From Dehalococcoidales bacterium (GTDB lineage: Bacteria > Chloroflexota > Dehalococcoidia > Dehalococcoidales > RBG-16-60-22): 38,682 bases of DNA. Positions 1 through 38,682 of the stretch are shown here, piece by piece (the first letter of the stretch is position 1; every line of letters begins with the position of its first letter). The notes under the pieces were generated by a model. That model was not told the origin of the DNA. It did no database searches and was given only the letters and a program-made list of their open reading frames with translations. The position numbers and the translations under genes were made by a program. Where the stretch lies: positions 1 to 38,682 of the forward strand of contig JAFGHK010000058.1 in assembly GCA_016930185.1 (NCBI GenBank), given 5' to 3'.

Positions 1-28
1 AGGTGCTGGGGTGAGTGGAGGGATTTGA
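1..28. repeat. 28-bp duplicate of the tRNA-His 3' end (att-like)
   Basis: Bases 1-28 are identical to bases 60-87. The second copy spans the T-loop/T-stem 3' half, acceptor 3' strand and CCA of tRNA-His, plus six bases beyond the CCA. The copies are in direct orientation, 59 bp apart, with 31 unrelated bases between. A duplicated tRNA 3' end is the usual footprint of tyrosine-recombinase integration. Whether an element lies to the left, outside the window, cannot be seen. A short tandem duplication or an assembly artefact is the alternative. Confidence 0.75.
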
Positions 29-65
29 TTACTCCCCCGATGAGAGGAAACAAATCAGGAGGTGC

Positions 66-143
66 TGGGGTGAGTGGAGGGATTTGAACCCTCGATCTCC
101 AGGGCCACAACCTGGTGCCTTAGACCGCTAGGCTACACTCACC
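66..143 (-). tRNA. tRNA-His (anticodon GTG), CCA encoded
   Basis: Read on the minus strand, a 7-bp acceptor stem (GTGAGTG with CACTCAC) encloses a normal cloverleaf. The anticodon loop reads TTGTGGC, so the anticodon is GTG. The His identity elements are visible: an extra G at -1 (complement of base 143) faces the discriminator C (complement of base 69). The CCA is encoded (complement of 66-68). The T-loop has the usual TTCAAAT form. The 3' end is duplicated at 1-28. A good promoter lies just upstream. Confidence 0.95.
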
Positions 144-158
144 ACACTGGACTCTTTT

Positions 159-187
159 ATTATAAAGGAAAAACATGCCCCCATCAA
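159..187 (-). promoter_or_regulatory. sigma-70 type promoter of tRNA-His
   Basis: On the minus strand, TTGATG (182-187) and a perfect TATAAT (159-164) are 17 bases apart. Transcription would start near base 152, about nine bases before the mature tRNA 5' end. Confidence 0.7.
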
Positions 188-245
188 TCGGCGAAGCTAT
201 TTCTCCGGCACTTTAATCACCCCGCCCACCTCCTCCAAGTTGTAT

Positions 246-270
246 TTCCCCCTTTGCGGGAAGTTTTTTT
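246..270 (+). terminator. possible intrinsic terminator reading rightward
   Basis: A 5-bp stem (TTCCC 246-250, GGGAA 258-262) with a 7-base loop is followed by G and seven Ts (264-270). It overlaps the stop codon of the convergent Smr gene. No rightward gene is visible before it in the window, so it may serve something left of the window or be chance. Confidence 0.35.
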
Positions 271-550
271 ATTTCTCGCTGAACTCCACAATGGTTACCC
301 CTTCGCCCCCCTCCCATTTTTCACCCGCCCGAAAGCTCTTAACCAGCGGGTGTCGCCCGAGCTCCCGACGCACGGTCAGGCGTAGCGTCCCGCTGCCCTT
401 ACCGTGGATAACTTTCACCTGTTGCAGGCCAGCCATATAGCTATCGTGTAAAAAGCGCTCCAGCTTTGGGATTGCCTCGTCCACGGTCAGATAGCGCAGG
501 CGCAGCTCGTCGGGCGCCGGCGGGCCTGTATAGTACTCATGTTCTTTCAC
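269..550 (-). CDS. Small Smr-domain protein
   Basis: A 93-residue protein that is almost entirely one Smr domain, the domain found at the MutS2 C-terminus and in standalone proteins. The signature VIHGKGSGTLR sits at about residues 47-57, preceded by a helix after an LTVDEAIPKLERFL segment. Smr domains act as nicking endonucleases or nucleic-acid binders in DNA recombination control or ribosome rescue. Which role applies here cannot be told. The start is GTG at 550; no clear Shine-Dalgarno is visible and an in-frame stop lies 24 bases further up. The cupin gene lies 24 bases upstream on the same strand, so the two may be co-transcribed. Confidence 0.8.
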   Translation of the reverse strand: MKEHEYYTGPPAPDELRLRYLTVDEAIPKLERFLHDSYMAGLQQVKVIHGKGSGTLRLTVRRELGRHPLVKSFRAGEKWEGGEGVTIVEFSEK

Positions 551-574
551 GATAATTTTACTGATTTGATAATA

Positions 575-1027
575 TCAATGTGCGTTCAAGATAACGCCGT
601 CTTTACCATACTTTTTAGTGAGTGAAACCGCCAGGAACATAAAGGGCCGGTCGACCTTCAATACTTTTAAAGGACAGTGTCTCAATCCTGCTGGGGCGAA
701 GATAAGACAGCTTTTGGTGAGGATATATTTTTCGTCCTCCAGCCAGAGCTCCACCTCCCCGCCTAAATCTTTGGGATTTTGAGGGTCGCTACCGATAAAG
801 CCGATAACCTCATCGAAATCATGCACGTGTGACGGAGAACCTTCGCCATCTGTTGCTTTCCAGTACCAGGAACAGATGATGCTGAAAGCGCCCTTGATAA
901 ACTCGTCTTCCAGCCACATTACGCGTGTGGCTCTTTCATTATACCCGTGCTCTTGGTCAAGTTGGCGCGCCATATCCGGGAGTTTTAAATCGGTCATAAC
1001 GTATTTTTCATATTTTCTGCCTGCCAT
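575..1027 (-). CDS. Cupin-like protein, function unknown
   Basis: A 150-residue soluble protein with no signal peptide. The segment SPSHVHDFDEVIGFIG (about residues 64-79) resembles cupin motif 1 (HxH...E). A later beta-rich part ending FAPAGLRHCPLKVL (about 110-123) resembles motif 2, with a metal-ligand-like His. Together they suggest a small beta-barrel metal-binding fold, though the substrate cannot be guessed. The start is supported by AAGGAG nine bases before ATG. It is divergent from ffh, with 143 bases between them. Confidence 0.6.
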   Translation of the reverse strand: MAGRKYEKYVMTDLKLPDMARQLDQEHGYNERATRVMWLEDEFIKGAFSIICSWYWKATDGEGSPSHVHDFDEVIGFIGSDPQNPKDLGGEVELWLEDEKYILTKSCLIFAPAGLRHCPLKVLKVDRPFMFLAVSLTKKYGKDGVILNAH

Positions 1028-1132
1028 TTTAACTTACTCCTTGGGAATTTACCTGGCTTAGTGCTATTGTAACACCTTTAGGCCGGAGACGAGAAATCCC
1101 CTTATTATGGAAGAAGGATATGTGTTTATATC

Positions 1133-1162
1133 TTGCCCCCTTAGTGTCATACCCCTTATAAT
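1133..1162 (+). promoter_or_regulatory. ffh promoter, predicts a leaderless mRNA
   Basis: TTGCCC (1133-1138) and a perfect TATAAT (1157-1162) are 18 bases apart. The ffh ATG is at 1171, only eight bases after the -10 box, so transcription should start within a base or two of the start codon. No Shine-Dalgarno precedes the ATG. Confidence 0.6.
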
Positions 1163-1170
1163 TAAACCGT

Positions 1171-2502
1171 ATGTTTGAAGTCCTCTCGGAAAAGCTTAAC
1201 GCCGTCTTTAGCCGGCTGACCAGTCGCGGCAAGCTTACGGAAAAAGACATCGATGAAGCCCTGCGGCAGGTGCGTTTGGCCCTGCTGGAGGCGGACGTAA
1301 ATTTTAAGGTGGTGAAGGATTTCACCGGGCGCGTCAAGGAGCGCTCAATCGGCAAAGAGGTCATGGAGAGCCTGACGCCCGGCCAGCAAATCGTTAAAAT
1401 CGTCAACGAAGAGTTGATTAAGACCCTCGGCGACGGTGATGCCGGCAAGCTGGCATCCGTTTCCCAGCCCCCCGCTGTTATCATGATGGTCGGTTTGCAG
1501 GGCAGCGGCAAGACCACCACCGCCGCTAAGCTGGCGCTGCTTTTAAAGCACGGCGGACATAAACCGATGCTCATTGCAGCCGATAACCGCCGCCCTGCCG
1601 CTATAGAACAGCTGGTGACGCTCGGCAAGCAGCTCGATGTAGAGGTATATGCCGAAGACCCCAAAACGTCATCTAAAGATATCTGCGCCCGCGCTCTGAA
1701 TCAGGCGAAGAAAATCGCTGCCACTCACATCATCGTCGATACGGCCGGCCGACTTCACATCGACGAGGAGCTCATGAAAGAGTTGGAGCAGGTGAAAAAG
1801 GTGCTTAAGCCGGACGAGGTGCTGCTGGTGGTGGACGCCATGACCGGGCAGGACGCCGTACGCGTGGCCGAGGAGTTCCATGCTAAAGTGGACGTCACCG
1901 GACTTATCATGACCAAGATGGACGGCGATGCCCGTGGCGGCGCGGCTTTGTCCATCCGCTGGGTTAGTGGCGTACCGATTAAATTCATCGGCGTCGGTGA
2001 AAAGGTGGATGCCCTGGAGCCGTTCTATCCGGATAGGCTGGCCTCCCGTATCCTCGGTATGGGCGATGTCCTCACCTTCATCGAGAAAGCGGAAAAGACC
2101 CTCGACGAGAAGAAGGCGCTGGAGCTCCAGAAAAAAATCCAGAAGTCCGGCTTCACGCTGGAGGACCTGCTCGAACAGTTAAATGCTATCAAGAAGATGG
2201 GGCCGATTGGGCAAATCGTCGATATGCTGCCTGGTATGTCAAAATTGTCCGGCAAGGTGCCGGAGGACGCCCAGGAAGCTCATCTGAAAAAGATAGAAGC
2301 TATTATCCAGTCCATGACGTTGGAGGAAAGAAACAATCCGTCGATTATCGGCGGGAGCCGTCGACGGCGTATCGCGCGGGGCAGCGGCACCGCCACGCAT
2401 GATATCAATCAATTATTAAACCAGTTTTCCCAGATGCAAAAGCTTATCAAGATGGGCGCTGGTGGCAAACTCCCCAGGAATATGATGGGGATGTTTAAGT
2501 AG
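1171..2502 (+). CDS. ffh: Signal recognition particle protein Ffh (SRP54)
   Basis: GTPase that binds signal sequences of nascent membrane proteins and 4.5S RNA and docks with FtsY at the membrane. The 443 residues match the family length. An N-domain helical bundle (1-95) is followed by the G-domain: GLQGSGKT at 108-115, the AADNRRPAA segment (the family usually has DxYRPAA), DTAGR at 190-194 and TKMDGDARGG at 248-257. The methionine-rich M-domain (about 300-443) carries the RNA-binding GGSRRRRIARGSG near residue 394. The start is set by the N-terminus typical of the family and an abutting promoter. Its 3' end overlaps the convergent MFS gene by 8 bp. Confidence 0.97.
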   Translation: MFEVLSEKLNAVFSRLTSRGKLTEKDIDEALRQVRLALLEADVNFKVVKDFTGRVKERSIGKEVMESLTPGQQIVKIVNEELIKTLGDGDAGKLASVSQPPAVIMMVGLQGSGKTTTAAKLALLLKHGGHKPMLIAADNRRPAAIEQLVTLGKQLDVEVYAEDPKTSSKDICARALNQAKKIAATHIIVDTAGRLHIDEELMKELEQVKKVLKPDEVLLVVDAMTGQDAVRVAEEFHAKVDVTGLIMTKMDGDARGGAALSIRWVSGVPIKFIGVGEKVDALEPFYPDRLASRILGMGDVLTFIEKAEKTLDEKKALELQKKIQKSGFTLEDLLEQLNAIKKMGPIGQIVDMLPGMSKLSGKVPEDAQEAHLKKIEAIIQSMTLEERNNPSIIGGSRRRRIARGSGTATHDINQLLNQFSQMQKLIKMGAGGKLPRNMMGMFK

Positions 2503-3718
2503 GTTGGCTCTCCTCCTCCGGCGGGTGTTTTTCCAGTTCCATCAGGGGTTTACTGAAGAAACCCAGCAGCGTAATAATCAGGAAAGCCCCGCCGCAGATA
2601 AAGTAAATCCACTCTATCCCCATGAAGTCGGCCGCCGGACCGGCTATCGCCAGCCCTATCGGTATCATCAGCCCGCTTAATGAGTTTATCAGGGTGAAGA
2701 CACGCCCCTGCATATCTTTAGCGACTATTGAGTTCATAATGGCTAAAAACGGGGCGTCCGTCATCGTAATGCCGACTCCCAGAATAAACGAGTCCACGAG
2801 GATAAAGTAGAACAGTCTTTCGGAGGTAAAGCCCAGACCCACATTGGTAATGCCTATTATCAATAGCCCCAGCAACAATAAATAAATGCGTTTCTTAAAA
2901 CCTCCCCATATCCCCAGCAGGAAACCGGCTGTAATATTGCCAATGCCCATAATGGCACTAAGCCATCCCAGTTTAAGGACATCCCCACCGAGTTTGAGGT
3001 TCACCAGCATCGGGAAGAGACTGACTGCCGGCCCTGTGAAAAATCCGAGCAGGGCAAACAGCCACATCAGCACCGTCAGGCCGCGGCGCGCCATCAGGTA
3101 GCGGAAACCCTGCATCATATCGCCGATGATGGAGGCCTTTTCCGCCAGTGTGGTGCGTACCGGTTGCGGAATCGTCAGCGGGAGAATGAAGCCGATAGCT
3201 ATAATGGCTGTACCGATATCCACCGCGAGCACGCCCTGCATCGGCAGCGTTTCCATCAGTAAAGCCCCCAGCGGCGGCGCCGCTATACTCACGACACCTT
3301 GTAGTATCTGGTTAAAGCCGGCCGCGCGGGTCAGGTGCTTCTCCGGCACGATAGTGGCGATCGAAGCCAGCACGGCCGGGAAATGGAACGTCTGCCCGAT
3401 GGAACGTAAGACCATCGCCACGTAGATATGCCATATCTGGATGGTATCGGTGAGGAAAAGCAGTACCAGCCCCAGCGTGACGATGGCGATGGAAAGGTCC
3501 GCGAAAATCATTATTTTCTTGCGGTTCCACCTGTCCACCAGCGGTCCGATAAATGGTCCCAGCACTATTTGCGGTATCAGCGCCACCAGCATGGCCGTCG
3601 CCAGAATGGTTGCAGAGCCGGTCTCTCTGGTCAAATACCAGGCCAGCGCAAACTCCACCACGACGGTCCCTATCAGCGAGAACGCCTGGCTGAACCACAT
3701 GACAAAAAAGGTTTTAAT
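2495..3718 (-). CDS. MFS efflux transporter, probable ATT start
   Basis: About 12 hydrophobic segments over some 400 residues, with an MFS loop-2/3 motif (GPLVDRWNRKKIM) near residue 60. It resembles the macrolide-efflux/EntS-like drug exporters, and the substrate is unknown. The first ATG (3700) would begin directly in TM1 and lies 26 bases from the only Shine-Dalgarno. GGAGG at 3727-3731 sits eight bases from an in-frame ATT (3716-3718). Starting there gives an extra KTFFV before the ATG-encoded Met, so the protein begins like relatives (Lys/polar residues, then a WxxQxxSLIG helix). The gene is convergent with ffh and follows the terminator of the rpoD unit. Confidence 0.85.
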   Translation of the reverse strand: MKTFFVMWFSQAFSLIGTVVVEFALAWYLTRETGSATILATAMLVALIPQIVLGPFIGPLVDRWNRKKIMIFADLSIAIVTLGLVLLFLTDTIQIWHIYVAMVLRSIGQTFHFPAVLASIATIVPEKHLTRAAGFNQILQGVVSIAAPPLGALLMETLPMQGVLAVDIGTAIIAIGFILPLTIPQPVRTTLAEKASIIGDMMQGFRYLMARRGLTVLMWLFALLGFFTGPAVSLFPMLVNLKLGGDVLKLGWLSAIMGIGNITAGFLLGIWGGFKKRIYLLLLGLLIIGITNVGLGFTSERLFYFILVDSFILGVGITMTDAPFLAIMNSIVAKDMQGRVFTLINSLSGLMIPIGLAIAGPAADFMGIEWIYFICGGAFLIITLLGFFSKPLMELEKHPPEEESQPT

Positions 3719-3731
3719 TTAAGTTGCCTCC
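3716..3731 (-). promoter_or_regulatory. Ribosome binding site deciding an ATT start
   Basis: Minus strand reads GGAGG, eight bases, then ATT AAA ACC TTT TTT GTC ATG. No ATG, GTG or TTG occurs in frame at a suitable distance from the GGAGG. Confidence 0.55.
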
Positions 3732-3747
3732 TGAAAATATAAAAAAG

Positions 3748-3770
3748 AAAGGGGCTTTTCGTGCCCCTTT
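3748..3770 (-). terminator. Intrinsic terminator of the dnaG-rpoD unit
   Basis: On the minus strand a perfect 8-bp stem (AAAGGGGC/GCCCCTTT, 7-base loop) is followed by CTTTCTTTTTTA. It lies downstream of rpoD and the small membrane gene and before the MFS gene. Confidence 0.85.
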
Positions 3771-3935
3771 AGTAAAAACCAGCGTAAACCCGGTGCCTTT
3801 AGTTAGAAAAGAGCACACCTTCCCTTCTTCGTAATTACAGTAATAAGTGTCATGATTTGTGTATTATAGCACAGGTTTTGCAGGAAGTATAGTAGTTGGT
3901 ACAACTCTTTTTCAGGTAGTGCTTGAGTTGTCAAC

Positions 3936-4160
3936 TTATTGCTGTTCAAGAGAGGGATTGATATGGTCGTCGATGATAACTCTCACCCCGAACAGCAGGG
4001 ACATAGCGATAATTATGGCGGCAAGAATCAGGAACAAAAACCATCCGGATATTTCTGTATAAAGGTAGTCGATACCTACCCCCATTCCGCAGCCGGCGGC
4101 CAGAACGACAGCGTACAAAAGGAATTTTGAGACCTTTAATGAAATACGCTTCAAGAGCAT
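3936..4160 (-). CDS. Small two-helix membrane protein coupled to rpoD
   Basis: A 74-residue protein with two hydrophobic segments (about 11-31 and 39-58), a basic N-terminus and a charged C-terminal tail (DDHINPSLEQQ). It matches no family I recognise. Its ATG lies one base after the rpoD stop (TAACATG), so translation is probably coupled to rpoD and it belongs to the dnaG-rpoD transcript. A membrane role is all that can be inferred. About 165 bases follow it before the terminator, and I see no further gene there. Confidence 0.65.
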   Translation of the reverse strand: MLLKRISLKVSKFLLYAVVLAAGCGMGVGIDYLYTEISGWFLFLILAAIIIAMSLLFGVRVIIDDHINPSLEQQ

Positions 4161-4161
4161 G

Positions 4162-5688
4162 TTACTCCAGATAGTCCTTGAGCTTCCTGCTCCGGCTGGG
4201 ATGCCGCAGCTTCCTTAGGGCCTTGGCTTCTATTTGCCGGATGCGCTCACGCGTCACGTTGAACTCCACGCCTACCTCTTCCAGCGTCCGGCTGCGCCCG
4301 TCTTCCAGCCCGAAACGCAGTTCCAGTACCCGCTTCTCGCGGGGGGTTAGGGTGGTAAGGACGTCTTCGATTTGCTCCTTGAGTAGCTGCTTGGATGCTA
4401 TATCCACCGGCGGCAGGGCGTTCCTGTCCTCAATGGAGTTACCGAGGGGACTGTCCTCTTCCTCACCGATTGGGGACTCCAGTGAAATGGGGAGCTGGGA
4501 TACTTTAACAATCTCCCGCACCTTGTCGGAGGAGACTTCCATCTCCTTGGCTATCTCACGCGAGGTGGGCTCGCGGCCGTACTCCTGTGCCAGCCTCCGA
4601 CTGATTCTTAACAGGCGGTTGATTGTCTCCACCATGTGCACCGGTATGCGTATGGTACGCGCCTGGTCGGCGATGGCGCGGGTCAGCGCCTGGCGTATCC
4701 ACCATGTGGCGTAGGTACTGAACTTGTACCCCTTGCGGTAATCGAACTTTTCCACGGCTCTCATCAGTCCGATATTGCCCTCCTGTATCAGGTCCAGGAG
4801 GGACATGCCGCGGCCGATGTGCTTCTTGGCCACGCTGACCACCAGCCGCAGGTTGGCTTCAATCAGGTGCTTTTCCGCCCGCTTGCCTTCGTGCAGAATC
4901 TTGTTGATGTAAGAAGAGAAAAACGTTTCATGGACTCCCAGAGAGTTGACGAATTTATGATTATCCACCAGCTTTTCTAAATCGGCCAGAGACACGCTGC
5001 CGTCGATGGTGTTGCGGATTTCTTCAGGGAGCAAGCGGCTGACCGTAGAAAGCCTGACCAGCGCCTCTTCCGTTTCGGTAACGGTCTTGCCCAGCCTGTA
5101 TGCAAAATCACTGACCACCTGCGGGTCAAGGGAGTTATCGATGGTTTGCTGCAGCTTTTCATCGTAAATAGTTTCGGAAAAACCTTTCACTTCTTGCAGG
5201 CCGAGGTTATCCTGCAGCAGGCGGACGAGGTCGGTGGACTTTCCCATGTACTCTAATACTGCCAGCATGATTTCGGTGGCGGAAGGTTGCCGGCCGTTTT
5301 TCCTCGTGTACTCCTGCCGTATTTCATTTATGTATTTACTCTCTTCCATGCGTTTGGCCAGGTTCTTCTCATCCTCGGCAGTAAGCAGGTGCACCCGGCC
5401 GATTTCGTGGAGATAGATACGCACGGGGTCGTCGGTGATATCCTGCTCGGCTATTTCGTCCGTGGGTAATTCAAGGTCGAGGTCGAGGTCTTCATCTTCA
5501 CTATCTTCCTCGAACCGCTTGTCTTTTACCCATATGTCGTCAGATTCGGATATATCCGAGTCTTCCATATCCTTACCGGATTCCATATTAGCCCCGAACA
5601 TCGTGCCTGATTTTTCGCTGGAGTCCTGTATTTCATTAAGATTTTTTTCGCTGTGCAGGGAATCCATCTCATTCTTTTCGTTGTCCAT
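4162..5688 (-). CDS. rpoD: Primary RNA polymerase sigma factor RpoD
   Basis: Housekeeping sigma factor that recognises -35/-10 promoters. Of 508 residues, the first 85 or so are strongly acidic and low in complexity. Region 1.2 is at about 86-118. Regions 2.1-2.4 (about 270-341) include [30 protein letters not shown] and the -10-reading [14 protein letters not shown]. Region 3 is at 350-428. Region 4 (440-500) ends with the helix-turn-helix [21 protein letters not shown]. The gene starts three bases after dnaG, with AGGAGAT inside the dnaG 3' end. The strong TTGACA/TATAAT-like promoters seen elsewhere in the window fit this factor. Confidence 0.97.
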
Positions 5689-5691
5689 AAC

Positions 5692-7464
5692 CTATCTCCT
5701 TGTTCGATGAGGGGCTGAATTTCTTTTCTTACCCTTGCGGGCATCCAGCTCACGGAGCTGGTGACTGATTTCCAGGTCTTCTTCAATTCGGGAGGGGTCG
5801 GTATCCGTATCGCCTGCCTCCGCCCGCCGGGCCGCCAGTTCCTTAAGGTATGTTTTCCTTAATTCCAGTACGCAGTCCATTAACCTGATATCAATGTTGT
5901 TTCTGGCGCCTGGAAGGCTCTTATTCATTATAACATCAAGGTGGTCATGAAGGGCAGGGTCGAGCTGTTCTTTTAAGGACGTAATATCTTCAGGCCCATG
6001 CAAAATGTTAAATATCTCGCGGTTTTCACTGTTTTTAAAGTACTCCGGGCGGATGTCCTGCTGGTATTCGCGCAGCTCGGGGTACTGCAGGAGCAGCGCC
6101 AGGCAGTATTCCTCGCGGGAGCTGGAAGCCAGGGGACGCAGCGTGCCCCCGACCGCAGGTTTGGGCACTGTTGATTGGCGTCTTGCCGGCGACGGTTTAA
6201 TCCTGCTCAACGATGCCTTAATGGTGTTCATATCCACTTTCACTAAGTCAGCCAGTTTTTGCAGGTAATGCGCCTGCCGGATGGGGTCGTTAATCGCGGC
6301 GATGACCGGCAGCAGCCTGTCCACTGCGGCGGACTTGTCTCTGGCGGTGGTAAGGTCCATCGTTGCGGTCGTTTTTTCAAACAGGAAGTCTACCAGCGGC
6401 ACAGCGCTCTTAACGAACTCCTGCCACTTTTCCATGTCTTCCCGCATTACTTCATCGGGGTCCTTGCCCGCAGGAAGGATGATGACCCGCATCTCCGCGT
6501 TGAGGATATTTTCGTAGCCAACCGTTCTTAGCATGGCTTCCTCGCCGGCGGCGTCGGCGTCTAATGATAATATAAGATTTTTGCTCAACTTTTTCAGTAT
6601 ATTCACCTGCGTTTCCGTAATCGCCGTGCCCATGCAGGCGACGGCGTTGGTGACACCGCACTGGTGCGCCATGATAACGTCCATGTAGCCTTCCATGATA
6701 ATAGCGGCGTCCTGCTTTCTTATTTCCGCGGCGGCGCGGTCTATGCCGTATAACGTACCGCTCTTATCGAAGGTAGGTGACTGGGGCGAATTTATATACT
6801 TGGGGTCCGATTTATCCAGCACTCTCGCCCCGAACCCCGTCACCCTTCCTCTGGCATCACGTATGGGTATCATCAGCTTGCCGCGGAAACGGTCGAACGT
6901 CTTGCCCTGTTCATCCTGGTACAGCAGGCCTGCGGTGACCAGCGTCTTTTCCTTGAAGTCTCTCTCCAGAAAATACGACTTGAGCGCCTCACGACTGTCC
7001 AGGCTGAACCCGATTTGAAAATCGGTGATGGTCTTGGCGTTAAAGCCGCGCTTTTCCACGTATTTTTTCGCTCCTGCCGCCGCCGGGTTGTTTAACAGGA
7101 GGTTGTGATAATAAAGCGATGCGGCTTCGTTGGCGCTGAAGAACGGCTCTTTTTCCTCTTTTTTAGCTTCAGCGCCGCTGTACGAGGGCAGGGTGACGCC
7201 GGCCCGCTTGGCCAGCAGTCTTAAGGCCTCCCCGAAGTCCAGCCCCTCCTTTTTCATGATGAAAGCGAAGACATCGCCGCCGGTGTTGCAGGCGCCGAAG
7301 CAATGCCAGCTCTGCTGTTCCGGATAGACGAAGAAAGAGGGGTGCTTTTCGCTATGGAAAGGGCATAAAGCCGTCAGGTTACGCCCGGCCTTTTTCAGCG
7401 TGGCGTACTGCCCGACTACCTCGGCGATATCCAGCTTCTGTTTTATTTCGTCGATTTCGCTCAT
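5692..7464 (-). CDS. dnaG: DNA primase DnaG
   Basis: Makes the RNA primers of chromosome replication. The 590 residues match the family. The N-terminal zinc finger shows C34, H37, C55 and C59 (CPFH...CFGAC). The TOPRIM core has E258 in IIMEGYMDV and the DxD pair D302/D304 in SLDADAAGEEA. The C-terminal part from about 440 is more variable and would bind the helicase. dnaG-rpoD is the classic macromolecular-synthesis pair, here without rpsU in front. A TATAAT on the minus strand (7487-7492) lies 22 bases upstream of the start and may be its -10 box, though no good -35 is seen. Confidence 0.96.
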   Translation of the reverse strand: MSEIDEIKQKLDIAEVVGQYATLKKAGRNLTALCPFHSEKHPSFFVYPEQQSWHCFGACNTGGDVFAFIMKKEGLDFGEALRLLAKRAGVTLPSYSGAEAKKEEKEPFFSANEAASLYYHNLLLNNPAAAGAKKYVEKRGFNAKTITDFQIGFSLDSREALKSYFLERDFKEKTLVTAGLLYQDEQGKTFDRFRGKLMIPIRDARGRVTGFGARVLDKSDPKYINSPQSPTFDKSGTLYGIDRAAAEIRKQDAAIIMEGYMDVIMAHQCGVTNAVACMGTAITETQVNILKKLSKNLILSLDADAAGEEAMLRTVGYENILNAEMRVIILPAGKDPDEVMREDMEKWQEFVKSAVPLVDFLFEKTTATMDLTTARDKSAAVDRLLPVIAAINDPIRQAHYLQKLADLVKVDMNTIKASLSRIKPSPARRQSTVPKPAVGGTLRPLASSSREEYCLALLLQYPELREYQQDIRPEYFKNSENREIFNILHGPEDITSLKEQLDPALHDHLDVIMNKSLPGARNNIDIRLMDCVLELRKTYLKELAARRAEAGDTDTDPSRIEEDLEISHQLRELDARKGKKRNSAPHRTRR

Positions 7465-7508
7465 GGAATTTCAGGGACAATTATATATTATACAACTTTT
7501 AGGAGAGA

Positions 7509-7565
7509 AAAGGGGTATTGATTCAGATTTTAGAGTTTAAAATTTAGAGTTTCCCACACCCCTTT
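7509..7565. repeat. Inverted repeat enclosing a short tandem repeat
   Basis: AAAGGGGT (7509-7516) and ACCCCTTT (7558-7565) are perfect inverted copies. Between them TTTAGAGTTT occurs twice (7529-7538 and 7543-7552). The element lies after hisF and before dnaG on the minus strand and may be a terminator or a decayed small repeat. Confidence 0.4.
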
Positions 7566-7581
7566 ACCCCACATTATTAGC

Positions 7582-8361
7582 TTAATAACTCATCCTCATC
7601 TTTATGCCGCGACCGTGCAGGTACTCCTTAAGCTGGCGGCAGGTATATTCGCCGTAATGGACGATGGAGGCTACCAGGGCGGCGTCGGCACGGCCTTCCG
7701 TAAGCACGTCGTAAAGGTGCTCCGGCTTGCCCGCCCCACCCGAGGCGATGACCGGTATTCCTACTGCCTCTGCTAACATCCGCGTGAGTTTTAGTTCATA
7801 GCCGTTGTTGGTGCCGTCGGCGTCGATGGAGTTGACTACCAGCTCGCCCGCCCCCAGCCTTTCTCCCTCTTTAGCCCACCATAGCGCGTCTATACCCATG
7901 GGTGTTATCCCGCCGTTAACGACTATTTCATAGCCGGAAGGAATTTTTTCGGTAGGGGGCACCCGTCGTATATCCATGGAAAGGATGGTGCTCTGCGACC
8001 CTATGGCGTCGGCGATTTCCGATATAAGTTCCTTACGCAATACAGCGGCGGTGTTTACATTCACCTTTTCCGCGCCGGCGTTACGCAGCTTGGTGGCGTC
8101 TTCCACCGACCGGATACCCCCGCCGACCGAGAACGGAATGAAAATCTGCGAGGCCGCTTTCTCCACGAAGTCTATCATGATATCCCGGTTTTCCCGCGAG
8201 GCGGTAATGTCGTAAAATACCAGTTCGTCCACGCCTTCTTCATAGTACTGGCGGGCCTTAGCTACCGGGTCGCCTATATCCTTGGTATCGACGAACCTGA
8301 TGCTTTTGGCGAGCTTCCCCCCGCGCACGTCCAGGCAGATTACCAGTCTTTTACTTAGCAT
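7582..8361 (-). CDS. hisF: Imidazole glycerol phosphate synthase cyclase subunit HisF
   Basis: With HisH it converts PRFAR and ammonia to imidazole glycerol phosphate and AICAR in histidine synthesis. The 259 residues form one (beta/alpha)8 barrel. Catalytic D11 (CLDV) and D130 (SMDI) fall at the family's own numbering, with phosphate-binding SVGGGIRS (78-85) and IASGGAGK near the end. One oddity: the usual HGGRKPTG loop reads NGGITPMG. It lies 32 bases after hisH, and no other his gene is in the window. A HisF-like cyclase of sugar metabolism (WbuZ type) is a weaker alternative. Confidence 0.88.
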
Positions 8362-8393
8362 AGGTTTTTATTTTACACCTTTTGTTATGGCTG

Positions 8394-9005
8394 TCAAGGG
8401 TTCCAGCGAGTAAATTTCTCCAGCATTTGCAGGCCGAGCCGTCCGCTTTTTTCCGGGTGGAACTGCACGGCGAAGAGGTTCTTGTAACCCAGCGCGCAGC
8501 AGAAGTCCCCGCCGTAATCGGCCGTGGCGTAGATATTTTGTTTATCCGTCGGACTCGGGTAATAAGAGTGAACAAAATAAAACTCGTCTCCCTTTTTAAC
8601 GCCGTCCAGCAGGGGGTGGGACTTAACCACCCTGACCTCGTTCCAGCCCATGTGCGGTATTTTGAGTGTTTTATCGTCGATTTTAAAGCGTACGGTCTTG
8701 CCCGGCACCAGCCCCAGGCATTCCTGCGGGCCTTCCTCGGAACCTTCAAGAATAATCTGTGCCCCTAAGCAGATGCCCAGTATGGGTACACTTGACATAA
8801 ATGCATTTTTTATCGCCGTATCCAGCCCCGTTTTCTTGAGGTACTCCATGGCGCTGGGCGCCGCCCCCACCCCTGGAAAAATTATCTTTTCAGCTTTAAC
8901 CACGACCTTAGGGTCGTTGGTGGTCATGGCTTCAGAGCCCGCCTCCGCGCAGGCGCGCAGCACGCTCCGTATATTCCCGGCGTTATAATCTATAATGGTA
9001 ATCAT
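8394..9005 (-). CDS. hisH: Imidazole glycerol phosphate synthase glutaminase subunit HisH
   Basis: Class I glutamine amidotransferase that feeds ammonia to HisF. The 203 residues match the family. The nucleophile is C79 in GICLGAQ and the partner pair is H183/E185 in QFHPEKSG. The N-terminal IIDYNAGNIRSV is typical. It sits directly upstream of hisF as a two-gene unit. The Shine-Dalgarno is weak. The dNTPase gene upstream is separated from it by two hairpins. Confidence 0.9.
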   Translation of the reverse strand: MITIIDYNAGNIRSVLRACAEAGSEAMTTNDPKVVVKAEKIIFPGVGAAPSAMEYLKKTGLDTAIKNAFMSSVPILGICLGAQIILEGSEEGPQECLGLVPGKTVRFKIDDKTLKIPHMGWNEVRVVKSHPLLDGVKKGDEFYFVHSYYPSPTDKQNIYATADYGGDFCCALGYKNLFAVQFHPEKSGRLGLQMLEKFTRWNP

Positions 9006-9050
9006 TTCAGGATTCCGAAAATCGTGGTCTGGTAACCTATCCCCCTGTTT

Positions 9051-9114
9051 CCCCCTTCCCTTAGGTATTATAGAGGGAAGGGGGAATTATTAGAAGAGGG
9101 GCGGGGCCCCTCTT
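9051..9114 (-). terminator. Two tandem hairpins between dgt and hisH
   Basis: The first met by dgt transcripts is an 8-bp stem, AAGAGGGG (9094-9101) with CCCCTCTT (9107-9114), loop five. The second is a perfect 11-bp stem, CCCCCTTCCCT (9051-9061) with AGGGAAGGGGG (9074-9084), loop twelve. Neither has a strong T tract, so termination is likely but not certain. They could also be dispersed palindromic repeats. Confidence 0.55.
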
Positions 9115-9127
9115 AAACGCCCCCGTT

Positions 9128-10174
9128 TTATTTGTTTTTGAGTTCCTCCGCCCGCCTCAACGCGTACTGGTCGGTCATGCCGGCAATATAGTCCACCACC
9201 CCCCGTGCAACGGTATCGGCGTGGCGGCGGTATTCCACCGGCAGCTTGTCCTCGTGTTCTGTAAAATACCGGTAGAGGAAACGAATTACCTCTCTGGCTT
9301 TTGTTGTTTCTTCTTGAGTGGCGCGCAGGTTATAGACTTTCTCGTTAAGAAAGCTGTTCAAAGTCTTGGCGGCTGCCGTCACCGCCGGACTCATCCTGAT
9401 GGCGGGCTGCTCCTTTATTATATCACTGCTGCGTACGTCCCACGAACTCTCGATGATATCCGTGACCATGGTGTTGATGCGGAGCGAATGGGTAAGCCCC
9501 AGGACACTGACGACTTCGAGGGGCAGGTTGCCTTCAATAATGATGCCCGCCCTGACCGCGTCGCCGATATCATGGTTGATGTAGGCTACCGTGTCCGCAA
9601 TCCTGACCACCTCGCCTTCGATGGTGCCTATTTCTCCCCAGTCGTCTCCCAGAATGGTGCCTGTGCTCGACTTCGAGTGGTTGACGATGCCGTCGCGCAC
9701 CTCCCAGGTAAGGTTAAGCCCCAGGCCGTCTTTCTCCAGATATTCCACGATGCGCAGGCTCTGCTCGTTGTGGCGGAACCCCTTTTCGTAAAGCTCATCC
9801 AGCACGTCCTCCCCGATGTGCCCGAAGGGCGTATGCCCCAGGTCGTGCCCCAGCGCGATGGCTTCCGTGAGGTCTTCGTTGAGGTTCAGTGCCCGGGCGA
9901 TGGTGCGCGCTATCTGACTTACCTCCAGCGTGTGGGTCAATCGGGTCACGTAATGGTCGCCGAGCGGCGCGATAAAGACCTGCGTCTTGTGTTTGAGACG
10001 CCGGAAGGAATTGCAGTGGATGATGCGGTCGCGGTCGCGCTGGAAAGCCGTGCGTATAGGGTCGAGCGGTTCCGGTCGTTCCCGGCCGCGCGAGAACAGG
10101 CTTTTCACGGCATGAGGTGAAAGGCCCTCTTCTCTCTTTTCGGTCAACCGTCGGATATTTAACTGTTCAGTCAC
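9128..10174 (-). CDS. dgt: HD-domain dNTP triphosphohydrolase (dGTPase-like)
   Basis: Hydrolyses dNTPs to deoxynucleosides and triphosphate, controlling nucleotide pools. In 348 residues the HD metal site is complete: H81 (RLTHTLEV), H110-D111 (GHDLGHTPFGH) and D194 (RIADTVAYINHD). RRLKHKTQVF (58-67) is the family's conserved N-terminal segment. The length fits the shorter DGTPase-like subfamily rather than E. coli Dgt (about 500). It is a single-gene unit between two sets of hairpins. Confidence 0.9.
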   Translation of the reverse strand: MTEQLNIRRLTEKREEGLSPHAVKSLFSRGRERPEPLDPIRTAFQRDRDRIIHCNSFRRLKHKTQVFIAPLGDHYVTRLTHTLEVSQIARTIARALNLNEDLTEAIALGHDLGHTPFGHIGEDVLDELYEKGFRHNEQSLRIVEYLEKDGLGLNLTWEVRDGIVNHSKSSTGTILGDDWGEIGTIEGEVVRIADTVAYINHDIGDAVRAGIIIEGNLPLEVVSVLGLTHSLRINTMVTDIIESSWDVRSSDIIKEQPAIRMSPAVTAAAKTLNSFLNEKVYNLRATQEETTKAREVIRFLYRYFTEHEDKLPVEYRRHADTVARGVVDYIAGMTDQYALRRAEELKNK

Positions 10175-10253
10175 TGACTTATTTAAGCAGTTGAACGTGA
10201 AAATTTCAAGCCTGTTGATATTCTAAAACCATAGGGTTTAGGATACGTAAAAA

Positions 10254-10280
10254 TAGGGGCGGGTTTTTAGTCCGCCCCTA
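10254..10280 (-). terminator. Intrinsic terminator after PEP synthase
   Basis: A perfect 9-bp stem (TAGGGGCGG 10254-10262, CCGCCCCTA 10272-10280) with a 9-base loop is followed on the minus strand by TTTTTAC. It lies 26 bases past the stop codon. The GTAGGGGCGG palindrome also has the look of a dispersed repeat. Confidence 0.8.
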
Positions 10281-10305
10281 CAATAGCACCAAAAATCAAA
10301 AATGT

Positions 10306-12555
10306 CTATTTAACGCCCAGCTTTTTCTCCGCCGCTGCGATGATGTCGCGGGTGACGTCAATCATGTCCGGGCTTACGCTTACGCTGGTAATGCCCCACT
10401 CCACCAGTTTCTCCGTGATTTCCGGATAAACGGAAGGCGCCTGGCCGCAGATGGAGCAGGTAACGCCCTTTTCTTTACATGTCCTGACGACCTTCTCAAT
10501 GGAAATCATCACGGCATCATTGCGCTCGTCGAAGGTAGCCGCCAGCTTGGCGCTGTCCCGGTCGATACCGAGCGTAAGCTGGGTGAGGTCGTTGGAGCCG
10601 ATGGATATGCCGTCGATGCCGACTTCGATAAACTTGTCTAGCAAAATGACGTTGGATGGCACCTCGCACATCATCCAGAGCTTGAAGTTGGCCGAGCGCT
10701 TAAGCCCCTCCTCCTCCATGATTTTAACGGTACCGGCCATTTCCTTCACGGTACGCACAAAAGGTATCATCACCCACAGGTTATCGTATTTTTCCCTGAC
10801 TTTTTTAATCGCGGCGAGTTCCAGTTTGAAAGTCTCGATGTCCGTGATGTAACGCGAGGCGCCCCGGTAGCCTATCATCGGGTTTTCCTCGTCCTCTTCG
10901 AATTTCTCGCCGCCCTTGAGCGCCTTGTACTCGTTCGACTTGAAGTCGTTGGTACGGTACACCACCTGCCTTGGATGAAATGCCTTGGCGAAGTTGGTGA
11001 GTCCGGCCGCCAGTTTCTCCACGAATTCCTGGCCGCGCCCCTGCTCGATCATGTAGCTGGGGTGCTCGCCGATTTCGGCTACCATGAACTCGGCGCGTAA
11101 TAGTCCAATGCCGTCGACGTCTCTGGTAGCTACCCGGTCCACGATTTCCGGCTGCGCCAGGTTGGCAAGCAGTTTGGTCTTGGTCTTCACCTCGCCGCGG
11201 GCGCGTATCTTGATATCCGTCTTGACCTCTATCTTGCCGGGATAGACCTTGCCGTTGCTGCCGTCCACGGTAATGACCTGCCCGTCCTTAAGGGTGGAGG
11301 TGGCATTTTCACAGCCGACCACGCAGGGAATGCCCAGCTCGCGGCTGACGATAGCGGCGTGCGCCGTTCTGCCGCCCCGGTCGGTGACGATGGCCGCCGC
11401 CCGTTTCATGGCGGGCACGAAGTCCGGCGTGGTCATTTCCGCTACCAGTATGTCCCCTTCGAGGACTTTGTCAATCTGCGAGGGGTCGGGTACTATTTTC
11501 ACCGGACCGTAGGCCACGCCCGGGCTGGCCGGCGCGCCGGACACAAGCACGGGCGCGTCTATATCATGGGCGGATTCCTTGCCCTTTTTAATAGTGGTTA
11601 CAGGGCGTGTCTGGACGATGTAGATATTGCCGTCTTCTTTCGCCCATTCCACGTCCTGTGGGAACTTGTAGTGCTCTTCCAGTTTCTGGCCGATTTTCGC
11701 CAGGAATATGATATCTTCGTCGGTGATTTTTTGTTTGGCTTTCTCCGCCTCGGTCAGTTCTATTTTAGTGTTGTCCGCCTTGCCGTGCGCGCCGGCTTTC
11801 TTGACCAGCTTCCATTCCTGTTTCTTGATTTCCTTGGCGAGAATTTTCATGTTCTTTTTGTTAACGGTGTAATGGTCCGGGGTGACATCGCCGGAGACAA
11901 TCATTTCGCCCAGACCCAGCACCGCCTCAATAGTGATTGTATCAACGTTGCTGGTCGTCGGCTCGATGGTGAACATCACGCCGGACGATTCCGACTGCAC
12001 CATTCTTTGCACCGGCACGGCTATGCCTACCTTGAAATGGTCGAAGCCCTGCTCCTGCCGGTAGAAGATAGCCCGCGCGCCGAAGAGTGATGCCCAGCAG
12101 TCCTGCACGGCTTTAACCACGTCCTTTTCACCCTGGACATTCAGGAAGGTTGCCTGCTGCCCGGCGAATGATGCCTCCGGCAGGTCCTCGGCCGTGGCGG
12201 AAGACCGCACCGCTACCAGCCCCTTGCCCATTTTCACGTAAGCTTGCTCGATTTCCCTGGCGAGCGCGGCGGGCATGGTTGCATCCGTTATCAGTTTTTC
12301 TACCTTTACGGCGACCCCCTGGAGTTGCTTGCTGTTCTGAATATCAACGGGGCCGAGGAGGGTCTTGATTTTATTCTGAAGTCCGGCATTTTCTATGAAA
12401 TTGTAGTAAGCGGATGCGGTTACTATAAAGCCAGGCGGTACAGGGATTCCTGCATTGGTCATCTCGCCGAGGTTAGCGCCTTTACCCCCCACCAGCGGGA
12501 TGTCTTTCTTGGTAACCTCATTGAACCAGACGATTGCCTTTTGACTCTGTCGCAT
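10306..12555 (-). CDS. ppsA: Phosphoenolpyruvate synthase (pyruvate, water dikinase)
   Basis: Converts pyruvate and ATP to PEP, AMP and phosphate, allowing gluconeogenesis from acetyl-CoA-derived pyruvate in anaerobes. Domain order is the ATP-grasp N-terminus (about 10-320, with GGKGANLGEM), the swivelling phosphohistidine domain with GGRTAHAAIVSRE (the His is about residue 399), and the PEP-binding barrel (about 460-745), which has the Cys-containing SICGQAPS segment. The 749 residues are slightly shorter than E. coli PpsA. ATG at 12555 is chosen because GGAGG (12563-12567) lies seven bases before it. A TTG two codons further up would be too close. Confidence 0.95.
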   Translation of the reverse strand: MRQSQKAIVWFNEVTKKDIPLVGGKGANLGEMTNAGIPVPPGFIVTASAYYNFIENAGLQNKIKTLLGPVDIQNSKQLQGVAVKVEKLITDATMPAALAREIEQAYVKMGKGLVAVRSSATAEDLPEASFAGQQATFLNVQGEKDVVKAVQDCWASLFGARAIFYRQEQGFDHFKVGIAVPVQRMVQSESSGVMFTIEPTTSNVDTITIEAVLGLGEMIVSGDVTPDHYTVNKKNMKILAKEIKKQEWKLVKKAGAHGKADNTKIELTEAEKAKQKITDEDIIFLAKIGQKLEEHYKFPQDVEWAKEDGNIYIVQTRPVTTIKKGKESAHDIDAPVLVSGAPASPGVAYGPVKIVPDPSQIDKVLEGDILVAEMTTPDFVPAMKRAAAIVTDRGGRTAHAAIVSRELGIPCVVGCENATSTLKDGQVITVDGSNGKVYPGKIEVKTDIKIRARGEVKTKTKLLANLAQPEIVDRVATRDVDGIGLLRAEFMVAEIGEHPSYMIEQGRGQEFVEKLAAGLTNFAKAFHPRQVVYRTNDFKSNEYKALKGGEKFEEDEENPMIGYRGASRYITDIETFKLELAAIKKVREKYDNLWVMIPFVRTVKEMAGTVKIMEEEGLKRSANFKLWMMCEVPSNVILLDKFIEVGIDGISIGSNDLTQLTLGIDRDSAKLAATFDERNDAVMISIEKVVRTCKEKGVTCSICGQAPSVYPEITEKLVEWGITSVSVSPDMIDVTRDIIAAAEKKLGVK

Positions 12556-12613
12556 ACTCAATCCTCCGTAAATAATACTTTAGTAGGGATTTGCACGGGC
12601 AGGGTGACGCTCT

Positions 12614-12645
12614 ATTATATCATATTTGGTTACTGTATTTGTCAA
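12614..12645 (-). promoter_or_regulatory. Probable ppsA promoter
   Basis: On the minus strand TTGACA (12640-12645) is followed by TATGAT (12619-12624) at spacing 15 and TATAAT (12614-12619) at spacing 20. Neither spacing is ideal, but both boxes lie where the ppsA promoter should be, back to back with the promoter of the DUF151 gene. Confidence 0.55.
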
Positions 12646-12711
12646 ATTATACGGAGTATTCTGTTGGGGCAATTTTGTGTAATATTCATAAAATTTTAAC
12701 GCAATTTTTAT

Positions 12712-12741
12712 TTGACAGGGCTGATAATGTGGGTTTAGAAT
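12712..12741 (+). promoter_or_regulatory. Sigma-70 promoter of the DUF151 gene
   Basis: A perfect TTGACA (12712-12717) and TAGAAT (12736-12741) with an 18-base spacer. The start would be near 12748, giving a leader of about 34 bases that contains GGGAGG before the ATG. Confidence 0.8.
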
Positions 12742-12781
12742 TAAATACGATAGATGTGATAAGGGGAAGGGAGGTTCACCC

Positions 12782-13333
12782 ATGATTGAAATGACGATTG
12801 ATAGTATTCGGGTCAGCCTGATGAATTACCAGCGCGTGGTCATTCTTAAAGAGAAAGTATCAGACCGCTATCTGCCTATCTGGATCGGTCCGTCGGAAGC
12901 GGATGCTATAGCCGTAAAACTCCAGGGGGTCGCTGTTCCCCGCCCCCTTACCCATGACCTGCTGAATTCGGTTATTGATACCCTGGGAGGCGCGGTAAAT
13001 TCTATTGTCGTCAACGACCTCAAGAATGATACGTTTTTTGCTAAAGTCGTTATCGAGACAGGCGGCAAGCAGATGGAAGTTGATTCCCGCCCCAGCGATG
13101 CCCTTGCCCTCGCCGTGAGAACGGGTGTGCCCATTTTTGCCGACGAAGCGGTGCTTGAAAAAGCCGGCATCCTTCTTGATGGCGAGACCGGCAAGCCTAT
13201 CTTCGAGGAGCGTGAGACTGCCGAAGGCAAGACTCCTAAGGTCAATGATGAAGAGATGAAGAAGAAAATGTCCGCTTTCTACGACTTCATTAATACTCTC
13301 GACCTTGATGACTTCGATAAACGCAAGTCTTAG
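12782..13333 (+). CDS. DUF151 / bifunctional nuclease family protein
   Basis: Residues 1-130 form the DUF151 (BFN) domain, recognised by the LKEKVSDRYLPIWIGPSEA start, the RPLTHDLLNSVIDTLGG helix and the RPSDALALAVRTGVPIFA core (about 102-119). Plant and Thermotoga members have been described as nucleases, but the bacterial role is poorly settled. A charged tail of about 50 residues (EEMKKKMSAFYDFINTLD) follows, as in many bacterial members. It is a single-gene unit with its own promoter, a GGGAGG ribosome site and a terminator. Confidence 0.85.
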   Translation: MIEMTIDSIRVSLMNYQRVVILKEKVSDRYLPIWIGPSEADAIAVKLQGVAVPRPLTHDLLNSVIDTLGGAVNSIVVNDLKNDTFFAKVVIETGGKQMEVDSRPSDALALAVRTGVPIFADEAVLEKAGILLDGETGKPIFEERETAEGKTPKVNDEEMKKKMSAFYDFINTLDLDDFDKRKS

Positions 13334-13357
13334 GTAAAATCTTATTATCACATAGTG

Positions 13358-13388
13358 AAAAGCCCTGGTATTTAAATCAGGGCTTTTT
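13358..13388 (+). terminator. Intrinsic terminator of the DUF151 gene
   Basis: A perfect 10-bp stem (AAAAGCCCTG 13358-13367, CAGGGCTTTT 13378-13387) ends in TTTTTCTTTT. It begins 25 bases past the stop codon. Confidence 0.9.
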
Positions 13389-13537
13389 CTTTTACTCGTT
13401 TCAGGTTATTTACGGATTATTTATATCCTTCGTTGCTTTGTTTATGCGCTGGTTATCTTCCGGGTGTTATTATTTATCTGAACGTTAATAATTCAACAGT
13501 TATTCAAGTTCCCCAGCTTGATAACGGCCCAAAAGAT

Positions 13538-13597
13538 AAAGGGGCCCGGTCAGTCCTCAAGAAAAAACCAGCGTTTGAGGGTTCACCCGGCCCCTTT
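13538..13597. terminator. Large branched hairpin between convergent genes
   Basis: An outer 9-bp stem, AAAGGGGCC (13538-13546) with GGCCCCTTT (13589-13597), encloses an inner stem, CCTCAA (13555-13560) with TTGAGG (13575-13580). It lies 38 bases past the stop of the minus-strand VTT gene. Both flanks are only moderately T-rich, so it may act as a two-way terminator or may be a small palindromic repeat. Between it and the previous terminator (13389-13537) I see no gene or motif. Confidence 0.5.
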
Positions 13598-13635
13598 ACT
13601 CTTTTACTTGGGGCTATGATTATTGTGGTTTAGTC

Positions 13636-14286
13636 CTATAAATCGATGCCGATAGCGCGGAAAATACCTTGTATTCCGAAATAGCCGGCGTAGACCACCG
13701 TAAACGACTTTACCAGTTTGCCGGCCAGCACGACGAAGATATACTTCTTAAGCCCGATGCGCAGCGCCCCCGCCGCAAAAGCCGCCGGGTAGAAAAATGG
13801 ATTCACGATGCAGGTTATGATAAAAAGCGCCACAGCCCCCCACCGCTCGATTATTTTCAGGCATTTTTCATAAGCCTTCTGAATGCGGTTGTGTTTGGTT
13901 TTACTGATAGCATGTCCTGCCCCCCGCCCCGTCAAGTATATAGTCAGCGCTCCTATAAGCTCTCCCAGCGCCGCCGCTATCGCCACCAGCCAGGGGTATT
14001 CCATGACGCCTCCCAGGGCGAATACGACCGCCAGCATCGGCACGGGCACGATAACCGTAGCCCCGCCCAGTATGCTGATGAAAAAAGCGCCCACATAGCC
14101 GTAATTCTGCAGCGCCTGGACCTGTTCTTTATAGACGACGATGCCTACCGCCATCAGTATGGTAACAACAATGCCTACTATGCCGAAGATAAATGCCCAG
14201 CGGACTGCCCTTTTGTTGGTGGGTACTGTGCCGGTTGGAGTGCCGGTCTCAAAAACGGGCTTTTCTTCCGATACCTGCTTTGTCAT
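13636..14286 (-). CDS. VTT/DedA-like membrane protein (YqaA type)
   Basis: A 216-residue integral membrane protein. A polar N-terminus of about 28 residues precedes TM1 (about 30-52). The VTT/SNARE-associated core follows, with the family's glycine-rich, acidic segment ALGELIGALTIYLTGRGAGH (about 106-125) and a proline-containing re-entrant-like stretch near NPFFYPAAFAAGAL. Members of this superfamily are lipid scramblase or membrane-homeostasis proteins; the substrate here is unknown. A promoter lies so close to the ATG, with no Shine-Dalgarno, that the mRNA would be nearly leaderless. Confidence 0.8.
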   Translation of the reverse strand: MTKQVSEEKPVFETGTPTGTVPTNKRAVRWAFIFGIVGIVVTILMAVGIVVYKEQVQALQNYGYVGAFFISILGGATVIVPVPMLAVVFALGGVMEYPWLVAIAAALGELIGALTIYLTGRGAGHAISKTKHNRIQKAYEKCLKIIERWGAVALFIITCIVNPFFYPAAFAAGALRIGLKKYIFVVLAGKLVKSFTVVYAGYFGIQGIFRAIGIDL

Positions 14287-14296
14287 AAGTGACTAT

Positions 14297-14325
14297 ATTA
14301 TACACTCACATGGCAAAGCCGTCCA
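14297..14325 (-). promoter_or_regulatory. Promoter abutting the VTT gene
   Basis: On the minus strand TGGACG (14320-14325) and a perfect TATAAT (14297-14302) are 17 bases apart. The ATG starts ten bases after the -10 box, so the leader would be about 3-4 bases. Confidence 0.55.
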
Positions 14326-14372
14326 CCGTTTGTATCTGCGGGTGATGGCTGCAATTCAAGTAAAAACAAAAA

Positions 14373-14394
14373 GAGGGGGCTTTTCAGCCCCCTC
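14373..14394 (-). terminator. Intrinsic terminator of the dnaJ-hspR-clp operon
   Basis: A perfect 8-bp GC-rich stem (GAGGGGGC/GCCCCCTC, 6-base loop) is followed on the minus strand by TTTTTGTTTTTAC, 32 bases past the clp stop codon. Confidence 0.92.
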
Positions 14395-14425
14395 CCGGTT
14401 TATAGTCTGTTATACAGTATGTTTA

Positions 14426-16897
14426 TCAGGCCGCTGCTTTCGTAGTCGCTTTAATCGCTGCCTTGGTCTTGAAAGTCAGCTCCTTGCCTTCTTTGTTGAG
14501 GTCAACCTTTACGGTATCGCCCTCTTTAAGCTCGCCCCGCAATACCTTGCTGGAGAGAGGGTTTTCCACGTACCGCTCGATGACTCTCCGCAGCGGTCGC
14601 GCCCCGTAAACCGGGTCGTAGCCTTCCTTGGACAGCCAGCCTTTCGCCTTGTCCGTCAGTTCCAGGTTTATTTTACGCTCTCCCAGCCTCCCCTCAAGGT
14701 CTTTTACCATCAGGTCGACGATTTTTCTAAGGTGCTCCTCGCTAAGCTCATGGAACACTATTATCTCGTCCAGCCGGTTGAGAAATTCGGGATGGAAGCG
14801 CTTCCTGACCTCGGCCAGGACCTTTTCCTTCATATTTTCGTACTTTCTTTTTTGTGTCGCGGCGCTGTCCTTCGCCGGGGTGAATCCCATTTGCCCCTCG
14901 CGCTTGATAAGCTCCACGCCGGCGTTGCTGGTCATGACGACGACCGTATTCTTGAAGTCCACCGTCCGACCCTGCCCGTCGGTCAGGCGTCCGTCGTCCA
15001 TTATCTGTAGGAGTGTATTAAAGACTTCCGGGTGGGCTTTTTCCACTTCATCAAGCAGGATAACGCGGAAGGGCCGCCGTCTTACGGCCTCGGTAAGCTG
15101 TCCGCCCTCGTCGTAGCCGACATATCCCGGCGGCGCCCCGATAAGCCTTGAGACGGTGTGTTTTTCCTGGTATTCGGTCATGTCCAGCCGTACCATGGCG
15201 TTTTCGTCATCGAACAGGAACCACGCCAGCGAGCGTACCAGCTCGGTCTTGCCTACACCCGTTGGCCCCAGGAACATGAAGCTCCCGATGGGTCGCCGCG
15301 GGTCCTTAAGCCCGGCACGACTCCGCCGTATCGCCTCAGAAATCGCCGCCACCGCCTCCTCCTGGTCTATCAATCGCTCGTGAATGCGTTCCTCCATATG
15401 TATCAGTTTCTGGGCTTCTCCCTCCAGCATCTGTGATACGGGGATTCCCGTCCAGTTGGATATAAGCTGGGCTATCATCTCCCCGGTTACCTCGTGGCTG
15501 ATTTTTTCTTTCTTCAGCCAGTCATCTTTGGCTGTATTATATTCCGGCTCGATTTTCATTCTTTCCGACCTTATTTCGGCCGCTTTCTCGAAGTCCTGCC
15601 TTTGCGAAGCTGCCTCCTCTTCGTTGGAAAGGCGGTTGATTGTCTGCTCCAGTTTTTTAACCTCCGCAGGCGCGCTTTCACTATCGATGCGCAGCTTGCT
15701 GGAGGCCTCGTCAATCAGGTCGATTGCTTTGTCCGGCAGCTGCCGGTCGGCGATATAGCGCTGCGAGAGCTTAGCGGCCTCTTCGAGGGCTTCATCGGTG
15801 ATTTTTACCTTGTGGTGCGCCTCGTATCGGGGACGCAGTCCTTTCAATATCTCGATAGTGGCCTCGACGCTCGGTTCGTTGATAAAGACCGGCTGGAAAC
15901 GCCTTTCCAGGGCGGTGTCCTTTTCGATGTGCTTGCGATATTCGTCCAGCGTCGTCGCGCCCACGCACTGGAGCTCGCCGCGCGCCAGCGCCGGTTTGAG
16001 CATGTTACTGGCGTCGATGGCCCCCTCTGCAGCGCCGGCTCCAACGACTGTATGTATTTCATCTATAAACAGGATAATTTCCTTTTTAGCTTCCTTGACC
16101 TCTTCCATGACGGCTTTAAGCCGCTCCTCGAACTCCCCTCGGAACTTGCTGCCTGCCACCAGCGACCCCATGTCCAGGGCGATGACCTTGCGTCCCTTGA
16201 GTGAATCGGGCACGTCATCGGCGGCGATTTTTTGCGCCAGTCCTTCCGCGATGGCTGTCTTGCCGACGCCTGCCTCACCCACGATAACCGGGTTGTTCTT
16301 GGTGCGCCGCGTCAGTATCTGCATGACACGCTTGATTTCCATTTCCCGCCCGATAACCGGGTCGAGTTCACCTTTACGGGCCAGTTCGGTCAGGTCGCGC
16401 CCGTACTTCTGCAATGAGCGGTACTTACTTTCCGCCCGGCTGTCATCCACGCGCCTACTCCCCCTTAACTTTTGCAGGGCGGCGTACACTTTCTCCTGGT
16501 TTACGCCCGCGCTGTGCAGCAGTTTGGCGGCATCTCCCTTGTCATCGCTGACTATCGCGATAAGCAGGTGCTCGGTGCTGATGAAGTCGTCCTTGAGCCG
16601 GTTTGCTTCTTCATCGGCCTTCTGCATCAGCTGCGCGATGCGCGGCGTAGCATAAATTTGCCCTGTCTGGTAGGCAACCTTGGGTGTGTTTCTAAGGATT
16701 TCTTCAAGCTGGTTCCTGATGCCCTCTGTATTTACATTAAGCTCTTTAAGGATTTCTCCCACCAGTCCCTGCCTCTGTACCAGCAGGGCTAAAAGGATGT
16801 GTTCCACGTCCCACTGGCTGTGCTTGAACTGCATCGCCATTTGCTGGGACGCCTGTATTGCTTCCTGTGCCTGTTCTGTAAAACGTTCCTGTCTCAT
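14426..16897 (-). CDS. clpB: Clp ATPase with ClpB-like AAA domains and a short ClpC-like middle
   Basis: Two-ring AAA+ unfoldase. The N-domain (1-145) carries two Clp repeats. AAA-1 has GEAGVGKT (207-214) and ILFIDEIHT (275-283). AAA-2 has GPTGVGKT (544-551), then [19 protein letters not shown] and [13 protein letters not shown], wording closest to ClpB. The middle region (about 402-460) is only some 60 residues and contains a UVR-like [15 protein letters not shown] (433-447), as in ClpC, not the long ClpB propeller. The 823 residues also fit ClpC. The C-terminus is Lys/Ala-rich. Its ATG overlaps the hspR stop by one base. A disaggregase is likely, but a ClpP partner cannot be excluded. Confidence 0.85.
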
Positions 16898-17217
16898 TAC
16901 TCGTCGCCTCCCCTCAATTGCTCGATTTCATTTTGCGCCTGTTCCAACGCCTGCTGGAGTTCGTCCACCCGCTGCATCATACGCAGGATAACTTCCACTC
17001 CAGGCAGATTGATGCCCATGTCGTCCACCAGCGCTTTTACCCTTTTCAGCAGGGCGATGTCGTAGTCCGAGTAAAGACGCACGTTGCCCCGTGAGCGTCT
17101 AGGCTGGATGACGCCTACCTTTTCGTAATAGCGCAGGGTATAGGTTTGCACGTCCAGCATCCTGGCGGCCACGCTGATAACATAGCGCGGTTCTCTTTCA
17201 TTCATTTCTCTGTTCAT
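16897..17217 (-). CDS. hspR: Heat-shock repressor HspR (MerR family)
   Basis: A 106-residue MerR-type regulator: RYVISVAARMLDVQTYTLRYYEKVGVI forms the winged helix-turn-helix (about 10-36), followed by the RGNVRLYSDYDIALLKRVKAL segment and a C-terminal coiled coil (about 83-101). No cysteine effector site is present. Position inside a dnaJ-hspR-clp operon is the hallmark of HspR, which represses its own operon until DnaK is titrated. The start is supported by GAGG upstream. The stop overlaps the clp start. dnaK and grpE are not in this window. Confidence 0.9.
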   Translation of the reverse strand: MNREMNEREPRYVISVAARMLDVQTYTLRYYEKVGVIQPRRSRGNVRLYSDYDIALLKRVKALVDDMGINLPGVEVILRMMQRVDELQQALEQAQNEIEQLRGGDE

Positions 17218-17236
17218 AATTTACCTCGCCGGAAAA

Positions 17237-18235
17237 TCAAGCCGGGTGTAACTGCCCCAGTTGCTTGAATAATTCCCTTTCTTTTTCCGTTAATTTAGTC
17301 GGTAGCACGATATTTACTTTAGCCTTGAGGTCGCCTCTGGTTGACTTGCCCAGGTGTGGCATGCCCTGTCCTCCCAGTCGGAAAATGCGGCCGTTCTGGG
17401 TTTCCGGCGGTATTTTCAGGGCCAGTTTGCCGCCTTTAAGCGTGGGCACCTGCACCTCACCGCCCAGCACTGCTACCGTTAGCGGCACGGGTATTTCCGT
17501 GATAAGGTCGTCCCCCTGTCTCTGGAATACTTTGTGAGGGACTACGGTTACATTGAGATATAAGTCGCCGCTGGGTCCGTTGCCATAGCCCGGCTGTCCC
17601 TTGCTGGAAATGCGTACGCGTGAACCGGTTTTCACGCCGGCCGGGATTTTTATCTCCAGCCGCTTGATGTCTGATACCACGCCTGCGCCGCGACAGGTAG
17701 AGCAGGGAAGGTTCTGGATGCGTCCTGTGCCGTGACAGGTCGGGCAGGGCTTCTCTCCCTGCAGGTTTATCATTCGGCTCGACCCGTTAAAGGCTTCTTC
17801 CAGCGTTACTTCCACACTGGTTTCTAGGTCCTGGCCGCGCCTGGGCTGGGAGCGTCTTGAAAAGCCGCGACGGCCCGTTCCTCCGAACAGCTCGTCAAAC
17901 AGGCTGTCCATGCCCCCGATATCCCCACCGAAATGAAAGCTGGTGCCGCCTCCGGTCGAGTACTGCCGGTACTGCGACTGCTGCCTCGCCGCTTCATCAA
18001 GCTGGTCGGCGTACTGCCACTTATCTCCATACTTGTCGTATTTACGGCGTTTTTCCTTGTCGGAAAGCACCTCGAAAGCCTCGTTGACTTCCTTGAATTT
18101 AGCCTCGGCTGAATTATCTCCGGGGTTGACGTCGGGATGGTACTTGCGCGCCAGCCGCCGGTACGCCTGCTTGATATCCTTATCGGTGGCGCCCTTATTT
18201 ACGCCAAGTATATCGTAGTAATTTTTAACGGCCAT
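17237..18235 (-). CDS. dnaJ: DnaJ-family co-chaperone with a half-size zinc finger
   Basis: Stimulates DnaK ATPase. The J-domain (5-70) has HPD at 33-35. A Gly/Ser/Gln-rich linker (85-135) follows. The zinc region has only two CxxCxGxG motifs (C164/C167 and C178/C181), where DnaJ proper has four and CbpA none. Two C-terminal substrate-binding beta domains (about 190-325) complete the 332 residues. The ATG has GGAGAT six bases upstream and a strong promoter. It is the first gene of the operon with hspR and clp. Confidence 0.92.
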
Positions 18236-18256
18236 ATAATATCTCCATTATTATAT

Positions 18257-18286
18257 ATTATAAGAGAATAATAGTTAATATGTCAA
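18257..18286 (-). promoter_or_regulatory. Promoter of the dnaJ-hspR-clp operon
   Basis: On the minus strand, perfect TTGACA (18281-18286) and perfect TATAAT (18257-18262) boxes have an 18-base spacer. The start is expected near 18250. The strength of the match fits a housekeeping promoter held down by a repressor such as HspR. A single HAIR-like half-site, ACTCAAG, lies upstream at 18332-18338. Confidence 0.75.
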
Positions 18287-18365
18287 GATATAATAAGGAA
18301 ACTTAATAATCTATTATTAATTATATAATCAACTCAAGTGAAGTCATAAGGTAATTCTTGTCCTT

Positions 18366-18384
18366 CTGTCACTTTTTATGACAG
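18366..18384. promoter_or_regulatory. Inverted repeat CTGTCA-N7-TGACAG, possible operator
   Basis: A perfect 6+6 palindrome with a 7-base spacer ends three bases before the -35 box of the caspase-like gene. The spacing between half-site centres (13 bases) and the position suit a dimeric regulator. The regulator is unknown. Confidence 0.45.
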
Positions 18385-18387
18385 TGT

Positions 18388-18416
18388 TTGACATCAACCC
18401 CCTGCCGGACTAGAAT
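18388..18416 (+). promoter_or_regulatory. Sigma-70 promoter of the caspase-like gene
   Basis: A perfect TTGACA (18388-18393) and TAGAAT (18411-18416) with an ideal 17-base spacer. The start would be near 18423, leaving a leader of about 80 bases that ends in an AGGAGTGA ribosome site. I see no strong hairpin in the leader. Confidence 0.8.
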
Positions 18417-18503
18417 TATAAAAATTGTGAGTGGTTTAGCTTTGATTAAATGGGAAAAAGCGCTATTTAGTATAGCTTAAAATATGACGAGGAGTGATAA
18501 AAG

Positions 18504-20261
18504 ATGAAAAAATTGGCATCTAAAATTTCGATTGCCGTTTTCCTTGCCTTGGCCTTGTTTATAGTCACAACTCTTGTCCTGCCGGTCGCTTCGGCCCGGG
18601 CCGACTCATCTCCGGAATGCTGGGCAGTGTTGGTTGGTGTATCCGATTACAAATATCCCATCGGTGACCTCGATTATTGTGACGATGACGCGCGTGAACT
18701 TTCGAATATCTTGAGTCCCGTCTGGGGTTCAAGCCATGTCAGAACATTGATTGACTCGCAGGCATCTAAAGCTAATATCCTTGATGCTATCGACTGGCTG
18801 GCGGATAATGCCGGCCCCGAAGACACTGTGCTGTTTTCATTCTCCGGCCATGGGTCCGATTATCAGAATGGATATTTTTGCCCCTATGATTCACTTACCT
18901 ACTCCTGGGACAATGATATTTCATCACCGGAACTGGCGGATGCTTTTCTGCCGATAGATGCGGGTAAAGTCGTCATTATACTGGATATTTGCCATGCAGG
19001 AGAATTTCAAGACAATATGGGCACTGCTGGGCGGGTTATCTTGATGGCTTGCCGCTCTTACGAGACTTCACAGGAATCGGGATTCCTGGGAAACGGCGTC
19101 TACACTTACTATCTTCTACAGGCGATGGATAATTTTGAGGATGCTGATGCTAATAACGATTATGAGTTATCCGCCGAGGAAATCGCTGAATATGCCAACC
19201 CCCTGGCTAATATTTGGAATAGCGGGCAGCACGCGGTTCTCTATGACGGCTACTATGGAGAGTTAGCGCTTCTCGCCAGATTCGTTTTCACGTTAAATGT
19301 AGCCCTGCCTTTCGGCACGACCGTCCTGACGCTGGATGGTGAGGAGTATACCTTGATTCCCTCGCCGATGCTTTGGGTACCCGGCGTTTCACACACCATC
19401 ACCGTGCCGCAGCTTGTGGACCCGGGCACTGGTACCAGGTATGTCTTCACCCAGTGGGATGATGGTTATGTAATGGTTACCAGGGTTATAACGCACGGCG
19501 CGTACACGGCCAATTACGATAAAGAGCACTTTCTGGATGTGATATCCGCTTTTGGCGACCCGCAGGGAAGCGGCTGGTATTTACACGGTCTGTCGGCCGA
19601 TTTTTCCGTGACTGACTATATAGAATTACCGGATACCAGGCATTACTTCACCGGGTGGAGCGGCGATTATACGGGGACAGCTTCCTCTGCTTCCATATAC
19701 ATGAATGCCCCGCAGACGGTGACCGCCAACTGGAGGCACGAGTACCTGCTGACGCTTAATTCGGCATACGGCACGCTCGCTGGCGCCGGCTGGTATGAAG
19801 AAGGTGAACAGGTTGATTTCTCCGTGACGGACTATGTAGAATTTCCGGACGCCAAGCACTACTTCACAGGGTGGAGCGGCGACTATATCGGTACTTCGCC
19901 GATGGCTTCGTTGACGATGAGCGAGCCGAATGTAGTCGACGCCAACTGGAGGCATGAGTATCTGCTGACTATAGATTCTGAATACGGTGACCCGGAAGGT
20001 GCCGGCTGGTATGATGAGGGTCAAACGGCGGCTGTTTCGGTGGAGCCGGTACAGGGATTTCTCGTCAGGCATATATTTGACGGATGGAGCGGCGACCTTA
20101 CGGATGATGATGCTGACTCGTCTATTGTGATAAATTCACCTAAGGTAGTCACGGCTAACTGGAGGGCGGATTTCGTGCAGCTTTATATCCTCATCGGTGG
20201 GGTGGTTGTCGTGGCCGTGATTGTTACCATTATCGTACGGATTAGAAGGCGTGCTGGATAA
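18504..20261 (+). CDS. Secreted, membrane-anchored caspase-like protease (peptidase C14/metacaspase)
   Basis: A signal peptide (1-33) is followed by a caspase-fold domain (about 38-260): strand CWAVLVGVSDY, His dyad SFSGHG (H116) and Cys dyad ILDICHAGEF (C163). Residues 215-226 match an EF-hand loop (D215, N217, D219, E226; sequence DANNDYELSAEE), suggesting calcium control as in metacaspases. A divergent InlB-like repeat region follows, with three clear copies of about 71 residues (341-411, 412-482, 483-553), each with a GW...F.GWSGD core and an ANW end. A TM helix (560-578) and RIRRRAG tail close the protein, placing the protease outside the cell. Cleavage after Arg/Lys is expected from the family; the target is unknown. 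It is probably co-transcribed with the next gene. Confidence 0.88.
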   Translation: MKKLASKISIAVFLALALFIVTTLVLPVASARADSSPECWAVLVGVSDYKYPIGDLDYCDDDARELSNILSPVWGSSHVRTLIDSQASKANILDAIDWLADNAGPEDTVLFSFSGHGSDYQNGYFCPYDSLTYSWDNDISSPELADAFLPIDAGKVVIILDICHAGEFQDNMGTAGRVILMACRSYETSQESGFLGNGVYTYYLLQAMDNFEDADANNDYELSAEEIAEYANPLANIWNSGQHAVLYDGYYGELALLARFVFTLNVALPFGTTVLTLDGEEYTLIPSPMLWVPGVSHTITVPQLVDPGTGTRYVFTQWDDGYVMVTRVITHGAYTANYDKEHFLDVISAFGDPQGSGWYLHGLSADFSVTDYIELPDTRHYFTGWSGDYTGTASSASIYMNAPQTVTANWRHEYLLTLNSAYGTLAGAGWYEEGEQVDFSVTDYVEFPDAKHYFTGWSGDYIGTSPMASLTMSEPNVVDANWRHEYLLTIDSEYGDPEGAGWYDEGQTAAVSVEPVQGFLVRHIFDGWSGDLTDDDADSSIVINSPKVVTANWRADFVQLYILIGGVVVVAVIVTIIVRIRRRAG

Positions 20262-20313
20262 AACAGTTGACAAGTTGCCATATTCGCATGTAATCTAAGA
20301 TTGAGGAATTTAT

Positions 20314-21276
20314 ATGCCATCTTGTCCTAACTGCGGACGTAAAACACTAAGGACTAAAGACTGGGCCTGCCAGTGGTGCGGTTATCCGCTTGTTTCACGG
20401 GCTTACAAACAGATTGACAAGACGTTCAAGGAGCTCCAGGAGGAACGCAGTCTTTCTTTAAGGTCGGCGCCTGCGGAAGAGCCGGAGTCCACTCCTGAAT
20501 ATGTTGCCGAGCCTCCACCTGAACCCCAACCGGAGCCCGCTCTGCAGCCTGAACCTGCACCAGAGCCGGAACCATCGCCCGAACCCCAGCCTGAACCGGA
20601 GCCTGAACCAGCGCCGGAGCCGGAAGCCCCGCCCGAGCCTGCCCCGGAACCGCAGAAAGAAGAGACGGTGATAGAGCTGCCTCCTCCAAAAGCTAAGAAA
20701 GCGTCTCCGTCTAAAGCGAAGCCTAAGGCAAAGACTTCTAAAGCAAAGAAGACTAAATCTGAATCCAAGTCTAAACCTGAAGCCAAGACTAAAACTGAAA
20801 CTAAACCGGAATCTGAACCAGAACCTGAAAAACCGGAGGAACCGATGATTACTCCTCCGCCGGAGGCAAAACAGGAGTTGCCGCCGGTCGAGAAACCTGA
20901 AACTAAAGTTGAGCCCGAACCTGCCCCCGAGGTCACACTAAAGCCGGAAGATATCCAAGATGGCATGGAGGTTACCACCGACCAGCTAGATACGCTTTTC
21001 CGCTCGGATAAATCGGGCGCCCATTCGAAGTTGGCGGAAAAGACGCTGTTAATAAAGGGCGTTGTCGGGAAGGTGTTCGTTAGAGAGCATCTGGAAATCC
21101 GCTATATCATACTTACCGGTAGCGATAAGAAGATGATATGGAGCCTGCGTTGCTCGTTTGATAAGGAAGAGTCCTCCAAACTCACCCGCCTTAATGAGGG
21201 ACAGGAAGTAACCATACGAGGCAAGTACGACGGCTATAGCAAGAACATCATCTTCAAGGACTGTGTCTTGGCCTAG
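20314..21276 (+). CDS. Zinc-ribbon protein with Pro/Glu-rich linker and OB-fold-like C-terminus
   Basis: Three parts make up 320 residues. The N-terminal zinc ribbon has C4, C7, C19 and C22. A low-complexity linker of PE/EP repeats (about 52-115) is followed by Lys-rich KAKPKAK stretches (about 122-165) and more PE repeats. The C-terminal beta domain (about 216-320) resembles the tRNA_anti-like OB fold, with [12 protein letters not shown] and [14 protein letters not shown]. Function is unknown; a nucleic-acid or ligand-binding module on a flexible stalk is an inference. There is no signal peptide. TGAGGA precedes the ATG. It starts 52 bases after the caspase-like gene, and its end overlaps the convergent Nudix gene by 4 bp. 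Confidence 0.75.
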
Positions 21277-21839
21277 AGGATTACACTCTTAATTACTTCC
21301 AGCAGTTTGTTCAGTATCCGCGCTGTGGCGCCCCAGATTACCGTTCCACGGTAGTCGTAGGTGAAGGAAGCAAGCTTTTCTCCATTGAGTATCTCCGTGT
21401 CCGACTTACAGCAGGACTTGTCCAGCAGCGCTTTAACGGGTATGCTTATTACTTTTTCTACCTCTTCTGTGTTAATCGTGAAGCTGTAAGGCCAGGGTAT
21501 CCTGGCTACAAACGGCGTCACTATGTAGTTGGATGTCGTAGTTATCTCGTCGTCCATCTCGCCCAACAGGGTAACGTCTTCCCGTCGCAGGCTTATTTCC
21601 TCCTCGGCTTCCCTTAAAGCGGTATCCAGCAGGTTCTTGTCCCCCTTCTCCCTCGTCCCCCCGGGGAAAGATATCTGGCCTTTATGTACATTAACCGTCA
21701 TCGTCCGCTTGATAAAAACGATGTGGTACTCCTCGTCTTGTCGGTAAATCGGTATCAGCACGGCAGATGATATGCGTCGCTTATCGGTAATATATTGCTT
21801 GGTTCTCTGCGCGAAGAAACTCTTCAGGTCTTCTTCCAT
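21273..21839 (-). CDS. Nudix hydrolase, CoA-pyrophosphatase type
   Basis: A 188-residue Nudix protein. The box starts at GG (60-61) and ends REAEEEISL (76-84), so R76, E77, E80 and E81 of the catalytic helix are present, but the usual Gly after the helix is Ser83. The FPGG-to-REAEEE wording is that of NudL-type CoA diphosphatases, which hydrolyse CoA and its derivatives to phosphopantetheine and 3',5'-ADP. The acyl-CoA dehydrogenase gene lies divergently 96 bases away, which weakly supports CoA-related work. GGGG lies five bases before the ATG. Confidence 0.8.
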
Positions 21840-21935
21840 CGCCCCTATATTAGTATGACGTTAGTGTAATTTCAAATTCCTTTCAGTAGGGAGTTATATT
21901 GTGTATAATTTAACTGTCGTTGGAGGAGAATCTTC

Positions 21936-23066
21936 ATGGACTTTAATCTAACCGAACAGGAAAAAATGCTGCAAAGCCTGGCTAAGGACTTCGCGGAGAA
22001 GCAGGTCGCTCCCCGGGCGGCAGAAATCGACCGCACCGGTGAGGTCCCGGTTGACTTGATTGAAGAAATGGGCAAGCGAGGCTTCCGCGGCTTGCCTTAC
22101 CCTGCGGAATACGGCGGAGAAGGCGCGGGCTATGTAAACTTTGTCTTGATGTTGGAGCAAATCTGCCGTGCCTCCATGACCGTGGGCGCTATCGTTTCGG
22201 TCAATACCGTGTCGGAGGAAGGCATTTTCCGCTTCGGAAATGAGGAGCAGAAAAAACGCCTCCTCACACCTCTGGCGAAAGGAGAACTGCTGGGCGGCAT
22301 CGGATTCACCGAGCCGGATACCGGCTCCGACCCCCGCATGGTAAAGAGCGTGGCGCGCCGCAGCGGCAAGGGCTGGATTATCAACGGACAGAAAATATTC
22401 ATGTCCATGGCGCAGGTGCTTGATATGGTGTTGCTGTTTGCCCGTCGTGAGGGTGCGGACGACCTTAATGCTTTCATCGTGGAATCTGGAGCTAAGGGGT
22501 TTGCCGTGCAGGAAGTGCTGGAAACGATGGGCTTAAGAGGACTCGGAGCTTCTATCGTTAATTTTGACGATGTTTACGTTCCGCAGGAGAACTTAATAGG
22601 TAACCCAGGGCAGGGCTTCGATATTTTGCTGGACGCCATCAGCGTCGAGCGAATGAGCGTGGCCATGCAGGCAGTGGGCGTGGCGCAGGCGGCGCTTGAT
22701 TTATCAATCGATTATGCCAAACAGCGCCAGGCGCGGGGAAAACCTATTGCCCGCATGCAGGCTATCCAGCAGCCGCTGGCGGAGATGGCGTCCCGCATTG
22801 AGGCGGCCCGATGGCTTGTTTACCGCACCGCCTTCCTCCGCGACCAAAACCAGAGTATCCAGTACGAATCGTCGATGGCCAAGCTCTTTGCCTCGCAGGT
22901 AGCGGTGGAAGTCACCCGCCTGGCAATGCAGGTCCACGGCGCTTACGGCACGATGAAATCACTCCCCGTGGAACGACTCTACCGCGACGCCAAGATGACC
23001 GAAATCTACGTCGGCATCTCCGAAGTTCACCGCAGTATTGTCGCCAACCGCTTGTTGCGTGGTTAA
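21936..23066 (+). CDS. Acyl-CoA dehydrogenase with a relocated catalytic base
   Basis: FAD enzyme that alpha,beta-dehydrogenates acyl-CoAs, passing electrons to ETF. The 376 residues match the family: FAD/substrate signature GIGFTEPDTGSD (121-132), then WIINGQKIFMS (147-157), and the C-terminal helix with YRDAKMTEIYVGISEVHRS. The position of the MCAD catalytic Glu376 (YEG) is Val359 here. Glu238 in SVERMSVA matches the alternative base of isovaleryl- and long-chain enzymes (Glu254/255). A branched or long substrate is therefore plausible. A TATAAT (21904-21909) and GGAGGAG precede the gene. tgt follows three bases after its stop. Confidence 0.92.
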   Translation: MDFNLTEQEKMLQSLAKDFAEKQVAPRAAEIDRTGEVPVDLIEEMGKRGFRGLPYPAEYGGEGAGYVNFVLMLEQICRASMTVGAIVSVNTVSEEGIFRFGNEEQKKRLLTPLAKGELLGGIGFTEPDTGSDPRMVKSVARRSGKGWIINGQKIFMSMAQVLDMVLLFARREGADDLNAFIVESGAKGFAVQEVLETMGLRGLGASIVNFDDVYVPQENLIGNPGQGFDILLDAISVERMSVAMQAVGVAQAALDLSIDYAKQRQARGKPIARMQAIQQPLAEMASRIEAARWLVYRTAFLRDQNQSIQYESSMAKLFASQVAVEVTRLAMQVHGAYGTMKSLPVERLYRDAKMTEIYVGISEVHRSIVANRLLRG

Positions 23067-23069
23067 TAA

Positions 23070-24242
23070 ATGTCCCATCAACATTTTACTCTTCTAAAAA
23101 CCACTAATTCCGCCCGTGCCGGCGAGCTTAATACCCCACACGGCAGGGTACTTACGCCCGTATTCCTCCCCGTAGGGAGCCAGGCAACTGTCAAGACCCT
23201 CACCCCCGACGATATTAAAAGTCTGGGCTTCGATATGCTTCTTGCCAACACCTATCACCTTTACCTCCGCCCTGGCATCGATGTTATTAAAAACCTCGGG
23301 GGACTGCATCGCTTCATGGTCTGGGACGGCGCTATCCTTACCGACAGCGGCGGCTATCAGGTCTTCAGCCTCTCTCCCCTCTGTAAAATCAGCGATGAAG
23401 GCGCTAAATTCCGCTCTCATATCGACGGCTCCGAGCATTTCCTTACCCCCGAGCTGGCGGTGCAGTACCAGGAAGCATTAGGCGCCGATATCATCATGGT
23501 GCTCGACGAGTGCACCGCTTACGGCGATAGCAGGAAAAAAGTGCAGCAAGCCATGGAAAGGACGCACCGCTGGGCGGAGCGGTGTCACAAAGCAAAAACG
23601 AATAATAATCAGGCTCTTTATGCCATTGTGCAGGGGGGCATGTTCCCGGATTTGCGGCAGGCCTCGGCGGAGTATTTAAAAAAGCTTGACTTCCCCGGCT
23701 ACGCTATCGGCGGCTTGAGCGTCGGCGAGCCTAAAGATGTCACCCTGCCCCTCATCGAGCAGACGGACGCGCTGCTGCCGCAGGATAAACCCCGCTATCT
23801 CATGGGAGTCGGTGCGCCGGAGGACCTCGTCGAGGGCGTGGCGCGCGGCATCGATATCTTCGACTGCGCTCTGCCGACCCGCGTAGCACGTAACGGCGCC
23901 CTTTTTACGCGTAAGGGTCGCATAAATATCAGGCGGGCTGCTTACAGCAAAATGGATAGCCCCATCGACCCCTCCTGTGACTGCTATACCTGCCGCACCT
24001 TCTCCGCCGCTTATGTAAGCCACCTCTTCCGCAGCGAGGAGCTGCTGGGACTGCGCCTGGCTACCATCCATAACCTGCGTTTTATCCGCAACCTGATGAA
24101 TGATATAAGGAAATCTATAATGGACGGCACTTTCCAGTCCTTCCGCGAGGACTTTTTAGCTCTCTACCACACTACCAATGAACAGACACGGGTGGAGCAA
24201 AAGGGGAGGTGGTTAAAGGGCAGGGGTAATCAGGTTACGTAA
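23070..24242 (+). CDS. tgt: Queuine tRNA-ribosyltransferase (TGT)
   Basis: Exchanges G34 of GUN anticodons for the queuosine precursor. The 390 residues match the family. Catalytic-pocket LTDSGGYQVFSL (about 90-101), active-site DECTAYG and IFDCALPTRVARNG segments, and the zinc site CDCYTC...H (about 309-342) are all present. The tRNA-His gene at the left edge is a natural target, because its anticodon GTG begins with G34. It follows the acyl-CoA dehydrogenase by three bases with no clear ribosome site of its own, so translation is probably coupled. Confidence 0.96.
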   Translation: MSHQHFTLLKTTNSARAGELNTPHGRVLTPVFLPVGSQATVKTLTPDDIKSLGFDMLLANTYHLYLRPGIDVIKNLGGLHRFMVWDGAILTDSGGYQVFSLSPLCKISDEGAKFRSHIDGSEHFLTPELAVQYQEALGADIIMVLDECTAYGDSRKKVQQAMERTHRWAERCHKAKTNNNQALYAIVQGGMFPDLRQASAEYLKKLDFPGYAIGGLSVGEPKDVTLPLIEQTDALLPQDKPRYLMGVGAPEDLVEGVARGIDIFDCALPTRVARNGALFTRKGRINIRRAAYSKMDSPIDPSCDCYTCRTFSAAYVSHLFRSEELLGLRLATIHNLRFIRNLMNDIRKSIMDGTFQSFREDFLALYHTTNEQTRVEQKGRWLKGRGNQVT

Positions 24243-24308
24243 GTTGAAAAGATAAAGGTGTTATCTTAAACTTGGAGTAGATAGGGTATTTGATATAAGA
24301 GGTGTATC

Positions 24309-24452
24309 ATGCCTGAAGGTAAAAAAGAAAAGAAACACCTGCCCCCGATTAGACAGGGCGATAAGTTTATTTGCCCCCGCTGCAAAGCGGAAGTTCCTGT
24401 TAAACAGCATTGCCCTACCTGCAGCCTGGACATCGACTGGAAAAAAATCTAG
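24309..24452 (+). CDS. 47-residue zinc-ribbon protein
   Basis: A short gene with a Lys-rich start and two CxxC knuckles (C22/C25 and C35/C38), ending SLDIDWKKI. The AGAGGTG ribosome site is close to the ATG. A TTGGAG/TATAAG pair (24272-24277 and 24294-24299, spacing 16) may be its promoter, again very near the start. It resembles many small zinc-ribbon proteins of unknown role. Its stop codon directly abuts the stop of the convergent sulfur-carrier gene. Confidence 0.7.
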   Translation: MPEGKKEKKHLPPIRQGDKFICPRCKAEVPVKQHCPTCSLDIDWKKI

Positions 24453-24725
24453 TTATCCCCCGTGAATCACGTAAACCACGTTCAATTTATCCCCATCTTT
24501 AAGCGGCAGGTTCATGTCCTTGGGGTAAACGCTTTCCCCGTTGATAAAAAAGTCGTAGGAATGCATCAGGTTACCGTCCTTGTTCAGCAGCATCCTCTTT
24601 AAATCCGGATACGGCCGCACCAGGTCGTGCAGGCACTCACGGACGGTCTTACCCTCCACTTTCATATTCAGCACGCCGCCGGTGTATCTACCGAAAACCG
24701 ACGATATTTCAACGTTTACACTCAT
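24453..24725 (-). CDS. Ubiquitin-like sulfur carrier (MoaD/ThiS type)
   Basis: A 90-residue beta-grasp protein. The start EISSVFGRYTGG and VEGKTVRECLHDL are MoaD-like. The end, LKDGDKLNVVYVIHGG, carries the obligatory C-terminal Gly-Gly that is adenylated and then loaded with sulfur. The partner E1-like gene lies directly upstream, and the two overlap by one base (TAATG). It may serve molybdopterin, thiamine, cysteine or tungstopterin synthesis; the operon (fdhD, thi4, cysE) allows all of these. Confidence 0.85.
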   Translation of the reverse strand: MSVNVEISSVFGRYTGGVLNMKVEGKTVRECLHDLVRPYPDLKRMLLNKDGNLMHSYDFFINGESVYPKDMNLPLKDGDKLNVVYVIHGG

Positions 24726-25477
24726 TACTTCTTCACCTGTTTCGCTTTGTTGCCGCAGACCTCGCAGTTGGGGTCGCGGTTGATTTTAAACTCGCTGAAT
24801 TTCATCCTCAACCCGTCGAAGTTTAAAAGCCTGTCGGTCAGCAGCTCGCCCAGCCCCACTATATATTTTATGACCTCCGTAGCCTGTATGCAGCCGATGA
24901 CCGCCGGCGTCACCCCTATAACCGGGAATTTCTCTTTCGGCATAGTCACGTTGTGATACAGGCAGTTAAGGCAGGCGGTCTTGCCCGGCAGTACCGTCAT
25001 CGCCCGCCCCTCGAAGCCATAGACCGCCCCGTGGAAGAAGGGGATGCCTTTCTCTACCGCTGTCCTGTTTAAGAGATACCGTGTCGGCAGGTTGTCCATG
25101 GCGTCCACGATTACATCGGCGTCGCCCATAAGTTTGGATATATTAGCTTTGGTTATCGTCTCGTCGATGGTATCGATTTTAACGCGGGTATTGAATTTGC
25201 GCAGCTTGTCCGCCGCCGAGTCCGCCTTGTGCTTCCCTACATCTTCTTCCCAGTGCAGGACCTGACGGTTGAGGTTGCTCAAGTCCACTTTATCGTGGTC
25301 GGCGATGTGCAATGTGCCGATGCCTGCGGCAGCCAGGTAAATTGCTATCGGCGAGCCTAGTCCCCCCGCCCCCGCCAGGAAAACTTTAGCTTTTTTCAGC
25401 TTTTCCTGCCCTTCCTCCCCGAAACCGTATATCATTATCTGGCGGTCGTACCTTTGCAGTTCTTCCGGTGTCAGCAT
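24725..25477 (-). CDS. E1-like adenylyltransferase (ThiF/MoeB/HesA family)
   Basis: Activates the C-terminal Gly of the carrier encoded next to it by adenylation. In 250 residues: nucleotide motif GAGGLGSP (36-43), DLSNLNRQVLH (65-75), DAMDNLPTRYLLN (125-137) and two zinc CxxC pairs (C169/C172 and C238/C241). There is no rhodanese domain, so sulfur must come from elsewhere. Whether it is ThiF- or MoeB-like in function cannot be decided by sequence alone. It starts 16 bases after the cutA stop codon. Confidence 0.9.
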   Translation of the reverse strand: MLTPEELQRYDRQIMIYGFGEEGQEKLKKAKVFLAGAGGLGSPIAIYLAAAGIGTLHIADHDKVDLSNLNRQVLHWEEDVGKHKADSAADKLRKFNTRVKIDTIDETITKANISKLMGDADVIVDAMDNLPTRYLLNRTAVEKGIPFFHGAVYGFEGRAMTVLPGKTACLNCLYHNVTMPKEKFPVIGVTPAVIGCIQATEVIKYIVGLGELLTDRLLNFDGLRMKFSEFKINRDPNCEVCGNKAKQVKK

Positions 25478-25493
25478 TTTGTAGCTCGCTTGC

Positions 25494-25817
25494 CTAGATT
25501 GTCTCGCTGTCTATCCATTCCAGGTAGTCCCGACTCCCGCCGATTACAGGCAGGGCGATTATCTCCGGGATGCGGTAGCTGTGGAGTTTCTTCACCGACT
25601 TTATTACCTCCGGCAGCAGCGACTCTTTAGTCTTGACGATGAGCAGGCTTTCCTCGGTCGCCTCCAGTTTGTCTTTCCACCAGAAGTGTGAACTCACCGC
25701 CGGGACGATATTAACACAGGCGGCCTGCCGCCTTTTAACCAGAGAAGTGCCGATTTTCTTCGCTTCTTCCTGGTCTTTAGTGGTAATAAAAATAACGGTG
25801 AATTTTTTCTGTTCCAT
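25494..25817 (-). CDS. cutA: CutA1 divalent-ion tolerance protein
   Basis: A 107-residue trimeric ferredoxin-like protein. Family marks are VIFITTKDQEEAKKIG, the RRQAACVNIVPAVSSHFWWKDKL core (about 29-51), ESLLIVKTK and the HSYRIPEIIALPV end. CutA binds copper and other ions, and its physiological role is still unclear. It lies four bases after the nadA stop, inside the cofactor operon. Confidence 0.92.
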   Translation of the reverse strand: MEQKKFTVIFITTKDQEEAKKIGTSLVKRRQAACVNIVPAVSSHFWWKDKLEATEESLLIVKTKESLLPEVIKSVKKLHSYRIPEIIALPVIGGSRDYLEWIDSETI

Positions 25818-25821
25818 GTTG

Positions 25822-26727
25822 CTAGACTATTTCCAGCATCCGCTCGACGGGCAGCAGGGCTTTTACGCGTATCGCCTCCGGTACTTTCACCTCCGGCGCC
25901 AGCGTTTCCAGCGACGCCAGGATTTTTTCCAGCGTGATTTTCTTCATATCGGGGCATATCGCCTTGTTTGAAGCCGGAATGAATTTCTTGCCGGGGTTTT
26001 CCTTGGTAAGCCGGTGCACGATTTCAATCTCCGTCCCGACGATTAGCTCTTTGACGTCCTCACGGGCGGCGTAGCGTACCATGCCGCTGGTGCTCAAGGC
26101 TTCATCGGCCAGGGCGATAACTTCCGGGCGGCATTCCGGGTGCACTACCACTTTAGCATTGGGGAACTCTTTCTTGCGGCGTTCAATGTCCTCCGGCAGT
26201 ATATTAACGTGGGTGGGGCAGTAGCCGGGCCACAGGTGCATCGACTTGCCCGTTTTTTTAATGATATAGTCGCCGAGGTACTGGTCCGGCACGAACAGTA
26301 TTTCCTTGTCCTTAATGGCATTGACTACCTTCACGCCGTTAGCGGAGGTGCAGCAGTAATCGGACTCTGATTTGACCTCTGCGGTAGAGTTGACATACGT
26401 GACGACGGTAACGCCGGGCAATTCTTTTTTCTTTTGTCGCAGTTGCTCCGCCGTAATCATGTCCGCCATGGGGCAGCCGGCGCCGGCGTCCGGCAGCAGC
26501 ACCTTCTTTTGCGGATTGAGAATCGAGGCTGTCTCCGCCATAAAGTGCACACCGCAAAAAACGATGACATCGGCTTTTGTTTTTGTAGCTTGTTGGGCTA
26601 ACTCCAGCGAGTCCCCTTTAAAGTCGGCGATGTCCTGCACCTCCCCCCTCTGGTAGTTATGGGAGAGGATTACGGCATTCCTGGCCTTTTTCAGTTCCTG
26701 GATTCTTTTTATGATATTGCTTACCAT
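25822..26727 (-). CDS. nadA: Quinolinate synthase NadA
   Basis: Condenses iminoaspartate with DHAP to quinolinate for NAD synthesis, using an oxygen-sensitive 4Fe-4S cluster. The 301 residues match the short thermophile/archaeal-like form. The three cluster cysteines are C85 (GAGCPMAD), C170 (GYCPTH) and C258 (ICPDMKK), close to the 83/170/256 spacing known from Pyrococcus. SHNYQ (22-26) and HPECRPEV (196-203) are further signatures. Aspartate oxidase and NadC genes are not in the window. Its FeS demand fits the sulfur theme of the operon. Confidence 0.95.
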   Translation of the reverse strand: MVSNIIKRIQELKKARNAVILSHNYQRGEVQDIADFKGDSLELAQQATKTKADVIVFCGVHFMAETASILNPQKKVLLPDAGAGCPMADMITAEQLRQKKKELPGVTVVTYVNSTAEVKSESDYCCTSANGVKVVNAIKDKEILFVPDQYLGDYIIKKTGKSMHLWPGYCPTHVNILPEDIERRKKEFPNAKVVVHPECRPEVIALADEALSTSGMVRYAAREDVKELIVGTEIEIVHRLTKENPGKKFIPASNKAICPDMKKITLEKILASLETLAPEVKVPEAIRVKALLPVERMLEIV

Positions 26728-26753
26728 ATTTTCATTTTACCCTAAAAAAAATA

Positions 26754-27512
26754 TTAATCACAGCGTATACGCTTGGCGCCGGTGTATATTTTCATGACGG
26801 CTTCTTTAAAGACGCGGACGGACATATCTGTATTCATCGTTGTACCGGCATCCCGCACGAAGCCAATCAGCGTCACGCCATGTTCCTTAGCCAGCTCCAC
26901 CCCTCGGTCGGTGACGGCGGCTTTGGTGGCCACAATCGGGATACCGGCGCGGCAGATTTTACCGACCATCTCTGAAGCCATTCGCCCGGTGGATGCGATT
27001 ACAGTTTCGTTCAGGGGGATGCCTTGCAGGAGTGCGGTGCCGATGACTTTATCCAGGGCGTGATGGCGCCCGATATCCTCGGCTATAGCGACGGACTCCT
27101 TGCCGTGGAGAAAAAGTCCCGCTGAATGCACGGCTTCGGTCTCGGTGAAAATCTCTGATTTCAAGACAGCGCTGACGCAGTTGAAAATATCTTCTTTAGT
27201 TACTTTAAGAGTAGTTTTTATTTTATCTTTGACGGGTTGCTTGACAATTTTTTCCTTCAGGGTAACATCGGCGGTATCGTTTTTGATATTTAAAGACTTA
27301 ATGTCTTCAGCTTTGTTTATGATGCCCTGCGAGAAAAGGTGGCCTGTCACAAATTCCTCTTCTTGCTTACCCAGGAGAGTAATTATTTTGTTATAGCGCC
27401 GCCCGTTGATATTAATGATGAGCGATGTCTCCTTGATAATACTTTCTGAAGCCGCAGCCACTTTATCATCTTTTACCCGGGTTATATCGGCTTTTTGAAA
27501 AATGTTATCCAC
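26754..27512 (-). CDS. fdhD: FdhD-like protein without the CxxC motif
   Basis: FdhD binds molybdenum cofactor and passes sulfur from a cysteine desulfurase to formate dehydrogenase. The 252 residues show the family ends: ETSLIININGRRY, EEFVTGHLFSQGII, DIGRHHALDKVIG (146-158), STGRMASEMVGKICRAGIPIVATKA. The usual SSCGxCG segment near the middle is absent. Only C112 lies nearby, and the stretch is about 20 residues shorter than in E. coli FdhD. Cofactor binding may be kept while sulfur transfer is changed or lost. Its start overlaps the end of mnmA by 8 bp. The selenocysteine genes nearby suggest a Sec formate dehydrogenase elsewhere in the genome. Confidence 0.85.
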   Translation of the reverse strand: MDNIFQKADITRVKDDKVAAASESIIKETSLIININGRRYNKIITLLGKQEEEFVTGHLFSQGIINKAEDIKSLNIKNDTADVTLKEKIVKQPVKDKIKTTLKVTKEDIFNCVSAVLKSEIFTETEAVHSAGLFLHGKESVAIAEDIGRHHALDKVIGTALLQGIPLNETVIASTGRMASEMVGKICRAGIPIVATKAAVTDRGVELAKEHGVTLIGFVRDAGTTMNTDMSVRVFKEAVMKIYTGAKRIRCD

Positions 27513-28587
27513 TTTTCTCCGTTATTATAATATCGCTGTGCCTTCCCTTCCTGATTATCGTGCCCCCACCCACGACGACGTCCCCTTCGTAAAACACCAC
27601 CGACTGCCCCGGCGTGACCGCCATCTGCGGCTCGGTAAACTTTACATAAACACTCTTCTCGTTGCGTGGGCTGACTTCCGCCTCGGCTTCAGGGTGCCGG
27701 TACCTGATGCTGGCTTTCACTTTCATCGGCTTTTCAGGCATCGTGCCGCCTATCCAGTTCAGGCTGTCGGCTATCAGTACGTCGCTATAAGTCTGCGCTT
27801 TAGTGCCGACGATGATGGCGTTTCTAGCCGGCTCGATATCTATGACATAGAGGGGCTTATCGGACGTAATGCCCAGCCCCTTGCGCTGGCCGACGGTATA
27901 GAATGCAATTCCTTCGTGCTGTCCCAGTACGTTGCCTTCGGTATCGATTATCGGGCCGGCCGGGGGCAGTGTTGCTTCGTGGTCTTTTAAAAAACTTATA
28001 TAATCGTCTCCTGGTATAAAGCAGATTTCCTGGCTTTCTGACCGGGTTACGGAAGGCAGATTGAGCTCGGTGGCGGTTCGCTTGACGGCCTCCTTGGTCA
28101 GGTTGCCGATGGGGAAAAGTGTGTCGGACAGTTGCTCCTGCTTGAGCCGGTGGAGGAAATAGGACTGGTCTTTCTGCCGGTCCTTACCTTTTTTCAGTAC
28201 GTGTCGCCCCGAATTTTTATCCTGCTCGTTGCGAACGTAATGCCCGGTGGCAAAAGCATCCGCCCCCAGCTCCCTGGCTTTTTCCCGCAGTACGCCGAAC
28301 TTGATATAGCGGTTGCAGAGTACGCAGGGATTGGGCGTGTTGCCCAGACTGTACTCCCGGCAGAAGTCGGCGATGATGACCCGCTCGAAGATATCCCGCA
28401 GGTCGATAACATGATGGGGGATTTCCAACTTAGCGGCTGCCTGGCGGGCGGACTCGATGGCGCTCTGATTGTTAACGTTATCGGTCAGCTCCATCGTTAC
28501 CCCGATAACGTCATGGCCTTCCTGCTTTAGCAGGGCGGCGGCCACAGAGGAATCGATGCCGCCGCTCATGGCAACGGCTATTTTCAT
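27505..28587 (-). CDS. mnmA: tRNA-specific 2-thiouridylase MnmA
   Basis: Adds sulfur to U34 of Lys, Glu and Gln tRNAs. The 360 residues match the family: PP-loop AMSGGIDSSVAA (6-17), the first catalytic Cys C88 in NPCVLCN and the second, C189, in SQEICFIPGD. The central tRNA-binding and C-terminal beta-barrel domains follow. The ATG overlaps the thi4 stop by one base. Grouping with other sulfur-accepting enzymes suggests shared control by sulfur supply. Confidence 0.95.
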   Translation of the reverse strand: MKIAVAMSGGIDSSVAAALLKQEGHDVIGVTMELTDNVNNQSAIESARQAAAKLEIPHHVIDLRDIFERVIIADFCREYSLGNTPNPCVLCNRYIKFGVLREKARELGADAFATGHYVRNEQDKNSGRHVLKKGKDRQKDQSYFLHRLKQEQLSDTLFPIGNLTKEAVKRTATELNLPSVTRSESQEICFIPGDDYISFLKDHEATLPPAGPIIDTEGNVLGQHEGIAFYTVGQRKGLGITSDKPLYVIDIEPARNAIIVGTKAQTYSDVLIADSLNWIGGTMPEKPMKVKASIRYRHPEAEAEVSPRNEKSVYVKFTEPQMAVTPGQSVVFYEGDVVVGGGTIIRKGRHSDIIITEKSG

Positions 28588-29363
28588 TACTTGATTTTCT
28601 CCAGGGCGACCTTAGCTGCCGCTTCCCCGGAAAGGAACATGGCGCCGAAGGTGGGACCCATGCGGGGCAGTCCGTACACGGCGCCCACCGCCATACCCGT
28701 AACGATTAAGCCCGGGTAGCACTCACCGGCATGTTCTACGATGAGGTCTTCCGACTTTTCAATCCACATGGCGCCTTCGCCCTCGGTCTTAATCAGGTTG
28801 CGCTTTTCCAGCTTGGCCACCACGGTGGCTTCATGTCCGGTGGCGTCGATAACCACCTTTGCCTCGATAGCCACGGGGTCGAGGGCGGCCACCTGGCGCG
28901 GCAGCGAAGCAATCGGCGACCAGTTGATAACGGCCCCGCATACCCTGCCCTCTTTGATTACCAGGTCCTCGAGCATGGTCATGTTGAAAATCTTGACCCC
29001 CGCCGCGCAGGCGGCGGCAATCAGGGCGGCGCAGGCGTGAGGAGCGTCGCAGACCACCAGACCATCGGCGACGGACTTATAGGGCACGCCCAACTCATCG
29101 AGCAGTTTTTCACCGGGGTGCCTTACCGTTACCTTGGGCATCAGATAGCCCCCGCTCCAGAAACCCCCTCCCAGGTAGTTGTTGCGCTCGATAAGTACCA
29201 CTTTTTTACCCGCCCGGGCGATATCGCGTCCGGCGACCAGCCCGCTAGGGCCTCCGCCGATAATTATGCAGTCGCTTTCTATGTATTCCATGAATTCTTT
29301 AGAGAATCCATCTACTATCGCTCGGGTGATTACTGCCTCTCCAACCGGACTGAATTTGACCAT
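28587..29363 (-). CDS. thi4: Thi4-type thiazole synthase without active-site Cys or His
   Basis: Makes the thiamine thiazole (ADP-thiazole) from NAD and glycine. The 258 residues show the NAD/FAD-binding GGGPSGLVAGRDIA (36-49), ERNNYLGGGFWSGG (59-72) and the C-terminal GAVYGLPRMGPTFGAM. Aligned by eye, the yeast sulfur-donor Cys205 position (QxCMDP) is Ala160 (QVAALDP); archaeal sulfide-using forms have His there. A catalytic, sulfide-dependent enzyme is the likely reading. GGAAGGAG precedes the ATG. No TPP riboswitch is seen in the 51 bases upstream. Confidence 0.88.
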   Translation of the reverse strand: MVKFSPVGEAVITRAIVDGFSKEFMEYIESDCIIIGGGPSGLVAGRDIARAGKKVVLIERNNYLGGGFWSGGYLMPKVTVRHPGEKLLDELGVPYKSVADGLVVCDAPHACAALIAAACAAGVKIFNMTMLEDLVIKEGRVCGAVINWSPIASLPRQVAALDPVAIEAKVVIDATGHEATVVAKLEKRNLIKTEGEGAMWIEKSEDLIVEHAGECYPGLIVTGMAVGAVYGLPRMGPTFGAMFLSGEAAAKVALEKIK

Positions 29364-29414
29364 TGAATAGACTCCTTCCAGGAATAAATTATTTATTGAC
29401 TATTCTATGTGGGC

Positions 29415-30131
29415 CTAAACCTCTTCGCCCTGTGTAAAATCTTTCTCCAGCTCTTCCATCTCTTTGTGCGCTTCGTCGACCGGGGTGGAAATACCGCTCA
29501 AGCCCTCCAGCTTTTTCAGTCGCTCCTCGAGCTGGTGATAATCTTTAAGTACCAGCCTTAGCGCCTCGGCCACGGGGTCGGGCAGCCTGCCGTGCTCCAG
29601 GTCCATGACCGGTTTCTCGCGCTTGGTGACCACCCTGCCTGGAATGCCCACTACCGTAACCCCCGGCGGCACGTCCTTAATGACTACCGAACTGGCGCCC
29701 ACTCTTACCCCGTCCCCTATATTAATAGACCCCAGTGCTATCGAACCGGCGCCCATTTCCACGCCGTTGCCCAGGGTAGGGTGGCGCTTCTTCTTTTCTG
29801 CCGTGGTGCCCCCCAGCACTACCCCCTGGTACAGTAAAACGTCGTCGCCTATTTCCGAGGTTTCGCCGATGACTACACCGGCGCCGTGGTCGATAAAAAA
29901 CCTCCGCCCGATTTTAGCACCGGGGTGTATTTCTATACTCGTAAAAAAACGGGCTATGTTGGAAAGAAAGCGCGCCGGCAGCTTAAGGTGGTGGTTCCAT
30001 AAAAAGTGATTGACCCGGTGCGCCCAGATTGCATGGAGGCCCGAATAGCAGAGTAATATTTCCAGCGTGCTCCTGGCGGCGGGGTCCTTGATACGCGCTG
30101 TCTTAATGTCCTCTCTTATTGCCTTGAACAA
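29415..30131 (-). CDS. cysE: Serine O-acetyltransferase CysE
   Basis: Acetylates serine for cysteine synthesis. The 238 residues hold an N-terminal helical part (RVNHFLW) and a left-handed beta-helix of hexapeptide turns with the conserved [16 protein letters not shown] (72-87), [14 protein letters not shown] and GVVLGGT segments. The start is TTG at 30131, with GAGG seven bases upstream; no ATG fits. It is the first gene of the cofactor/sulfur operon, 51 bases before thi4, and has its own promoter. A coiled-coil-like acidic tail follows the beta-helix. Confidence 0.93.
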
Positions 30132-30166
30132 CTAATTACCTCTATTCTTGCCGGAAAGTGACTCGT

Positions 30167-30178
30167 ATTATAATTATA
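30167..30178 (-). promoter_or_regulatory. Promoter -10 region of the cysE operon
   Basis: Two adjoining TATAAT boxes on the minus strand (30167-30172 and 30173-30178) lie 35-46 bases before the TTG start. A TTTATT stretch 18 bases further up may serve as -35. No other promoter is evident before cysE. Confidence 0.5.
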
Positions 30179-30273
30179 CCCTATTTGAGCAATAAAGAAA
30201 TGTGGCATTCCGGGGGAAGTTGTTTAAACCGTAAAAGGGATGATTCTGGCAATCATTAGTGCCGCTGTTCACT

Positions 30274-30302
30274 TTGAAGTATGCCTGCTTATTGTGTAGA
30301 AT
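30274..30302 (+). promoter_or_regulatory. selA promoter, predicts a very short leader
   Basis: TTGAAG (30274-30279) and TAGAAT (30297-30302) are 17 bases apart. The selA ATG (30316) lies 13 bases after the -10 box, giving a leader of about seven bases. This also argues against the GTG further up (30259), which lies before the promoter. Confidence 0.6.
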
Positions 30303-30315
30303 AAGTCCGGTGAAC

Positions 30316-31674
30316 ATGGAATTAAGAAACCTGCCTGGCGTGGATAAGGTATTAACGCATCGGCGTATCGCTGGTATCACCGGGAAATATCCGCACGACC
30401 TGCTGGTGAGTGTTATCCGGGAGCAGCTGGAACAGGAGCGGATTTCTATAGCCGGAGGTAAGGTCGGTGGCTCTCTAGATGGTATAGTGAAAGCTGTGCT
30501 GGGCCGACTTGATTCCGTCCTTAAGCCGACTCTGCGCCGGGTAATCAATGCCTCCGGCGTCATTCTGCACACCAATCTGGGGCGTGCCCCGCTTAGTCGT
30601 GAGACCATATTAGCTATGGAAGAAGCCAGCCGCGGCTATGCCAATCTTGAAATCGACATGGAAAAAGGCAGCCGGGGGTCGCGCCAGGTTCATGTTGAAA
30701 GCCTTTTATGCCGTTTGACCGGCGCCGAAGCAGCCCTCGTCGTAAACAATAACGCGTCGGGAGTGCTTTTAGGACTGACGGCGCTGGCGCGGCGTAAGAA
30801 GGTAATTGTCTCCCGTGGGCAGGCGGTGGAAATCGGCGGCGGCTTCCGTATTCCGGACGTCATGCGGCAGAGCGGCGCCAGGCTTGTCGAGGTGGGGACG
30901 ACCAATTGCACCTATGCCCGTGACTTTGAGCAGGCTATCGACGAGCGGGTAGCGGCGCTGATGCGGGTCCATTCCAGCAATTTCCGCCTGCTCGGCTTCA
31001 CCAGCGAAGTATCTTTGGAGGAACTGATTGGAATAGCCGGAAAGAATAATTTGATGGTCCTGGACGACCTCGGCAGCGGCAGCCTGCTGGATACCAAAGC
31101 CTTCGGCCTGGCGCCGGAGCCGATGGTCCAGCAGAGCGTTAAGGCCGGTGCTTCGCTTACCTTCTTTTCCGGCGATAAGCTCCTCGGCGGACCCCAGGCG
31201 GGCGTGATTATCGGCAAGAAGGAATATGTAGATAAACTTAAGAAACACCCGCTGGCTCGGTCGGCGCGTATTGATAAAGTACGGCTGGCCGGACTGGCCG
31301 CAACCCTGCTACATTATCTTAGGGAAGAGGCGGTCTCTAAAGTCCCTGTCTGGCAGATGATAGCTGCCCCTCTCAAGGAAATAGAAAAGCGTGCCGGTTT
31401 ATGGTCTAAAGCCCTTGGGGGGGAGGCTAAGGTGGTTGATGGGGAGACCATGGTTGGCGGCGGTTCTTTGCCCGGCGGCAGCCTGCCCACCAAACTGGTG
31501 GCTATCGTTAGCGGTAGAAAAAAGGTGCAGGAAATCGGGCGTAAGCTGCGACTTAGAGAAAGGCCTGTTTTCGGGAGGATAGAAAAGGACCGGTTGCTCC
31601 TCGACCCGCGTACCGTGCTGCCGGAAGAAGACGAAATTATCGTACGTGCTCTTTCCGAAATATTCAAAAAATAG
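30316..31674 (+). CDS. selA: L-seryl-tRNA(Sec) selenium transferase SelA
   Basis: PLP enzyme converting Ser-tRNA(Sec) to Sec-tRNA(Sec) with selenophosphate. The 452 residues start MELRNLPGVDKVLTH, as is typical, which with the promoter position fixes the start. ILHTNLGRAPLS (83-94), TGAEAALVVNNNASGVLLGL (135-154) and the PLP lysine K288 in FFSGDKLLGGPQAG are all present. It is first in a plus-strand unit with AICAR transformylase and selB. The cognate tRNA-Sec lies at 37175-37268. A selD gene is not in the window. Confidence 0.96.
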   Translation: MELRNLPGVDKVLTHRRIAGITGKYPHDLLVSVIREQLEQERISIAGGKVGGSLDGIVKAVLGRLDSVLKPTLRRVINASGVILHTNLGRAPLSRETILAMEEASRGYANLEIDMEKGSRGSRQVHVESLLCRLTGAEAALVVNNNASGVLLGLTALARRKKVIVSRGQAVEIGGGFRIPDVMRQSGARLVEVGTTNCTYARDFEQAIDERVAALMRVHSSNFRLLGFTSEVSLEELIGIAGKNNLMVLDDLGSGSLLDTKAFGLAPEPMVQQSVKAGASLTFFSGDKLLGGPQAGVIIGKKEYVDKLKKHPLARSARIDKVRLAGLAATLLHYLREEAVSKVPVWQMIAAPLKEIEKRAGLWSKALGGEAKVVDGETMVGGGSLPGGSLPTKLVAIVSGRKKVQEIGRKLRLRERPVFGRIEKDRLLLDPRTVLPEEDEIIVRALSEIFKK

Positions 31675-31715
31675 GCGTATTTCCCATTAGAAAAAATATC
31701 ACAGGAGTTATTGTT

Positions 31716-32891
31716 ATGAGTGAGAAAGAAATCGCCCTCCGCTACGGTTTCAATCCCCACCAGAAACCCGCCCGGATTTACGTTGATAAAGGGACTTTGC
31801 CGTTCAGGGTGCTTAACGGCGCCCCGGGTTATATCAACATGCTGGACGCGCTTAACTCCTGGCAGCTTGTTAAAGAGCTTAAAGAAGCCCTCAATTTACC
31901 TGCCGCAGCATCTTTCAAGCATGTAAGCCCTGCCGGAACTGCCGTGGGCGTGCCTCTTTCCGATACCATGAAAAAAGCCTGTTTCGTCGATGACATGGAG
32001 ACGTCGCAGCTGATGGCCGCCTATGCCCGTGCGCGCGGGGCCGACCGCGTTTCGTCTTACGGCGACTTCGCGGCTTTGAGCGATACCGTGGATGTGGCCA
32101 CCGCCAGGCTAATCAATAGGGAAGTCTCCGACGGTGTTATCGCCCCCGGCTATGAAAAAGCGGCGCTGGATATTCTCAAGGCGAAGAAGGGCGGCAAGTA
32201 TTTGGTAATCGAAATCGACGCCGCTTACACACCGGGAGAATCGGAAATCCGCGAGGTCTTCGGAATTAAGTTCGAGCAGAAACGTAATAACGCTGCTGTC
32301 ACCACCGAAATGCTAAAAAACGTCGTCACGAAAAAGAACGAGTTTCCCGCTGACGCCGTACGCGACCTAATCGTGACCACAGCCGCTATTAAATACACGC
32401 AGTCCAACACCATTGGCCTCGGCGTGGACGGGCAGGCCATCGGCATCGGCGCCGGACAGCAGTCGCGCATTCACTGCACCCGTCTGGCTGCGGAAAAAGC
32501 AGACCGCTGGTTCCTGCGGCAGCATCCCACCGTCTTAAGTATCAAATTCAAACCGGGCGTGCCGCGCGCGGAAAAGAACAACGCCATCGATTTGTACCTG
32601 CAGGAGCGACAGAACCGCTTCGAAAAAGAAAACCTGGCAGCCGCCATGGAAAAAGTCCCACCGCCCCTTACCTACGAGCAGAAAAAGGAGTGGCTGGGAA
32701 AACTTAAGGGTGTTTCGCTGTCGTCCGACGGCATGATACCCTTCCGCGATACCATCGACCGCGCTTATGAGAGCGGGGTGGCTTATGTCTTGCAGCCCGG
32801 CGGCTCCATCCGCGACGAAGATGTAATCAAGGCCTGCGACGCTTACGGTATGGTCATGGCTTTCTCCGGCGTCAGGCTGTTCCACCATTAA
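31716..32891 (+). CDS. Standalone AICAR transformylase (PurH C-terminal domain)
   Basis: Formylates AICAR with 10-formyl-THF in purine synthesis. The 391 residues cover only the transformylase half of PurH. The catalytic Lys-His is in SFKHVSPAG (66-74), and [37 protein letters not shown] and the C-terminal [10 protein letters not shown] segment are typical. The N-terminal IMP cyclohydrolase domain is absent, so another gene must supply it. AGGAG precedes the ATG. It is placed between selA (41 bases) and selB (19 bases), an unexpected partner for Sec genes. Confidence 0.92.
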
Positions 32892-32910
32892 AATTAATCG
32901 GGGTGAATCA

Positions 32911-34761
32911 ATGTTCGTACTGGGCACCGCCGGCCATATCGACCATGGTAAATCGGTGCTGGTTAAAGCGCTGACCGGCATCGACCCCGACCGCCTGCGT
33001 GAGGAAAAAGAGCGCGGCATGACCATCGACCTCGGTTTTGCTTGGCTCAAGCTCCCCAGCAATCGTGAGGTCGGTATCGTTGACGTCCCCGGCCACGAGC
33101 GTTTTGTCAAGAACATGCTGGCTGGAGTGGGCGGCATCGACCTGGCTTTGCTGATAATCGCCGCCAACGAGGGCATCATGCCCCAGACCAAAGAACACCT
33201 CGCCATCCTCGACCTTATCGGGGTGAGGCATGGTGTTGTCGCTATAACCAAAAAGGACCTGGTGGACGAGGAACTATTAACGCTGGTGCGTATGGAGGTG
33301 GAGGAGCTTATCGCCTCAACTACCATCGCCGGAGCGCCCGTCGTGGCGGTGTCCGCCCTGAACGGCGAAGGCCTTCCGGAGCTTCTAAGCGCCATCGATG
33401 CCCAGCTTGATAAAACCGAGCCGAGAAAAGACCTCGGTCGTCCCCGCCTTGCTATCGACAGGATTTTCACCATCGCCGGCGCCGGCACGGTCGTCACCGG
33501 CACGCTTATAGACGGCACGCTTACCGTGGGGCAGGAAGTGGAAATCGTCCCCTCCGGCCTGAAGTCGAGAATACGCGGACTCCAGACGCATAAATCCAAG
33601 GAAGAGGTCGCTACCCAGGGCAGTCGCGTGGCGGCGAATCTGGTGGGCGTAAATACCTCTCAACTCACCCGCGGCGATATAGTCACTGTCCCCGGATGGC
33701 TTAAACCGGCCAGGATGGTGACGGCTAATCTCAAGCTAATCGACTATCTTAAGCGCCCCCTGCGCCATAACACCCAGGTCAGCTTTCACACCTTGGCGGC
33801 GGAAACCATGGCTAAGGTGCGCCTGCTGGAGGGCGACGAGCTCAAGCCGGGCCAGTCGATGTGGGCGCAGTTGAAGCTGGAAAAACCGCTGGCGATTATC
33901 AACGGCGACCGCTTTATCATTCGCTCGCCTATGGAAACGCTTGGGGGAGGCGGCATCGTAGATGTGCGCGCTAAACGACTCCGCCGTAATCGACCCGATA
34001 TAATAAATAATCTCAAGGCGAGGGAGGGCGGCACCAGCGAGGAGTTAATCATGGCGCTGCTGGAAACCAGACAGCCGCTGGAAGCCTCCGCCGTGGCGGC
34101 GCAGGGTAATATCGCCAAAGATGAAGCTCAAGCTGCTATTGAATCCTTAATCGGGCAGGGGAGGATTATCGCCCTCGGTGAGGGTGAGCGCCGCCTGCTG
34201 CTAACGGCCGCTGGCTGGAAAAACCTTAAGGATAAGGTCTTATCGGCGCTTAAGGATTATCATAAAAAGTACCCCATGCGACCCGGCATGCCCCGGGCGG
34301 AATTCGCCACGCGCCTGAAGCTGGGCGGCAATATCGTCCTTGTGCTGGATAATCTCGTCAAGCAGGGGAGTATCGTGGAGGAGGCAGGTAATTTACGCCT
34401 CCCGTCCCATGCCGTCAGTCTCACTCCCGCCCAGCAGGGCAAAATTGATGCCTTTTTGAAGTCTCTGGCCGCCAGCCCCTTTGCCCCGCCCTCTGACCTT
34501 ATCCCGGAGCCGGACTTGCTCAACCTGCTGGTGGCGCAGGGTAAAGCGGTCAAGGTCAGCGATAATGTAGTTTTTTCCGCTAAGGCTTATAATGAAATGG
34601 TAAACAAGATTACCGCGCGAATTAAAACTAAAGGCAAGATAACCCTCGGCGAGGTGCGGGATATGTTCGGGACCAGCCGCAAGTACGTCCAGGCCCTGCT
34701 GGAGTATCTCGACCGCGAAAAAATAACCCGGCGCGTCGGCGACGACCGCGTGCTATACTGA
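32911..34761 (+). CDS. selB: Selenocysteine-specific elongation factor SelB
   Basis: Delivers Sec-tRNA(Sec) to UGA codons marked by a SECIS hairpin. The 616 residues match E. coli SelB. The EF-Tu-like part has GHIDHGKS (8-15), [12 protein letters not shown] (58-69) and TKKD (113-116), followed by beta-barrel domains with [10 protein letters not shown]. The C-terminal winged-helix repeats (about 380-616), including [24 protein letters not shown], would bind the SECIS. GGGGTGA precedes the ATG. It is third in the selA unit, with uspA 21 bases downstream. Confidence 0.96.
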
Positions 34762-34782
34762 ATATCAGGAGAGGTAGCCGAT

Positions 34783-35250
34783 ATGTACACTAAAATTCTG
34801 GTGCTGCTGGACGGCTCGAAAATCAGCGAATGCGTGCTCCCTTACGTGGAGTGGTTTATGAAGGTGTCCAAACTTGACGAGGTGGTCTTTCTAAAGGTCG
34901 AAGAACCTCTGAAGATGCCGAGGGGCATGGAGACCGCTGTGATTCCGGAAAACCGCGAGCGTATTGAAAAGGACGCTAACAAACTGGCGATGGAATACCT
35001 GGATGGAATCGTCGCCAGGTTTAAAACCCGACGCAAAACTAAGGTACGCCCCATGGTGCTTAGGGGCAAGCCCGTTGAAGTAATTGCCGACTATGTGACC
35101 CGCGGGCAAATCGACCTGTTAATTATGGCTACTCACGCTTACTCCGGAGTGCAGAAGTTTTTCAGCGGCAGCACCGCCGACCATATTATCCACGCCATCA
35201 CCGCCCCCATCTTCCTCGTCACCCCCAAAGATAGACCCCCGGATAAGTAA
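34783..35250 (+). CDS. Universal stress protein (UspA family)
   Basis: A 155-residue Rossmann-like alpha/beta protein with the family start YTKILVLLDGSKISE and end APIFLVTP. The ATP-binding loop is partly kept: MATHAYSGVQKFFSGSTADHI (about 125-145) has the final GS but lacks the first Gly of GxxG. GGAGAGG precedes the ATG. It is probably the last gene of the sel unit. Its TAA stop forms the first bases of the 13-bp repeat that borders the AT-rich island. Confidence 0.9.
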   Translation: MYTKILVLLDGSKISECVLPYVEWFMKVSKLDEVVFLKVEEPLKMPRGMETAVIPENRERIEKDANKLAMEYLDGIVARFKTRRKTKVRPMVLRGKPVEVIADYVTRGQIDLLIMATHAYSGVQKFFSGSTADHIIHAITAPIFLVTPKDRPPDK

Positions 35251-35260
35251 TCTGGCGGGA
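35248..35260. repeat. Left copy of the tRNA-Sec 3'-end repeat (att-like)
   Basis: TAATCTGGCGGGA is repeated exactly at 37170-37182, where it covers the CCA end and last acceptor bases of tRNA-Sec. A CCGGA also precedes both copies (35239-35243 and 37163-37167) with a spacer of four or two bases. Confidence 0.7.
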
Positions 35261-35315
35261 TTATAAGTTGATTAGTTATGTGATATTACATCTCTATATT
35301 TTTTTATAATATAGT

Positions 35316-36431
35316 TCATTTAGGCGGGTGATTTGGTACCCATTCCATAGTGCCTTTGCCTTTTGGAATAAGCTGGTAAATATTTGGTGCTTCTAAAACA
35401 GTATAGGGTATCTGTTTTTTTGCAAGCGGATTATGGTAAATATCCAATGACCCTGCTGGTTCTTTTGTCCATTTGTGGTGCCATACCCCCACTGTGCTCA
35501 ATCTTTTGCGTATTGTCTTCTGAACAACACCCTGCAAGTCATAGTGAATAGAGGAATCTGTATCTATTTGTTGCTTAATTGTATTTGGTTCCGTATACAA
35601 TCTGTATGTAACCTTCGGAAGACTAAACATTGCAGCCATCATTGAAGATTCATCTAAGCCAACCCATTCTGTACTGGCAACTACTACTAGTGTTGGCTGA
35701 TTATCTGGTAGCTGACTTAAGGCACCGTCTATTACCTCTATTACACGCTCGTGTAGGTTACTGAAGCCTCCAGAGATATGGTCACATCCGGTAGGAATAT
35801 CGTTTTCAGATAACCTTGTGAATCCTACCAAGACCTTGACATTACTGCCGTCTTCAGTATTATCTTCAAAAATCAACTCCTTTTGTTCACCTTCTTTTTT
35901 TAGTTCTTTTTTTAGATAAGATATCTTGCGTTCAAGCCAAGGACGAAAATGTCTGGGTACAATATCGCATTCTAGCTTTATAAATTCGACACATATGATA
36001 AAAGGAGAATTAATGCCATGAGATATTTCACGAAGTATGTCCCAATTGTTGTCCCGCTTACGTTCTTCTAGGGACGTAAAAATTGTTTTAACCTCTACAA
36101 ATATCGGTTCATATTCTTTTAGTACTATTCTAAATTCGCCGATATGTGAATCACGACCAAGTGGATGCCAGTCAATATCACCAAGATTAGACAAGAATTC
36201 ACATATAGCTAACTCATGGATTGCACTACGAAATTGGTCGTTATCTTCATTTCTTAATCTAGCAAGCATTTCGGTGTCTAATATTCCTTGATTTTTGGCA
36301 AATTCTAACAACCTATTTACGCAATTTCTGTTGTCTTCCGCTTTTACATTTTCACAAAACATCCAACGACGCCAATCACCCGTGGATAAATTCACTAATG
36401 TTTCACTTGGGAAAATGTCATCAAAGTGCAT
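35316..36431 (-). CDS. Unknown protein with a possible PD-(D/E)XK nuclease core
   Basis: A 371-residue soluble protein, much more AT-rich than its neighbours. E73 in a helix (SAIHELAICEFL), D94 and E113-V-K115 (PIFVEVKTIF) have the order and spacing of a PD-(D/E)XK nuclease site. From about 200 on there is a mixed alpha/beta part (VKVLVGFTRL, PTLVVVASTEW) that I do not recognise. No Shine-Dalgarno or promoter is clear. It lies inside the island at tRNA-Sec, so a defence-like or selfish role is possible but unproven. Confidence 0.55.
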   Translation of the reverse strand: MHFDDIFPSETLVNLSTGDWRRWMFCENVKAEDNRNCVNRLLEFAKNQGILDTEMLARLRNEDNDQFRSAIHELAICEFLSNLGDIDWHPLGRDSHIGEFRIVLKEYEPIFVEVKTIFTSLEERKRDNNWDILREISHGINSPFIICVEFIKLECDIVPRHFRPWLERKISYLKKELKKEGEQKELIFEDNTEDGSNVKVLVGFTRLSENDIPTGCDHISGGFSNLHERVIEVIDGALSQLPDNQPTLVVVASTEWVGLDESSMMAAMFSLPKVTYRLYTEPNTIKQQIDTDSSIHYDLQGVVQKTIRKRLSTVGVWHHKWTKEPAGSLDIYHNPLAKKQIPYTVLEAPNIYQLIPKGKGTMEWVPNHPPK

Positions 36432-36454
36432 TTATATTGCCACTCTAACTGGTA

Positions 36455-36491
36455 AATAGTCTGATAGTAGTTTATGGGAGTCCAACCCACC
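36455..36491 (-). pseudogene. Decayed copy of the tRNA-Sec 3' end
   Basis: Bases 36455-36491 align without gaps to 37168-37204, the CCA, acceptor 3' strand and T-arm of tRNA-Sec, with 28 of 37 bases identical. The last 18 (36474-36491) have one mismatch. Seven of the nine changes replace G or C by A or T. It is in direct orientation, 713 bases from the native gene, and fits an older, mutated attachment site. Confidence 0.6.
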
Positions 36492-36519
36492 ATAGACGCC
36501 TCTAACGCCCCTATATCAT

Positions 36520-37026
36520 TCACGCTACGGATAGCTTCACCTCTTCATTCAGTGAACGGCGGTCGGCTACTTCCAGGGATACCTGCAATTTCCACTCGGC
36601 ATCCCTCTTAAAGGCTGTTTCAAAGCAGACATTCCATTCTTTGGTTATGCCGGCGGGGAATGTTTGGTTTTCAGCCAGTGACTTGTCTTCATTGCCTAAC
36701 GTGATTTCATTAAAGTGTGTACGGTCGGCCATTATGCTTACACTTCTCCAGCTGTCAGGGCCGGTCTGTACACGCGCTATCGTAGGTTCCTTCGTAGTAT
36801 ACTTTTCATACTTCACTCCCCACAGATGTACCGATAATGAGGCGGATTTGATTTCTTCATGAGTGGTAAGTCTCATCTTAAATGGTGGCAATATTTCGCC
36901 GTCGGGGACCGTCGTCTGCGGTTGGATTTCTAGAGTCACGTTAGGTTTACTTAAGCGTTTGGGGTTCTTGACAGCATCTTTTAAAAAGTCTATCAATTGC
37001 TCGATATCCCACGTACTTATACACAT
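36520..37026 (-). CDS. Unknown 168-residue protein in the tRNA-Sec island
   Basis: A soluble, mostly beta-predicted protein: a short N-terminal helix (IEQLIDFLKDAVKN), then alternating strands such as NVTLEIQPQTTV, SASLSVHLWGVKY, EWNVCFETAF and WKLQVSLEVADR. It has no signal peptide, TM segment or motif I recognise. GGTGA lies six bases before the ATG. It is not obviously coupled to the nuclease-like gene, which lies 88 bases further on the same strand beyond the decayed tRNA fragment. Confidence 0.5.
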   Translation of the reverse strand: MCISTWDIEQLIDFLKDAVKNPKRLSKPNVTLEIQPQTTVPDGEILPPFKMRLTTHEEIKSASLSVHLWGVKYEKYTTKEPTIARVQTGPDSWRSVSIMADRTHFNEITLGNEDKSLAENQTFPAGITKEWNVCFETAFKRDAEWKLQVSLEVADRRSLNEEVKLSVA

Positions 37027-37051
37027 TTTAATTCACCATTGGGCCTTAACA

Positions 37052-37127
37052 GCCTCATTATTTCAAACAACAACTATATATCCGTGGCACAACACATGTC
37101 AAGCTATGCGGCTATCAATAATGAGGC
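37052..37127. repeat. 11-bp perfect inverted repeat at the island's right end
   Basis: GCCTCATTATT (37052-37062) and AATAATGAGGC (37117-37127) are exact inverted copies with 54 bases between. They lie between the island gene and tRNA-Sec and could be arm-type recombinase sites or ends of a tiny insertion. Confidence 0.45.
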
Positions 37128-37166
37128 AAAGGTGCTTTGCAGTTCCCGAACCAGGGGATGGTCCGG
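37126..37166 (-). terminator. Two hairpins just past tRNA-Sec
   Basis: On the minus strand, first an 8-bp stem with one G-T pair (37146-37153 with 37159-37166, loop five), then a 6-bp stem with a 3-base loop (37126-37140) followed by CTCATTATT. They probably end tRNA-Sec transcription, but could be part of the recombination site. Confidence 0.45.
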
Positions 37167-37174
37167 AAATAATC

Positions 37175-37268
37175 TGGCGGGAGCGCATGGGAGTCGAACC
37201 CACCGAAGGCTTTTATGCCCCCCAACGGATTTGAAGTCCGCGAAGCCCACCGGGACTCATCCGCTCCC
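37175..37268 (-). tRNA. selC: tRNA-Sec (anticodon TCA), CCA encoded
   Basis: A 94-base gene including CCA, near the 95 of E. coli selC. The anticodon loop CTTCAAA gives anticodon TCA, reading UGA. The extra-long variable arm (GGGGGC, loop ATAAAA, GCCTTC), a long acceptor and a T-arm with GTTCGACT are all typical. Acceptor: GGGAGCGG pairs with GCGCTCCC over seven positions, but the eighth is a G-G mismatch, which is odd. The 3' end lies within the 13-bp repeat (37170-37182). The minus-strand orientation differs from that of selA and selB. Confidence 0.95.
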
Positions 37269-37276
37269 GTAAACCG

Positions 37277-37282
37277 AGTATA
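37277..37282 (-). promoter_or_regulatory. Possible -10 box of tRNA-Sec
   Basis: TATACT on the minus strand lies eight bases before the tRNA 5' end. The -35 region falls in the hairpin at 37292-37310 and matches poorly. The tRNA may instead be cut from the upstream hydrogenase-maturation transcript. Confidence 0.35.
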
Positions 37283-37291
37283 ATCTATCCT

Positions 37292-37310
37292 CCCCCTTTC
37301 GTAAAGGGGG
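37292..37310 (-). terminator. Perfect hairpin between the endopeptidase gene and tRNA-Sec
   Basis: CCCCCTTT (37292-37299) and AAAGGGGG (37303-37310) form an 8-bp stem with a 3-base loop, just past the endopeptidase stop. There is no T tract, so termination is uncertain. Confidence 0.45.
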
Positions 37311-37312
37311 AA

Positions 37313-37795
37313 TCAAAAGGGGTTTTTACCCCCTATCTCTTTCAACACCGCCCCCACCAGCTCCGGCAGCTTTGCCTCAAGCCTGGGTGAAAGCTCCATG
37401 CCCCAGTCGATTTCCGCCGGCTCGATGCCGATAATTACTGTCTCTTTAGGTTTGTTGCCGGTCATCTCCATCAGCTTCAGGTTCTCAACCACGCCCATTT
37501 CATGCGCCGATGTCAGCGTGCCCCTGCTCGCCTCTAGCTCCTCCGGCTTAAAGCGGTAAATCTCGCCCGCCTCGCCCCCCGCAGTAGCGCAGTCGATGAT
37601 AATCATCTTGTCCCCGGCTTTGGTGTAGGCAATCAGGTCCGGCGACGTGCCTCCGTCCACCAGCTTAACGTCTGCGGGCAGGTCCATCTCCTGCAGCGAC
37701 CTTATAGCGTGGATGCCGACCCCCTCGTCCTTTTGTATCAGGTTACCCACGCCGATGACGACTACCCTGGGTGTTTTCTCTTTCATATTATCCAC
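37313..37795 (-). CDS. Hydrogenase maturation endopeptidase (HyaD/HybD/HycI family)
   Basis: Clips the C-terminal peptide of the [NiFe]-hydrogenase large subunit after nickel insertion. The 160 residues show the fold signature GVGNLIQKDEGVG (15-27). Nickel-sensing residues E24, D68 (IIIDCA) and H98 (TSAHEM) match HybD E16, D62 and H93. VDGGTSPDL and IGIEPAEIDWG are further family marks. The start is GTG at 37795, directly after the hypE stop; ATG at 37786 is equally possible. Its hydrogenase substrate is outside the window. Confidence 0.9.
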   Translation of the reverse strand: MDNMKEKTPRVVVIGVGNLIQKDEGVGIHAIRSLQEMDLPADVKLVDGGTSPDLIAYTKAGDKMIIIDCATAGGEAGEIYRFKPEELEASRGTLTSAHEMGVVENLKLMEMTGNKPKETVIIGIEPAEIDWGMELSPRLEAKLPELVGAVLKEIGGKNPF

Positions 37796-38682
37796 TTAGC
37801 ATATCCGCGGCAGCAGCTCGCCCACCGGCACATCGATGATGCGGGATGCCCCCAGTGACGTCTTCATGATAACGCGACCCGGGTGCTCGGCAACCACCTC
37901 CCCGATGATACAGGCGTTCCTGCCGTATTTGTTCTCTTTCATTGCCGCCAGTACGGAGTCGGCGTCTTTAGCCGGTACAATCGCCGCCAGCTTGCCCTCG
38001 TTGGCGATGTAAAGCGGGTCGAGCCCCAGCAGTTCGCAGGCCGCCAGTACCGCTTTAGCCACCGGGACTTTTTCTTCTTCTATTATGATGCCGGCCCCCG
38101 ACTTTTCCGCGAAGTCGTTGAGCGTTGTGGCAATTCCCCCGCGCGTGGGGTCGCGCATACAGTGGATATTTTTGGTGACCGACAGCATGTCCGCTACGAG
38201 CTCCTGTAAAGGCGCGCAGTCGGAAGGGACGGGGGTCTTAAACTTAAGCCCCTCCCTCTGGCTTAGTACTGCGATGCCATGGTCGCCGATGGTGCCGCTC
38301 AATATTATCTTGTCGCCGGGCTTGGCATTGCTTGCCGATATATCCACTCCCTCCGGCACGATGCCCACCCCCGCCGTATTGATAAAGAGCTTATCGGCCC
38401 CGCCCTTATCGACCACCTTCGTGTCCCCGGTGACGATTTTCACGCCCGACTCGTCGGCGGCCTTTTTTATGGAAGCGAGTATCTTCTTAAGGTCTGCCAG
38501 CGGCAGCCCTTCCTCGATGATGAACGCCAGAGAGAGATAGAGTGGCTTTGCCCCGCTCATAGCGAGGTCGTTGACCGTGCCGCAGACCGCCAGCTTGCCG
38601 ATGTCCCCGCCCGGGAAAAATATCGGGTTGACCGTATAGCTGTCCGTGGTAAAGGCCAACCTGCCCTTAACGTCGAAGACGG
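37796..38682 (-). CDS. hypE: Hydrogenase maturation factor HypE (5' part outside the window)
   Basis: Dehydrates its own C-terminal thiocarboxamide to a cyanide ligand for the NiFe-hydrogenase iron. The frame is open to the window edge (295 codons), so the N-terminus is missing. AFTTDSYTVNP, FFPGGDIGKLAVCGTVND, the CMRDPTRGGIATTLND segment and the family's C-terminal PRIC with the modified cysteine are present. The PRIC end separates it from the related SelD and PurM. The endopeptidase gene follows at once, so this is the tail of a hyp operon. Confidence 0.95.
   Translation of the reverse strand, partial: VFDVKGRLAFTTDSYTVNPIFFPGGDIGKLAVCGTVNDLAMSGAKPLYLSLAFIIEEGLPLADLKKILASIKKAADESGVKIVTGDTKVVDKGGADKLFINTAGVGIVPEGVDISASNAKPGDKIILSGTIGDHGIAVLSQREGLKFKTPVPSDCAPLQELVADMLSVTKNIHCMRDPTRGGIATTLNDFAEKSGAGIIIEEEKVPVAKAVLAACELLGLDPLYIANEGKLAAIVPAKDADSVLAAMKENKYGRNACIIGEVVAEHPGRVIMKTSLGASRIIDVPVGELLPRIC

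What the first reader, a model, noticed from the sequence alone, without database searches (positions are those of the whole stretch)
35248..37182. Mini-island at tRNA-Sec bounded by a 13-bp copy of the tRNA 3' end
TAATCTGGCGGGA occurs at 35248-35260 and again at 37170-37182, where it contains the complement of the tRNA-Sec CCA end. The 1.9 kb between is visibly AT-rich and carries two unfamiliar genes. selC is a known island target in enterobacteria. Here the tRNA stays intact and uspA would originally have been its neighbour. No integrase is visible, so this may be a satellite or remnant cargo slot in a lineage where Sec decoding is linked to anaerobic respiration.
Basis: partly seen in the sequence, partly recalled or inferred. 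Interest (0 to 1): 0.72.

Follow-up and report, generated by a model that had tools for sequence, protein, structure and literature searches.

The report
Stacked mini-insertions behind a selenocysteine tRNA
The short AT-rich stretch behind this bacterium's selenocysteine-tRNA gene is imported DNA in a landing site that keeps being refilled with different genes in related bacteria; here it looks like two tiny insertions stacked one behind the other, one of them carrying a probable anti-virus DNA-cutting enzyme.

Summary
The exact 13-mer is at both places, the 1.9 kb between is the lowest-GC stretch of that length in the window, and ORF371 is absent from all 30 other family genomes searched. The nearest relative (usp 87% identical) has 280 bp of other sequence there. 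I also found a third, decayed tRNA-Sec 3' copy between the two genes (36473-36511, 35/39 identical to a relative's tRNA-Sec). The slot therefore reads as a tandem stack: tRNA-Sec, ORF168, decayed tRNA end, ORF371, 13-bp tRNA end, usp. In relatives the convergent tRNA-Sec to selB interval is a recurrent integration site. Four carry 34-65 bp tRNA-Sec copies on the same contig. In G029 a tyrosine integrase abuts tRNA-Sec, and a 68-bp copy on another contig is followed by DNA that in its congener directly follows tRNA-Sec. Integrase pieces persist in four more genomes. ORF371 is a patchy PD-(D/E)XK-like protein; a 68% homologue sits behind a tRNA-Ala in another family. The window has no integrase, so how the cassettes entered is inferred. 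No Sec-specific or satellite function is supported. This is a good new example of a known kind, tRNA-targeted islands.

The parts
37175..37268 (-). tRNA-Sec, intact, CCA encoded; integration target (att1 side)
37167..37182 (-). att1: tRNA 3' end plus flank; exact 13-mer at 37170-37182
36520..37026 (-). ORF168, cargo of the tRNA-proximal cassette; no homologue found, predicted beta-rich at low confidence
37073..37102 (-). promoter-like site (TTGACA-18-TATAGT, 11 of 12) upstream of ORF168; consensus match only, region not enriched over shuffles
36454..36511 (-). att2: decayed third copy of a tRNA-Sec 3' half; best part 36473-36511 is 35/39 identical to the tRNA-Sec of G029/G030
35316..36431 (-). 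ORF371, PD-(D/E)XK-like protein (E73, E99, E113, K115 by position), cargo of the distal cassette
35245..35260 (-). att3: displaced tRNA 3' terminus (TCCCGCCA) plus native usp-side flank; exact 13-mer at 35248-35260, overlaps the usp stop codon
34783..35250 (+). usp (PF00582), conserved flank; 87% identical in G003
32911..34761 (+). selB, faces tRNA-Sec; the tRNA-Sec to selB interval is the variable slot in relatives
37313..37795 (-). hycI-type hydrogenase maturation protease, conserved flank

Best explanation
The interval between tRNA-Sec and selB is a recurrent landing site for small integrative elements in this lineage. Elements recombine into the 3' part of tRNA-Sec, leave the tRNA intact and push the old 3' end outwards; integrases are then lost, leaving one- or two-gene cassettes. 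In the window two cassettes are stacked: the ORF371 cassette entered first and displaced the host's own tRNA end (att3, with its native usp-side flank); the ORF168 cassette then entered at the tRNA and displaced the foreign tRNA 3' half left by the first (att2, now decayed). ORF371 is most likely a PD-(D/E)XK nuclease, probably anti-phage. Shown: the repeats, the third copy, the composition, the different content in relatives, an integrase at the same site in a relative. Inferred: the order of events, a tyrosine integrase as the agent here, the nuclease activity and the defence role.
For: Three tRNA-Sec 3' copies in one orientation in the window; the middle one scores 58 against a maximum of 32 in 200 shuffles and matches a relative's tRNA-Sec far better than its own (58 against 31). 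G003 keeps selB-usp-tRNA-Sec-hycI but has 280 bp instead of 1.9 kb. ORF371 is in 0 of 30 other family genomes and ORF168 in 0 of 392 other class genomes. The tRNA-Sec to selB distance is 770 to 8586 bp with different genes in 15 genomes. Same-contig tRNA-Sec copies in G007, G006, G019, G036. In G029 a tyrosine integrase (PF00589, 3.8e-23) starts at the tRNA 3' end; on another contig of that genome a 68-bp copy is followed by DNA 97% identical to what directly follows tRNA-Sec in congener G030, the empty state. Integrase fragments downstream of tRNA-Sec in G006, G052, G010, G012. A related integrase abuts tRNA-Sec in G248, in another family. The ORF371 homologue of G316 lies behind tRNA-Ala where congener G284 lacks it. 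Invariant residues and strand order fit PD-(D/E)XK.
Against: No integrase or fragment of this integrase family in the window's slot. The distal repeat holds only 8 nt of tRNA, against 34-68 bp in relatives, with a sharp edge. No exact empty junction (tRNA end abutting usp) was found; G003's spacer encodes a small zinc-ribbon-like ORF whose tail is also next to selB in G002, so G003 may be the ancestral state and the islet may have replaced that spacer. The two G029 contigs are not joined. Some variable intervals (G011, G025) hold ordinary metabolic genes without repeats. Foldseek gives no significant structural match for ORF371.
Confidence: 0.78

Rival explanations
1. One replacement event: a G003-like spacer between usp and tRNA-Sec was swapped for an imported AT-rich segment by illegitimate or homologous recombination; the 13-mer is short homology used at the ends, not an att site.
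For: G003's 280-bp spacer has an ORF whose tail recurs in G002 beside selB; only 8 nt of tRNA in the distal copy; no integrase.
Against: Does not explain the third, foreign-type tRNA-Sec 3' copy in the middle or the tRNA-Sec copies in four to six relatives.
Confidence: 0.15
2. The repeat is coincidence in an ordinary variable intergenic region where genes come and go without site-specific recombination.
For: G011 and G025 have metabolic genes and no repeats in the same interval.
Against: Repeat of 13 nt in 1 of 2000 shuffles; third copy in 0 of 200; integrase and 68-bp repeat at the same tRNA in G029 with empty congener G030.
Confidence: 0.05
3. A phage satellite or transposon remnant.
For: Small, AT-rich, beside a tRNA.
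Against: No significant Pfam or PHROG match for either gene; no relatives in viral contigs, phages or plasmids; no convincing terminal inverted repeats (one 16-nt pair, 81%, not at the ends).
Confidence: 0.02

Closest known systems
selC (tRNA-Sec) islands of enterobacteria, e.g. at the E. coli selC integration site (PMC6174562)
   Same: Same tRNA as target, variable cargo behind its 3' end
   Different: Here a different lineage (named homologue-bearing records are Dehalococcoidia), cassettes of about 0.7 and 1.2 kb, no integrase; tRNA-Sec faces selB
Dehalococcoides genomic islands at tRNA-Ala and other tRNAs and at ssrA (PMC2764846, PMC3146451)
   Same: Same class (inferred); repeated tRNA 3' fragments mark islands
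   Different: The passages read name tRNA-Ala, Val and Lys and ssrA, with no tRNA-Sec; the ssrA islands use serine recombinases and are larger
PD-T7-5 and PD-T7-1, anti-phage PD-(D/E)XK proteins (listed in PMC10952713)
   Same: C-terminal stretch aligned at a similar distance from the end; distant family members match PD-T7-5 (E 1.4e-7 and 1e-4)
   Different: The window protein matches only at E 0.019 over 33 residues; the N-terminal part is not detectably related by sequence

Membership tests
tRNA-targeted genomic island (tyrosine-integrase type) | lies directly behind the 3' end of an intact tRNA | tested here: met
tRNA-targeted genomic island (tyrosine-integrase type) | direct repeat of the tRNA 3' end at the far boundary | tested here: met
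   13 exact nt, 16 nt at 94%, but only 8 nt of tRNA
tRNA-targeted genomic island (tyrosine-integrase type) | integrase gene in the element | tested here: not met
   none in the window slot; present in relatives G029 and G248 at tRNA-Sec
tRNA-targeted genomic island (tyrosine-integrase type) | empty site or other cargo in relatives | tested here: met
   other content in G003, G005, G007, G011, G025 and others; an exact empty site only for G030 against G029
tRNA-targeted genomic island (tyrosine-integrase type) | atypical composition | tested here: met
PD-(D/E)XK nuclease superfamily | conserved acidic residue and E-x-K in an alpha-beta-beta-beta-alpha-beta core | tested here: inconclusive
   E73, E113, K115 invariant in six homologues, E99 is E or D; strand order fits in a model of mean pLDDT 76; Foldseek finds no significant match
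PD-T7-5 defence family | significant profile match over the protein | tested here: not met
   window protein E 0.019, C-terminal 33 residues only
phage satellite | satellite or phage marker genes | tested here: not met

The most novel reading that the evidence does not exclude
tRNA 3' ends in this lineage serve as a shared parking system for integrase-less one-gene cassettes, including a nuclease that moves between tRNA-Sec and tRNA-Ala sites, mobilised in trans by a class-wide family of integrases whose genes start at tRNA 3' ends.
Probability: 0.17. Interest if true: 0.65.

Novelty: new member of a known kind. Interest (0 to 1): 0.47.

Why it matters
It shows that the single tRNA-Sec gene facing selB is repeatedly used as an integration site in this anaerobic lineage, and it gives a readable fossil record (stacked tRNA ends, decaying integrases, intact integrases in relatives) of how small islands lose their integrase and keep cargo. 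It also points to an unnamed PD-(D/E)XK-like family as a candidate defence protein.

Tried and rejected
Phage, plasmid and viral-contig searches with ORF371 and ORF168 found nothing. The first genome-contig scan found nothing; the alignment scan returned five Dehalococcoidia/Chloroflexi records, apparently the same contigs as the genome-search hits by length and match. PDB profile search and Foldseek on ORF371 gave no significant match. ORF168 modelled alone is of low confidence (pLDDT 46) and was not searched by fold. G316: no clear direct repeat of the tRNA-Ala end. The 13-mer in G005 turned out to lie in a plsY-like duplication, not in the tRNA. I considered that the 68-70% identity of ORF371 homologues alone proves transfer: it does not, because GatB is 67% (G316) and 62% (G244) identical to the window genome's; patchiness and composition carry that argument.

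Full report
Observation. The 13-mer TAATCTGGCGGGA is exact at 35248-35260 and 37170-37182. The right copy is the last 8 nt of tRNA-Sec (37175-37268, minus strand) plus 5 nt of flank; the left copy overlaps the usp stop codon. An exact match of 13 nt or more to the tRNA 3' region in the 2.5 kb downstream is seen in 1 of 2000 dinucleotide shuffles, and 12 or more in about 0.5%. The interval has GC 0.402 against 0.535 for the rest and is the lowest 1.9-kb stretch in the window; ORF371 has GC3 0.31 and the poorest codon fit of 32 ORFs, ORF168 the fourth poorest.

A third copy. The repeat finder showed that 36454-36491 resembles 37167-37204 (76% over 38 nt). Compared with the tRNA-Sec genes of relatives, 36473-36511 on the minus strand is 35/39 identical to the tRNA-Sec of G029 and G030, with alignment score 58; 200 dinucleotide shuffles of the islet reach at most 32, and its own tRNA gives only 31 (BLAST E about 1e-9). 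The copy lies between ORF371 and ORF168, in the same orientation as the tRNA. It carries the variable arm seen in other genera, not the short arm shared by this genome and G003. So the slot reads tRNA-Sec, ORF168, decayed foreign-type tRNA-Sec 3' half, ORF371, 13-bp tRNA end, usp.

Relatives. In the congener G003 (usp 87%, selB 91%) the order selB-usp-tRNA-Sec-hycI is kept, but usp and tRNA-Sec are separated by about 280 bp with a 56-codon ORF weakly like a LITAF zinc ribbon. The tail of that ORF also stands right after selB in G002 (read by eye). So G003 may be close to the ancestral state, and a simple insertion into a bare usp/tRNA junction is not proven. ORF371 is absent from the other 30 family genomes and ORF168 from 392 other class genomes.

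The slot in general. In 15 genomes with both on one contig, tRNA-Sec and selB face each other at 770 to 8586 bp, with different genes between: plsY-like genes and an AT-rich ORF in G005, a SnoaL-like ORF in G007, a rhodanese and a transporter in G036, an AT-rich 2.8-kb segment in G006, a branched-chain amino-acid transporter in G011 (names by inspection of the translations). Extra tRNA-Sec 3' copies of about 34 to 65 nt lie on the same contig in G007, G006, G019 and G036, and at contig ends in G013 and G029. Several contigs of other genomes stop at or within the tRNA-Sec 3' part (G021, G008, G023, G028), as expected if strains differ there.

An integrase at the site. In G029 a tyrosine integrase (PF00589, E 3.8e-23) reads out of the tRNA-Sec 3' end. 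Another G029 contig carries at its end a 68-bp tRNA-Sec 3' copy followed by DNA 97% identical to what directly follows tRNA-Sec in the congener G030: G030 is the empty site, G029 the filled one, although the two G029 contigs are not joined. Fragments of the same integrase stand downstream of tRNA-Sec in G006 (in frame, internal deletion), G052 (N-terminal), G010 and G012 (C-terminal). Class-wide, 41 of 393 genomes have a relative at E 1e-25 or better; of 30 loci examined, nine have it co-directional within about 115 nt of a tRNA 3' end, including tRNA-Sec in G248, from another family. The window slot holds no such fragment.

The cargo. ORF371 has two close homologues (70% in G244, 68% in G316) and distant ones at about 25%. 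Invariant E73, E113 and K115, an E or D at 99, and the predicted helix-strand order fit a PD-(D/E)XK core, but Foldseek gives no significant match. Distant members match the C-terminal part of PD-T7-5 (1.4e-7 and 1e-4); the window protein does so only at 0.019. PD-T7-1 and PD-T7-5 are listed as PD-(D/E)XK anti-phage proteins in PMC10952713. Neighbours of homologues include DUF1828, a ribbon-helix-helix protein and a HerA ATPase (G244), and FRG and DUF4062 proteins (G201). In G316 the homologue stands about 125 bp behind tRNA-Ala, whose encoded CCA is missing; in the congener G284 the same tRNA has its CCA and the same transporter gene follows without the ORF. ORF168 has no relative found and no reliable model.

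Mechanism. The most economical reading is two successive integrations. The ORF371 element displaced the host's own tRNA end with its native flank (att3; the flank GATTA matches G003's usp side) and left a foreign tRNA 3' half at the tRNA; the ORF168 element then displaced that foreign half (att2) and restored a host-like tRNA. This predicts a host-type distal copy and a foreign-type middle copy, which is what is seen. The order, the enzyme and the defence role are inferred. The shortness of att3 and the G003 spacer keep a one-step replacement alive at about 15%.

Known or new. tRNA-Sec (selC) islands are well known in E. coli (PMC6174562). tRNA-Ala, Val and Lys islands and ssrA islands are known in Dehalococcoides (PMC2764846, PMC3146451). 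My literature searches found no report of tRNA-Sec as a target in this class, but only open-licence papers were searched. I rate this a new member of a known kind.

Noticed in passing
L074:3104-3997 (G029) and L150-L179: Class-wide tyrosine integrase family whose genes often start at, or read in frame out of, a tRNA 3' end (Sec, Leu, Lys, Phe, Met).
   Followed up: partly
L102:9325-10643 (G316) against L143/L144 (G284): ORF371 homologue behind a tRNA-Ala that lacks its encoded CCA; the congener has the CCA and no such gene.
   Followed up: partly
L103, L105, L106: Distant ORF371 homologues sit directly beside carB (in G313 between carA and carB) in three genomes.
   Followed up: no
window 31716-32891: Gene with only the AICAR transformylase/IMPCHase match (PF01808) between selA and selB; also at this place in G003.
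   Followed up: no
L137:153-229 and about 1206-1310 (G000:C97): Weak integrase scrap about 1 kb downstream of a tRNA-Arg in the window's own genome; possibly another old tRNA integration site.
   Followed up: no
G021:C167, G008:C18, G023:C159, G028:C1: Contigs end at or within the tRNA-Sec 3' part, suggesting strain variation or repeats at that site.
   Followed up: no
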